From Clostridiaceae bacterium (GTDB lineage Bacteria > Bacillota > Clostridia > DSM-8532), in assembly GCA_012518025.1 (NCBI GenBank), contig JAAYTP010000056.1:1-48812 (forward strand): DNA of 48,812 bases. The letters are read 5' to 3'. Below, one piece after another: positions 1-48,812 of this stretch. Numbering within the stretch: the stretch's first letter is position 1; each line of letters opens with the position of its first letter. A model generated the notes under the pieces. That model had not been told where the DNA came from. It saw only the letters and a program-made list of their open reading frames with translations, and did no database searches. Made by a program: the position numbers and the translations under genes.

Positions 1-17
1 CATAAGCTTGTGTTAAG

Positions 18-47
18 TTGAAAAAAATATACCAATTTTGATATAAT
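18..47 (+). promoter_or_regulatory. Sigma-A-type promoter for the LytTR/GHKL pair
   Basis: A TTGAAA box (18-23) and a perfect TATAAT (42-47) are separated by 18 bases. They lie about 50 bases before the response regulator start. This is a good housekeeping-type match; the transcription start is inferred near 54. Confidence 0.65.
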
Positions 48-100
48 AAATGGACACATACCATAATTTATAGAACAATGTGAGATTTTGCGGGGGAAAT

Positions 101-826
101 ATGCGAATAGGGTTTTGCGATGATGACCGGGCTTTCCTTAAGCTCATGGCCACATATTGCAGAGAATGCTTGCCTTATATCGACCATGACGGACAGGTTG
201 ATATGGAATGCATGTCTTCCGGCGAGAAGCTATTAGAGTTCTATCGTTGCAACAAACCCTTTGATATCGTATTTCTTGATTTAAAGATGGGACAGCTCAA
301 TGGTTTTGAGACGGCTCGACAGATCCGGATGATTGATAACAAGGTTATCATCATATTTGTCACATCCCTGTCACATTATGTTCTGAAATCCTTTGAATAC
401 AAACCCTTTTGGTATCTGATCAAGCCTGTGACTCTGAAACAATTCAGAAATGTGTTCATGAAGGCTGTTGATGAACGCTTTTCTGCCAAATGTGCCGAAT
501 ACTCTTTCAGCAGCAAGACCGAAGGTGTCATAAAGCTCAGTGTTGGCAGCATTATGTATTTGGAAAGCCTCTCCCGCCGGATAAGACTATGCTCCACAGA
601 CGGTGATTATTTTTTTTATGCCGGCATCAAGGATGAGGAAGAAAAGCTCTTAAAATATGATTTTATCCGAACCCACAAAAGTTACCTGGTCAATCCCCAA
701 TATATCAAGCAGATTAGCCGAACATGGCTTACGCTCAAAAATGGCCAGCAGTTGCCTGTCAGTGTGCGCCGTTACAAGGCCGTATTCGACTTTTATACCG
801 ATTACCTGGCAAGGAGTTCTTTATGA
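101..826 (+). CDS. LytTR-family response regulator (AgrA/VirR-like)
   Basis: Cytoplasmic DNA-binding response regulator of 241 residues. The receiver domain spans about residues 1-125, with the acidic cluster CDDD near residue 7, the likely phosphoacceptor Asp60 in the motif FLD, and a conserved Lys in YLIKP. The C-terminal part, about 140-241, is a LytTR domain with the typical pattern of a short exposed-residue stretch followed by FIRTHKSYLVNP. The ATG at 101 is preferred over a GTG at 80 because GGGGGAA sits just upstream. The stop overlaps the start of the kinase gene (ATGA, 823-826), so the two are translationally coupled and form a two-component system. LytTR regulators usually control peptide signalling, bacteriocins, virulence or wall functions; the targets here are unknown, and no signal-peptide precursor or AgrB-like gene lies downstream. 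Confidence 0.9.
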   Translation: MRIGFCDDDRAFLKLMATYCRECLPYIDHDGQVDMECMSSGEKLLEFYRCNKPFDIVFLDLKMGQLNGFETARQIRMIDNKVIIIFVTSLSHYVLKSFEYKPFWYLIKPVTLKQFRNVFMKAVDERFSAKCAEYSFSSKTEGVIKLSVGSIMYLESLSRRIRLCSTDGDYFFYAGIKDEEEKLLKYDFIRTHKSYLVNPQYIKQISRTWLTLKNGQQLPVSVRRYKAVFDFYTDYLARSSL

Positions 827-2163
827 TGAAAGACTTTGTATGGATATTAGCAGAGGCCGGTACGTCCTTGTTTGAGATCATTCTGTTTTTTGTTTTTTTC
901 AATGGTTTTCTTATCAAAAAGGACACACCCGGGATAAGAGAGATTTTTGTACTTGTCACTGCTTTTGCCGTCCAGTTTTTTGTAGGGATATGGTTCTATA
1001 ACACGCAGTATGTAATGCTTATAAGTTCAACGCTTGTTGCTGTCTTTATCTGCTTTTCACTCTATTCGGGCGGCCTTATGACCAGGTTATTCTCTCCCCT
1101 TCTCGTAGTGGCGTTCATGGCGCTCTTGGAACTGATAACTACCATACTGATGGTATCGGCCACCAGTGTTGAGATCAATGAAGTCAATACCAATCCCTGG
1201 GTCAAGCTCATCATTATTTTTGCTAAAAACTTGCTGGTGCTGATAGCCGTCAAGGTGGTGACCTATTTCAGAAGGTCTTTTGTGGGCAGCATCAAGACCA
1301 GCTATCATCTGATGATACTGGTTGTGCCGGTCATCAGCCTGGTACTCACCTATGTAATACTGGATCTTATCTTGCATCCCGGGAAGGAAGATGTGAACTT
1401 GCCCATTATTGGCCTTATGTGCCTGATGTATGTTAATGTAATGATTTTTACTGTGTTTGAGGGTTTCATGAGGCAGGTGAACAAGGAATACCGATATATA
1501 CTCATGGAAAAGCAATTGAATCTGCAGTTGGAGCATTACGAGCAGCTGGCTGAAAGCAGGGGGCATATCCGTGAGATATGGCACGACTTCAAGAATCATG
1601 TCCAGTGTATGAGGATTCTGTATGATAAGGGTGACATGGAATCCCTTGGGGAATATATCAGGAATCTGTCCTGTTATGAGGATAGGGCAAATGTTTTGGA
1701 TACGGAAAATCCGGTGATTGATGCCCTTTTAAGCAACAAGCAGTCCATCGCCATGCAAAACGGAATCCAATTTGACATGGAACTGATCCTGCCGGCACGG
1801 CTTGAGATCCCGCCGGCGGATATCTGCTCCATTCTTGGAAACTCTCTGGATAATGCTATTGAAGCCTGCAGCCGGATAAAGAACCCGGAGATTGAAAAAA
1901 GTATCTCTCTTAGCCTGACGTATAAAAACGGCTATCTGGTTATGGAACTTGTCAATACTTTTGAAGAGGAGCCTCAAAGGCGGGGAAAACAGTTTATAAC
2001 ATGGAAACCCTCTCCCCAGTTCCATGGATTGGGGCTTCAGAGCATAGAGAGGACAGTGGAACAATACGGGGGCAATATGAAGATAACAATAGAGAAGGGC
2101 ACTTTTTCTCTGAGAATCCTGCTTTATGTGGATGTTTCCGTGAAAGATCCCGTAGATGGCTGA
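823..2163 (+). CDS. GHKL-type sensor histidine kinase (AgrC-like)
   Basis: Polytopic membrane sensor kinase of 446 residues. Residues 1 to about 215 hold roughly six hydrophobic segments. A coiled linker follows, then the dimerisation motif HDFKNH with the likely phosphoacceptor His254. The ATPase domain has an N box (GNSLDNAIEA, Asn344) and a G box (HGLGLQSIERT). This arrangement is that of the AgrC/ComD/VirS type HPK10 kinases with a GATase-like GHKL domain. The start at 823 is chosen because AAGGAG (811-816) precedes it by six bases and because the ATGA overlap couples it to the regulator; a second ATG follows immediately at 826. It presumably phosphorylates the upstream LytTR protein. The ligand is unknown; peptide sensing is an inference from family. 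Confidence 0.9.
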   Translation: MMKDFVWILAEAGTSLFEIILFFVFFNGFLIKKDTPGIREIFVLVTAFAVQFFVGIWFYNTQYVMLISSTLVAVFICFSLYSGGLMTRLFSPLLVVAFMALLELITTILMVSATSVEINEVNTNPWVKLIIIFAKNLLVLIAVKVVTYFRRSFVGSIKTSYHLMILVVPVISLVLTYVILDLILHPGKEDVNLPIIGLMCLMYVNVMIFTVFEGFMRQVNKEYRYILMEKQLNLQLEHYEQLAESRGHIREIWHDFKNHVQCMRILYDKGDMESLGEYIRNLSCYEDRANVLDTENPVIDALLSNKQSIAMQNGIQFDMELILPARLEIPPADICSILGNSLDNAIEACSRIKNPEIEKSISLSLTYKNGYLVMELVNTFEEEPQRRGKQFITWKPSPQFHGLGLQSIERTVEQYGGNMKITIEKGTFSLRILLYVDVSVKDPVDG

Positions 2164-2247
2164 TATCATATCATTCCTTGTAGGTTTATTGGAACACTGA
2201 CCAATTAAATATGGTTTTTTTATGGATAAAATATCCGGATTTACTGC

Positions 2248-2276
2248 TTTAAAATCGTAGATCTATCCTTTATAAT
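2248..2276 (+). promoter_or_regulatory. Possible promoter for purL
   Basis: A perfect TATAAT at 2271-2276 is preceded at 17 bases by a weak TTTAAA (2248-2253). It lies about 50 bases before the purL start. No guanine or PurR-type regulatory element was recognised in the 165-base gap. Confidence 0.4.
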
Positions 2277-2328
2277 AAGAGAGTCAAACAGGAAGTTTGA
2301 CGTAAATCTGATCTTTAGAGGTAAAACA

Positions 2329-5300
2329 ATGGCTGTCAAAAGAATTTTTGTTGAAAAGAAACCCGGATTTGATGTTGAAGCTCGAAAACTGCTAGGAGAT
2401 ATCAGGGATAATCTCCTGATAAAGAGACTTAAGGGAGTCAGGATTCTTCTGCGTTTTGACTGCGAAGGCATCGCTGATGAGGATTTCGAGAAAGCCAAGA
2501 CCGTTGCTTTTTCAGAACCCCCTGTTGACAGGGTCTATGATGAGGTTATTGAGACCGAAGAGGATGAAAGGATTATAGCGGTTGAGTTCCTGCCGGGGCA
2601 GTATGACCAGAGGGCAGATTCAGCCGCCCAGTGCATCCAGATAATGACCCACGGAGAACGCCCAAGTATTCGGGTGGCGAGAATAATCCTTCTGAAGGGG
2701 GATCTGACTGAAGAAGATTTCCATACCATCAAAGGTTATTTGATCAATCCTGTTGAGACCCGGGAGGCATCGCTTGATAAGCCGGAGACGCTTGAAACCG
2801 TTCATCCCGTGCCTCAGGACGTGCCTGGAGTCACCGGGTTTTCGGATATGACAGATGCCCAACTGAATCAATTGCTGGATGATATGGGATTCGCCATGAC
2901 ATTTGAAGATCTTAAGCTCTGTCAAATCTATTTTAAGGAGACAGAGAAACGGGATCCAACTGTAACCGAACTGAGAATGCTGGACACCTATTGGTCGGAT
3001 CATTGCCGGCATACTACTTTTTTGACCGAGATTGAATCAGTTGGCTTTGATACCGGCCCTGTTTCCCAAAAGATCAAATCGGTCTATGAGCAATACTTGA
3101 AGAAGAGAGAAGACCTTGGAAGGGATGAGAGTAAACCGGTCTGTCTCATGGATATGGCCACTCTGGCCATGAAACACCTGAGAAAAACAGGTGATCTGGA
3201 CAATCTGGACGAGTCGGAAGAGATCAATGCGTGCAGCATTATGGTGCAGGCTGAAATTGACGGTCGCCTGGAAGACTGGCTCATCATGTTTAAAAATGAG
3301 ACCCATAACCACCCCACAGAGATAGAGCCCTTTGGTGGTGCTGCTACCTGCCTGGGAGGAGCCATACGCGATCCCCTGTCGGGCAGATCCTATGTTTATC
3401 AGGCCATGAGGGTGACGGGAAGCGGTGATCCCCGGACTCCCATTGCCGATACTTTGCCCGGCAAGCTTCCTCAAAGGGTTATCACTAACACTGCAGCCAA
3501 CGGATACAGCTCTTATGGCAACCAGATAGGAGTGCCTGCGGGGTATGTGACAGAAATATACCATGATGATTATGTAGCCAAACGAATGGAGATTGGAGCC
3601 CTTGTGGCAGCGGCGCCCAGGAGCAGTGTTGTTAGAATGAAGCCTGAAGCAGGCGATATAGTTATCCTGGTGGGTGGACGCACCGGGCGTGACGGCTGCG
3701 GTGGCGCCACTGGTTCGTCTAAGGAGCATACCGAGGAATCACTGACCGCCTGCGGAGCCGAAGTGCAAAAAGGTGACCCGTCTACCGAGAGAAAAATTCT
3801 GAGGCTCTTCCGAAAACCTGAAGTCAGCAGAATGATAAAACGGTGCAATGACTTTGGTGCGGGAGGCGTCTCGGTTGCGATAGGAGAACTGGCCGATGGT
3901 CTGGATATAAACCTGGATGCTGTTCCGAAAAAATATGAGGGTCTTGATGGTACCGAACTTGCCATATCTGAGTCCCAGGAACGCATGGCCGTTGTGGTTT
4001 CGGCTGAGGATGCGGATACATTCATAAAAGAGGCTCATGAAGAAAACCTTGAAGCTACTAAGGTGGCTGTTGTAACGGACTGCAACAGACTGAGAATGAG
4101 TTGGAGAGGCCAGACCATTGTTGACCTCAGCCGCGATTTCATAAATACAAATGGAGCCAGGCAGAAGGCATCGGTTCAGGTATCCGATGCTGATAATCAG
4201 GACAGCCCGTTTGCCCGGCTTCCCGAAGAGATAGAAGCCCTGAGGCATGACCCGGCTGCTGCCTGGCTGGAAAACCTGAAGAGGCTGAATGTATGCAGCC
4301 AGAAGGGTCTGGTGGAGCGTTTTGACAGCACAATTGGCGCCGGAACGGTGCTCATGCCCCTTGGAGGAAAGTATCAACTCACCCCCACGGATGGAATGGC
4401 TGCCAAGTTGCCTGTCCAAAACGGCGACACCACCACAGGAACCCTGATGACCTATGGCTACAACCCCCATATATCAAAATGGAGTCCATTCCATGGTGCC
4501 ATATATGCCATTCTGGAATCTTTGGCCCGTCTGACAGCCATGGGCGGGGATTACAGAAACGCCCGCCTCACGCTACAGGAATACTTTGAGAAGCTGGGCA
4601 AAGATCCCCGTCGTTGGGGAAAGCCTTTCAGTGCGCTATTGGGTGCCCTCCATGCCCAGTTGTCCTTGAAGGTGGCAGCAATAGGAGGAAAGGACAGCAT
4701 GTCCGGAACCTTTATGGACCGACATGTACCGCCCACACTGGTGTCCTTTGCTCTTGCGCCTACTGATGTTAAGACAATTATCTCCCAGGAGTTCAAGCAT
4801 CCGGGCAGCCGCCTTGTACTGGTGTCAGTGGGCAGGGATGAACTGAACCTGCCGGATCTTGAACAGGCAGACAAAGCTTATTCTGCTATTGCTTCCCTGG
4901 CGAAGGAAGGCGGTATTCTTGCAGCCTCTGCCCTTAAGTTTGGCGGGCTGGCAGAAACCGTCTCAAAAATGGCATTTGGAAATCACATTGGTGCCCGGCT
5001 GAAGGAAATGCCCTTTGAAAAACTGTTTGGATTGGATTATGGCTCCATCCTTCTGGAGATTTCGGATTGGGTGGATCCGGAAGAAGCCTTCAGTGGTCTG
5101 GATTACGAGGTAATTGGGGAGACCATTGTTGAGCCTGCCATCCTGTTCAATGGCAACAGACTGTCACTGGAAGAGATGCTGGAAGCCTGGCAGGAAACCC
5201 TCGAACCCATATTCCCCACTAAGACAGATGAAGATACCGGGAAGGTACCGGCTTATGCTTTCAAGGACAGGGCTCGTGCCGATAATCCAAGTAAGGCACC

Positions 5301-6105
5301 CGTTACCAGGCCGAGAGTCTTCATACCTGTATTCCCCGGCACAATCTACGAATATGATGTGAAAAGGAAGTTTGAAGAGGCCAACGCCCTGGTGGATCTT
5401 TTTGTTATGAAGAACCTGACAGCAAGAGATGTGGACGCATCTGTTGAGGAAATGAAGAAAAGGATAGATGAGTGCCAGATCATGATGATACCGGGTGGAT
5501 TCAATGCAGGGGACGGCCCTGAGGGCTCAGGGAAATTCATAGCCACAGTATTTAAAAACCCCTTGCTTGCAGAAGCCATCATGGATCTGATCAAAAAGCG
5601 GGATGGGCTGATTCTTGGCATCTCAAGTGGTTTTCAGGCCCTTGTAAAGCTGGGGCTTCTACCCTATGGTGAGATCAGGGATCAGGATGAAAACAGTCCC
5701 ACATTAACTTTAAATACCATTGGCCGCCATGTATCACGTCTGGCGACTACGAGGGTGGCTTCCAATCTTTCTCCCTGGCTGGCGAAAACCGGGGTTGGAC
5801 AAATATGTACTGTTGCAGTATCCCACGGTGAAGGACGTTTTGTTGCCAGTGACCAGCTCCTGAGAGAGCTAGAGCTTAATGGGCAGATCGCCACTCAATA
5901 TGTGGATCCGGATGGAAACCCCACCATGGAAGCGCCCTATAATCCCAATGGCTCGGTTATGGCAATAGAAGGCATAACCAGCAGGGACGGCCGTATATTT
6001 GGTAAAATGGGCCATGATGAGCGTTATGCTCACCACACCTTCATAAATGTTCCGGGCGAAAAGGATCAGAGGATCTTTGAAGCCGGCGTGGAATACTTCC
6101 TTTGA
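2329..6105 (+). CDS. purL: Phosphoribosylformylglycinamidine synthase, single-chain (clade II) PurL
   Basis: Converts formylglycinamide ribonucleotide, ATP and glutamine to the amidine in de novo purine synthesis. The 1258-residue chain has the layout of the clostridial/streptococcal single-chain form: an N-terminal PurS-like region, two AIRS-type synthase halves (motifs such as TYWSDHCRHTTF near residue 221 and FKNETHNHP near 323) and a C-terminal class I glutaminase domain from about 990. The glutaminase elbow is expected to read GICNGFQ but reads GISSGFQ, so the nucleophile position is Ser1099 (codon TCA, 5623-5625). The partner His1229 and Glu1231 in GHDER are present. The frame is intact and the rest is well conserved, so synthase activity, perhaps with free ammonia, is plausible while glutaminase activity is doubtful. 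No other pur gene is adjacent. Start ATG follows AGAGG at a normal distance. Confidence 0.95.
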   Translation: MAVKRIFVEKKPGFDVEARKLLGDIRDNLLIKRLKGVRILLRFDCEGIADEDFEKAKTVAFSEPPVDRVYDEVIETEEDERIIAVEFLPGQYDQRADSAAQCIQIMTHGERPSIRVARIILLKGDLTEEDFHTIKGYLINPVETREASLDKPETLETVHPVPQDVPGVTGFSDMTDAQLNQLLDDMGFAMTFEDLKLCQIYFKETEKRDPTVTELRMLDTYWSDHCRHTTFLTEIESVGFDTGPVSQKIKSVYEQYLKKREDLGRDESKPVCLMDMATLAMKHLRKTGDLDNLDESEEINACSIMVQAEIDGRLEDWLIMFKNETHNHPTEIEPFGGAATCLGGAIRDPLSGRSYVYQAMRVTGSGDPRTPIADTLPGKLPQRVITNTAANGYSSYGNQIGVPAGYVTEIYHDDYVAKRMEIGALVAAAPRSSVVRMKPEAGDIVILVGGRTGRDGCGGATGSSKEHTEESLTACGAEVQKGDPSTERKILRLFRKPEVSRMIKRCNDFGAGGVSVAIGELADGLDINLDAVPKKYEGLDGTELAISESQERMAVVVSAEDADTFIKEAHEENLEATKVAVVTDCNRLRMSWRGQTIVDLSRDFINTNGARQKASVQVSDADNQDSPFARLPEEIEALRHDPAAAWLENLKRLNVCSQKGLVERFDSTIGAGTVLMPLGGKYQLTPTDGMAAKLPVQNGDTTTGTLMTYGYNPHISKWSPFHGAIYAILESLARLTAMGGDYRNARLTLQEYFEKLGKDPRRWGKPFSALLGALHAQLSLKVAAIGGKDSMSGTFMDRHVPPTLVSFALAPTDVKTIISQEFKHPGSRLVLVSVGRDELNLPDLEQADKAYSAIASLAKEGGILAASALKFGGLAETVSKMAFGNHIGARLKEMPFEKLFGLDYGSILLEISDWVDPEEAFSGLDYEVIGETIVEPAILFNGNRLSLEEMLEAWQETLEPIFPTKTDEDTGKVPAYAFKDRARADNPSKAPVTRPRVFIPVFPGTIYEYDVKRKFEEANALVDLFVMKNLTARDVDASVEEMKKRIDECQIMMIPGGFNAGDGPEGSGKFIATVFKNPLLAEAIMDLIKKRDGLILGISSGFQALVKLGLLPYGEIRDQDENSPTLTLNTIGRHVSRLATTRVASNLSPWLAKTGVGQICTVAVSHGEGRFVASDQLLRELELNGQIATQYVDPDGNPTMEAPYNPNGSVMAIEGITSRDGRIFGKMGHDERYAHHTFINVPGEKDQRIFEAGVEYFL

Positions 6106-6135
6106 TTTTGACATAATGGACATTTCATAAGGCAT

Positions 6136-7425
6136 ATGTATAGATTAAGAAATAACCTCATCAAAGCTGCGAGAGAACAGGCGTGCATTGTCCTATGCAT
6201 TGTCATGCTGGCGACAATGGCAGGCCTGTTCTCTTCCTGTATGCATCGGTATATGAATGATTCTTCCGCCAATCAGACTTCTGAGGAAATTGCAGCGTCC
6301 CCTCATGAATCAGCGCCCCCCGTTGAAAGCGGGTTACCTGAGGAGGTTCCGTCAATCAGGCCTGAGCCAGGTGAGAATACGGTGGCACCTGGCAATCAGC
6401 CTGAGGAAGTGGGGGATGAGCCTTCGCAGGTACCAGAGAAGAAGCCCTATACCACACCTTCGCCAGATCCTGTCCCTTCAGAAGAGCTGTCTCCTTCCGC
6501 AATTGTCAGTCCCTACACACCTTATACATGGGATCAGATGATGGAAGAGGCACAGAAGCTCAGGGAAGCTTATCCGCAACTGATCACACTTTCTTCAGCG
6601 GGAATGTCGGTTGAGGGCAGGGATCTTCTGGTGATCAGCCTGGGAAAAGGGGACAGGAAGATCCTGCTTTGTGGGGCACATCATGCCAGGGAGTATATAA
6701 CCAGCAGCTTTTTGATGAAGATGGTGGAAACCTATGCCGAAAAGGCTTCCAAAGGGCAGCTCTTAGGGGGTTATGACCCGGGAGAGCTTCTGAACAGGGT
6801 GACGTTGGTTGTGGTTCCCATGGTGAATCCCGACGGGGTCAATCTGGTCAATAACGGGCTAAAGACGGCGGATCGCCGGGAAGAGGTTGAAACAATGGCC
6901 ATGGTGGGATCGGGCTACCGGGCATGGAAGGCCAATATCAACGGAGTGGATCTGAACAGGCAGTATCCCGCCTGTTGGGAGGAGAAACTTGATGATGTGG
7001 GGAGGCCGGCCTCTGAAAACTACAAGGGGACTGCCAGTGCCACCGAACCCGAGGTCCAGGCCATGATGACCCTTTCCCATTCCCATGAGTTTGTATTGTC
7101 AGCATCCTTCCACACCAAGGGAGAAGTGATTTACTGGGCTGACAGCGGTACAGTGAATGAGATCAGCGGAGCAAAGGCCATTGCCCGGCGCATTGGAAAG
7201 CTGACCGGGTATGATCTGATGCCCGTGTCTGAAGAGCCGTCAGTTTATGGTGCCGGATTTGAGAACTGGTTCAGGCAGGAGTTCTTAAGACCGTCCTTCT
7301 GCATTGAGTTAACCCCGAGCGACGGCTCCGATGTGCCCCATGATGATACGAAGTTTGATGTATTGGTTTGGAAAAAGGCAAGATATATCGGGCTTCTTTT
7401 AGCCGATGAAGCGCTTAAACGGTAA
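6136..7425 (+). CDS. Exported zinc carboxypeptidase, peptidase family M14
   Basis: Predicted surface metallopeptidase of 429 residues. A basic N-terminus and hydrophobic segment (about 17-34) end at Cys35 in FSSC, which resembles a lipobox, so it is probably a lipoprotein. A Pro/Glu/Ser-rich spacer runs to about residue 125. The catalytic domain follows, with zinc ligands His183 and Glu186 in HARE, the third ligand His326 in SFHTKG, the substrate-binding Arg275 in DLNRQ, and catalytic Glu391 in CIELTP. M14 enzymes with this layout in spore-formers include gamma-D-glutamyl-meso-diaminopimelate peptidases acting on peptidoglycan stem peptides; a protein substrate is also possible. It begins 30 bases after purL, so it may be cotranscribed, but the functions look unrelated. 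Confidence 0.9.
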   Translation: MYRLRNNLIKAAREQACIVLCIVMLATMAGLFSSCMHRYMNDSSANQTSEEIAASPHESAPPVESGLPEEVPSIRPEPGENTVAPGNQPEEVGDEPSQVPEKKPYTTPSPDPVPSEELSPSAIVSPYTPYTWDQMMEEAQKLREAYPQLITLSSAGMSVEGRDLLVISLGKGDRKILLCGAHHAREYITSSFLMKMVETYAEKASKGQLLGGYDPGELLNRVTLVVVPMVNPDGVNLVNNGLKTADRREEVETMAMVGSGYRAWKANINGVDLNRQYPACWEEKLDDVGRPASENYKGTASATEPEVQAMMTLSHSHEFVLSASFHTKGEVIYWADSGTVNEISGAKAIARRIGKLTGYDLMPVSEEPSVYGAGFENWFRQEFLRPSFCIELTPSDGSDVPHDDTKFDVLVWKKARYIGLLLADEALKR

Positions 7426-7541
7426 CACAGACTTTATCTCATTCACACAGGTGTTTTAACGCCTTTATCGCAATGTGCCCTTGTTTTACGGGATCCCTTC
7501 ATGCATCTCACATCTCACTTCCCGCATCCCACATCCAGACT

Positions 7542-7616
7542 GTCATTGCGAGCGAAGCGCGGCTGAGCGCGGCGATCTACGAGATTGCTTCGTCGGCTTT
7601 GCCTCCTCGCAATGAC
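7542..7616. repeat. Dispersed palindromic repeat, copy A
   Basis: A 75-base element bounded by perfect inverted ends, GTCATTGCGAG at 7542-7552 and its complement at 7606-7616. GAAGC/GCTTC segments inside let it fold into a long hairpin. It shares most of its sequence with the element at 28342-28414. It lies between the convergent carboxypeptidase and propeller genes. It encodes nothing; it resembles the small non-autonomous palindromes common in clostridial genomes. A pyrimidine-rich stretch (7513-7537) lies beside it and has a counterpart beside the other copy. Confidence 0.8.
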
Positions 7617-7634
7617 ATACTACTGTTCCCTGCA

Positions 7635-9446
7635 TTATTTAATGCGTACGCCGAATATCTTCTGAGCGTAGGAACCCACCACGGCCATATTGCCGTAAAC
7701 AGCCGGCGAGGATTCGATATTTGCTCCCAGTGATACCACATCAAGATCCTCTCCGGTTTTCGGGTCAATGAGATGCATATCACCGTTGGCATCACAGAAC
7801 AGGACATAGGTCTTGCCGTCAGAACTCATAAAGTCAACCGGCGAGCTCCAGCTATAGACCGACAGATCCCGAACCCATACCTCTTCACCGGTCTTCTTGT
7901 CCAGGGCCACCAGCTTACCGTCCATTGATGATCCGGTAAAGCATATGGGGTATATGACCAGATTGTCTATATCGTTCTTTCCAATAATGGGCGTTGACAG
8001 TACGCCGCCGTTAATATAATAACGGTAGTAACAGGTGTAATCCTTCTGCCAGACCAGTTCCCCTGTCAGGGCGTTGATCTTTCTTATACTGGCAGGGGCA
8101 GTAGTCCTGTTGGTATTGGCACAGCGCTTATCCACCTCATTGGCGGTGTAGATGAACACACCATCTTCCTCTTCCTCAATGACCATGGTGCTGTCGGTGT
8201 CATCCTCGGCATCGAAGATCCATACCGGTTCCAGAGAATTGATGTCCAGGCACTGGATGGTTCCGCCGTTATCGGAGACATACATAAGGTTCCGATAAAA
8301 TGCCGCTGAGCTTTCAATCCCCTGATCCGAACTGTTGGGACCGTATGAGGACTTATATCGGTACTGGGTTATCTCCGGGTTTACAGAAATGGTGCCGGAG
8401 GCAGGGTTGAAGCTGGTATTCATTCTAATCTTATTGATCATTCCATTTTCCATGGGCTGGATAAGGGTATCGGTCTGCCAGTTCAGCATGGGCGATGAAT
8501 CCATGGCTCCCCAGTTACGGTATGCATTGGGATCGTTGCCCGGAAAGGTAAAGATTTCGGTCTGGTCTATGAGGTTGATAACCCGGAACTTGAACTGGGT
8601 GAACTGACCGTTGTTTTCCCGTATACCCATACCGGTGTAGAGCAAAGGATACCCTCTGGGGTCAATCATACCGGTACCTTTTATAGGGTAGCCGATTCTT
8701 ATCTTTTCACGGGTGGGTTGGCCTGTTTCAAGATCCAAGAAATAGATATTGCCGTCCATGATCGGGTAGATCACTTCCACCAAATCCTTGTTCTTCATCT
8801 CAGGATATATGTTCATGAGGTTTTTGACATCCTCGGGCCAATGAACCAAAAGTGGCTGCCCCGTCCAGCCTGAACCTGGCCAGAAGCTGTTGGCGGCTAC
8901 TATTGCGCCTGTATCCTGGCTCCATACGATTTCAAGCTTCTTCTCCACCACATCGGCTGTCCCGTAGGAGGCGGAATTCCTGTAGTTATTACCACGAAAA
9001 GCTGTAATGCCTTCCACCTGAGAATAGGCCCTGTCCGATGCGAAGGCAAGGGTATAGTCCGGAACATATGCCACGGGCTTCCCGTTTTGGAGAACCTGGT
9101 ACTGGATGGTGGCACCATCGGCATATTTCTTGATGACAGCATGGTTGTTGCCCTCGGTTCTGCTCACAAAGGAGGGGGGATCCTGCCAATCCAGAAGCAG
9201 AGCCTCCGGGTCTGTCACCTCGGGTGTGGGTGTGGGCTCAGGAGTAGGGGTTGGCGTAGGGGTTGGTGCCGGTGTCTGCGGGATTTTAGAAGGCGCCTCC
9301 GGTGTGGGCGAAACGCTGGCATTACCGTTTTCTACCCAAGGCAGCCTGTCCTGGAAAACCAATAGAGCAATAAGCACCACCAGGCTCACCACGAGCACTG
9401 TAACCAAAATTTTATAGTTTCCGCTTCTGCGTTCTCTTCGATTCAT
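7635..9446 (-). CDS. Membrane-anchored PQQ-type beta-propeller protein, paralogue 2
   Basis: Surface protein of 603 residues, last gene of a three-gene minus-strand operon. It has a short Arg-rich cytoplasmic N-terminus, one membrane segment (about residues 11-31), a Pro/Thr/Glu spacer (about 40-80) and a large beta-propeller-like domain. PQQ-enzyme-type repeats are visible: LDLETGQP, NALTGELVWQKDY, LDKKTGEEVW and DPKTGEDLDVVSLG. The tryptophan-docking pattern suggests a seven- or eight-bladed propeller, but no quinoprotein dehydrogenase catalytic residues could be assigned, so a binding or scaffold role is more likely than an enzyme. The start at 9446 is chosen over upstream codons because AGGAGG precedes it by six bases. 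It is closely similar along its length to the gene just upstream (9494-11311). Function unknown. Confidence 0.85.
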   Translation of the reverse strand: MNRRERRSGNYKILVTVLVVSLVVLIALLVFQDRLPWVENGNASVSPTPEAPSKIPQTPAPTPTPTPTPEPTPTPEVTDPEALLLDWQDPPSFVSRTEGNNHAVIKKYADGATIQYQVLQNGKPVAYVPDYTLAFASDRAYSQVEGITAFRGNNYRNSASYGTADVVEKKLEIVWSQDTGAIVAANSFWPGSGWTGQPLLVHWPEDVKNLMNIYPEMKNKDLVEVIYPIMDGNIYFLDLETGQPTREKIRIGYPIKGTGMIDPRGYPLLYTGMGIRENNGQFTQFKFRVINLIDQTEIFTFPGNDPNAYRNWGAMDSSPMLNWQTDTLIQPMENGMINKIRMNTSFNPASGTISVNPEITQYRYKSSYGPNSSDQGIESSAAFYRNLMYVSDNGGTIQCLDINSLEPVWIFDAEDDTDSTMVIEEEEDGVFIYTANEVDKRCANTNRTTAPASIRKINALTGELVWQKDYTCYYRYYINGGVLSTPIIGKNDIDNLVIYPICFTGSSMDGKLVALDKKTGEEVWVRDLSVYSWSSPVDFMSSDGKTYVLFCDANGDMHLIDPKTGEDLDVVSLGANIESSPAVYGNMAVVGSYAQKIFGVRIK

Positions 9447-9493
9447 TATAAACCCTCCTGAACTGTCAAGGCGATGGGGGCTTGACAACTTCT

Positions 9494-11311
9494 TTACTTT
9501 ATTCGGACTCCGTATATTTTCGGTGTGTATGAGCCAACAACGATCATATCATTGTAAACTGCCGGAGAGGATTCTATATTCCTCCCAAGGCTTATGACAT
9601 CCAGATCCTTTCCGGTTCTCGGATCAAAAAGATGCAGGTCGCCGTTATAGTCGCAGAACACAGCGTAGGTCTTACCGTCATTTGCCTGAAAGGCCACAGG
9701 GGAGCTCCAGCTGTAGGCCGCAAGATTTCTCGCCCATACCTCTTCGCCAGTCTTCTTGTCCAGTGCTACCAGTTTGCCGTCCATTGTTGATCCGGTAAAG
9801 CATATGGGGAAAATGATCAGGTCGGAGATGTCGTTCTTTCCCATGATGGGTGTTCCAAGGGAACCGCCGTTGATATAAAACTGATAGTAGCATTCATAGT
9901 CCTTCTGCCAGATCAGTTCCCCAGTCAGCGCGTTGAACTTGCGTATATTGCAGGGCGCTGTAGGGCTGCTGTTGTTCTGGCTTCTCTTGTCGATCTCATT
10001 TGCCGTGTACAGGAATACGCCTTCGGGTGTTTCCTCGATCACCGTGGTGGTATCGGTGTCATCACCCACATCATAGATCCAGACTGGCTTTAAGGTGTTG
10101 ATGTCAAGGCACATGAAGGTTCCGCCGTTATCGCAGAAATACATGTAGTTCTTATAGAAAGCGGGGGAGTTTTCGATACCCTGCTCGGGGTTTTTTGTAT
10201 CCTCATAACGGAACTTGGTAAGCTGCGGTGAAATGTCAATGGTCCCCGCTTCACGGTCATACCGTGTATTGAGTTTCACCTTGTATATCAGACCGTTTTC
10301 GGCTACTTCCAAGAACGTATCGGTCTTTCCGTCCACCAGGGCAGATGCATCAAAAGCACCCCACTCCCTGAAGGCCATGGGATCACGTCCGAAAATGGAA
10401 TACATGGGCTTCTGGTCGATCAGGCTGAAGATATTGTATTTAAACTCAGTAAATTTACCATTGTTCTCATTGATCCCCATTCCCGTATAGAGTATGGGAT
10501 AGCCTCTGGGATCCACCATACCGGTTCCTTTCATGGGGAAGCCTACCTCAATCTTGTCCCTGGTGGGCTTGCCGGTTTCCAGATCCAGAAAATAGATGTT
10601 GCCGTCCATGGCCGGATAGATGACCTCCACCAGATCCTTTTCCTTCATCTCGGGCTTGATGTTCATGAGGTTTCTTTCTGTTTCAGGCCAATGGACGATG
10701 AGGGGCTGCCCTGTCCAGCCCGTTCCAGGCCAGTAGCTGCCGTGAGCCGTGATGGCTCCCATATCATGAGTCCATACGATTTCCAGTTTCTTTTCCCTCA
10801 CATCCCGGGTTCCCCAGGAGGCTGTATCGCGGTAATGGTTACCCCTGAAAGCGGTGATACCTTCCAGAGCAGCGTACTGATCGGGAGTGCCGAAGGAAAT
10901 CTCGTAGTCAGGCTTATACCCGGTTACTGGCTTGTTATTCTGGAACACCCAATACTTTATCCTTCCATCGGGTGTCACAGAGGCCGATTCGGGAAAGGCG
11001 TTGGGTCCGTCGAAAACCGCCGGTGTTTGCCAGGAAACCTTAAGGATCGCAGTGTCGGTGCTCTCCTCGGGCATGGGCTCCGGGGTAGGCCAGGGCGTTG
11101 GTTCAGGGGTTGGGGTGGGTTGTTCGGAACTGCTCCCCGGTTGATAGACCTGACCGGAAGGGGTTGGACTTATATTATCCGTGGACCCGTCCCTGTTCCA
11201 GGGAAGACCGCCCTTGAATAAATATATGACTGCAGCCGCGATAAGGGTCAGCAGCAATATAAACATGGTAAACCTTGTCTTGTTAAGCCTGCGTCTTCTT
11301 CTGCGATACAT
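9494..11311 (-). CDS. Membrane-anchored PQQ-type beta-propeller protein, paralogue 1
   Basis: Surface protein of 605 residues with the same architecture as its neighbour at 7635-9446: an Arg-rich start (MYRRRRRR), one membrane segment (about 14-34), a Pro/Thr/Glu/Trp spacer (about 45-85), then a propeller domain. The two share long runs, for example GITAFRGN, GTGWTGQPL, DPRGYP and NIESSPAVY, showing a tandem duplication. PQQ-type repeats include NALTGELIWQKDY and LDKKTGEEVWARN. AGGAGG precedes the ATG by six bases. It starts 17 bases after the serine hydrolase stop and its own stop lies 47 bases before paralogue 2, which supports one transcript. BamB-like or ligand-binding roles are conceivable; none can be shown from sequence. 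Confidence 0.85.
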   Translation of the reverse strand: MYRRRRRRLNKTRFTMFILLLTLIAAAVIYLFKGGLPWNRDGSTDNISPTPSGQVYQPGSSSEQPTPTPEPTPWPTPEPMPEESTDTAILKVSWQTPAVFDGPNAFPESASVTPDGRIKYWVFQNNKPVTGYKPDYEISFGTPDQYAALEGITAFRGNHYRDTASWGTRDVREKKLEIVWTHDMGAITAHGSYWPGTGWTGQPLIVHWPETERNLMNIKPEMKEKDLVEVIYPAMDGNIYFLDLETGKPTRDKIEVGFPMKGTGMVDPRGYPILYTGMGINENNGKFTEFKYNIFSLIDQKPMYSIFGRDPMAFREWGAFDASALVDGKTDTFLEVAENGLIYKVKLNTRYDREAGTIDISPQLTKFRYEDTKNPEQGIENSPAFYKNYMYFCDNGGTFMCLDINTLKPVWIYDVGDDTDTTTVIEETPEGVFLYTANEIDKRSQNNSSPTAPCNIRKFNALTGELIWQKDYECYYQFYINGGSLGTPIMGKNDISDLIIFPICFTGSTMDGKLVALDKKTGEEVWARNLAAYSWSSPVAFQANDGKTYAVFCDYNGDLHLFDPRTGKDLDVISLGRNIESSPAVYNDMIVVGSYTPKIYGVRIK

Positions 11312-11328
11312 GGTATTCCTCCTGACTA

Positions 11329-12384
11329 TTATTCGGCTGGGGCTGCAGCGTATTCTTCAACGAAGTCATAGATCATCTTTGACAGTTCGGCTATCTTTTT
11401 GCAGGCTGTTCCAACGTCCACGTTATCGGTCATCACCGAAAGGACATACGGATGGGACGCAAATACGATTCCCGCATCATTGACGGTACGTGTCTGGGTG
11501 CCGATCTTGTGCGCCACAGGAACATGGTCGGGCAGAAGAGCATCGATACGGTCACGCCAGTCGGTGTTCTCCAGGTCCTCGATCAGCTTCTCATAGGCCT
11601 CAGGATTATTTAAATACCGCCTGTAGAGTTCCTGTGATGCGAGGGCAATATCATAGGGGCATGAACGATGCCGCCTGTCATAGTATACCACGCCGCCAAG
11701 GTCGACCATGTACTGGCGGATGTTCTCTATGTCCAAAAGCTCGATGATCATATTTATGCCGCAATTGTCGCTCTTTCTTATGGCAAGTTCCGCCGTTTTG
11801 AGGACTGTGTATTCTGTCCCGTAAGGGGAGTTCTGGATTATGCCCGTCCCATATTCAAGATGTTCAGGTTTGTACTCAAGGAGCATGTCAGGGTTCACTT
11901 CTCCCTCCTCCATCCTGATATACAGGAGCAGAACCATCGGCAGCTTGGTTGAGCTGGCCGCGATATACTCTTCCTTATCCTGAACCCCAAAGGACTCTCC
12001 GGTGGCAAGGTCTATGAAGGTCACGCCGTACCGTCCGGATTGCTGGCTGACAAAATCCTCTACCATCTTTTTGAGCTCATCCATCCTGCCGCTGGGCGGA
12101 AGTGACCCGATGGCTGGAAGGAAGCCATGGGATTCTGTATATGTGCCTTCAGGCTCGGGTGTAGGGGTTGGTGTAGGCTCCGGTGTGGATGTGGGTGAGG
12201 GAGATTCAGTCGCCACGGGAGGTGTGGATGTGGGAGTGGGTGTAACAAGGGCGCTGTTACTGTTATCATCACCCCTGAAGAAAACAAAGAACACTGCACA
12301 CGCAATCAATGCCACAAGAATCGAAATAACCCATGCTCTTCTTCTACGGTAAACTCTTTCATTCCTGAATCGGTAGGATCTCAT
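11329..12384 (-). CDS. Membrane-anchored class A beta-lactamase-fold serine hydrolase lacking the omega-loop Glu
   Basis: First gene of the minus-strand operon, 351 residues. Residues 1-17 are Arg-rich, about 18-36 form a membrane anchor, and about 47-80 are a Thr-Pro/Glu-Pro spacer. The catalytic domain carries SSTK (Ser144, Lys147), SDN at 205-207 with the 61-residue spacing of class A enzymes, and KIG at 293-295 where lactamases have KTG. No ExxLN motif exists between SDN and the next helix; the omega loop is short and the deacylating Glu is missing. It is therefore probably not an efficient beta-lactamase; a D,D-peptidase, an esterase or a penicillin-binding sensor is more likely. Its link to two propeller proteins suggests a shared wall-associated complex. 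No BlaI/BlaR pair is nearby. Confidence 0.85.
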   Translation of the reverse strand: MRSYRFRNERVYRRRRAWVISILVALIACAVFFVFFRGDDNSNSALVTPTPTSTPPVATESPSPTSTPEPTPTPTPEPEGTYTESHGFLPAIGSLPPSGRMDELKKMVEDFVSQQSGRYGVTFIDLATGESFGVQDKEEYIAASSTKLPMVLLLYIRMEEGEVNPDMLLEYKPEHLEYGTGIIQNSPYGTEYTVLKTAELAIRKSDNCGINMIIELLDIENIRQYMVDLGGVVYYDRRHRSCPYDIALASQELYRRYLNNPEAYEKLIEDLENTDWRDRIDALLPDHVPVAHKIGTQTRTVNDAGIVFASHPYVLSVMTDNVDVGTACKKIAELSKMIYDFVEEYAAAPAE

Positions 12385-12821
12385 GCCAATTCCTCTTTCA
12401 TCCTTTGATCAGCCCATGATAATAATCAATATCAATAGGACATTCGATGTGTTGTAGCACAAAAACCATCCTCATTATATCCTTTGGTGCCTGTTTTAAG
12501 ACTGATTCCAGCCCATTTGCAAAAAGACAAAGCACATGGCGATGGATGTTTTTGCGCGATATTATTATTATAATAAAGACAACTGCCATTGTCCACTGTA
12601 TACCCGTACCTTCATGTTCTGCTAAAGCCGTTCAGCATGCAGGAAGGGTTCTAAAAGAAACAATATTTCCACAGATTACTGGATAACCTTCCCACTTATT
12701 AAATACTTCCGAAAAAACGGGGTCTTTTGTCGGTAAATCCCCCATCATTGCCGTTATGGTGTATAATTATCGTAATCCTCAATTAAATGCGGCTCCGTGG
12801 GCATAGGGCAAAGGTGTACAG
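12385..12821. other. Divergent intergenic region between the surface operon and the MATE gene
   Basis: This 437-base stretch separates two divergent genes and holds no convincing coding frame. A TATAAT on the minus strand (12474-12479) could serve the surface operon, and a TATAAT on the plus strand (12762-12767) could serve the MATE gene; neither has a good -35 box. A run of TTA/TAA repeats lies near 12560-12575. An open frame of 79 codons at 12447-12686 has no ribosome binding site and an unlikely composition. Confidence 0.4.
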
Positions 12822-14165
12822 ATGTTCGACAGAAAATTTTTCTTCAGACTCCTATGGCCTGTTCTTATCGAACAGGCATTGGCAACGACCATTGGCATGG
12901 TCAATACAATGATGGTAAGCGGTGTTGGCATGACGGCCATATCCGCGGTCAGCATTGTAACGTCGTTGAACTACCTTATCATGAACCTTTTCACCTCATT
13001 TGCCACAGGAGCGACGGTGGTGGTGGCACAAAGCATAGGCGCCGGAAATATGGAACGCGCCAACAGAACTGCTGTCCAGTCTACTGTGGTCTGCGTACTG
13101 AGCGCCATAGCCTGCGGTCTGACCTTCATCATTTTTGGAGGAACAACCGTAAACCTCCTCTTTGGTGATGCAGAAGAACAAGTTAAACAATATGCCAAGG
13201 TTTATTTGAATTATTCCGCCCTGTCCTATCCATTCCTTGCCGCTTTTTCCATGGCGGCCGGGGTCATGAGGGGCAGTGGAGACACACGATCTCCCATGAG
13301 GATTTCCATCCTGTCCAATGTGATCAATGTTGGTGTTGGAGCCCTTTGTATCTACCTGCTGGGATGGGGAGTGTCCGGTGTTGGAATTGCACTTTTGACA
13401 TCACGAATTGCATCGGCCCTTCTCATTGGGTTCATACTATATCATAATGATGGAGTCAATATACGAAAAATGTCCTTGAAACCGCAAAAGGACATCATTG
13501 CCCCGGTACTCAGAATTGGCGTGCCTGCCGGTATCGACGGGCTGATATTTAACGGTGGGAAACTGATCATACAGACCTTTGTTACGGCTTTGGGAACTGC
13601 GTCGCTTGCCGCCAACAGTATAGCCGGATCTATCACCGAACTGATCAATATCCCCGGCAGTTCCCTCTCCCTTGTGGCTGTGACCATTGTGGGACAAGCC
13701 ATAGGATCAGAGGTCTATGGGAAGGAACTTAGAAAAACTATCAGGTTGCTGACCGGTTATACCGTCCTGCTGCTCATGGCTACAACCCTGATCATGGTGC
13801 CCCTGCTTCCCGTGGTTGTACAATTCTATTCCCCTCCCGAGGATGTTAAAGATATGATTTTTTCAGTGCTCCACATTGTATTAGTGGTCATGCCCTTCTT
13901 GTGGCCCATCGCCTTTGTTCTGCCTTCCTGCATCAGGAGCACCGGTGATTCCACCTCTGTAACAGTTGTTTCGGTTCTTAGCATGTGGTTTGTGCGGGTG
14001 CTGGGGGCGTGGTTTACGGTTCATCATACCGGGTGGGGTCTCAACGGCATTTGGATATTCTGGTGTGCGGATTGGGTAGTCCGCGGAATAGCATTCATCA
14101 TCAGGTCAAAATCAAGCCCTTATATTAGCGGAAAGCGTTGGCAGGAGCGGCCTAAAAATGTTTGA
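12822..14165 (+). CDS. MATE-family multidrug/sodium antiporter
   Basis: Integral membrane exporter of 447 residues with about twelve hydrophobic segments arranged as two MatE halves. Typical features are the N-terminal WPVLIEQ motif, the GATVVVAQSIGAGN stretch near residue 65-78 and the repeated VVGQAIGSE segment in the second half. Family members expel cationic drugs or metabolites using sodium or proton gradients; the substrate cannot be predicted. AAAGGTG lies a few bases before the ATG. The stop codon overlaps the -35 box of the rplU promoter, so the gene ends exactly where the ribosomal operon begins and no terminator separates them. Confidence 0.9.
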   Translation: MFDRKFFFRLLWPVLIEQALATTIGMVNTMMVSGVGMTAISAVSIVTSLNYLIMNLFTSFATGATVVVAQSIGAGNMERANRTAVQSTVVCVLSAIACGLTFIIFGGTTVNLLFGDAEEQVKQYAKVYLNYSALSYPFLAAFSMAAGVMRGSGDTRSPMRISILSNVINVGVGALCIYLLGWGVSGVGIALLTSRIASALLIGFILYHNDGVNIRKMSLKPQKDIIAPVLRIGVPAGIDGLIFNGGKLIIQTFVTALGTASLAANSIAGSITELINIPGSSLSLVAVTIVGQAIGSEVYGKELRKTIRLLTGYTVLLLMATTLIMVPLLPVVVQFYSPPEDVKDMIFSVLHIVLVVMPFLWPIAFVLPSCIRSTGDSTSVTVVSVLSMWFVRVLGAWFTVHHTGWGLNGIWIFWCADWVVRGIAFIIRSKSSPYISGKRWQERPKNV

Positions 14166-14190
14166 CATGGGAATAGCCTTGTGTTAGAAT
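14162..14190 (+). promoter_or_regulatory. Strong sigma-A promoter of the rplU operon
   Basis: A perfect TTGACA (14162-14167), a 17-base spacer and TAGAAT (14185-14190) form a near-consensus promoter. The -35 box overlaps the stop of the MATE gene. Strength suits a ribosomal protein operon. Confidence 0.85.
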
Positions 14191-14196
14191 ATAACG

Positions 14197-14298
14197 GCAA
14201 CCGCACGAAAAAGGGTTCTAAACCAGATTTTTTCCCTGGTTTTGCAGGGTCGGATCTGTCCCTTTTGCGGCGAGATTGGTAGGAGGAGGTGCACCATT
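14197..14298 (+). promoter_or_regulatory. Structured 5' leader of rplU (L21 leader type)
   Basis: About 100 transcribed bases precede rplU. They contain one hairpin with an AAACCAG/CTGGTTT stem (about 14220-14241) and a second with a GGG/CCC-based stem (about 14247-14263), then a purine-rich AGGAGGAGGTG ribosome binding site. Firmicute rplU messages carry an L21 leader in this position that is thought to mediate autoregulation. The assignment rests on position and hairpins, not on a covariance-model match. Confidence 0.6.
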
Positions 14299-14610
14299 AT
14301 GTATGCAGTAATAGAGACTGGGGGCAAGCAGTACAGAGTCCAGGAAGGAGATACCCTCTTCATCGAAAAACTGTCTGCCGATGAGGGAGAACAGGTTGTA
14401 TTCGATAAGGTTATCGCCGTATCCAAGGACGATAGCCTGAACGTGGGCAATCCCACAGTCAGCGGGGCTACTGTAACTGCAAAGATTCTTGGACATGGTA
14501 AGTCAAAGAAGATCATTGTCTTCAAGTATAAATCCAAGAAGCATTACAGAAGAAAGCAGGGACACAGACAGCCCTACACAAAGGTGCAGATCGAGAAGAT
14601 CAACGCCTGA
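14299..14610 (+). CDS. rplU: 50S ribosomal protein L21
   Basis: Ribosomal large-subunit protein of 103 residues that binds 23S rRNA domain near L20. It begins [14 protein letters not shown] and ends with the basic stretch [17 protein letters not shown], both diagnostic. The ATG at 14299 is preceded by AGGAGGAGGTG; an upstream in-frame ATG at 14242 lies inside the leader and is not the start. First gene of rplU-prp-rpmA, as in other Firmicutes. Confidence 0.97.
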
Positions 14611-14619
14611 GAAAGAATC

Positions 14620-14952
14620 ATGACAAAAGCGACGATTTACCGTTCGAAAGATGGATTGATAAGGGGTTTTAAGATTAGGGGACATGCCGGTGCCAACCGG
14701 CAGGAAGAATATGATCTGGTATGCGCAGCCATATCCGCCATCGGTTATACCACCATCGGATCACTGGTTGAGCTGTGCGGCATAAATGACTACAGTGAGT
14801 CCGACGGCAGCCTTGAGATGATGCTTCCCCAAGATATATCCCCCGATATTTTAGCTAAAGCTGAAGTAATACTTGAAACCCTGGAGATTGGTTTAAAACA
14901 AATTGAAATGCAGTATGCAAGGCATTTGCGCGTAATGAATAAGGAGGTGTAA
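14620..14952 (+). CDS. prp: Ribosomal-processing cysteine protease Prp
   Basis: Small cytoplasmic protease of 110 residues that removes the N-terminal extension of ribosomal protein L27 in Firmicutes. The catalytic His22 lies in GHAG and the catalytic Cys35 in LVCAAIS, the family signature. It sits between rplU and rpmA, the invariant position for this gene. The adjacent L27 carries the matching cleavage site, so enzyme and substrate are encoded side by side. The stop is followed after three bases by the rpmA start, whose ribosome binding site lies within the end of prp. Confidence 0.95.
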   Translation: MTKATIYRSKDGLIRGFKIRGHAGANRQEEYDLVCAAISAIGYTTIGSLVELCGINDYSESDGSLEMMLPQDISPDILAKAEVILETLEIGLKQIEMQYARHLRVMNKEV

Positions 14953-14955
14953 CCA

Positions 14956-15231
14956 ATGGTAAGAATAAATCTGCAATTGTTTGCTCACAAGAAGGGAATG
15001 GGTAGCACCAAGAACGGCCGTGACAGTGAGTCCAAGAGGCTGGGTGTTAAACGTGGAGATGGTCAGTATGTACTGGCAGGTAACATTCTGGTAAGACAGA
15101 GAGGTACCAAGATCCACCCCGGTGCAAATGTTGGAATAGGCAGTGACGATACATTGTTCGCCCTCGTAGACGGAAGGGTGAAATTCGAAAGGCTTGGCAA
15201 GACCAGGAAAAAGGTAAGTGTTTACAGCTAA
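14956..15231 (+). CDS. rpmA: 50S ribosomal protein L27 with cleavable N-terminal extension
   Basis: Ribosomal large-subunit protein of 91 residues whose N-terminus reaches the peptidyl transferase centre. It starts [14 protein letters not shown]: the first nine residues form the Firmicute extension and cleavage by Prp is expected between Phe9 and Ala10. The body [17 protein letters not shown] is typical. AAGGAGGTG is placed eight bases before the ATG. A terminator follows at 15248. Confidence 0.97.
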
Positions 15232-15247
15232 GACGAAAAGGTTTTGT

Positions 15248-15277
15248 GAGGGACGATGGAATCGTCCCTCTTTGTTT
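15248..15277 (+). terminator. Intrinsic terminator after rpmA
   Basis: A perfect 10-base-pair stem, GAGGGACGAT with ATCGTCCCTC and a three-base loop (15248-15270), is followed by TTTGTTT. It separates the ribosomal genes from obgE, possibly with read-through. Confidence 0.85.
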
Positions 15278-15333
15278 AATATCTAAAAAACCGGTTGAGT
15301 GGATATAACGGATGACCCGGGGAGGGCTTTTGG

Positions 15334-16611
15334 ATGTTTTTTGATGTGGCTGAGGTTTACCTGAAGGCGGGTGACGGCGGCAATGGTACCGTTTCCTTCC
15401 GCAGGGAGAAATATATACCCAATGGTGGTCCCGACGGAGGGGACGGCGGAAACGGCGGCAATATCATATTCGAGGTTGATATGGGCTTAAGAACCCTCGT
15501 TGACTTCAGATATAAAAGGAAGTATGTGGCACAGAATGGTGAGAGGGGCGGCGGCAAGAATTGCAGTGGCCGTTCCGGTCAGGATCTTGTGGTTAGAGTG
15601 CCTCTGGGTACACTTGTAAAGGACAAGGAAACCGGCAGGATTCTTGCGGATCTGTCCAGGGAAGGTCAGGAAGAGATCATCGTTAGAGGTGGAAAGGGCG
15701 GATGGGGCAATCAGCATTTTGCCACTCCGACGCGTCAGGCACCCAATTTTGCCCGCAACGGCACACCCGGAGAGGAAAGAATGGTAGTACTGGAACTGAA
15801 ACTTCTGGCCGATGTTGGCCTGATTGGGTTTCCTAATGTTGGAAAATCAACGCTGCTGTCTGTGGTCTCGGCAGCAAGACCCAAGATTGCCGATTACCAT
15901 TTTACCACCCTTACTCCCAACCTCGGTGTTGTATCCCTGGGTGAGGGAGCCAGCTTTGTCATGGCAGACATACCCGGCCTCATTGAAGGAGCCCATGAGG
16001 GTGCAGGGTTAGGACACCAGTTTTTAAGGCATATTGAGCGCACACGGCTGCTCATCCATGTAGTTGATATTTCCGAGGCTGACGGGCGGGATGCCATAAG
16101 TGATGTTGACGTGATCAACCGTGAGCTTGAAAAATACAATCCGGAGCTTTCAAAAAGGCCCCAGATCATTGCCGCCAACAAGGTTGACGCATTAACCGAC
16201 ATGTCCAGGCTGGAGAGGTTCAAGTGTGAGATGGAGGGCAGGGGATACCGTGTTTTCGCCCTGTCAGCAGCTACAAAAAAAGGAGTGGATGAACTGATCA
16301 GGTATGCCTATGAAAGGCTTAAGGAAATACCTGAGGTCATCCTGTTTGATCCATCCTACAGGGAGGCCGTCGTCGAGGTTCAGGAAGAGGAGCCTCCCTT
16401 TACTGTCACAAGAGAAAATGACATCTTTGTTGTAGAGGGTCCATGGGTTCAGAAGATCCTGGGTTCGGTCAACCTAAATGACCGTGAATCTTTGCAATAC
16501 TTTCAACGTGCAGTTAAGAATATTGGCGTCATCGAAGAGCTGGAGAAAAAAGGCATCCAGGAAGGGAACACGGTCCGCATGGGAGAGATAGAATTTGATT
16601 ATATACCCTGA
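15334..16611 (+). CDS. obgE: GTPase ObgE/CgtA
   Basis: Essential ribosome-assembly GTPase, also linked to stress and sporulation initiation in Bacillus. The 425 residues show the three-domain Obg plan: a glycine-rich Obg fold (about 1-158; repeats such as GGDGGNGG), the G domain with P-loop GFPNVGKS (165-172), switch II DIPGLIEGA and NKVD, and a C-terminal OCT domain (about 345-425) typical of Gram-positives. GGGGAGGG lies before the ATG. In B. subtilis spo0B lies between rpmA and obg; here it is absent, as expected for Clostridia. Confidence 0.96.
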   Translation: MFFDVAEVYLKAGDGGNGTVSFRREKYIPNGGPDGGDGGNGGNIIFEVDMGLRTLVDFRYKRKYVAQNGERGGGKNCSGRSGQDLVVRVPLGTLVKDKETGRILADLSREGQEEIIVRGGKGGWGNQHFATPTRQAPNFARNGTPGEERMVVLELKLLADVGLIGFPNVGKSTLLSVVSAARPKIADYHFTTLTPNLGVVSLGEGASFVMADIPGLIEGAHEGAGLGHQFLRHIERTRLLIHVVDISEADGRDAISDVDVINRELEKYNPELSKRPQIIAANKVDALTDMSRLERFKCEMEGRGYRVFALSAATKKGVDELIRYAYERLKEIPEVILFDPSYREAVVEVQEEEPPFTVTRENDIFVVEGPWVQKILGSVNLNDRESLQYFQRAVKNIGVIEELEKKGIQEGNTVRMGEIEFDYIP

Positions 16612-16676
16612 TTAACCTAAGCCTGAGCATGCTTTGGAACGGTTATGATAAAAACACTTGATAAGGGGAAATAAAT

Positions 16677-16964
16677 TTGACGGGGAAACAAAGAAGTTAT
16701 TTAAGATCTCTTGCTAACAACATACCGGCAATTTTCCAGGTGGGAAAGAACGGTCTGGAGGCAAATAGCATACGGCAGTTCGATGAGGCTCTGGAGGCCA
16801 GGGAGTTGGTCAAGGCCAGTGTCATGCGAAACTCGCCGCTGACTGCCCGGGAGGCTGCCGATGCGCTTGCCGGGGAATTGGGAGCGGATGTGATACAGGT
16901 ATTGGGCAACCGCTTTGTATTGTACAGGGAATCGAAAAACAACAAGGTGATCCAGCTTCCGTGA
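16677..16964 (+). CDS. yhbY: YhbY-family (CRM domain) RNA-binding protein
   Basis: Single CRM-domain protein of 95 residues associated with pre-50S ribosomal particles. The family motif is seen in IFQVGKNGL near residue 20 and GNRFVLYR near residue 80. The start is TTG at 16677, supported by AAGGGGA at 16663-16669. It follows obgE by 65 bases and fits the ribosome-assembly theme of the cluster. Confidence 0.9.
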   Translation: MTGKQRSYLRSLANNIPAIFQVGKNGLEANSIRQFDEALEARELVKASVMRNSPLTAREAADALAGELGADVIQVLGNRFVLYRESKNNKVIQLP

Positions 16965-17022
16965 AGAGGATTATGGAGTGTCTTAGTTGGAATCTAGGTG
17001 AAGTATAGGGCTCATGGTGCTG

Positions 17023-17718
17023 TCAGGTTTCGCCGGTGAGCCGTGCATGCATGCAGATGTCTTCGAGGGGGCACCCCCTGCACTCCGGCAACTTGCGGCA
17101 ATGTTCCTTTGCGTTCCTGACTATCAGAGCATGATACTCCTTGTACATAAGGATGTCCTCTTCCAGATGACTCATGATTTTGTTTTGCAGTTCATGGTAG
17201 GTGACCTTGGCATCGCATAGTCCAAGCCTGGAAAAGAGTCTTTTGGTATAAGCATCGATAACAAACACCGGCTGATCGTAGGCGTAGAGCAGCATATCGT
17301 CGACTGTTTCAGGCCCGAGCCCCCATTGTGACAGAAATAGCTTCCGATCCGGGGGAGGGTTGCCTTGAAAAAACTGGGCAAAGGCTTTAAGCTTTTTGGC
17401 CTTCTGGTTGTAGTAACCGCTGGACCTGATATGGCCTGCAATTAACTCCTGTTCCATGACGGCAAGGGAATCGGGATTAAGAATGCCGGACTGGGCGAGA
17501 CTGGCAAGAGCCCTTTCAGCATTGCTCCAATTGGTGTTCTGGGTCAGGATTGCCCCTGCACATATCTCAAAGCGTTCCTGCCTGTTTAGCTCTTTTGTTG
17601 AGTTTTCGGGTTCATATCGGCATTTCAGGCCGTCCCGGCTTTCTCTGATCAATGGCCACCATCCCTGGGGACCATAGGACTCATAAAGCCTGTGATAAGC
17701 CTGGGTAAATCTGTACAT
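17023..17718 (-). CDS. HhH-GPD DNA glycosylase, endonuclease III superfamily (MagIII-like)
   Basis: Base-excision repair enzyme of 231 residues. The N-terminal helix region has AGAILTQNTNWSNAERA, the HhH motif is WGLGPETVDDML (about 132-143), the conserved Asp155 lies in FVIDAYTKR, and four cysteines (207, 213, 216, 222) form an iron-sulfur cluster site. The lyase Lys of true endonuclease III, expected just after the HhH glycines, is Glu137, which points to a monofunctional glycosylase. The pattern GxGPExxD...VVDxY resembles Helicobacter MagIII, a 3-methyladenine glycosylase; that substrate is an inference. GAGGAT precedes the ATG. It is convergent with yhbY and may be cotranscribed with the thioesterase gene 96 bases upstream. 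Confidence 0.85.
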   Translation of the reverse strand: MYRFTQAYHRLYESYGPQGWWPLIRESRDGLKCRYEPENSTKELNRQERFEICAGAILTQNTNWSNAERALASLAQSGILNPDSLAVMEQELIAGHIRSSGYYNQKAKKLKAFAQFFQGNPPPDRKLFLSQWGLGPETVDDMLLYAYDQPVFVIDAYTKRLFSRLGLCDAKVTYHELQNKIMSHLEEDILMYKEYHALIVRNAKEHCRKLPECRGCPLEDICMHARLTGET

Positions 17719-17814
17719 GTCTTATCCTCACGTATTTTTTTCGCCAAGGCACAAAAGGTAATCATCATTGGTGGATGTTTTGAAGGTATTACACCTCTCT
17801 TATAAATATAAGCG

Positions 17815-18579
17815 TCAGGATTCAGGGCGGGGCTGAATGGTAAGCTGGGCTTTGAAGGACTTAATGTTATTCTGATTGCATCCCTCAACATAGACAAGAC
17901 CTGTATCAGAAGCTGTCAAATCCTTATACAGGGTCAGTCTGTCACCGGGCAGAGCCTCATTCAGATAACTGATCTCCAAAGTTTTAATGCCATGCTGCCC
18001 GTGCTCTTCCAGGCTGAAACAATCCATGATGAAGTCAATGTATTTTGAATTGTTCAAATGCTCGTTAATATCAATATCACTGTAGCCAATAACCTTTTGA
18101 TAGGCAACTTCCGGTGTTCCGGAGGCTCTGAACCTGCCCAGCCTGCAATCAATGGCTCTGCTCCTGGGGTTGAAGGGATAATTGATGGGGATGGCTTCGG
18201 TTTTCTTCAGTTCCCTTGTCCCGATATCAAGAATGATCCAGGTGGATGCTGCGAGGGCAAGTATGTTGTCTGAGGAGTCACGAACCTTGAAATCCCTGTC
18301 AAATTCCAGCCTCTTGGGTAATTGGGGCCATGTCTCAATAATGATGTCCTCTCCCAGGTGAGGCATTCTGTTAATGTCCACCCTTATCCGCGTAAGTACC
18401 CAGGTAACACCGTAACCATTCATCAATCTATCTATACCTACACCAAGGTCTTCAGCGTGGAGGCTTGCAATGTCCTGGAAAAAATTGAACAGTGCGCTTA
18501 TTTTCAGCTTCTTCTGAAAGTCAACATCTCCCAGGCCAACATGATATTGCTTTTCATATACCGGAACAGGATCTGCCAT
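17815..18579 (-). CDS. Acyl-ACP thioesterase (FatA/FatB family)
   Basis: Soluble enzyme of 254 residues predicted to hydrolyse acyl-ACP and release free fatty acids. It has two hot-dog folds; the second carries SDIDINEHLNNSKYIDF (about 178-194), the conserved N-x-H-x-N-N active-site region, and the first carries the helix SALFNFFQDIASLHAEDLG. Such enzymes are common in Clostridia; acyl-chain preference cannot be read from sequence. The start has a strong GGAAGGGGAG site. A good promoter lies 40 bases upstream. Confidence 0.9.
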   Translation of the reverse strand: MADPVPVYEKQYHVGLGDVDFQKKLKISALFNFFQDIASLHAEDLGVGIDRLMNGYGVTWVLTRIRVDINRMPHLGEDIIIETWPQLPKRLEFDRDFKVRDSSDNILALAASTWIILDIGTRELKKTEAIPINYPFNPRSRAIDCRLGRFRASGTPEVAYQKVIGYSDIDINEHLNNSKYIDFIMDCFSLEEHGQHGIKTLEISYLNEALPGDRLTLYKDLTASDTGLVYVEGCNQNNIKSFKAQLTIQPRPES

Positions 18580-18617
18580 ATCAACTCCCCTTCCTACCTG
18601 TACTCAGTTTATTAAGA

Positions 18618-18646
18618 ATTCTACCATGTGAAACAATGTATGGCAA
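18618..18646 (-). promoter_or_regulatory. Sigma-A promoter for the thioesterase gene
   Basis: On the minus strand, TTGCCA (18641-18646) and TAGAAT (18618-18623) are separated by exactly 17 bases, each matching the consensus at five of six positions. The predicted transcript has a leader of about 30 bases. Confidence 0.65.
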
Positions 18647-18724
18647 ACAAATGGGGGTTTTTGGATGTTTGGTTATAGTCCGGCTGCCCATAATAAATGA
18701 AAAGAGAAATTGGAACGGTAAGCG

Positions 18725-18755
18725 ATGGCACACAGGACAGAGATACTGATATAAT
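18725..18755 (+). promoter_or_regulatory. Weak candidate promoter for the endonuclease IV-like gene
   Basis: A perfect TATAAT at 18750-18755 has only a weak ATGGCA 19 bases upstream. If it is used, translation cannot begin at the in-frame ATG at 18697, which supports the start at 18790. Confidence 0.3.
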
Positions 18756-18789
18756 GAAACATAGGAATTCATCAATGGTTGGAGAAAAG

Positions 18790-19650
18790 ATGATTTGGTT
18801 CGGACCGGCAGGCAACTCGAAAAGTTTCTATGAACAAGGTTATAAACATTCCTGGCAAATGCCGCAATGGCTGAGGGAGCAGGGGCTTAACGCCTATGAG
18901 TATCAGTGCAGCAAAGGTATTCTTCTCAAGGAAGAAACAGCGGCCCGGATTGGGGAGGAGTGCAGGGAGAACAATATCCGCCTGAGCATCCATGCCCCAT
19001 ACTATATTAATTTATCCAGCACCGAGAAAAAGAAGAGGGAGAGATCCATCGAATATATACTTGATACCCTTCGTATCGCAAAAGTTATGGGCGCCGAGCG
19101 CATCATCATGCATCCCGGGTATGTTTCAGGCCTAAGCAGGGATACTGCACTTGAGATCGCCAAAGACACTTTAATAAGCGCCCTTGCCGAAGTACGGGCT
19201 GAAAAGCTGGATCATATCACCATCTGCCCGGAAGTATTGGGAAAGCACAGTCAATTGGGGAACATCTTCGAGGTTGTTGAGCTCTGCAGCCTTGATGACA
19301 ACCTGATCCCATGCATCGATTTCGGACATGTTCATGCCCTTACCCGCGGTGGTTTAAAAACCAGGAAGGAATATATGGACATTTTGAAATTCGTGGGTCA
19401 GGAACTCGGTGAGGAACGGATGAGGGTTGTCCATATGCACTTCAGCCGGGTTGAGGTGGGAAAGGGAGGAGAGAAAAAGCATTGGACCCTTGCGGACACC
19501 CAGTATGGCCCGGAATTCACTCCGCTGGCCGAAGCCATCCTTGAACTGGGTATCGACCCCATCATCATAAGCGAGTCCAGGGATGTGATGACTGAGGATG
19601 CTCTCACACTTAAAAAGATGTATGAAGCTGCGGCCGATCAGAACCTATAA
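18790..19650 (+). CDS. Endonuclease IV-like TIM-barrel protein (divergent Nfo family)
   Basis: Predicted metal-dependent AP endonuclease of 286 residues. Barrel metal ligands typical of Nfo are recognisable: His in SIHAPY, His in IMHPGY, Glu in CPEVLG, Asp and His in DFGHVH, His in VHMHFS and Glu in ISESR. The segment where classical Nfo has D-R-H instead reads ADTQYGP, preceded by GGEKKHWTL, so one zinc ligand appears replaced. This matches a divergent branch rather than E. coli-type Nfo, and the activity is less certain than the fold. The ATG at 18790 has GGAG five bases upstream; an earlier ATG at 18697 would add 31 uncharacteristic residues. Monocistronic, divergent from the thioesterase. 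Confidence 0.78.
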   Translation: MIWFGPAGNSKSFYEQGYKHSWQMPQWLREQGLNAYEYQCSKGILLKEETAARIGEECRENNIRLSIHAPYYINLSSTEKKKRERSIEYILDTLRIAKVMGAERIIMHPGYVSGLSRDTALEIAKDTLISALAEVRAEKLDHITICPEVLGKHSQLGNIFEVVELCSLDDNLIPCIDFGHVHALTRGGLKTRKEYMDILKFVGQELGEERMRVVHMHFSRVEVGKGGEKKHWTLADTQYGPEFTPLAEAILELGIDPIIISESRDVMTEDALTLKKMYEAAADQNL

Positions 19651-19689
19651 ATTTCGTGACCATACAGCCATTAAGCATGACTCTAAATA

Positions 19690-19728
19690 AGAACTGACCC
19701 TGTTGTTTCATAACAAAAGAACTGTCCC
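19690..19728. repeat. Short direct repeat in convergent gap
   Basis: AGAACTGACCC (19690-19700) and AGAACTGTCCC (19718-19728) are 28 bases apart, with TGTT/AACA arms between them. On the other strand this reads GGGACAGTTCTT, a motif often seen at the edges of small transposon-like elements in Firmicutes. It may be a remnant; no transposase is present. Confidence 0.3.
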
Positions 19729-19732
19729 GGAG

Positions 19733-20677
19733 TTACATAATGAAAAACCGTGCCAGCAGGACGCTTAGAATCAGTGGCACCATCACAAGAATAAGGTTGT
19801 TCACCGCATATTTGAATGTGTCCTTTTTGGTCTGTATCCTGCTGAAAGCCCGAAGGTTCCGGAATACCCAGGGGGAAGGAACGAGGACTGCCAGAGACAG
19901 GACGGGCAGGTATCCCAGCAGGATGCCAAGAAGGATATCGAGATAGCACAGGATGTAGAGCATATCAAAAATGATGAGGGCTCGCTTTTTCCCAATATAT
20001 ATGGGAAGGGTATAGCGCCTGTTGGCCATGTCATCCTCAATATCGCAAATATTATTAGCCAACATGATCCCGGCAATGAGAAGTGTTGTGGGGACTAGAG
20101 CTACAGTAGCGGGAATCATCACCTTCCAGTTGATGAGAACTGAGATAAATTCATTTTCTACGGCCAAAAGGATGGGCTTTTGATTGAAAAGAGAAATATA
20201 GATAGCGATAAAGGGCAGGACATATCCCATGAAAAACCCTGAAAAAATTTCACCCAGCGGAGTTCTGGATATGGGAAGAGGCCCGCCGGAGTACAGGATG
20301 CCTATGAGAAAACAGGCCATCCCCAGGAACAGCACAATGGCATCAGTGTTTAAGAAAAGAAGAAGTCCAAAAATTACGGCGACAAAAAAGAGAAGGGCCA
20401 TGATCAGGATGACTTTTTTCTCACTCATGCCGTAGCGCACAATGGCATTATGCATTTCATAATTATAGCCATGCCTTTTTCTTGCCCGTTTCCAGTCCAG
20501 ATAATTATTCAGGGCTGTGGCAAACATATCGAAGGCGAGCATGGAGACAAAGAAAAACAAAATAAGATCTGACCTCAGGCTACCAAAATAATATCCCGTA
20601 TAAACAATACTCCATATAAAGGGAGTTACACTGGCGATTTTTGTCTGTATCTCAACCAGCTTTAAAAATGCCTTCAT
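19733..20677 (-). CDS. UbiA-family prenyltransferase
   Basis: Integral membrane prenyltransferase of 314 residues with about eight or nine hydrophobic segments. The first Asp-rich region is NNYLDWKRARKRHG (about 57-70) and the second is NNICDIEDD (about 200-208), which bind magnesium-diphosphate of the isoprenoid donor. MenA-like enzymes prenylate dihydroxynaphthoate in menaquinone synthesis, but no menaquinone gene lies here, so the acceptor is unknown. The start at 20677 has GGGGAGG upstream; the longer frame from 20719 lacks a site. Convergent with the endonuclease IV-like gene. Confidence 0.85.
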   Translation of the reverse strand: MKAFLKLVEIQTKIASVTPFIWSIVYTGYYFGSLRSDLILFFFVSMLAFDMFATALNNYLDWKRARKRHGYNYEMHNAIVRYGMSEKKVILIMALLFFVAVIFGLLLFLNTDAIVLFLGMACFLIGILYSGGPLPISRTPLGEIFSGFFMGYVLPFIAIYISLFNQKPILLAVENEFISVLINWKVMIPATVALVPTTLLIAGIMLANNICDIEDDMANRRYTLPIYIGKKRALIIFDMLYILCYLDILLGILLGYLPVLSLAVLVPSPWVFRNLRAFSRIQTKKDTFKYAVNNLILVMVPLILSVLLARFFIM

Positions 20678-20905
20678 TGCAAGCCTCCCCAAGTTCAGGA
20701 TTCCGGTAAGAAGTACCATTACTCATTATATCATTTCCAATCATCCTGAAAACCAACAGTTCTTCCGCCGGATTCTGATAGAAGCATGCCGGGGATCGGC
20801 TCTGGTATCGGGTTAGTCATATTTTGCACGTCTTCCTTGCCCGCAAAAAACAAATAATATAAAATGATGGAGTAATAATGCTTTTTAGAGCAAGGGGGTT
20901 CTTAC

Positions 20906-21373
20906 ATGCTTAGAATAAAAGTGATAAACGGACCCAATCTGAATCTTCTGGGAACCCGGGAACCACAGGTTTATGGAGACATGACCCTGGAGAGCATAGA
21001 AAACAGACTAAAACGCGAGGCTGAGGAATACGGCGTGGAGATTGATTTTTTTCAATCCAATCATGAAGGGGCTCTCATAGACTGTATCCACGAGGCTGCA
21101 AGGGCAGGATGCAGCGGTCTGATTCTAAATCCCGGAGCTTATACCCACTACAGCTATGCCATCAGGGATGCCATTGCTGCGGTGGGAATGCCCACAGTGG
21201 AGGTTCATCTGTCCAATGTCCATTCCAGGGAGGAATTCCGAGCTAGATCTGTCATAGCACCCGTATGCATGGGACAGATAAGCGGGTTGGGAGCGGATTC
21301 CTATTCGGCAGCCCTTTTTGCTCTGGTAAAGAAACTGGAAGGGGCCAAACCTGCACCCAGCCATCGGGACTGA
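20906..21373 (+). CDS. aroQ: Type II 3-dehydroquinate dehydratase
   Basis: Catalyses the third step of the shikimate pathway. The 155-residue chain shows the dodecameric type II signature [17 protein letters not shown], with catalytic Arg18 and Tyr23, [10 protein letters not shown] near residue 76-85 and VEVHLSN with the catalytic His near 100. It begins a three-gene run aroQ - M24 peptidase - efp that matches yqhS-yqhT-efp in B. subtilis. An A/T-rich segment (TATAAA at 20858-20863) lies upstream but its promoter is unclear. Confidence 0.96.
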
Positions 21374-21415
21374 CCTCCGAGCCTGAAGGCTTAAGAATCA
21401 GAAAGAAGGTATCTC

Positions 21416-22489
21416 ATGAATGAAAGAATAAACAGAATCAGAAATATTATGTCGGAAAAATCCCTGGACGGCCTGATTGTTACAGGGCGTGCAAACACCT
21501 TTTATCTTTCAGGCTTTACCGGATCCACCTCCTACCTTCTCATCGGCAGGGAGAAAGCCTGGATTGTTGTTGATTTCAGGTACACCATTCAGGCAGGGGA
21601 GCAGGTATTTGAGGGTATTGAGGTTGTGGAGCACACCGAAAGCTTCCTGACTACCCTGAACAGGATTATAGCCGATGAAGGCATGGATTCCATAGGGTTT
21701 GAGGGGAATAATCTCAGTTACTCGGAATATGAACGTTTTAAGACCAAGCTGCTCCATGCCCGAAGGCTTGAGAGCCTAGGAGATGCTATCGACCTTCTGA
21801 GGATCAGGAAGGATGAGGTGGAGATAGAAGCCATAGCCCAGGCTGTTAAGCTGGGGGATCAGGTTTTTGACCAGGTTCTGAAGGTTATCAGACCCGGGAT
21901 TAAAGAGATGGAACTTGCAGCTGAGATTGAATACCAGATGAGAAAGCTAGGTGCCTCCGGTCCGTCCTTTGCTACCATAGTGGCTTCCGGAGAGCGCTCA
22001 GCCATGTGTCATGGGGCAGCGTCCGAGAGGAAGATTAAGCCGGGAGACGCTCTGATTATGGATTTTGGCGTTATTTACCGCAATTATTGTTCTGATATGA
22101 CGAGAACAATATTTGTAGGGGATCCGGGCGAAGAAATGAAGAAGATATACCGGATTGTTTCTGAGGCTCAGCTGGCTGCACTGGAATGCCTGCATTCAGG
22201 CATGAAGGCTCGGGATGCAGACAGGGTTGCAAGGGACATCATAACCCTGGAAGGCTATGGTGATAATTTTGGACATAGCCTGGGCCACGGAGTGGGTATT
22301 GAGATACATGAGGAACCCAGGTTATCTGTGAAATCAGAGGATACACTTCTGGACGGCATGGTTTTCTCGGTGGAACCGGGAATCTACGTTGAAGGTCTTG
22401 GCGGAGTGCGCATCGAGGATATGGTGGTATTGGAAGACGGAAAACCTCGAAATCTGACGGGAAGTACCAAAGAGATGATAGTACTGTAA
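21416..22489 (+). CDS. M24-family aminopeptidase (Xaa-Pro dipeptidase/aminopeptidase, YqhT-like)
   Basis: Cytoplasmic dinuclear metallopeptidase of 357 residues. An N-terminal creatinase-like domain (about 1-130) precedes the pita-bread catalytic domain. All five metal ligands are visible: Asp216, Asp227, His291, Glu320 and Glu334. Such enzymes release N-terminal residues before proline. Located between aroQ and efp, as in Bacillus; since EF-P helps ribosomes through polyproline, the pairing of a proline peptidase with efp is notable but not proof of joint function. Confidence 0.93.
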   Translation: MNERINRIRNIMSEKSLDGLIVTGRANTFYLSGFTGSTSYLLIGREKAWIVVDFRYTIQAGEQVFEGIEVVEHTESFLTTLNRIIADEGMDSIGFEGNNLSYSEYERFKTKLLHARRLESLGDAIDLLRIRKDEVEIEAIAQAVKLGDQVFDQVLKVIRPGIKEMELAAEIEYQMRKLGASGPSFATIVASGERSAMCHGAASERKIKPGDALIMDFGVIYRNYCSDMTRTIFVGDPGEEMKKIYRIVSEAQLAALECLHSGMKARDADRVARDIITLEGYGDNFGHSLGHGVGIEIHEEPRLSVKSEDTLLDGMVFSVEPGIYVEGLGGVRIEDMVVLEDGKPRNLTGSTKEMIVL

Positions 22490-22557
22490 TAAGGCTTGCA
22501 TATCCCATATTTTTGATTTAATATAAAATGGAAAGTTGAGAGAGGAAGGTTTCAGAC

Positions 22558-23115
22558 ATGATAGTTGCAGGTGATTTTAAAAACGGCGCTACATTTGAGA
22601 TGGACGGACAGGTCTGGCAGGTGGTTGAGTTCCAGCATGTTAAGCCTGGAAAGGGTGCCGCCTTTGTAAGAACCAAGATTAGAAACGTTATTTCAGGCGG
22701 TGTGATAGAGCGTTCATTCAGCCCTACCGATAAATTTGAGCGGGCTCACATAGACAGACGTGATATGGAGTATCTCTATAATGACGGGGATCTGGCATAT
22801 TTTATGGATGTTGAAACCTATGAGCAGTTACCCCTGAACCTCTCCCAGGTAAGCGATGCGCTTACATTTGTGAAGGAGAACATGGTTTGCAAGATTCTCT
22901 CATACAAAGGAAATGTATTTGGTATAGAGCCACCCATGTTTGTTGAATTGGAAGTTACCCATACCGAGCCCGGATTCAAGGGAGATACAGCCACCGGAGC
23001 CAACAAGCCGGCTACTGTTGAGACGGGGGCTCAGGTGAAGGTACCCTTGTTCGTGAATACAGGTGACAAGATAAAGATTGATACGCGAACCGGAGAATAT
23101 CTGGAGCGTGTCTGA
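22558..23115 (+). CDS. efp: Elongation factor P
   Basis: Translation factor of 185 residues that rescues ribosomes stalled at polyproline. It has the three beta-barrel domains, with the tip residue Lys32 in KPGKGAAF, and the C-terminal [11 protein letters not shown] signature. Lys32 lacks an obvious neighbouring modification gene here. GGAAGG precedes the ATG. A terminator follows closely. Confidence 0.97.
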
Positions 23116-23133
23116 CAGAACAGAATTCGAAAG

Positions 23134-23156
23134 GAGAGCCAAGGGCTCTCTTTTTT
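23134..23156 (+). terminator. Intrinsic terminator after efp
   Basis: A 7-base-pair stem, GAGAGCC with GGCTCTC and loop AAG (23134-23150), is followed by six T. It ends the aroQ-efp transcript just before the spoVT promoter region. Confidence 0.85.
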
Positions 23157-23163
23157 CATGCCT

Positions 23164-23192
23164 GCATAAAATAAGGAATTCCTCCAATACTA
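23164..23192 (+). promoter_or_regulatory. Sigma-G-like promoter of spoVT
   Basis: GCATA (23164-23168), a 17-base spacer and AATACTA (23186-23192) resemble the forespore sigma-G consensus GHATR/CATWMTA, missing one -10 base. It sits between the efp terminator and spoVT, whose Bacillus counterpart is sigma-G dependent. Confidence 0.5.
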
Positions 23193-23237
23193 TGAATGTT
23201 GATATTTTGACAGCTTGCATGAAAGGAGGCAAAAATT

Positions 23238-23792
23238 TTGAAAGCAACCGGCATTGTAAGGAGAATAGACGATCTGGGCCGGGTAGTCATACCAAAAGAG
23301 ATCAGACGTACCCTGAGAATCAGAGAAGGAGATCCGCTGGAAATCTACACCGACCGGGAGGGAGAAGTCATACTCAAAAAGTACTCGCCCATAGGTGAAC
23401 TGGGTGATTTTGCCGAAGCCTATGCGGAATCCCTTCATAATACAAGTGGTCATATTATTGCAGTTGCTGACCGTGACTCCATCATAGCCGTATCTGGAGG
23501 TTCAAGAAAGGACTTGCTTGAAAAACAGCTGAGTCCGGATATTGAAAAGATCATTGAAAACAGGGACACCTTTGTGGCAGATTCTGCCGACAGCACAAAG
23601 GTGCCAGTGATTACCGACGAAAAAGGAAATGCAAAATACACCTGCCAGGTTATTACTCCCATCATCTCTGAGGGGGATGCCATAGGTGCTGTTTTGATGC
23701 TTTCAATGGATCCCAAGGTGAAAATGGGCGAGGTAGAGACAAAGCTTGTCCAGTCGGCCGCAAACTTCCTTGGGCGCCATTTGGAGCAATAA
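23238..23792 (+). CDS. spoVT: Stage V sporulation protein T, AbrB/GAF transcription factor
   Basis: Forespore transcription factor of 184 residues that modulates sigma-G-dependent genes. Residues 1 to about 50 form an AbrB swapped-hairpin DNA-binding domain (GIVRRIDDLGRVVIPKEIRR), and about 55-180 form a GAF-like ligand domain. The start is TTG at 23238 with AAAGGAGG eight bases upstream. It is a single-gene unit flanked by terminators. In B. subtilis spoVT lies beside mfd; here it lies about 12 kb from mfd, next to efp. Confidence 0.95.
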   Translation: MKATGIVRRIDDLGRVVIPKEIRRTLRIREGDPLEIYTDREGEVILKKYSPIGELGDFAEAYAESLHNTSGHIIAVADRDSIIAVSGGSRKDLLEKQLSPDIEKIIENRDTFVADSADSTKVPVITDEKGNAKYTCQVITPIISEGDAIGAVLMLSMDPKVKMGEVETKLVQSAANFLGRHLEQ

Positions 23793-23890
23793 CTATATTG
23801 AGTTGAAAGACCATATACAGCAACGGACCGCTAAACAATGCAGCAAATAAATAGAGCAAATCAAACCCCCACCTTATAAAATATAGTAAT

Positions 23891-23923
23891 AAAGGAGCTG
23901 TCATAGGACAGCTCCTTTGTTTT
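23891..23923 (+). terminator. Intrinsic terminator after spoVT
   Basis: A perfect 12-base-pair stem, AAAGGAGCTGTC with its complement and a four-base loop (23891-23918), is followed by GTTTT. It isolates spoVT from pcrA. Confidence 0.9.
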
Positions 23924-24131
23924 ACCGAAAACCATTTAACCGTAGCATAGTGTCAAAAGCCACATTTTATCAGCAGGAAGCAAGGAGTATGTCCATTTTG
24001 CTATTCTTGCCGGATTGCCTCAAGAAGGGCTGTATTTGGGAACAATGTGGTCTTTATTAATGGGTGACCGGATGTTATACTTGAATGACCAAAGACGCCA
24101 CCGAAAAGCCGTGCCATTTCCGAACAGGTGT

Positions 24132-24160
24132 TTGATTTGGAAGGGCGTTTTATATATAAT
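24132..24160 (+). promoter_or_regulatory. Sigma-A promoter of pcrA
   Basis: TTGATT (24132-24137), a 17-base spacer and a perfect TATAAT (24155-24160) lie 50 bases before the pcrA start. Confidence 0.6.
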
Positions 24161-24210
24161 ATCGGTTAGGGGTGTTCATCCAATCAACATAAACACGGAG
24201 GTAACTAACC

Positions 24211-26415
24211 ATGCTTTTGGAGAACCTAAATGAGCAACAGAGAGAGGCTGTTCTGCATACCGAGGGGCCCCTTTTGATCCTGGCGGGAGCCGGATCGGGA
24301 AAAACCCGCGTTCTTACTCACAGGATAGCTTATCTCGTTGAGGAAATGGGAGTGAGCCCCTGGAACATACTGGCCATCACTTTTACCAATAAGGCCGCCC
24401 GTGAGATGAAGGAGAGACTTGAAAAGCTGATAGGATCCGATGCCAACGACCTGTGGGTGGGAACATTCCATGCCTGTTGTGTCAGGATCCTCAGGCGGGA
24501 TATAGAGAAGTTAGGCTTTGACAGAAGCTTTGTAATCTATGATACCGATGATCAGCAGACATTGATAAAAAGCTGCCTGGAGCAGCTTGGCATCAACGAT
24601 AAGAATTTTCCACCGAACTCGGTACTCCACGAAATTGGCCGTGCCAAGGACGAACTCATTGATCCGGCACACTTTCAAAAGATGTATGCATCGGATTATC
24701 GTCTTGGTAAGGTAGCCCGGATTTATGAACTCTACCAGCAAAAACTCAAATCCAATAACGCACTGGATTTTGATGATATAATTCTTTTCACTATACGGCT
24801 TCTGACCGATTTTCCCGAGATACGTGAATACTATTCGTCGAAATTCCGTTATATCCATGTGGACGAATATCAGGATACAAATACGGCACAGTATATCCTA
24901 GTCAAAATGCTGGCCACCACACATGGAAATATCTGTGTGGTGGGCGACGACGATCAGATGATCTACGGCTGGAGAGGAGCCAATTTGCGAAACATCCTCG
25001 ACTTTGAGAAGGATTTCAAACCTTGCCGTGTAATTAAGCTTGAGCAAAACTACCGTTCCACCAGAACCATACTGGAAGCCGCCAATAATGTCATTGAAAA
25101 CAATTCCGGAAGGAAGCAGAAGAAGCTCTGGACCGAAAATACACAGGGGAATTTGGTGAACCGGTATGAAGCCGCCGATGAGCGTGACGAGGCCTATTAC
25201 ATAGCCGATGTGATGCGCACTTTACGGGCTTCGGGGAGGAGCTATAGTGATATGGCTCTCCTTTACAGGATCAATGCCCAATCCCGTGTTTTTGAGGAAG
25301 CGTTCATGAAACTGGGTATACCCTATAAGATTTACGGGGGATTGAAGTTCTATGCCCGAAAAGAAATCAAGGACGTTATAGCATGGCTTCGCATGATCCA
25401 AAACTCCGATGATGATATCAGCTTTTCCAGAGCCGTCAATGTCCCCAAGCGGGGAATCGGGAAAACCACGCTGGACAGGATTGAGCTTTTGGCTTCCCAA
25501 CAGGGGGTCAGCATGTATCAGATAGCGTCACATGCGGAGGACTATCCAGAGCTTTCAAGGGCATCACGAAACCTGTTGGAATTTTGCGGATTTATTGAGA
25601 AGATGAAGATTCTCTCCCGGGAGGAGGAATTGGTTGAGTTCATCGAGATTCTTCTGGACAGGAGCGGTCTTGTCAGGGAACTGGAAAAGGAGCTTACCAA
25701 TGAATCGAGAACCCGCATTGAGAACATCAAGGAATTCATATCGGTAGCCCGGGAATTTGCTCTCTATACTGATGAGAAGCCCACATTGGAGGATTTTTTA
25801 GCTCATATATCCCTGGTAGCGGATATTGATGACACCGAGGAGGTAGGGGACCGGGTGGTTCTCATGACACTCCATAGTGCCAAGGGTCTGGAATTTCCTG
25901 TTGTGTTCATTGCAGGCATGGAAGAAGGTGTTTTCCCCAGCTATCGATCCCTCATGGAGGAGGATCGGCTGGAAGAGGAGAGACGACTTTGCTATGTGGG
26001 TATCACCCGTGCCCGGGAGGAGATTTTTCTCACAAACGCCAGATGTCGCATGCTTTTTGGAAGTACTTCATATAACCGTGTATCCCGGTTCGTAGAAGAA
26101 ATACCGGACTCCCTCACAAAGGGAAGCGCTAATCATACCGGGCGACAGAAGACCTCTTTGAGAGACTGGCCTGAAAATACGGGCAAAACAGTGGATCTGA
26201 GTGACCTGAAAAGCAGGATAAAGGCATTCAACAGAGCCTCCCAGGAGGATGCCGAAAGCGTAAACGTGGGCGACCGGGTGATGCATAAGAAGTTTGGAAC
26301 CGGTACAGTGAAAAAGAAGGTTCTGGAAAGCGGTGATTACCGGCTGGATATTGAATTTGATGATTATGGAATGAAAAGGCTTATGGAAAGCTTCGCCAGA
26401 CTTAAAAAGATATGA
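24211..26415 (+). CDS. pcrA: ATP-dependent 3'-5' DNA helicase PcrA/UvrD
   Basis: Superfamily 1A helicase of 734 residues for nucleotide excision repair and removal of recombination or transcription blocks. Motif Q/Ia start is LNEQQREAV, Walker A is GAGSGKT (26-32), Walker B is VDEYQDTN, motif III is DDDQMIYGWRGA, and motifs IV-VI include LEQNYRST, TLHSAKGLEF and VGITRARE. The C-terminal tail (about 686-734) has the Tudor-like motif VGDRVMHKKFGTGTV that binds RNA polymerase. GGAGG precedes the ATG. The usual partner ligA is not adjacent; a HAD phosphatase follows by 24 bases. Confidence 0.96.
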   Translation: MLLENLNEQQREAVLHTEGPLLILAGAGSGKTRVLTHRIAYLVEEMGVSPWNILAITFTNKAAREMKERLEKLIGSDANDLWVGTFHACCVRILRRDIEKLGFDRSFVIYDTDDQQTLIKSCLEQLGINDKNFPPNSVLHEIGRAKDELIDPAHFQKMYASDYRLGKVARIYELYQQKLKSNNALDFDDIILFTIRLLTDFPEIREYYSSKFRYIHVDEYQDTNTAQYILVKMLATTHGNICVVGDDDQMIYGWRGANLRNILDFEKDFKPCRVIKLEQNYRSTRTILEAANNVIENNSGRKQKKLWTENTQGNLVNRYEAADERDEAYYIADVMRTLRASGRSYSDMALLYRINAQSRVFEEAFMKLGIPYKIYGGLKFYARKEIKDVIAWLRMIQNSDDDISFSRAVNVPKRGIGKTTLDRIELLASQQGVSMYQIASHAEDYPELSRASRNLLEFCGFIEKMKILSREEELVEFIEILLDRSGLVRELEKELTNESRTRIENIKEFISVAREFALYTDEKPTLEDFLAHISLVADIDDTEEVGDRVVLMTLHSAKGLEFPVVFIAGMEEGVFPSYRSLMEEDRLEEERRLCYVGITRAREEIFLTNARCRMLFGSTSYNRVSRFVEEIPDSLTKGSANHTGRQKTSLRDWPENTGKTVDLSDLKSRIKAFNRASQEDAESVNVGDRVMHKKFGTGTVKKKVLESGDYRLDIEFDDYGMKRLMESFARLKKI

Positions 26416-26439
26416 CTATTTGCTTAGAAAGGGGATTAT

Positions 26440-27087
26440 ATGATTAAGGCTTTAGTTTTTGACATGGACGGTGTGATTATCGACAGCGAGCCCATCCAAT
26501 GCGAGATTGCCGTTGAGGTTTTGAGAAGCTTCGGCGGGGAACCGAGAGAACACGAGATTCATGAGTTTGTCGGGGTTACAAACCAGGCCATGTGGCCCAT
26601 ACTCAAGGAAAGACATAAGCTGGATGCCACAGTTGAGGAGATGCTGGAAAGGCATCAGGAATACAAAAAAAGACGCTTTTTCCAAGAGCGAATCGAGCCA
26701 ATTGACGGTATCAGGGATTTGATTAAAAAAGCTGCAGACAGTGGCTTGAAAATAGCCCTGGCCACGTCATCCCCAAAATTCCTTGCAGAGCATATATTGA
26801 AGAGTACCGGACTGATGCCCTGGTTTGATGTTCTGGTTACGGCCGACGACATCACCAGGAGCAAACCCGACCCTGAGATATACCTGAAAGCTGCACAGCT
26901 TCTGGGGATTGATCCTGGATCCTGTGTCGCCATTGAAGATGCAGAGTTGGGCATGCAGTCCGCAAAAAGTGCCGGTATGCGGGTGATTGCTTTTCTCAAC
27001 CCAAATTCAGGAAAGCAGGATACTAGCAAAGCGGATTTTGTGGTATCATCAATACGGGACATCGATCTGGACAAGCTGGACACTTGA
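26440..27087 (+). CDS. HAD-superfamily phosphatase (beta-phosphoglucomutase-like)
   Basis: Soluble phosphohydrolase or phosphomutase of 215 residues. HAD motif I is DMDGV with nucleophile Asp8 and acid/base Asp10, a four-helix cap spans about 16-85, motif II is ATSS near 110, motif III is the Lys in RSKPDPEIY near 147, and motif IV is EDAELG near 167. The sequence fits the beta-phosphoglucomutase/YhcW-like subgroup, whose members dephosphorylate sugar phosphates; substrate unknown. AAAGGGG precedes the ATG. Likely cotranscribed with pcrA and the following AAA ATPase. Confidence 0.88.
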   Translation: MIKALVFDMDGVIIDSEPIQCEIAVEVLRSFGGEPREHEIHEFVGVTNQAMWPILKERHKLDATVEEMLERHQEYKKRRFFQERIEPIDGIRDLIKKAADSGLKIALATSSPKFLAEHILKSTGLMPWFDVLVTADDITRSKPDPEIYLKAAQLLGIDPGSCVAIEDAELGMQSAKSAGMRVIAFLNPNSGKQDTSKADFVVSSIRDIDLDKLDT

Positions 27088-27170
27088 CGGGTCACCCCAG
27101 CGGTGATATCTGAGGTGTTATCACGGCAAGGATGCACCTTAAGCTGAGTGATGGAGAGGTATGGCGAACC

Positions 27171-28253
27171 ATGGACGATCCAAAAAAAACAAAGATGGAT
27201 TATAATGATCTGAACAAACTTCTTGATGAAATGGACAGCGTTTTAAGGCGCAATCCCCTTGATGCCCTTGGCAGTGTTTATGATGATCTTTATACCAGGA
27301 ACAGAATGTCCATAGTGGAAGATAGGGATCTTCCCGGCCAGGACCAGGAGCCTCCGGTTCAGTACGGTACCGGCGACGGGTTTCCTAAGGACGAGGAGAT
27401 TGAGGATGCCGCCCCCTGCAAAAGCCTTGAGGAACTCATGGATGAATTGAATGGGTTGGTGGGTCTTAAAAAGGTCAAGGATGATGTTAAGTCCCTGACC
27501 AATATGGTCAAGATAATGAAGATTCGTAAGGAGAGAGGTCTGCCCGAGGTGGATATGTCCCTGCACCTGGTGTTTACAGGAAACCCCGGAACCGGTAAGA
27601 CAACTGTTGCCCGGCTTCTTGCGGGTATATACCGGGAGATTGGTGTACTGTCCAAGGGACATCTTGTTGAGGTGGATCGTTCACGCCTTGTAGCCAAGTA
27701 TGTTGGGCAGACAGCCCCACAGGTGATGGAGGTTGTCAATGAAGCCATGGGCGGAGTGCTCTTTATCGACGAGGCTTATTCGCTGGTGTCCCGCCGGGGC
27801 GAGAATGATTTCGGTTATGAGGCGGTGGATACACTTCTTAAGGCCATGGAGGATCACCGGGATGACCTTATTGTCATCGTTGCAGGATATCCCGATAAAA
27901 TGGAAGAATTCCTGGACTCCAACCCGGGTCTCCAGTCACGTTTTAACAAGTATATCAATTTTGATGATTACTCCCCTGAGGAGCTCATGGCGATTTTTGA
28001 CAGGATGTGTGAAAAGAACGGATATAAAGCCACTGACGAAGCTAAAGAAAAAGTCGGTAAGATGCTTGAGACTCTCCACGAAGGCCGTACCGACAGTTTT
28101 GCCAACGCAAGAACGGTTCGAAATCTTTTTGAAAAGCTTCTGACTATTCATGCAGACCGGCTTGCTTGTAAGGAAAGCGTATCTGATGAAGAGCTGGCAA
28201 CCATTATTGCCGAGGATGTGGGGAAAATTGACCTGGATGAAATGATGCGGTAA
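27171..28253 (+). CDS. AAA+ ATPase of the SpoVK/CbbX family
   Basis: Predicted hexameric AAA+ remodelling ATPase of 360 residues. Residues 1 to about 88 form an acidic N-terminal extension with no recognised domain. The ATPase core follows: Walker A GNPGTGKT (137-144), Walker B VLFIDEAY with Asp200 and Glu201, sensor I and SRF arginine-finger region near 270. Its core resembles stage V sporulation protein K, needed for spore maturation, and Rubisco activase CbbX; placement before spoIIE makes a sporulation role attractive but unproven. The ATG at 27171 is preferred because GAGAGG lies upstream, although the spacing of 11 is long; the alternative ATG at 27132 has its AAGG too close. Confidence 0.85.
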   Translation: MDDPKKTKMDYNDLNKLLDEMDSVLRRNPLDALGSVYDDLYTRNRMSIVEDRDLPGQDQEPPVQYGTGDGFPKDEEIEDAAPCKSLEELMDELNGLVGLKKVKDDVKSLTNMVKIMKIRKERGLPEVDMSLHLVFTGNPGTGKTTVARLLAGIYREIGVLSKGHLVEVDRSRLVAKYVGQTAPQVMEVVNEAMGGVLFIDEAYSLVSRRGENDFGYEAVDTLLKAMEDHRDDLIVIVAGYPDKMEEFLDSNPGLQSRFNKYINFDDYSPEELMAIFDRMCEKNGYKATDEAKEKVGKMLETLHEGRTDSFANARTVRNLFEKLLTIHADRLACKESVSDEELATIIAEDVGKIDLDEMMR

Positions 28254-28262
28254 TGCTGTTCT

Positions 28263-28276
28263 GTCATTGCGAGCGG
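28263..28276. repeat. Truncated end of the GTCATTGCGAG repeat
   Basis: Fourteen bases, GTCATTGCGAGCGG, match one end of the palindromic element seen at 7542 and 28342. No partner end was found, so it is a fragment. Confidence 0.5.
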
Positions 28277-28289
28277 GAAAGTATATCCA

Positions 28290-28333
28290 GAGATTCTGTA
28301 AAGCCCAGTCCTTGTGCTGCACTTCTGCGAAAC
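28290..28333. repeat. Second dispersed repeat, copy 1
   Basis: A 44-base segment matching 47807-47850 at about 35 of 44 positions by hand alignment, without gaps. The core TTGTGCTGCAC is identical. It is embedded among the palindromic repeats before spoIIE. Confidence 0.6.
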
Positions 28334-28341
28334 ATAAGTAT

Positions 28342-28414
28342 GTCATCGCGAGTGAAGCGAAGCTGAGCGCGGCGATCTACGAGATTGCTTCGTCGCGTTG
28401 CTCCTCGCAATGAC
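28342..28414. repeat. Dispersed palindromic repeat, copy B
   Basis: A 73-base element closely matching 7542-7616. The left end reads GTCATCGCGAG, one base off the inverted right end CTCGCAATGAC (28404-28414). The internal part GCTGAGCGCGGCGATCTACG is identical to copy A. It could form a long hairpin in a transcript. Confidence 0.8.
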
Positions 28415-28425
28415 GTAACCGAATT

Positions 28426-28453
28426 GTCATTGGGAGCGGAGCGCGGCAATCTC
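28426..28453. repeat. Diverged fragment of the palindromic repeat
   Basis: Begins GTCATTGGGAGCGGAGCG and ends GGCAATCTC. It resembles the left half of the palindromic element with a few changes and lacks the right end. Confidence 0.45.
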
Positions 28454-28603
28454 AGACCTCAAAGCCCTTCTTGTACTCCCACATCCAACCTCTCACTTCC
28501 CACCTCCAATATGGTATTTCCCTTCAATCCGCCAATAATACTAAAACCGGGACAAGCTACATATAATTTATCGGGCGCGGCTTGAACCTTCCTGTTGCCA
28601 TGG

Positions 28604-28624
28604 GCACAGGGAATAACCCTGTGC
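28604..28624 (+). other. Stable hairpin in the spoIIE upstream region
   Basis: A perfect 8-base-pair stem, GCACAGGG with CCCTGTGC and loop AATAA, lies 58 bases before the spoIIE start. No T tract follows, so it is not a standard terminator. It may be an mRNA structure, an operator-like dyad or a chance palindrome. Confidence 0.5.
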
Positions 28625-28682
28625 GGACTTGTGGAGAATTCCGCCTGCCCCTTTTACAAAAGAGGAGAAATGGAGGATACAG

Positions 28683-31034
28683 ATGGATAACACATCGGGA
28701 ATAAGGGTGGGAGTTCACGGTTTTAAAACTATTCTGGACTGGTTTAGCAGGATCACTCTTTTTCAGCTTACCGAAATCGTTCTCTGTTTTTTATTTACAA
28801 GAGCCAGTCTTTTTGAAGTCCTGAGACCTTTTGGGCTGGCACTGTACTGTGCCGCCCAGTTTACGGGACCTGCGAAGATCCTGGCTGCTGTATCACTGAT
28901 GATGGGAAACCTCATCTATTCCGGCTCATACGAGGCGCTTCGCCAGTTATCCGCTCTTTTGATATTTGAACTGGTAATCCATTTTCAGAGGCTCAACGGT
29001 CATGCTAAGCCCACACCACTCAACCGTTCGGTGACCCTGGGTCTGACTGTTCTTGTAACAGGGCTTGTTAAGGGCATTATACAGGGATTCCATGTATACG
29101 ATCTTGTTGCTTCCCTGCTATGCTCGGCCTTTGCGTTCTCGGCCTCAGTGCTGATACAGCCGGCTCTGATACAAAGAGTGGATATGAAGGCAGGCCAGTT
29201 AAGCCGAAGCGGCAGACTGACGGCAGCTAAGGCCATATTGCTGTGCCTGGTCGTCATAAGCCTGAAAGATCTGTTCATTAGCGAACTTGATTTGAGCAGT
29301 ATAATGGCGGGTCTTATGGTTATTCTCTTTGCACGCAGCAAGGGAAGCGCCTATGGTGCTTGCATGGGTGCCTGTGTGGGTTTTGTGCTGACCATGTACC
29401 GGATTCCCGGCTCTATGGAACTTCCAGGAATGTATGCTCTGGCTGGGGCAGCCGCCGGGATACCGTTTAAGAGGAGAATCTTCACTGTTAGCCTTTGGAC
29501 GACGGTTATTCTCTTCTTCACCGGGTTGTCCATATTGAACGGTGATATGATTCTTGGATATTACAGTGTTATGGTCTCGGGCGTTATTTTTCTTTTTATT
29601 CCACCGAAAGCCCTGAAATATATGTCTGAATATCTGGCGGGACCCTTGTCCCAAAAGGCTCTGGAAGACGAGGCTGGTAAAAGGGCATCCCTGGAAGCCT
29701 CCGACAGGCTCTATATACTGGGCAAGGCTCTTTCAAGGGTTTCCAGAGATCTTCAGGAGTTTTTAAGCGAAGAAACCGGGGATGAGCGAACCATGTCCGA
29801 ATCGGTGATGGAAATAGTGGCCGACAGGGTCTGCAGGCGCTGCCCCCTGTGTGAGAGATGCTGGGGAACCAACTTTATCAAAACCTATAAGTTGGTGGAA
29901 AAGGCTCTGTCCAATCTCAAAACCGACGAGACCGGGATGCTGGAGATACCCGGTTGGTTTCGCGCATCCTGTACAAGGAATGAAAAGTTTGTAGAAAGCC
30001 TGGGTATGGCTTTTACCATCTATAAGGCTGAGAAGCTTTGGCGCGCCAGACTCAATGACGCTAGGGAGCGCATTGCTGAACAGGCCGGCATCATTTCGGG
30101 AAGTATTATGAGTATTGCCAGATCCATTGTGGAACACAGGAGCCGTGATTATGAAATAGAGGAAAGCTTTCTTGAAACCGCTGCAGGCATGGGCATACCT
30201 GTTGCGGACATAAGGATTGGTTCGGAGAGCGGTTCCAGAATCTCAGCCGATCTTGTCTGCGAGGGAATTCACCGGATTAACATGGATCTTTTGGACAACA
30301 CGGTAAAATCCTTTCTGGGTAGCCAGATGGTAAGGGTTGGAGAGATGAGGCGGGATATGCTGGGATATTCAGTCCTCAGATACATGAATAAGCCCAGATT
30401 CCGAACCATAACGGGCGTAGCCCGGCTCTCAATGGAAAAATCCCCCGTATCAGGGGACAGCTTCACCTTCTTCATCAATGGATCCGGCTTTCACATCAGC
30501 GCCATCAGTGATGGTACAGGCAGCGGCAACAAGGCTGAGCGATACAGCAAAAGCACCATACAAATGCTTGAATACCTGATGGACGAAGGAGTGGATCTTG
30601 CTTTTGCCATTAAGCTGATAAGGATGTATTTAGGCATTAAAGGCGACAGGGAGCCCCTTGCCACTCTGGACACCTGCGCCATCAACCTTTTAGATGGCAG
30701 CTTGAAGTTCTACAAGCTGGGAGCAGCACCATCCTACATCAGAAATGTGTCGGGCATAAGCGAGATTACCGGGACAGGCCTTGATGGAGAGTTAAATAGT
30801 GTGGAAGTGGAAACTGCCGTGCCAAAAATTGCCGAGGGAGATTTTGTGATCATGGTATCTGATGGTGTTTACAATGCATTCTGCAATAATGGACAAACGG
30901 CTTTGCAGAAGTTCATATCCTCCATTGATACGATGAACCCTCAGCAGATGGCCGACATGATACTCACTGAATCCACACTGCGGGGCAAGGGTGTCCGGGA
31001 TGACATGACGGTGCTGGTAACGCGTCTATGGTGA
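28683..31034 (+). CDS. spoIIE: Stage II sporulation protein E, membrane PP2C phosphatase
   Basis: Dephosphorylates SpoIIAA and thereby releases sigma-F in the forespore; also acts with FtsZ at the polar septum. The 783-residue chain has about ten membrane segments in residues 30-310, a central region with a Cys-rich CRRCPLCERC motif (about 383-392), and a C-terminal PP2C domain with SDGTGSGNKAERYS, LDTCAINLLDG, MVSDGVYNAF and DDMTVLV. The ATG at 28683 is backed by GGAGG; an upstream ATG at 28629 adds an atypical 18 residues. It stands alone here, downstream of a repeat-rich gap, and its 3' end overlaps murC on the other strand by nine bases. Confidence 0.95.
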   Translation: MDNTSGIRVGVHGFKTILDWFSRITLFQLTEIVLCFLFTRASLFEVLRPFGLALYCAAQFTGPAKILAAVSLMMGNLIYSGSYEALRQLSALLIFELVIHFQRLNGHAKPTPLNRSVTLGLTVLVTGLVKGIIQGFHVYDLVASLLCSAFAFSASVLIQPALIQRVDMKAGQLSRSGRLTAAKAILLCLVVISLKDLFISELDLSSIMAGLMVILFARSKGSAYGACMGACVGFVLTMYRIPGSMELPGMYALAGAAAGIPFKRRIFTVSLWTTVILFFTGLSILNGDMILGYYSVMVSGVIFLFIPPKALKYMSEYLAGPLSQKALEDEAGKRASLEASDRLYILGKALSRVSRDLQEFLSEETGDERTMSESVMEIVADRVCRRCPLCERCWGTNFIKTYKLVEKALSNLKTDETGMLEIPGWFRASCTRNEKFVESLGMAFTIYKAEKLWRARLNDARERIAEQAGIISGSIMSIARSIVEHRSRDYEIEESFLETAAGMGIPVADIRIGSESGSRISADLVCEGIHRINMDLLDNTVKSFLGSQMVRVGEMRRDMLGYSVLRYMNKPRFRTITGVARLSMEKSPVSGDSFTFFINGSGFHISAISDGTGSGNKAERYSKSTIQMLEYLMDEGVDLAFAIKLIRMYLGIKGDREPLATLDTCAINLLDGSLKFYKLGAAPSYIRNVSGISEITGTGLDGELNSVEVETAVPKIAEGDFVIMVSDGVYNAFCNNGQTALQKFISSIDTMNPQQMADMILTESTLRGKGVRDDMTVLVTRLW

Positions 31035-32420
31035 ACCGGCAAAGGACAGATACAGCTCGCCTACTCTGTAGACATCCCCGGCTCCCATGGTGATCACCAG
31101 ATCCCCGGTCTGAGCGTTTTCATCAAGGAAACGGACAATTTCATCAAAACTCGAAACATATACTGCATTGCCAGTATTCTTGTTTATACCTTCGGTTATG
31201 GTGCGGGCATTGATGAGGCCGTTATCCTTCTCCCTGGCTGCATAGATATCGGTTACGACCACTGTATCCGCAAGTGCGAAGGCACGTGAAAAATCGTCAA
31301 GAAGCTCATAGGTTCTGGTATAGGTATGGGGCTGAAAAACACAGATCAAGTGGCCTGCTGCCAGAGCCCGGGCGGCACTTAATGAGGCTTGTATTTCTGT
31401 TGGGTGATGGGCGTAATCGTCCATAACCCGGATACCGTTTTTCATGCCCTTGTCTTCCAGCCTTCTATGGGTACCCTTGTACCCTTCCAGACCTTTGATA
31501 ATTGAAGTCCGTGCAATGCCCATGGAATGGCAGGCGGCTATACAGGCCAGCGCATTGGAGATGTTATGCGTGCCGGGCACTGATAGTTTTATCCTGCCCC
31601 AGGATGTCTTTTTATGGCAGACCGATAAACTGGCGCAGCCGTTCTCAAAGGAGATATCCTCTGAGGTCCAGTCTGCATCCGAAGCATTCAGACCATAGCT
31701 CACGAAGGATCTGGTCAGTGATTTGGAGAGCAATCGGGTCTGGGGATCATCAAAATTCAGAATAATGGTTCCTGGATTTCTCACATTGGAAAGGAAGGAC
31801 TCGAATGAGGATCGAATATGATCAATATCTCTGAAATAATCCAAATGATCGGCATCAATATTCAGAACCACCGCCAGAGACGGTCTGAATTTTAAGAAAC
31901 TATCCTTATATTCACAGGCTTCTGCTATAAACCATGAGCTGCTGCCTATTCTTGTATTGCCCCCGATGGTATCCAGCATCCCGCCTACATGAATGGTGGG
32001 GTCAAGCCCGCCCTCCAGCATAACCTGGGATATCATGGAGGTGGTGGTGGTCTTTCCATGGGTTCCGGAAACGGCTATGCACTGCTGAAAATGATCCATG
32101 ATCACACCCAAAAGCTCCGCCCTCTCCATTACAGGAATTCCCTTGTTTCGGGCTTCAACAAGCTCGGGGTTGTTCTGTGGAACGGCAGCCGAATAGACCA
32201 CCAGATTCTGCCCCGATATGTTTGAGGCATCATGGGACGGGAAGATAACCGCACCCATGTTTTTCAACTTGTTGGTCATATCGGATTCATGGAGATCAGA
32301 TCCGGTGACTTTTATTCCTCTATGCATTAATATTTCAGCCAGGCCGCTCATGCTGATGCCGCCAATGCCCACCATATGGACGGTAATATTTCCCGGCGCG
32401 AATATAAAGGGATTATTCAT
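31026..32420 (-). CDS. murC: UDP-N-acetylmuramate--L-alanine ligase
   Basis: Cytoplasmic ligase that adds L-alanine to UDP-MurNAc in peptidoglycan synthesis. The 464 residues contain the N-terminal nucleotide-binding motif GIGGISMSGLAEIL, the ATP loop SGTHGKTTTTS (about 118-128), a central domain with NIDADHLDYF and the C-terminal DDYAHHPTE motif. The ATG at 32420 has GGAG nine bases upstream; the extra N-terminal 21 codons of the longer frame are unlikely. It is convergent with spoIIE with a nine-base overlap of the stops, and divergent from spoVG. Confidence 0.96.
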   Translation of the reverse strand: MNNPFIFAPGNITVHMVGIGGISMSGLAEILMHRGIKVTGSDLHESDMTNKLKNMGAVIFPSHDASNISGQNLVVYSAAVPQNNPELVEARNKGIPVMERAELLGVIMDHFQQCIAVSGTHGKTTTTSMISQVMLEGGLDPTIHVGGMLDTIGGNTRIGSSSWFIAEACEYKDSFLKFRPSLAVVLNIDADHLDYFRDIDHIRSSFESFLSNVRNPGTIILNFDDPQTRLLSKSLTRSFVSYGLNASDADWTSEDISFENGCASLSVCHKKTSWGRIKLSVPGTHNISNALACIAACHSMGIARTSIIKGLEGYKGTHRRLEDKGMKNGIRVMDDYAHHPTEIQASLSAARALAAGHLICVFQPHTYTRTYELLDDFSRAFALADTVVVTDIYAAREKDNGLINARTITEGINKNTGNAVYVSSFDEIVRFLDENAQTGDLVITMGAGDVYRVGELYLSFAGSP

Positions 32421-32453
32421 TGATACACGCTCCAGTATAATTATGCCAGATAG

Positions 32454-32483
32454 ATTATATATCAGTGGACAGGATAGACACAA
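32454..32483 (-). promoter_or_regulatory. Possible sigma-A promoter of murC
   Basis: On the minus strand TTGTGT (32478-32483), an 18-base spacer and a perfect TATAAT (32454-32459) lie 34 bases before murC. The -35 box is weak. Confidence 0.4.
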
Positions 32484-32554
32484 GGCTCCCAGATGAAGTA
32501 TTCCAGTAAACAGGAAAATATATGCAATAAATTTTTATTAAAAATTATAAATAA

Positions 32555-32583
32555 GAAGGATATTTGAAATTTATGCCGAAATA
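32555..32583 (+). promoter_or_regulatory. Sigma-H promoter of spoVG
   Basis: GAAGGATAT (32555-32563) is a full match to the sigma-H -35 consensus RnAGGAWWW. After 11 bases GCCGAAATA (32575-32583) matches the -10 consensus RnnGAATWW with one mismatch. An extremely A/T-rich stretch (about 32517-32554) lies directly upstream, as at the classic Bacillus spoVG promoter. It is 57 bases from the start codon. Confidence 0.7.
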
Positions 32584-32640
32584 TTGTATTATGTATTATA
32601 CCAAATCTACATGTAATTAACGGAAGGTGGGCTGCTAAAA

Positions 32641-32934
32641 ATGGAGATAACAGATATCAGAATTCGGAAGGTAGAGGCCGAGGGAAAGATGAAGGCTGTA
32701 GTGTCAATAACTTTCGATAACGAGTTTGTCGTTCACGACATTAAGATTATTGAAAGTCAGAACGGTCTATTTATCGCCATGCCGAGCCGCAAGACTCCTG
32801 CAGGGGAGTTCAGAGACATAGCGCATCCAATCAATGCTGATGCCAGAAACAAGGTTCAAAATGCGATATTGGAGAAGTATCAGTCGATGCTTGCGGAGGA
32901 AGAAGCGGCCGGAGCGCTTACCGGCATAGAATAA
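32641..32934 (+). CDS. spoVG: Septation/stage V sporulation regulator SpoVG
   Basis: Small regulator of 97 residues, known to bind DNA and RNA and to affect septation, sporulation and capsule genes in Firmicutes. It starts [11 protein letters not shown] and has the conserved central [31 protein letters not shown] precedes the ATG. A sigma-H-type promoter lies upstream and a terminator downstream, so it can be expressed apart from glmU. Confidence 0.97.
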
Positions 32935-32956
32935 CACCAACTCAGTTTATTTTTTT

Positions 32957-32989
32957 GGCACTTATATATTAAGTGCCTTATTTATTTTC
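32957..32989 (+). terminator. Intrinsic terminator after spoVG
   Basis: GGCACTTA (32957-32964) pairs with TAAGTGCC (32970-32977) around a five-base loop, followed by TTATTTATTTT. Read-through into glmU remains possible. Confidence 0.8.
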
Positions 32990-33074
32990 CCTTGAATTCT
33001 AAGTCTGGACAATTGAAAACAATGGCCGAATATGAAACAATTATTATTGGAGTGCCATTGAAAGGAGCATTTCT

Positions 33075-34448
33075 ATGCGAGATTTGATTACCGTTATTCT
33101 TGCAGCCGGAGCGGGAACAAGGATGAGAACCAACACCGCCAAGGTAATGCATAAAATCTGCGGACAGACCTTGCTGGATTATGTTATTGATGCTGCCAAA
33201 AAGGCTGGTTCCGATGAAATCATTGCTGTAATTGGATATCAGGCCGACCAAGTGAGGGAATCGGTTAAGGATATTGCCTTTGTACTGCAAAAGGAGCAAC
33301 TGGGTACCGGTCATGCAGTGATGCAGGCAAGACCCCTGTTGGAAGGAAAGACAGGAACTGTGCTGGTTCTTTATGGCGATACGCCCCTCATTACCGCCAA
33401 GGCTCTGAGGGAGGCTTATGAGGCACATCTGAACAATAAGAATCAGGTTACTGTCATCACTGCCTGTGTCCAAGATCCCACCGGCTATGGAAGAATTGTC
33501 AGGGATCAGGATGGAATGATCAGCTCCATAGTGGAACATAAAGATGCCACAGAGGAACAAAGAGCCATTGATGAGATCAACTCGGGAATGTACTTTTTTG
33601 AGGTGCCCGCGCTGCTTAAGGCACTGGACAGGCTGGGTAATAAAAACAGCCAGGGTGAGTACTACCTCACCGATACCATTGAAGTGATACTGTCGGATAA
33701 TGGCTCGGCAGGTGCTTTTCTTATAGACGATTGTACCGAGATCCTGGGGATCAACGATCGTTTACAGCTTTCTGAGGCCGAAAAGGTCATGCGGGACAGG
33801 ATCATCCATGAACACATGAAAAACGGTGTCAGCTTTATTCTCCCCGAAACATCGGTGATAGGGCCCAAAGTGGAAATTGGAAGGGATACTGTCATATATC
33901 CGGGGACTTTGCTGGAAGGCAATACCCGCATAGGCGAACAATGCCTCATTGGTCCTTATACACGCATTTCAGACAGTACTGTTGGGAATGATGTTCATAT
34001 TATGAATTCAGTAATCCTTGATTCACAAATTGGATCTATGACCAAAGTGGGTCCTTTTGCTTATTTGCGGCCTGGCAGCAAAATCGGGAGCAATGTCAAA
34101 ATCGGTGATTTTGTTGAGGTAAAGAAATCAGAGATCGGAGACAATACAAAGGTATCCCACCTTACCTATATCGGGGACGCACGGGTCGGAAAGAATGTCA
34201 ATATGGGATGCGGGGTTGTGGTGGTTAACTACGACGGCACCAATAAGCACCAGACGGTGGTGGGTGACCACGCCTTTGTAGGATGCAATGTCAACCTGGT
34301 TTCGCCTGTTGAGGTGAGGCCCTTTGCATATATCGCTGCAGGATCCACCATTACAGATGAGGTTCCTGAGTATGCCCTTGCTATCGCCCGTAACCGGCAG
34401 ACTATAATCAGCGATTGGGTTAAAAAGAAAGGTCTTGATAAAAGATGA
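33075..34448 (+). CDS. glmU: Bifunctional N-acetylglucosamine-1-phosphate uridyltransferase/glucosamine-1-phosphate acetyltransferase
   Basis: Makes UDP-GlcNAc, the precursor of peptidoglycan and other glycans. The 457-residue chain has an N-terminal pyrophosphorylase domain with the LAAGAGTRMRT motif and Lys in KVMHK (about 1-230), and a C-terminal left-handed beta-helix acetyltransferase domain of hexapeptide repeats (about 250-430) with the catalytic His in NYDGTNKHQT region. AAAGGAG precedes the ATG. The order spoVG-glmU-prs-pth-mfd matches the Bacillus arrangement. Confidence 0.97.
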   Translation: MRDLITVILAAGAGTRMRTNTAKVMHKICGQTLLDYVIDAAKKAGSDEIIAVIGYQADQVRESVKDIAFVLQKEQLGTGHAVMQARPLLEGKTGTVLVLYGDTPLITAKALREAYEAHLNNKNQVTVITACVQDPTGYGRIVRDQDGMISSIVEHKDATEEQRAIDEINSGMYFFEVPALLKALDRLGNKNSQGEYYLTDTIEVILSDNGSAGAFLIDDCTEILGINDRLQLSEAEKVMRDRIIHEHMKNGVSFILPETSVIGPKVEIGRDTVIYPGTLLEGNTRIGEQCLIGPYTRISDSTVGNDVHIMNSVILDSQIGSMTKVGPFAYLRPGSKIGSNVKIGDFVEVKKSEIGDNTKVSHLTYIGDARVGKNVNMGCGVVVVNYDGTNKHQTVVGDHAFVGCNVNLVSPVEVRPFAYIAAGSTITDEVPEYALAIARNRQTIISDWVKKKGLDKR

Positions 34449-34472
34449 ATGATTTTGGAGGTTTAGCTTGAC

Positions 34473-35435
34473 ATGAATCTTCACGGAAAGGACATAAAAA
34501 TCTTTGCAGGAAATTCCAACCTCGAACTGGCTGAGGAGATCGCCCAGAGGATCGGCTTGCCCCTGGGTGAATCGGTGGTGGGACGTTTCAGCGATGGTGA
34601 GACGGCTATCAGTATCAACGAACCGGTTAGGGGTTCCGATGTTTTCATCATCCAGTCCACCAGCACGCCGGTAAACGATAACCTTGTGGAACTGCTGATT
34701 CTGATCGATGCACTCAAACGTGCCTCTGCCGGTCGAATCACAGCGGTCATGCCCTACTTCGGATATGCGCGGCAGGATCGTAAAGCCAAGGCAAGGGATC
34801 CCATATCGGCAAAACTTGTAGCTAATCTCCTCACCACGGCAGGGGCCGACAGGGTACTTACCATGGATCTTCATGTTCCGCAGCTGCAAGGCTTTTTCGA
34901 TATACCTGTGGATCATCTGATGGGTTCCCCCATCCTGGCCAGGTATTTTATGGAGAAGTTCGAGGGGAAGGTCGATGATGTTGTGGTGGTTTCCCCGGAT
35001 GTAGGCAGTGTGGGAAGATCAAGAAAATTTGCAGAAAAGCTGGAGGTTCCTCTGGCTATTATCGACAAGAGGCGACCAAAGGCCAATGTCTGTGAGATTA
35101 TGAACATCATCGGTGATGTCAGGGGAAAACGTGTAATTCTGGTGGATGATCTCATAGATACCGGCGGTACTATTGTTACTGCTTCCAATGCCCTGTCCGA
35201 CATGGGTGCCTCCGAAGTATATGCCTGCTGCACCCACCCGGTTCTCTCTGGACCGGCCATAGATAGGATCAGGACTTCTGTCATCAAAGAGATGGTTGCC
35301 TTAAATACCATTCAACTTCCGAAAGAGAAGAGGATCAGTAAGATTACAATTCTTTCAGTGGCTGATATCTTTGCTGAAGCCATTGAAAGGATATATGGCG
35401 ACATATCCATCTCCACACTTTTCACACAACAGTAG
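34473..35435 (+). CDS. prs: Ribose-phosphate pyrophosphokinase
   Basis: Forms PRPP from ribose 5-phosphate and ATP for purine, pyrimidine, NAD, His and Trp synthesis. The 320 residues contain the ATP loop [15 protein letters not shown], the metal-binding VVVSPDVGS and the PRPP loop [16 protein letters not shown] lies 11 bases before the ATG. It follows glmU by 24 bases and precedes pth by 11. PurL upstream in the window uses a product of this pathway, but lies in a separate unit. Confidence 0.97.
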
Positions 35436-35446
35436 GAGAGTAAACC

Positions 35447-36007
35447 ATGCATATCATAGCAGGCCTTGGAAACCCAGGGACCAGATACCATATGACCAGA
35501 CATAATGTGGGGTTTGAAACCATTGATTTTTTGGCTACACAGTACCGCCTGACCCATTTCAGGTCCAGGCACAAAGCCCTTATATCCGAGGGGATGATAC
35601 AGGGAAAAAAGGTCATGCTGGTAAAACCCCAGACCTATATGAACAACAGCGGTGAGTCATTGGCTGAGATTCTCAGCTATTATCGAGCCGATCCGGGTAA
35701 GCTCATTGTTATCTATGACGATATTGATCTGGATCCGGGAAAGCTTCGCATCAGACAGAAAGGAGGACCGGGAACCCATAATGGAATGCGGTCCATCGTC
35801 AGCCTTCTTAAGACCGAAGATTTTCCCAGGGTCAGGATAGGGATAGGTAAGCCAACTCCTCAAATGGATCTGTCCAGTTTTGTGTTGAGCAAATTTACGG
35901 ATGAGGAGAGGCACCTGGTCAATGAAGCCATTGAGAAGGCAGTTCTTGCAGTAGCTACCATGGTTTGTGCATCAGTTGAGGTAGCTATGGGGAAGTATAA
36001 CGGATGA
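35447..36007 (+). CDS. pth: Peptidyl-tRNA hydrolase
   Basis: Releases peptides from drop-off peptidyl-tRNA; the Bacillus orthologue is spoVC, essential and first found by a sporulation phenotype. The 186-residue chain starts with GLGNPGTRYHMTRHNVGF, with catalytic His19, and has DDIDLDPGKLRIRQKGGPGTHNGMRS. AGGAG is placed seven bases before the ATG. The stop overlaps the mfd start (ATGA at 36004-36007), so the two are coupled. No ctc/L25 gene separates it from prs, unlike B. subtilis. Confidence 0.97.
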   Translation: MHIIAGLGNPGTRYHMTRHNVGFETIDFLATQYRLTHFRSRHKALISEGMIQGKKVMLVKPQTYMNNSGESLAEILSYYRADPGKLIVIYDDIDLDPGKLRIRQKGGPGTHNGMRSIVSLLKTEDFPRVRIGIGKPTPQMDLSSFVLSKFTDEERHLVNEAIEKAVLAVATMVCASVEVAMGKYNG

Positions 36008-39000
36008 GACAGATGAAACTACTAAACAAGTTTTTTTCAGCATCAACCCGTCTAGAAACATTAATCGATAAGATTCACCCCGGTAACGAGCTAATTGTAT
36101 CCGGGGTATCCGAATCCCAAAAGCGGCATCTGGCCTGGTGGGCAGCCAGTGAATCGGGCAAGAAGGGGATTTATGTGGCCTGGAACGAGATGCAGGCAAG
36201 GCAGGCCCTGACCGACCTGTCCTGGCTTACCGGGGACAGAGCCATATACCTTCCCAGCCGCGAGATCATGCTCTATGATGTAGAGGCAAGAAGCTTTGAA
36301 CAGACCTATGACAGGATAACAGCTCTGATTAAGATCCTGGAGGGTGACTACGATTTCGTGGTGACCTCGGCGGAAGCGATTCTTCATCAACTCATGCCGC
36401 CCCATGAGTTGTCAAGGTACTTACTGGAGCTAAAAACAGGTGGGGAAACAAGGATTGAGAGCCTGGAAGAGAAGCTTCTGGAAATGGGATATGAACGGGT
36501 GGATAAGGTTGAGGGGAAGGCTCAGTATGCCGTAAGAGGCGGCATTATGGATATATACCCTATCAACACTGAACTGCCCTGCCGTATAGAATTCTTTGAT
36601 ATAGAAGTGGATTCAATTCGTGTCTTCTCCCCCGAAACCCAGCGCTCCATTCACACGATTGAGCAGATGACGGTCTTTCCAGCCAGGGAGATCATATATA
36701 CCCGCAGCCAGATTCCCGCCATAACACGTCGTATGCAGGAAGCCCTGAACAGAACCCTTGAAAGGGTTTCCAAAGATATAAGGCCCCTTCTTTCCAAGAA
36801 TATCACCGGTTATATGGATAAATTGCAGGACAGCCACTACTTTACAGGGGTTGACAAGTTTATTCCATTTATTTTAGAAGATAAGGCCGATCTCTTTGAG
36901 TACACCGGAGAAGGCCACCTCCTGTTTTTTGAGGAGCCTGCACGAACCCGTGAGAGGATAGAAAACCAACAGGAGGAGATTCATGACCTGAGTGATGTCC
37001 TCACCGAAAAAGGTATGGTTTTGGGTGAGACCTATGAGCTTCTCTTTGACACCAATACCATTCTTGACTCAGCTGGGAGGAATCCCGTCATAACCCTTGC
37101 ATCCCTTGAGGGATCCGGATCTTTAACGTCATATCCTGCAGCCTGTTTACATGTCAATGGTGCCAGTATCAGCCCTTACATCGGGAGGATGGATTTACTC
37201 TTCGAGGATATCAAAAAATGGTCAGACCAGGAGTACAGAATACTCATACTTGTTTCCCGGGAGGACAGGATCAGCCGTTTTATGGCTGAGCTCCGGGACA
37301 GAGATATACCGGCTGAAGATGCCAGAAATTTTACAATCTGGCCTGAGGGATCTTCTGTCGTGGTGGGCTCAGGCGGCCTGCAGAGCGGGTTTGTCTATCG
37401 TGATGAGAAGCTTGTGGTGGTGACCGAGAGCGATATTACTGCCAGGAGCATGAGAAAAACTCCAAGGAAAGCACCAGCTCGGGGAAGGCGGATTGAAACC
37501 TATACCGATCTTAAACCGGGGGATTATGTGGTACATCAGACTCATGGCATAGGCATCTATCAGGGCATGGAACAGCTTACAGTGGAGGGGCTGAGGCGGG
37601 ACTACCTGAAGATATCCTACAGGGATGGCGGTTCCCTTTTCATTCCGACGACCCAGATGGATCTGATCCAGAAATATGTGGGTTCTGAAGGCCGTGAGCC
37701 CCGGCTGAACAAGCTGGGCGGCACCGAGTGGGTCAAAACAAAGAAACGGGTAAAGGAATCATTAAGGGAACTTGCTGCTTCTCTGATAAAGCTTCAGGCT
37801 GAAAGAAAAAGCATGAAGGGTCATGCCTTTTCTCCCGATACGGTCTGGCAGAGGCAGTTTGAAGAAGCCTTCGACTATGAAGAAACGCCGGATCAGCTCA
37901 GATGCGTTGAAGAGATCAAGCAGGATATGGAATCTGAAGTGATAATGGATCGGCTGCTATGCGGGGATGTGGGCTACGGCAAGACCGAAGTAGCCTTAAG
38001 GGCTGCATTCAAGGCGGTGATGGACAGCAAGCAGGTGGCTTTTCTGGTACCTACTACCGTCTTATGTTCACAACACTTTGAAAACTTTAAGAAGCGATTT
38101 TCCGGATTCCCTGTGAGGGTTGAAATGCTCAGCCGTTTTAAGACTGGTGCCGAGCAACGTGCCATAATACGTGATCTTAAAGCCGGCCGGATTGATATCA
38201 TTGTTGGGACTCACATGCTCTTTTCTGAGGAGGTCAGGTTCAAAGATCTGGGGCTTCTTGTGGTGGATGAGGAACAGCGCTTTGGAGTCGGCCATAAAGA
38301 AACCATCAAGAACAGGTATCCTTATGTGGATACTCTCACCCTTTCTGCCACACCCATACCAAGAACACTGAATATGTCTCTGACGGGTATACGTGATATC
38401 AGCACCATCGAGGATCCTCCCGAACACCGATATCCTGTGCAGACCTATGTTGTGGAGTACCGGGAAGATATTGTAAGGGATGCCATCCACAGGGAACTGG
38501 CTCGTGGGGGTCAGGTATTCTATCTATTCAACAGGGTTCGCGGTATTCAGTCCAAGGCTGCTCAGATACAAAAGCTTGTTCCGGAAGCTCAGGTTGGCTT
38601 TGCCCATGGTCAGATGAGTGAGCGTGAGCTGGAACAGGTGATACAATCCTTTCTTGAAAAGGAGTTCAATGTGCTGGTCTGTACCACCATCATTGAATCG
38701 GGTGTTGATATGCCCAATGTGAATACCATAATAGTAGAGGATTCCGACAGGCTTGGTCTGTCCCAGCTATACCAGCTCAGGGGGCGTGTAGGCCGGTCCA
38801 ATCGCCTGGCATATGCCTACCTGACCTATAAAAAGGACAAGGTCCTTAACGAGACTGCCGAAAAACGCCTGAAGGCCATACGGGAATTCACCGAATTCGG
38901 TTCGGGGTTCAAGATAGCCATGAGGGATATGCAGATCCGCGGAGCCGGGAATCTTTTGGGTCCGGAACAGCATGGCCATATGGAGACTGTGGGCTATGAC

Positions 39001-39525
39001 ATGTATCTGAAGCTTCTTGACGAGGCCGTCACCGAGATGAAGGGCGAGCTTCCAAAACGGGCAAGCCTTGAGACCAGTGTTGAATTCCGGGTTTCTGCCC
39101 ATATTGATGCCCGGTATATTCCCGATGAGGATCAAAGAATCGATATGTATAAATCCATTGCGTCGGTGGAAAATGAAGAGGGAGCCATGGATATACTGGA
39201 CGAACTTATTGACAGGTATGGCGACATACCTGAGGAGACCCGGAACCTGATAGATATAGCCTTGATTAAAAACATGGCAATCTCCCTGGGCATAAGTTCC
39301 ATCAAGGAGAAGAACGATATCGTGACCCTCAGCTATTCCGGCGAGGTATCCATAGACCCTAGAATTATTATGGAGATAACAGGAAAATGGCGGGGACACC
39401 TCCTGTTCAGCGCAGGCAGGCAGCCCTACCTGACCTATCGGATAAAGAACCAGGAAAGAGGCGAGATGCTCAAAAATATTAAGATTCTATTACATGACCT
39501 GGTGAAATTGAAGTCAACTGGCTGA
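36004..39525 (+). CDS. mfd: Transcription-repair coupling factor
   Basis: Translocase that removes RNA polymerase stalled at lesions and recruits UvrA. The 1173 residues show a UvrB-homology N-terminus (about 1-340), the RNA polymerase interaction domain with GDYVVHQTHGIGIYQGM (about 505-521), the translocation module with Walker A GDVGYGKTE near 655-663 and DEEQRFGVGHKE near 756, LSATPIPRT, and a C-terminal TRCF domain. GGGGAAG precedes the ATG. Together with pcrA and two base-excision enzymes it makes DNA repair a second theme of the window. Confidence 0.97.
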   Translation: MRQMKLLNKFFSASTRLETLIDKIHPGNELIVSGVSESQKRHLAWWAASESGKKGIYVAWNEMQARQALTDLSWLTGDRAIYLPSREIMLYDVEARSFEQTYDRITALIKILEGDYDFVVTSAEAILHQLMPPHELSRYLLELKTGGETRIESLEEKLLEMGYERVDKVEGKAQYAVRGGIMDIYPINTELPCRIEFFDIEVDSIRVFSPETQRSIHTIEQMTVFPAREIIYTRSQIPAITRRMQEALNRTLERVSKDIRPLLSKNITGYMDKLQDSHYFTGVDKFIPFILEDKADLFEYTGEGHLLFFEEPARTRERIENQQEEIHDLSDVLTEKGMVLGETYELLFDTNTILDSAGRNPVITLASLEGSGSLTSYPAACLHVNGASISPYIGRMDLLFEDIKKWSDQEYRILILVSREDRISRFMAELRDRDIPAEDARNFTIWPEGSSVVVGSGGLQSGFVYRDEKLVVVTESDITARSMRKTPRKAPARGRRIETYTDLKPGDYVVHQTHGIGIYQGMEQLTVEGLRRDYLKISYRDGGSLFIPTTQMDLIQKYVGSEGREPRLNKLGGTEWVKTKKRVKESLRELAASLIKLQAERKSMKGHAFSPDTVWQRQFEEAFDYEETPDQLRCVEEIKQDMESEVIMDRLLCGDVGYGKTEVALRAAFKAVMDSKQVAFLVPTTVLCSQHFENFKKRFSGFPVRVEMLSRFKTGAEQRAIIRDLKAGRIDIIVGTHMLFSEEVRFKDLGLLVVDEEQRFGVGHKETIKNRYPYVDTLTLSATPIPRTLNMSLTGIRDISTIEDPPEHRYPVQTYVVEYREDIVRDAIHRELARGGQVFYLFNRVRGIQSKAAQIQKLVPEAQVGFAHGQMSERELEQVIQSFLEKEFNVLVCTTIIESGVDMPNVNTIIVEDSDRLGLSQLYQLRGRVGRSNRLAYAYLTYKKDKVLNETAEKRLKAIREFTEFGSGFKIAMRDMQIRGAGNLLGPEQHGHMETVGYDMYLKLLDEAVTEMKGELPKRASLETSVEFRVSAHIDARYIPDEDQRIDMYKSIASVENEEGAMDILDELIDRYGDIPEETRNLIDIALIKNMAISLGISSIKEKNDIVTLSYSGEVSIDPRIIMEITGKWRGHLLFSAGRQPYLTYRIKNQERGEMLKNIKILLHDLVKLKSTG

Positions 39526-39593
39526 TTGATTATAATAATGTTTGTATAGCGGGGCAGAATAAACTGACCGGCTCGTATAAAAGGGTGAAATTT

Positions 39594-40745
39594 ATGGATA
39601 AAAAGAATAAAATTGATCGGGGCAGCAAAAAGAAAAAGCTGATTCGTACAGAACGTGAGACTATAATTATCCGAGCGGTAACACTTATGGTTATCCTCAT
39701 AGCAGCTTTTCTGATCTGGTATCTGATCGATTCCCGAAGTTATGTTGCCAGCGTTGCCGGACACCGAATCAAGAAATATGAATATGAATTTTTATTGCGC
39801 CAGCAGATAATAAAATCCGAGCAGGATTGGGGTATTTCGGGCAAGTCTGATGTGGAGAAGGAGCAGTACTGGCTGAAAACAGAGGGCGGACAGAACCCCT
39901 GGGAATCTGCCAAGAACGAAACACTGATAACCTCAAAGAAATATATGATACAGCTTATCAAGGCAAGGGAGATGGGTATAACTGTTGACAGCAGCGTGAG
40001 AAGTGAGGTAAACAATACCCTTTTCACCTATCAGCAGCAACTTAATGTATCAGACAAAGATTTTTCCAGGTGGGTGCAGCAGTCCACCGGCCTGACGCTG
40101 GATCAGTATAGAAGAATACTTGAGAACACCAAGGTGAACGACAAGTTCAGGAGTGAATACCTGAAGCAATACTATAACCCCGCAGAGATTACTGAGGAAG
40201 AGATAAGGGCTGAGTACGAAAGCAGCCCTAAACAGTATGACAGCGCTGAAATAAGCTATATCTGGCTCAGCAAGTTTGACACAACCGGAACCACCCTGAC
40301 CCAGGAAGAGATCGATGTTAAGATGGACACGGCGAAAAGAATTCTCGAAAAGATCCGTCAGGGGGAAAACATGGATCAGCTTATAGCCGACTACTCTGAA
40401 GAGGGTACCGAGGGCTCGGATCTGCCGCCGGGAAAACTGACTGTAAACAGCAGCGCCTACCTGCAATTCCCTTATTTTAAGGATCTTTTTGATTTTGCCC
40501 TTGAAGGAAAAGCCGGGGATTCGGATATAGTGGATACAGATATGGTCATTTTTGTTGTGAAAATAGACAGCCGCACAGAGCTGGATGATGTCAGGGACAC
40601 TGTAAAGTCCTATCTGGAGACCACCAGAGAGGCTGAATGGTACAATAGCGAGTTGGAAAAGTGGAACAGCGATACCAGGTACAACATTATCAAGAATGAT
40701 GCCGTCTATGACTCCATCACCTATCAAACCTTTCTGAAGAAATAA
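39594..40745 (+). CDS. Membrane-anchored foldase, SurA/PpiC (PrsA-like) family
   Basis: Predicted extracytoplasmic peptidyl-prolyl isomerase/chaperone of 383 residues. A very basic N-terminus (KKNKIDRGSKKKK) is followed by one membrane anchor (about 25-46). A SurA-like helical N domain (about 55-200) leads into a parvulin-type region (about 210-340) with EISYIWLSK and the QLIADYSEEG stretch. Some parvulin catalytic residues are hard to place, so the chaperone role is safer than isomerase activity. The ATG at 39594 is supported by AAGGGTG; a GTG at 39585 is less likely. The gene follows mfd by 68 bases, a frequent clostridial order, and ends at a terminator. Confidence 0.85.
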   Translation: MDKKNKIDRGSKKKKLIRTERETIIIRAVTLMVILIAAFLIWYLIDSRSYVASVAGHRIKKYEYEFLLRQQIIKSEQDWGISGKSDVEKEQYWLKTEGGQNPWESAKNETLITSKKYMIQLIKAREMGITVDSSVRSEVNNTLFTYQQQLNVSDKDFSRWVQQSTGLTLDQYRRILENTKVNDKFRSEYLKQYYNPAEITEEEIRAEYESSPKQYDSAEISYIWLSKFDTTGTTLTQEEIDVKMDTAKRILEKIRQGENMDQLIADYSEEGTEGSDLPPGKLTVNSSAYLQFPYFKDLFDFALEGKAGDSDIVDTDMVIFVVKIDSRTELDDVRDTVKSYLETTREAEWYNSELEKWNSDTRYNIIKNDAVYDSITYQTFLKK

Positions 40746-40791
40746 TTTTCCTTACCAATAGAAATATACGACCCGTGTAAAGGGTGAGAAG

Positions 40792-40820
40792 CCGCTGTTT
40801 GAAGGAACAGTGGTTTTTTT
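40792..40820 (+). terminator. Intrinsic terminator after the foldase gene
   Basis: CCGCTGTT (40792-40799) pairs with AACAGTGG (40806-40813) around a six-base loop, with one G-T pair, then seven T. It closes the spoVG-mfd-foldase region immediately before the spoIIIA promoter. Confidence 0.85.
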
Positions 40821-40822
40821 AT

Positions 40823-40851
40823 ACATATCAGCCTGGCTACCAGCATAGATT
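40823..40851 (+). promoter_or_regulatory. Sigma-E-like promoter of the spoIIIA operon
   Basis: ACATATC (40823-40829) resembles the sigma-E -35 consensus KMATATT. Exactly 14 bases later CATAGATT (40844-40851) matches the -10 consensus CATACAHT at seven of eight positions. It lies 40 bases before spoIIIAA; the Bacillus operon is mother-cell sigma-E dependent. Confidence 0.65.
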
Positions 40852-40890
40852 TAAGCATGTCCCCATGTCTACAAAAGAAGGTTGATGGGT

Positions 40891-41970
40891 ATGGACAAGG
40901 TGCATCAGAACGATGATCTGAGCCGGATCAGAAATTATATGCCGGATCGTATAAAGAGGGTTGTGGATAGGATCAGTCCTGAAATTGCACCATGCCTTGA
41001 AGAACTCAGGATCAATGCCGGTATGCCTCTCGTGGGGGTTTTCAGCGGTTTTGACCGCTTTATTGCTGAGGACGGATCCTTCACAAGCCAGCCCGAAACT
41101 GCTTTTTATGTGGATCGTGAAGAGGTTGAAGAGCTATTCTACAGGCTTTGTGAGCATTCGATATATGCCTATCAGGACGATATAGCCCGGGGGTTTCTCA
41201 CCCTGAAAGGCGGATACCGGGCTGGTATTTGCGGTAAGGTCGTATATCAGGGACAAAACATTAAAGGACTGAAAGATATCTCATCGGTCTGCATCCGGAT
41301 TTCAAGGGAACTGAAGGGCTGTGCGGAAGAGATCTTTCCATTCATCAGGGCTGGAAGGAATGATATCTACAATACAATGGTGATATCGCCGCCCAGGTGC
41401 GGGAAAACCACCATATTAAGAGACATCTGCAGAATCATAAGTACCGGATCGGAAAAGGCGGATTTTGCCGGGCTTCGTACAGTCATAGTGGATGAACGGT
41501 CAGAGATTGCCGCCTGCTACAGGGGTGTTGCTCAAAACGATTGCGGGCCGAGGACCGACGTTCTGGACGGTTGCAGGAAGTCTGAAGGCATAGAAATGGT
41601 TTTAAGGGGCATGTCGCCGGCTGTTATAGTGGTGGATGAGTTGGGGACAAGACAGGATGCTGAAAGCATAAGAATGGCATGGAACGCCGGTGCGAGAATA
41701 GTTGCTACAGCCCATGCCTATGATATTGGAGATCTCAGAGAGCGTCCGGGTTTTGGTTTTTTGATCGACAAAGGCGGTTTTGAACGTTACATCGTTCTGG
41801 GGATACAGAATGGAATAAGGTGGATAAGGGTGACAGATACATATGGAAACCAGCTATACCATAATGATCAAACTTTTGGGATGTATGATGGTGTTTTTCG
41901 GATGCACTGCCATGGGCATGAAGTTTTCGGAGAAGCTGAAAGCCAGGCAGCTTGCGCTTCAGAAGCTTAA
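40891..41970 (+). CDS. spoIIIAA: Stage III sporulation protein AA, ATPase
   Basis: Mother-cell ATPase proposed to power the SpoIIIA-SpoIIQ channel. The 359-residue chain resembles type II/IV secretion ATPases: Walker A variant SPPRCGKTT (about 166-174), Asp box VIVDERSE and Walker B AVIVVDELGTR. GAAGG lies nine bases before the ATG at 40891; an ATG at 40885 is possible. The last 40 or so residues, after GIQNGIRWIRV, look like an extra tail beyond the usual end of the family (Bacillus protein about 307). This tail is read from the same DNA as the start of spoIIIAB, giving an overlap of about 128 bases in another frame. Confidence 0.95.
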   Translation: MDKVHQNDDLSRIRNYMPDRIKRVVDRISPEIAPCLEELRINAGMPLVGVFSGFDRFIAEDGSFTSQPETAFYVDREEVEELFYRLCEHSIYAYQDDIARGFLTLKGGYRAGICGKVVYQGQNIKGLKDISSVCIRISRELKGCAEEIFPFIRAGRNDIYNTMVISPPRCGKTTILRDICRIISTGSEKADFAGLRTVIVDERSEIAACYRGVAQNDCGPRTDVLDGCRKSEGIEMVLRGMSPAVIVVDELGTRQDAESIRMAWNAGARIVATAHAYDIGDLRERPGFGFLIDKGGFERYIVLGIQNGIRWIRVTDTYGNQLYHNDQTFGMYDGVFRMHCHGHEVFGEAESQAACASEA

Positions 41971-42382
41971 AGATATTCTTCTGTTTCTGGAAAATGAGAT
42001 ATGCGCCATGGGAAAGCCCTTGAATAAGGCATTTGAGGATCTGGTAAAAGGGAACTACGGAGGGGTTTGGACGCCGGTGTTTGACCGATCGGGAAGCATA
42101 TTGAAGGAACAGAGCCTGGATGCTGGAAGTGCATGGAAAACGGCTTTGGAAGAGGCTTCGGCTACACTGCCCCTTGTTCATGATGATATAGAGTTACTCA
42201 AGGATTTTGGAGATTTACTGGGAAAGTCCGATCGTGAGATGCAGCACGCGGTTTTGAGTATGGAAAAGGAAAAGGTGTCGGCCATGGAATTAAAGGCGAA
42301 AGAGGCAGCAGAGACAACCGGCAGATTGTACCGAAATCTGGGGGCGCTTCTTGGAGCCGCTGCGGTTATTCTTCTGATATAG
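41843..42382 (+). CDS. spoIIIAB: Stage III sporulation protein AB
   Basis: Membrane-associated component of the SpoIIIA complex, related in fold to type II secretion GspF. The 179 residues have an N-terminal hydrophobic segment (about 8-25), a helical soluble body with KLKDILLFLENEI and a C-terminal membrane segment (LGALLGAAAVILLI). The usual family start is MIKLLG, at 41864; the ATG at 41843 is kept because AAGGGTG (41826-41832) precedes it by ten bases. Either way the start lies inside spoIIIAA. Confidence 0.93.
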   Translation: METSYTIMIKLLGCMMVFFGCTAMGMKFSEKLKARQLALQKLKDILLFLENEICAMGKPLNKAFEDLVKGNYGGVWTPVFDRSGSILKEQSLDAGSAWKTALEEASATLPLVHDDIELLKDFGDLLGKSDREMQHAVLSMEKEKVSAMELKAKEAAETTGRLYRNLGALLGAAAVILLI

Positions 42383-42392
42383 GGGTAGTGCA

Positions 42393-42587
42393 ATGGACGT
42401 GGATCTGATCTTCAAAATTGCAGCAATAGGTATTCTGGTATCCATATTGAATATTGTACTTAATAAGTCCGGCAGGGAGGAACAGGCCATGATGACAACC
42501 TTGGCCGGGCTTGTTGTCGTTTTGATGCTGGTTGTCAAGGAGATAGCAAATCTGTTTGACACCGTAAAGGCACTGTTCGGATTTTGA
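42393..42587 (+). CDS. spoIIIAC: Stage III sporulation protein AC
   Basis: Small mother-cell membrane protein of 64 residues with two hydrophobic segments (about 5-24 and 33-52), separated by KSGREEQAMM, the family signature. GGGGTAG precedes the ATG by a few bases. Ten bases separate it from spoIIIAB. Part of the conserved membrane core of the SpoIIIA channel. Confidence 0.95.
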   Translation: MDVDLIFKIAAIGILVSILNIVLNKSGREEQAMMTTLAGLVVVLMLVVKEIANLFDTVKALFGF

Positions 42588-42631
42588 TGAGGGCAGTGCC
42601 TTATCCAGAATTAAAAGGTGATGTTGCGGCC

Positions 42632-43021
42632 ATGGAAACCGAATTGATAAGAATTGCGGGAATGGGTATTGTGGGCGCTGTCCTTGCAGTTGTGGTCTCG
42701 GAAAAAAAGCCTGAAATAGGCATGCTCATCGGGCTGGCATTTGGCGCGCTGGCGCTGGTAATGGTTGCCGGTAAAGCCGGTGGGGTTATACAACTGATCA
42801 ATGAAAGTGTTAAAAAATCTGGAATTGATGCAGATCTCATGGTTCCAATCCTTAAGGTCACGGGTATGGCCTATATTACGCAATTTGCCGTAGACGCCTG
42901 CAGGGATGCAGGACAGAATAGCATTGCATCCAAGATAGAAATAGCCGGAAAGATCATGATGCTGGCAGTGGCTGCACCTATTGCCACAGCGCTGATCAGG
43001 ATGGTTACAACCATTATATGA
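42632..43021 (+). CDS. spoIIIAD: Stage III sporulation protein AD
   Basis: Polytopic membrane protein of 129 residues with four hydrophobic segments, and the conserved GMAYITQFAVDACRDAGQ motif near residues 75-92. The start METELIRIAGMG matches the family; AAAGGTG lies upstream. An ATG at 42587 overlapping the spoIIIAC stop would add 15 residues without a ribosome binding site. The stop overlaps the spoIIIAE start (ATGA at 43018-43021). Confidence 0.94.
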   Translation: METELIRIAGMGIVGAVLAVVVSEKKPEIGMLIGLAFGALALVMVAGKAGGVIQLINESVKKSGIDADLMVPILKVTGMAYITQFAVDACRDAGQNSIASKIEIAGKIMMLAVAAPIATALIRMVTTII

Positions 43022-44247
43022 GTATACGGGTGAGCGTACCAAAGATGGCAAAAGAATCGGTAATAGGTTTGAAGCTAATAGGGAAGGCAGGTCTGGTCTT
43101 CTGTATTTTATTCTGGCTGGTTCTGACACAACCGGTCTTTGCTGAGGAAAGCCATCAGACCAGCCAGATACAGGACCAGATATTGAATGGACAGCTGAAC
43201 AATGATGAGGTCAACACTATCAGAAAAGCGGTGGACAGAGCCCTGGATGATGCCGGGGACCTGGACTATGATTTCAGTGTGGATGAAATCCTGGAAAACG
43301 CGGCCAAGGGCAGACCCATGGATCCCCTGGGGAGGTTTCCATCTGCACTATTAGACCTATTGGGCAAGGAATTTAAGGGAAACGTCATTTTAATGCTGGA
43401 GCTTTTTGCCGTAATGCTTGTGGCTGCTCTGTTTAAGGGGCTCCAGCCAAGGGAGAAAGGGATATCCAACGAATCGGTTAAGCTTGCCGTAAACGGTGCG
43501 ATGGCTGTAATAGCGGCTGCCAGCTTCGGAAGCACAGTGAGGATGGCTCAGGGAACCATAGAGTCCATGCAGATACTTGCATCTATCGCAATGCCGGCAT
43601 TATACGCTCTGCTGGCAGCTTCCGGACAGATTGTATCGGCCACGGCTCTTCAACCACTGGTATTGGCCGGAGTCAATGTTGCTTGCCATCTGTTCAAAAC
43701 CATCCTGCTTCCATTGTCCGTTATGGCGGGGGTTTTGTTCCTGGTGGACAGCATTTCGGACCGATTCAGGCTGAAGAATCTCGCAAAGCTGCTTAAGACA
43801 ATAGCTATATGGGTAACTGGAGCCATTACACTGGTGTTTTCCATCGCAGTAAGCCTCCAGAAGGTGTCGGGCAGCACAGTGGATGCTGCTGCTGTGAAGA
43901 CTGCAAAATTCGCTATTGGGACCCTGGTGCCCGTAGCGGGAAAGAACATGTCCGATGCCGCTGAAACCCTCCTTGCCTGCACACATGCCGTAAGGAACGC
44001 GGCCGGGGTGGTTACGGTTATCGGGCTGGCTATCCTCTTTGCGATACCATTTATCAAGATGCTGGTCATCATGCTGGTCTATCGTCTTGTAGCTGCCTTT
44101 GGATCCCCCTTGGGGGATGACAATATCTGCAGCGCTCTTGAGGAAGCAGCAGGATGTATGTCCGTAATAATAGGAATTATGGGTGCTTCGCTGTTTGTAC
44201 TGATCCTTTTGACCGGAACACTGATGAGCAGCACCGGATTTTTATGA
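43018..44247 (+). CDS. spoIIIAE: Stage III sporulation protein AE
   Basis: Large polytopic mother-cell membrane protein of 409 residues. A signal-peptide-like N-terminus (hydrophobic about 20-41, ending PVFAEE) is followed by a soluble part (about 42-120) and roughly seven or eight membrane segments, including the LASIAMPALYALLAASGQ stretch. It is translationally coupled to spoIIIAD by an ATGA overlap. Membrane component of the feeding-tube channel. Confidence 0.95.
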   Translation: MSIRVSVPKMAKESVIGLKLIGKAGLVFCILFWLVLTQPVFAEESHQTSQIQDQILNGQLNNDEVNTIRKAVDRALDDAGDLDYDFSVDEILENAAKGRPMDPLGRFPSALLDLLGKEFKGNVILMLELFAVMLVAALFKGLQPREKGISNESVKLAVNGAMAVIAAASFGSTVRMAQGTIESMQILASIAMPALYALLAASGQIVSATALQPLVLAGVNVACHLFKTILLPLSVMAGVLFLVDSISDRFRLKNLAKLLKTIAIWVTGAITLVFSIAVSLQKVSGSTVDAAAVKTAKFAIGTLVPVAGKNMSDAAETLLACTHAVRNAAGVVTVIGLAILFAIPFIKMLVIMLVYRLVAAFGSPLGDDNICSALEEAAGCMSVIIGIMGASLFVLILLTGTLMSSTGFL

Positions 44248-44271
44248 GATTCGAAAGGGAGGCCGTGATTC

Positions 44272-44829
44272 TTGGAGGCATTGAAAGTATGGATCATCAG
44301 CCTTATATCCATTTCGGTCATATGCTCCCTGGCAGAAAAGTTTGCGCCGGAAGGGAGTCTTAATAAATATGTGAAGCTTGTATGCGGCCTGGTTGTCGCC
44401 ATTGTTATTGCCGGGCCTGTGATCAGATTTCTTGGTGGTGATTTCAGAATACAGGAGGTGGCATGGAATGATTATGTGACCATGTCGAAGGGGGAGATGG
44501 AGAGAAGGATACAACGTCTGGAGGAGGAAGATGCCAGGCAGTTACTGGAGATATACAGGCAGTCTTTGATCTCAGATGTGAAATACCGGTATCAGGGAGA
44601 AAAGGACTTCATGGTCATAGGGGCAGACCTGGTTCTTCAAGAAAACAGTCGAAGCAGTGACTATGGTGCCATAAGAGAACTGTATATTAAAGTGGGTCCC
44701 CGTCCGGGCAATGAGAATGAAGCTTTCAGCAATCTTTTGGAGGAGAGGATCAGGACAGAATTGTCCCAGACGCTGGGGATTGATAAAGACAGGGTTGTTG
44801 TGGACAGTAGCGTCTTTGAGGGAAGGTGA
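44272..44829 (+). CDS. spoIIIAF: Stage III sporulation protein AF
   Basis: Mother-cell membrane protein of 185 residues with two N-terminal hydrophobic segments (about 5-24 and 35-57) and a soluble C-terminal domain with a YscJ-type ring-building fold in family members. The start is TTG at 44272, backed by AGGGAGG at a normal spacing. It follows spoIIIAE by 24 bases. Confidence 0.92.
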   Translation: MEALKVWIISLISISVICSLAEKFAPEGSLNKYVKLVCGLVVAIVIAGPVIRFLGGDFRIQEVAWNDYVTMSKGEMERRIQRLEEEDARQLLEIYRQSLISDVKYRYQGEKDFMVIGADLVLQENSRSSDYGAIRELYIKVGPRPGNENEAFSNLLEERIRTELSQTLGIDKDRVVVDSSVFEGR

Positions 44830-44834
44830 AGGAC

Positions 44835-45431
44835 ATGAAAAAGGTAACGTCTTTTTTTGTAAAGGAGAAAAAAGAGGGGGAGAAAAAGAAATTAACCACA
44901 TTTGAAAATCTGGTCATAATTGTGGTGGTTGGCGTAATAATCATCTTAGCAGGTGGTTTTTTTACAAGGCCGGGAGGTTCGGGGGATGCATCCAAGGTGC
45001 CATCTTCGGAACCTGATACAGATCAAAGCCAATGGACACAGGCATCCGGTCTGATTGGTGAGGATATCATCGTGAACCTCGAAGAGAGACTGTCCAACCT
45101 TCTTTCGCAGGTGGAAGGGGCTGGAAAGGTTGAGGTCATGATCTATGCTGATTCAAGCAGTGAGATGGTGCCTGCATATAATGACCAGTTGAACAGCAGA
45201 AGCGATGAAGAAACTGAGAGAATATCCCTTGAAAGCAGCGAGAGGCGTGAACTTGCATTATCAGGTGATGACAAACCGGTCATCCTGAAGGTGGAGATAC
45301 CTGAGATAAAAGGGGTCGTGGTGGTGGCAGAGGGAGCCGATGATTTCCTGGTCAAACAGGAACTCAACAGCGCAGTCTGCACGCTCCTGGGAGTTCCCGA
45401 ACACCGGGTCCAGATTCTGAAACACAAATAA
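44835..45431 (+). CDS. spoIIIAG: Stage III sporulation protein AG
   Basis: Single-pass protein of 198 residues that forms a large ring in the intermembrane space between mother cell and forespore. A basic cytoplasmic N-terminus (KEKKEGEKKK) and a membrane segment (about 24-44) precede a ring-building domain with LEERLSNLLSQVEGAGKVEVMIY. AAGGTG precedes the ATG at 44835; a GTG at 44826 overlapping the spoIIIAF stop is an alternative. Confidence 0.93.
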   Translation: MKKVTSFFVKEKKEGEKKKLTTFENLVIIVVVGVIIILAGGFFTRPGGSGDASKVPSSEPDTDQSQWTQASGLIGEDIIVNLEERLSNLLSQVEGAGKVEVMIYADSSSEMVPAYNDQLNSRSDEETERISLESSERRELALSGDDKPVILKVEIPEIKGVVVVAEGADDFLVKQELNSAVCTLLGVPEHRVQILKHK

Positions 45432-45460
45432 TCGGTATGCTTGGTTTTGGAGGGAAGGGT

Positions 45461-46051
45461 ATGAAAAGAAAACAGGTTATTGTCCTTGGACTTGTACTGG
45501 TTATTATCGCAGTTGGCATATTGCAGTACAATTCAGGAGGAGTGGGAGATGCAGGTGACCTGACCGGAGCCGGAGTCCTTTTTACTGCCGATGGCAGCGA
45601 GGAACCGGAGGATATTCCGGGTGCAGCTGTTTATGTAAAGGGTGAGGATGAACTGGATCAGGCGATGGAAGCATCGATAGATGCCAGCTCGGATATCTAT
45701 TCAGGCTATTTCGCCGAGGCCAGACTGGAACGTGACAAAGCCAGGAGCAGGCAGAAAGAAGAGCTCAGATCCCTGGCAGAAAGCGGAGATACCGCCAATG
45801 CCGCTACCCTGCAAGCCCAGGAGAAACTGGTGGATGTAATCAACCGCTGTGAAATCGAAAACACCATTGAAACCCTGATTAAGCAGAGAGGTTTTTCAGA
45901 TGCGCTGGTTTATATAAGCGATACCGAGTTTATTGATGTTATTGTGAATGCCAGCAGCCTGTCTTCTCAGCAGGTGGCCGTCATAAGCGATATTGTAGTT
46001 CGGCATGCGCAGGTGCCCATGGAAAACATCACCGTTAAGAATGTCAACTGA
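45461..46051 (+). CDS. spoIIIAH: Stage III sporulation protein AH
   Basis: Mother-cell partner of forespore SpoIIQ, forming the zipper across the two membranes. The 196 residues have an N-terminal membrane segment (about 5-23, VIVLGLVLVIIAVGIL), an acidic linker, a coiled-coil segment (ARLERDKARSRQKEEL, about 90-105) and a YscJ/FliF-like domain. The ATG at 45461 follows GGAGGGAAGGG directly; the frame opening at 45437 is unlikely. Last gene of the operon; terminator at 46159. Confidence 0.94.
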   Translation: MKRKQVIVLGLVLVIIAVGILQYNSGGVGDAGDLTGAGVLFTADGSEEPEDIPGAAVYVKGEDELDQAMEASIDASSDIYSGYFAEARLERDKARSRQKEELRSLAESGDTANAATLQAQEKLVDVINRCEIENTIETLIKQRGFSDALVYISDTEFIDVIVNASSLSSQQVAVISDIVVRHAQVPMENITVKNVN

Positions 46052-46158
46052 AGGGCTTAATATCCATAAGACGCCAGCAAGGTCCGGACAGGGCTTTCAG
46101 GAGCGGAAACAACTGAGATTACCCGTCATATGCCGCCAAAAAACTTACATAAACAAAA

Positions 46159-46186
46159 AAACGTACTTATAGTACGTTTATTTTTT
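46159..46186. terminator. Bidirectional terminator between spoIIIAH and rpsT
   Basis: AAACGTACT (46159-46167) pairs perfectly with AGTACGTTT (46171-46179) around TAT. T-rich bases follow on the plus strand (46181-46186) and an A-rich stretch (46151-46160) serves as T tract on the minus strand. It can end both convergent units. Confidence 0.85.
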
Positions 46187-46204
46187 GTCATGTCCGTGAA
46201 AGAA

Positions 46205-46465
46205 TCAGACGGAAGCCTTATAAGCCTTCATAAGTTGTGACTTCTTTCTGGAGGCGGCGTTCTTGTGAATTATTCTCTTTGCTGCTGCCTGATCCAGTTT
46301 TTTAATGGCATCCTTGAGCAATAATTCAGCATTATCTGCCTTTGCATCCAAAGCCTCGCGATAACTACGAAGGGTCGTTCTGAGCTCGGACTTCTTCATT
46401 CTGTTCTGCATATGTTTGGTCTTGGTGACCTTAACCCTTTTAATTGCAGATTTGATATTCGGCAT
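46205..46465 (-). CDS. rpsT: 30S ribosomal protein S20
   Basis: Small-subunit ribosomal protein of 86 residues that binds the 5' domain of 16S rRNA. It starts MPNIKSAIKRVK and has the basic helical composition and AAKRIIHKNAASRKKSQL motif of the family. The ATG at 46465 has AGGAGGTG six bases upstream; a GTG nine bases earlier is not the start. Divergent from gpr, as in B. subtilis. Confidence 0.97.
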   Translation of the reverse strand: MPNIKSAIKRVKVTKTKHMQNRMKKSELRTTLRSYREALDAKADNAELLLKDAIKKLDQAAAKRIIHKNAASRKKSQLMKAYKASV

Positions 46466-46653
46466 CTGATTCACCTCCTGAGCGTTAAGTCAACACACAA
46501 TATATTAACACGAACCATGTCCCAATGCAATATTTTTTTGCTGGCGTCTGGAAAGCTTGTTCATACCACGGTTTCCTTTCTGCATATTATATCATGCCCG
46601 GTAAAGGGTCTTGTTCTGCATGGCAGTACAGGTTTTTTGGCTGTGTTCAATTG

Positions 46654-46683
46654 GGATGAAAAAAATAGAAATGGTTCATAATA
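46654..46683 (+). promoter_or_regulatory. Sigma-G-like promoter of gpr
   Basis: GGATG (46654-46658), an 18-base spacer and CATAATA (46677-46683) match the sigma-G consensus GHATR-N18-CATWMTA except for one -35 base. It lies 39 bases before gpr, which is forespore-expressed in Bacillus. Confidence 0.6.
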
Positions 46684-46722
46684 AGCGCAAAGGTTATAAC
46701 TCAAGGAAAGGTACGTGTTGTT

Positions 46723-47721
46723 ATGGCAAGATTAGTGAGGAGCATTCGCACCGATATGGCTGACGAATCCCGTGCCGCAGGCTCGGGTGCCAGGATGATA
46801 CAACAGCAGGGAGTTCAGGACGGCATTCAGGTGGAGCAGGATGGCGATCAGCAGGTCAGCATAACCAGGGTTCATGTGGTATCACCCCTGGGTGAGCAGA
46901 ATACCGGAAAACCCATGGGCACTTATATAACCATGGACATGCCTCAAATTCGTGAGCTTAGCAGGGATCTCTATGAAAAAGCCTGCAGGATGTTGGCCAG
47001 GGAACTGGAAAATCTGATTCAGATCAATGACAGGGACACCGTACTGGTGGTGGGGCTGGGAAACTGGAATGTCACCGCCGACTCTCTGGGACCAAGGGTA
47101 TCTTCCCATCTGATGGTAACACGTCATTTGCATGAATATCTGCCCCAGGAGATAGACGACGGTGTCAGGCCGGTCTGCGCTATAGCCCCCGGTGTACTTG
47201 GCCTGACAGGAATTGAAACCGGACATATCATCAAGGGTGTGGTGAACCAGATTAAACCAGCATTGGTAATTGCGGTTGATGCCCTGGCATCCAGAAACAT
47301 GAACAGGGTAAATGCTTCGGTTCAATTGGCCAACACCGGAATCGCGCCGGGTTCGGGCATAGGGAATAAGCGTATGGCTATCGCCCAGGAGACTCTTGGA
47401 GTGCCGGTCATTGCCATTGGTATCCCAACTGTTGTTGATGCGGCCACAATCGTCAGCGACACCATTGATATCATGATAGACAGCATGATTAATCAGAGTG
47501 CTACGGACAGCGGTTTATACACAATGCTCTCAAATATCGACCGGGATGAGAAATACCAGACCATCATCAACCTCTTGGAGCCCTATTCGGGCAATCTTGT
47601 TGTTACACCCAAGGAGACCGATGAGATAGTGGAGTATCTTTCGAAACTGGTGGCAAACGGAATCAATATGGCGTTGCACAAAAATATAGATGCCAAGGAT
47701 GTGGATCGTTTCATACAGTAG
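46723..47721 (+). CDS. gpr: Germination protease (spore endopeptidase)
   Basis: Degrades small acid-soluble spore proteins at germination; made as an inactive zymogen in the forespore. The 332-residue chain includes a short N-terminal propeptide region starting MARLVRSIRTDMADE and the family signatures VVGLGNWNVTADSLGPR (about 109-125), APGVLGLTGIET, IAVDALASR and APGSGIGNKR. AAGGAAAGGT precedes the ATG. The rpsT-gpr order with a peptidoglycan amidase downstream parallels rpsT-gpr-spoIIP of B. subtilis. Confidence 0.96.
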   Translation: MARLVRSIRTDMADESRAAGSGARMIQQQGVQDGIQVEQDGDQQVSITRVHVVSPLGEQNTGKPMGTYITMDMPQIRELSRDLYEKACRMLARELENLIQINDRDTVLVVGLGNWNVTADSLGPRVSSHLMVTRHLHEYLPQEIDDGVRPVCAIAPGVLGLTGIETGHIIKGVVNQIKPALVIAVDALASRNMNRVNASVQLANTGIAPGSGIGNKRMAIAQETLGVPVIAIGIPTVVDAATIVSDTIDIMIDSMINQSATDSGLYTMLSNIDRDEKYQTIINLLEPYSGNLVVTPKETDEIVEYLSKLVANGINMALHKNIDAKDVDRFIQ

Positions 47722-47806
47722 CGTGTATCCGTGCGCTGGCTTCCGCCTCACGGTGGAGCCACGGGGGCGCCTGAATGTGTGAAAATATGCGAGGCAAATG
47801 CTTCGA

Positions 47807-47850
47807 GAGATCCCGTAAATCCCGGTTGTTGTGCTGCACGGCTGCAAAAC
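47807..47850. repeat. Second dispersed repeat, copy 2
   Basis: A 44-base match (about 35 of 44) to 28290-28333, with an identical TTGTGCTGCAC core. It lies just after gpr and before its terminator. Both copies are intergenic and in the same orientation. Confidence 0.6.
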
Positions 47851-47868
47851 TTCAACTTCTCACTTTAG

Positions 47869-47895
47869 GCCGCGGTCCGACAGGTCTGCGGCTTT
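47869..47895 (+). terminator. Probable terminator after gpr
   Basis: GCCGCGGTCC (47869-47878) pairs with GGTCTGCGGC (47883-47892) around GACA with one G-T pair and one T-T mismatch. Three T and a second short T run follow, so the tail is weak. The rest of the 268-base gap to the amidase shows a bulged hairpin near 47739-47761 and a weak TTGCAC/TATAGT promoter candidate (47925-47954). Confidence 0.5.
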
Positions 47896-47989
47896 AACCT
47901 TTCTACCTGCATATGCCAGTCAAGTTGCACTATATTTTAAATATAAATTATAGTATCATGATAATACAGCACAGTAACAGGAGTGATAC

Positions 47990-48812
47990 TTGAAAATGAC
48001 CTACCTGAAGTTTCCCAAGCCCGAACCCAAGCTCAAGCTGAAGAATCATACCAGGTTTATTGCATCATTATTGGTTTTCTTACTCATGGTTACGGCTGTG
48101 GTAGTGGCATTGGGGAAGAGGGGAGAGGATGGCGACTCGGAAGCAGCCTCGGTAGTGGTTACTCCCTTTGTACCGCCTCCCACACCTGAGATCACGCCGC
48201 CGCCCATTGAGATTCCGGAAGGCAAAACCATGGAAGAGGTCATGGTTGTTATAGATGCCGGCCACGGCGGGAATGATCCGGGTACCACATCACCCTATGA
48301 GGATGATTTTTATGAAAAGGAAGTAACCCTTGATATAGCTCTGAAGGTCAGAGATCTACTAACCGAGGCAGGTATCGATGTTATTGTGACCCGAGATACT
48401 GATACACGCCTTGCCAACAACCAGCGGGAAGATCTTATGCTGAGGGCGCAGCTGGCCAACGACAATAGTGCAACCCTGTTTGTCAGTATACATGTGAATG
48501 CCTATGACCTGAAATTTAAAGGTGCCAGGCAGGTTAACGGGATGGAGATTTATTACCTCAACAAGCAGCCAATATACGAGGGATTCAACAGCGAACAGTT
48601 CGCGGGAATCATGGGAAAGGCCATACAGACCCAAAACGGAATCTATAACAGGGGAATTATCGAAAACGATTTGTCTGTGCTGAGAAATACTAAAATGCCT
48701 GCAGTTCTGGTGGAAACGGCTTATATCACGAATCAGGAAGATCATGACCGGCTGAAATCCGATGAATTCAGAACCAATACGGCAATTGGCATTACCGAAG
48801 GGATTAAGCAAG
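47990..48812 (+). CDS. Membrane-anchored N-acetylmuramoyl-L-alanine amidase (Amidase_3), truncated by window end
   Basis: Zinc amidase cleaving the MurNAc-L-alanine bond of peptidoglycan; 274 codons are visible with no stop before the window ends. A basic N-terminus (KPEPKLKLKNH) and one membrane segment (about 23-41) are followed by a Pro-rich spacer (about 58-76). The catalytic domain has zinc ligands His92 in DAGHGG, Glu109 in YEKE and His168 in SIHVNAY, and catalytic Glu242 in LVETAYITN. AGGAG lies six bases before a TTG at 47990, which is taken as start; the ATG at 47996 is an alternative. The family includes CwlD and LytC types. Position after gpr, where Bacillus has spoIIP, hints at a sporulation or germination role, but the family differs from SpoIIP. 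Confidence 0.9.
   Translation, partial: MKMTYLKFPKPEPKLKLKNHTRFIASLLVFLLMVTAVVVALGKRGEDGDSEAASVVVTPFVPPPTPEITPPPIEIPEGKTMEEVMVVIDAGHGGNDPGTTSPYEDDFYEKEVTLDIALKVRDLLTEAGIDVIVTRDTDTRLANNQREDLMLRAQLANDNSATLFVSIHVNAYDLKFKGARQVNGMEIYYLNKQPIYEGFNSEQFAGIMGKAIQTQNGIYNRGIIENDLSVLRNTKMPAVLVETAYITNQEDHDRLKSDEFRTNTAIGITEGIKQ

Follow-up and report, generated by a model that had tools for sequence, protein, structure and literature searches.

The Locus Encodes a Tethered Hydrolase and Two Tethered Propellers

Three neighbouring genes on the minus strand of the window, i.e., the whole stretch of 48,812 nucleotides that was analyzed, encode a serine hydrolase (HYD) and two propeller proteins (PR1 and PR2). 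The open reading frames were found where the first-pass annotation had placed them, and the measured intergenic gaps of 17 bp (HYD-PR1) and 47 bp (PR1-PR2) agreed with it. The strong ribosome binding sites that it had reported are AGGAGG sequences ahead of the ATG codons of PR1 and PR2; the latter made an alternative start of PR2 at the TTG at 9488, taken from the list of open reading frames, unneeded, because AGGAGG precedes the ATG at 9446. The features are compiled in Table 1.

Table 1. Features of the HYD-PR1-PR2 locus and degenerate fused genes of family f39. Positions refer to the window unless another locus (L) is named.
Feature	Position	Strand	Description
HYD	11329..12384	-	351 aa; membrane-tethered SxxK serine hydrolase, class-A-β-lactamase fold, PBP-A-like
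HYD catalytic motif S144-S-T-K147	11944..11955	-	S144 and K147 invariant in alignment
HYD motif S205-D-N	11764..11772	-	invariant in alignment; gone from degenerate fused copies
HYD motif K293-I-G (KTG equivalent)	11500..11508	-	invariant in alignment
PR1	9494..11311	-	605 aa; membrane-tethered 8-bladed BamB/PQQ-type propeller
PR2	7635..9446	-	603 aa from ATG at 9446; second tethered propeller
Sigma-A-type promoter-like site	12567..12595	-	TGGACA-17-TATAAT, 11/12 matches, before HYD
Predicted 5' leader, ~175 nt	12385..12560	-	inferred from promoter and HYD start codon
Dispersed palindromic repeat	7535..7625		separates the convergent genes PR2 and M14; might act as terminator; outside module
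M14 zinc carboxypeptidase lipoprotein	6136..7425	+	Pfam M14, E 2e-35; frequent neighbour
Pseudoenzyme fused ORF	L059:627-3137		without Ser/Lys/SDN/KxG
Pseudoenzyme fused ORF	L091:549-3056		without Ser/Lys/SDN/KxG
Pseudoenzyme fused ORF	L060:3027-5609		without Ser/Lys/SDN/KxG
Pseudoenzyme fused ORF	L061:1353-3926		without Ser/Lys/SDN/KxG

All three proteins have the common architecture described before, i.e., an Arg-rich start, a single hydrophobic helix, and a Thr/Pro/Glu-Pro spacer, and the proline content of the spacers is 27-35%. The anchor helix of PR1 comprises residues 11-32 in the AF2 model, and the anchors of both propellers are positive-inside.

Hexamers of the TGGACA/TATAAT type and their 17-bp spacing were also kept upstream of HYD in two further members of the genus (L006, L007). 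The letters of the spacer differ, and thus the conservation is beyond chance. Judging from the gene spacing and this genus-conserved promoter-like site, it is likely that HYD, PR1, and PR2 are located on one transcript. The predicted leader of HYD matched no Rfam family, and within the genus only the promoter hexamers look conserved. The palindromic repeat downstream of PR2 is of the CGCAATGACA type, for which 51 matching places were found in the 2.0-Mb genome; a further copy lies at 28341-28417 of the window.

HYD Resembles PBP-A

A penicillin-interacting serine hydrolase fold had been proposed for HYD, and a match to the Pfam family Beta-lactamase2 with an E value of 2e-41 was indeed obtained. 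The motifs were analyzed in an alignment of seven orthologues (Table 1); S144 and K147 were present in every HYD that was checked, with the exception of the degenerate fused copies described below. In the omega segment, which precedes an SCP motif, no conserved Glu was found, and the nearest acidic position is occupied by D, E, or S in relatives. HYD thus has the SxxK, SDN, and KTG-type motifs of class A β-lactamases, but not their Glu166 in the omega loop, and it scored only 80 bits with the NCBIfam class A model, the cut-off of which is 200. Because of the missing omega glutamate and the low score with the curated model, HYD was not classified as a β-lactamase. An AF2 model of HYD was discarded, because it had a pLDDT of 51 and was built from only 7 sequences.

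When the PDB was searched with the HYD family profile, 3cjm and PBP-A (2j9o, 2j7v) outranked every lactamase, and 3cjm was the top-scoring solved relative across the whole domain (E 5e-26). The substrates of PBP-A are stem peptides ending in D-Ala-D-Ala. Because the motifs are kept, the omega glutamate is absent, and 3cjm and PBP-A are the nearest solved relatives, HYD looks like PBP-A, and by its sequence it shares the characteristics of this type (lactamase fold, SxxK/SDN/KxG, no omega glutamate). PBP-A has been described as a DD-carboxypeptidase and DD-endopeptidase, with the absent omega glutamate as the key difference to class A lactamases (PMC11189452). The substrate of HYD is probably a wall peptide.

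PR1 and PR2 Are Paralogous Eight-Bladed Propellers

PR1 and PR2 matched PQQ/BamB families of Pfam above the cut-off, with E values of 1e-10 to 1e-13, as expected for the PQQ-type propellers that had been predicted. The predicted duplication was also verified, as the two are paralogues with 60% identity. The term "tandem" was appropriate for the two adjacent genes, but not for the proteins, each of which contains one eight-bladed propeller and not two. The eight blades, closed by a C-terminal strand, were counted by eye from the PQQ-type repeats. The AF2 model of PR1 had a mean pLDDT of 82, with values of about 90 for most of the propeller blocks, and the best Foldseek matches of this model were the designed protein Cake8, BamB, YxaL, and tetrathionate hydrolase. 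Conservation peaks in the blade at about residues 228-270, which suggests that a functional face might be located there. In addition, the motifs FRGN and DPRGYP are conserved in the N-terminal region of both proteins.

The first-pass annotation had noted the absence of dehydrogenase residues. In agreement with this, the vicinal Cys-Cys of PQQ dehydrogenases is not conserved (CC was found in only 1 of 29 PR sequences), and PR1 and PR2 reached at most 43 bits with the dehydrogenase models TIGR03074 and TIGR03075, the cut-offs of which are 480-833. For these reasons they were rejected as PQQ dehydrogenases. They have the eight-bladed PQQ-type propeller of BamB, but scored about 35 bits with the BamB equivalog TIGR03300 (cut-off 285), and were thus also rejected as BamB members. 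PQQ has been reported to have only a slight effect on the growth of Clostridium thermocellum, a result about the cofactor and not about PR-type proteins (PMC8002186).

HYD and PR Are Linked in the Family of the Window

The GTDB family of the window (f1) was sampled with 32 genomes, and PR was found in 30 of them and HYD in 21. For 19 of the 21 HYD genes, which belong to six genera, the next downstream gene on the same strand was PR, at a distance of 23-264 bp. The two exceptions were G017, where the contig ends at HYD, and G021, a real exception in which no PR was found. Wherever HYD was linked to PR in this family it was intact and the first gene of the operon. It adjoins the rplU-rpmA-obgE block in the window, and the same was seen in several other genera. 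The conservation of the genes as neighbours had been named beforehand as a point at which the proposal could fail; the HYD-PR adjacency was kept across genera, and in family f39 the two are fused. In L072, L086, and L089, divergent genes adjoin HYD on its upstream side, which by eye resemble those of a LytTR-type response regulator and of a sensor kinase.

Nine genomes of the sister genus g2 have retained PR and lack HYD, and several of these have the gene order M14-PR1-PR2 instead. In these relatives without HYD, the M14 gene immediately precedes PR1-PR2 in the same orientation, an arrangement that looks like the outcome of an inversion of the locus and a loss of HYD. In the two genera g1 and g2, the M14 gene is a frequent but not a constant neighbour of PR. 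It was rejected as a fixed fourth member, because it is located on another contig in several genomes, including G009, where it lies well inside the contig. The nearest solved relatives of M14 are carboxypeptidase T and not wall enzymes. The MATE transporter gene was also rejected as a module member, because it is not retained beyond near relatives.

HYD and PR Are Fused in Family f39

All nine PR-bearing genomes of family f39 encode the HYD and PR domains in a single open reading frame. Ten such ORFs of 762-881 aa were found, and Pfam detected both domains in the ORFs that were scanned. The genomes are draft assemblies, but nine genomes of three genera agree on the fusion. On the PR tree the fusions form one group (support 75). 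The catalytic residues are kept in six fused copies (L053-L058) and lost in the other four (Table 1).

The degenerate copies are in most cases accompanied by an intact enzyme. Genome G096 has the active fusion L054 in addition to the degenerate L091, and G147 has the active L053 in addition to the truncated L110. In G232 and G170 a degenerate fusion occurs together with a stand-alone HYD with intact motifs, which lies beside obgE, i.e., at the position that HYD has in the family of the window. In G123, besides a degenerate fusion, there is another PR, which is truncated by the contig end, and thus no active HYD is visible. In sum, dead or truncated fused copies were found in five f39 genomes, and in four of these a HYD with intact motifs is also present. 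Three fusions (L053, L055, L091) have a lipobox-like start, read by eye, and thus look like lipoproteins, which would place their domains outside of the cell.

Distribution in Clostridia

The class was sampled with 291 genomes from about 78 families. Only the best candidates were scored, and thus the counts are lower bounds: PR was found in at least 55 genomes, HYD in at least 28, and both in at least 25. PR was present in 25 of the 28 genomes with HYD versus 30 of the 263 others (Fisher test 8e-18, on lower-bound counts and inflated by shared ancestry); counted by family, with about 78 families, the co-occurrence had a p value of about 0.003. When 299 genomes from the phylum were sampled, the only PR match among the best candidates scored was in the genome of the window itself, so that, among the best candidates of both samples, no PR was found outside Clostridia. 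About ten sampled families have PR without a detectable close HYD, and HYD without PR was found in G021, G069, G269, and G281, showing that neither strictly requires the other. Of the co-occurrence across Clostridia that was to be checked, the linkage and the fusion thus held, while many propellers occur without HYD and some HYD occur alone.

In families f25 and f53, HYD and PR are distant from each other. An orthologous GntR gene (53-75% identity) adjoins HYD in f25 and PR in f53 and f15. HYD follows GntR and purB in f25, PR lies beside GntR and purB in f53, and PR lies beside GntR and an M19 dipeptidase gene in f15; the latter is also present upstream in f25. The simplest reading of these neighbourhoods is that they descend from one ancestral locus, which was later broken up. 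According to the PR tree, the duplication of PR1 and PR2 is older than the split of f1 and f25, and the PR pairs of the two families are orthologous, with opposite gene order. A signal peptidase (S26) gene comes after the PR pair in f25 (L064:4653-5234; equivalents in L062, L063, L065, and L066).

Proposed Function and Alternatives

An association of HYD and PR is highly probable. The genes for enzyme and propeller are kept together in relatives and are fused in one family, and thus the two very probably work together. The best explanation as a whole, to which we give a slight preference, is a tethered wall peptidase of the PBP-A type that forms one surface unit with positioning or controlling propellers. 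HYD would be an active acyl-serine peptidase of the SxxK type that lacks the deacylating glutamate and is attached to the external side of the membrane via a single helix and the Pro-rich spacer. Its most likely activity would be the trimming of peptidoglycan, at stem peptides that end in D-Ala or at cross-links. PR1 and PR2 would be non-catalytic eight-bladed propellers on tethers like that of HYD, and the matched tethers may keep hydrolase and propellers equally far from the membrane. By binding to the hydrolase and/or a wall polymer the propellers could position, stabilise, or control HYD, and it is probable that they are partners of this kind. The dead fused copies in f39 might be binding or regulatory subunits. 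A wall-binding domain was not identified in the HYD-PR unit. Hydrolysis of wall peptides is favoured for HYD by its relatives, and a sensing, scaffold, or editing role of the unit, as suggested in the first-pass annotation, is conceivable. Only tentatively can a wall-editing complex of Clostridia be envisaged, in which two paralogous propellers are built around one PBP-A-type peptidase and each genome has one active enzyme, accompanied by dead fusions with a binding or regulatory role.

The roles might also be reversed, with the propellers as main actors in polysaccharide adhesion or in a BamB-like folding and assembly of surface proteins, and HYD as an accessory maturation enzyme. PR is indeed commoner than HYD (at least 55 versus at least 28 of 291 genomes), BamB and YxaL are its nearest natural folds, a signal peptidase-type gene follows the PR pair in f25, and in some fusions the HYD domain is catalytically dead but PR was retained. 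This is nevertheless unlikely, because the HYD linked to PR in f1 is intact and leads the operon, and a HYD with intact motifs is also present in four of the five f39 genomes that have dead or truncated fusions. It is improbable that the unit senses the state of the wall or β-lactams and that the acyl-enzyme of HYD signals via the short cytoplasmic tail or via partners. Such a sensor would fit to the single-helix anchors and their conserved basic tails in the cytoplasm, to the receptor-like look of the pseudo-hydrolase fusions, and to the LytTR-type regulator gene, recognised by eye, that diverges from HYD in several genera of f1, but the tails have only about 10-16 residues and no signalling domain, the lipobox start of three f39 fusions (read by eye) leaves no cytoplasmic tail, and the regulator pair is not beside HYD in the window.

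HYD could also be a true β-lactamase or β-lactam resistance protein with the propellers as incidental neighbours, as both Pfam and NCBIfam assign it to the class A lactamase superfamily and a MATE efflux gene adjoins it in the window. The unconserved omega-loop glutamate, the 80 bits versus the class A cut-off of 200, and the ranking of lactamases behind 3cjm and PBP-A make this quite improbable; furthermore, the MATE neighbour is present in the near relative L006 and absent from the other genera examined, and the kept linkage to PR and the HYD-PR fusion speak against incidental neighbours. That PR1 and PR2 are quinoprotein dehydrogenases or PQQ binders is extremely improbable: PQQ-repeat matches in Pfam and Foldseek matches to quinoprotein dehydrogenases exist, but the vicinal cysteines are not conserved, the scores with the curated dehydrogenase models are well under the cut-off, and propellers that are not PQQ enzymes are the better fold matches.

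Comparison with Known Systems

A limited search of the open-access literature, with most subscription journals outside of its coverage, revealed no paper on the HYD-PR pairing and nothing relevant on a system of this composition, in line with the first-pass annotation. Firmicutes genomes commonly encode hydrolases with a class-A-lactamase fold but without the lactamase glutamate, and most of these have no assigned function. The role of such enzymes becomes more accessible through a fixed protein partner, which in one family is part of the same polypeptide, and the pairing may bear on the relationship between lactamases and wall peptidases.

The best-matched characterised relative of HYD is PBP-A (Tll2115) of Thermosynechococcus (PDB 2j9o/2jbf), which has the same class-A-lactamase fold with SxxK, SDN, and K(T/I)G, and also no catalytic glutamate in the omega loop. 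HYD differs from PBP-A by its Pro-rich tether and by KIG instead of KTG, and no propeller partner is described for PBP-A in the available part of the source. The putative β-lactamase 3cjm, a structural entry, is similar to HYD over the whole domain.

For the propellers, BamB/YfgL is comparable, as it is also an eight-bladed PQQ-type propeller at the outer face of a membrane, but PR1 and PR2 differ from it by the helix anchor, the Pro-rich spacer, and the N-terminal region with FRGN and DPRGYP. YxaL of Bacillus (7dxn) is likewise a PQQ-type propeller from a Gram-positive bacterium. YxaL is secreted (PMC6483160), whereas PR is anchored to the membrane and either linked with or fused to a hydrolase. 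The quinoprotein alcohol and methanol dehydrogenases share the propeller fold and the PQQ-repeat signature with PR, which, however, has no vicinal disulfide and no match to a curated model. The proposed unit gives a testable role for PQQ-type propellers in bacteria without an outer membrane, in which the annotation of such propellers as BamB or dehydrogenase is misleading.
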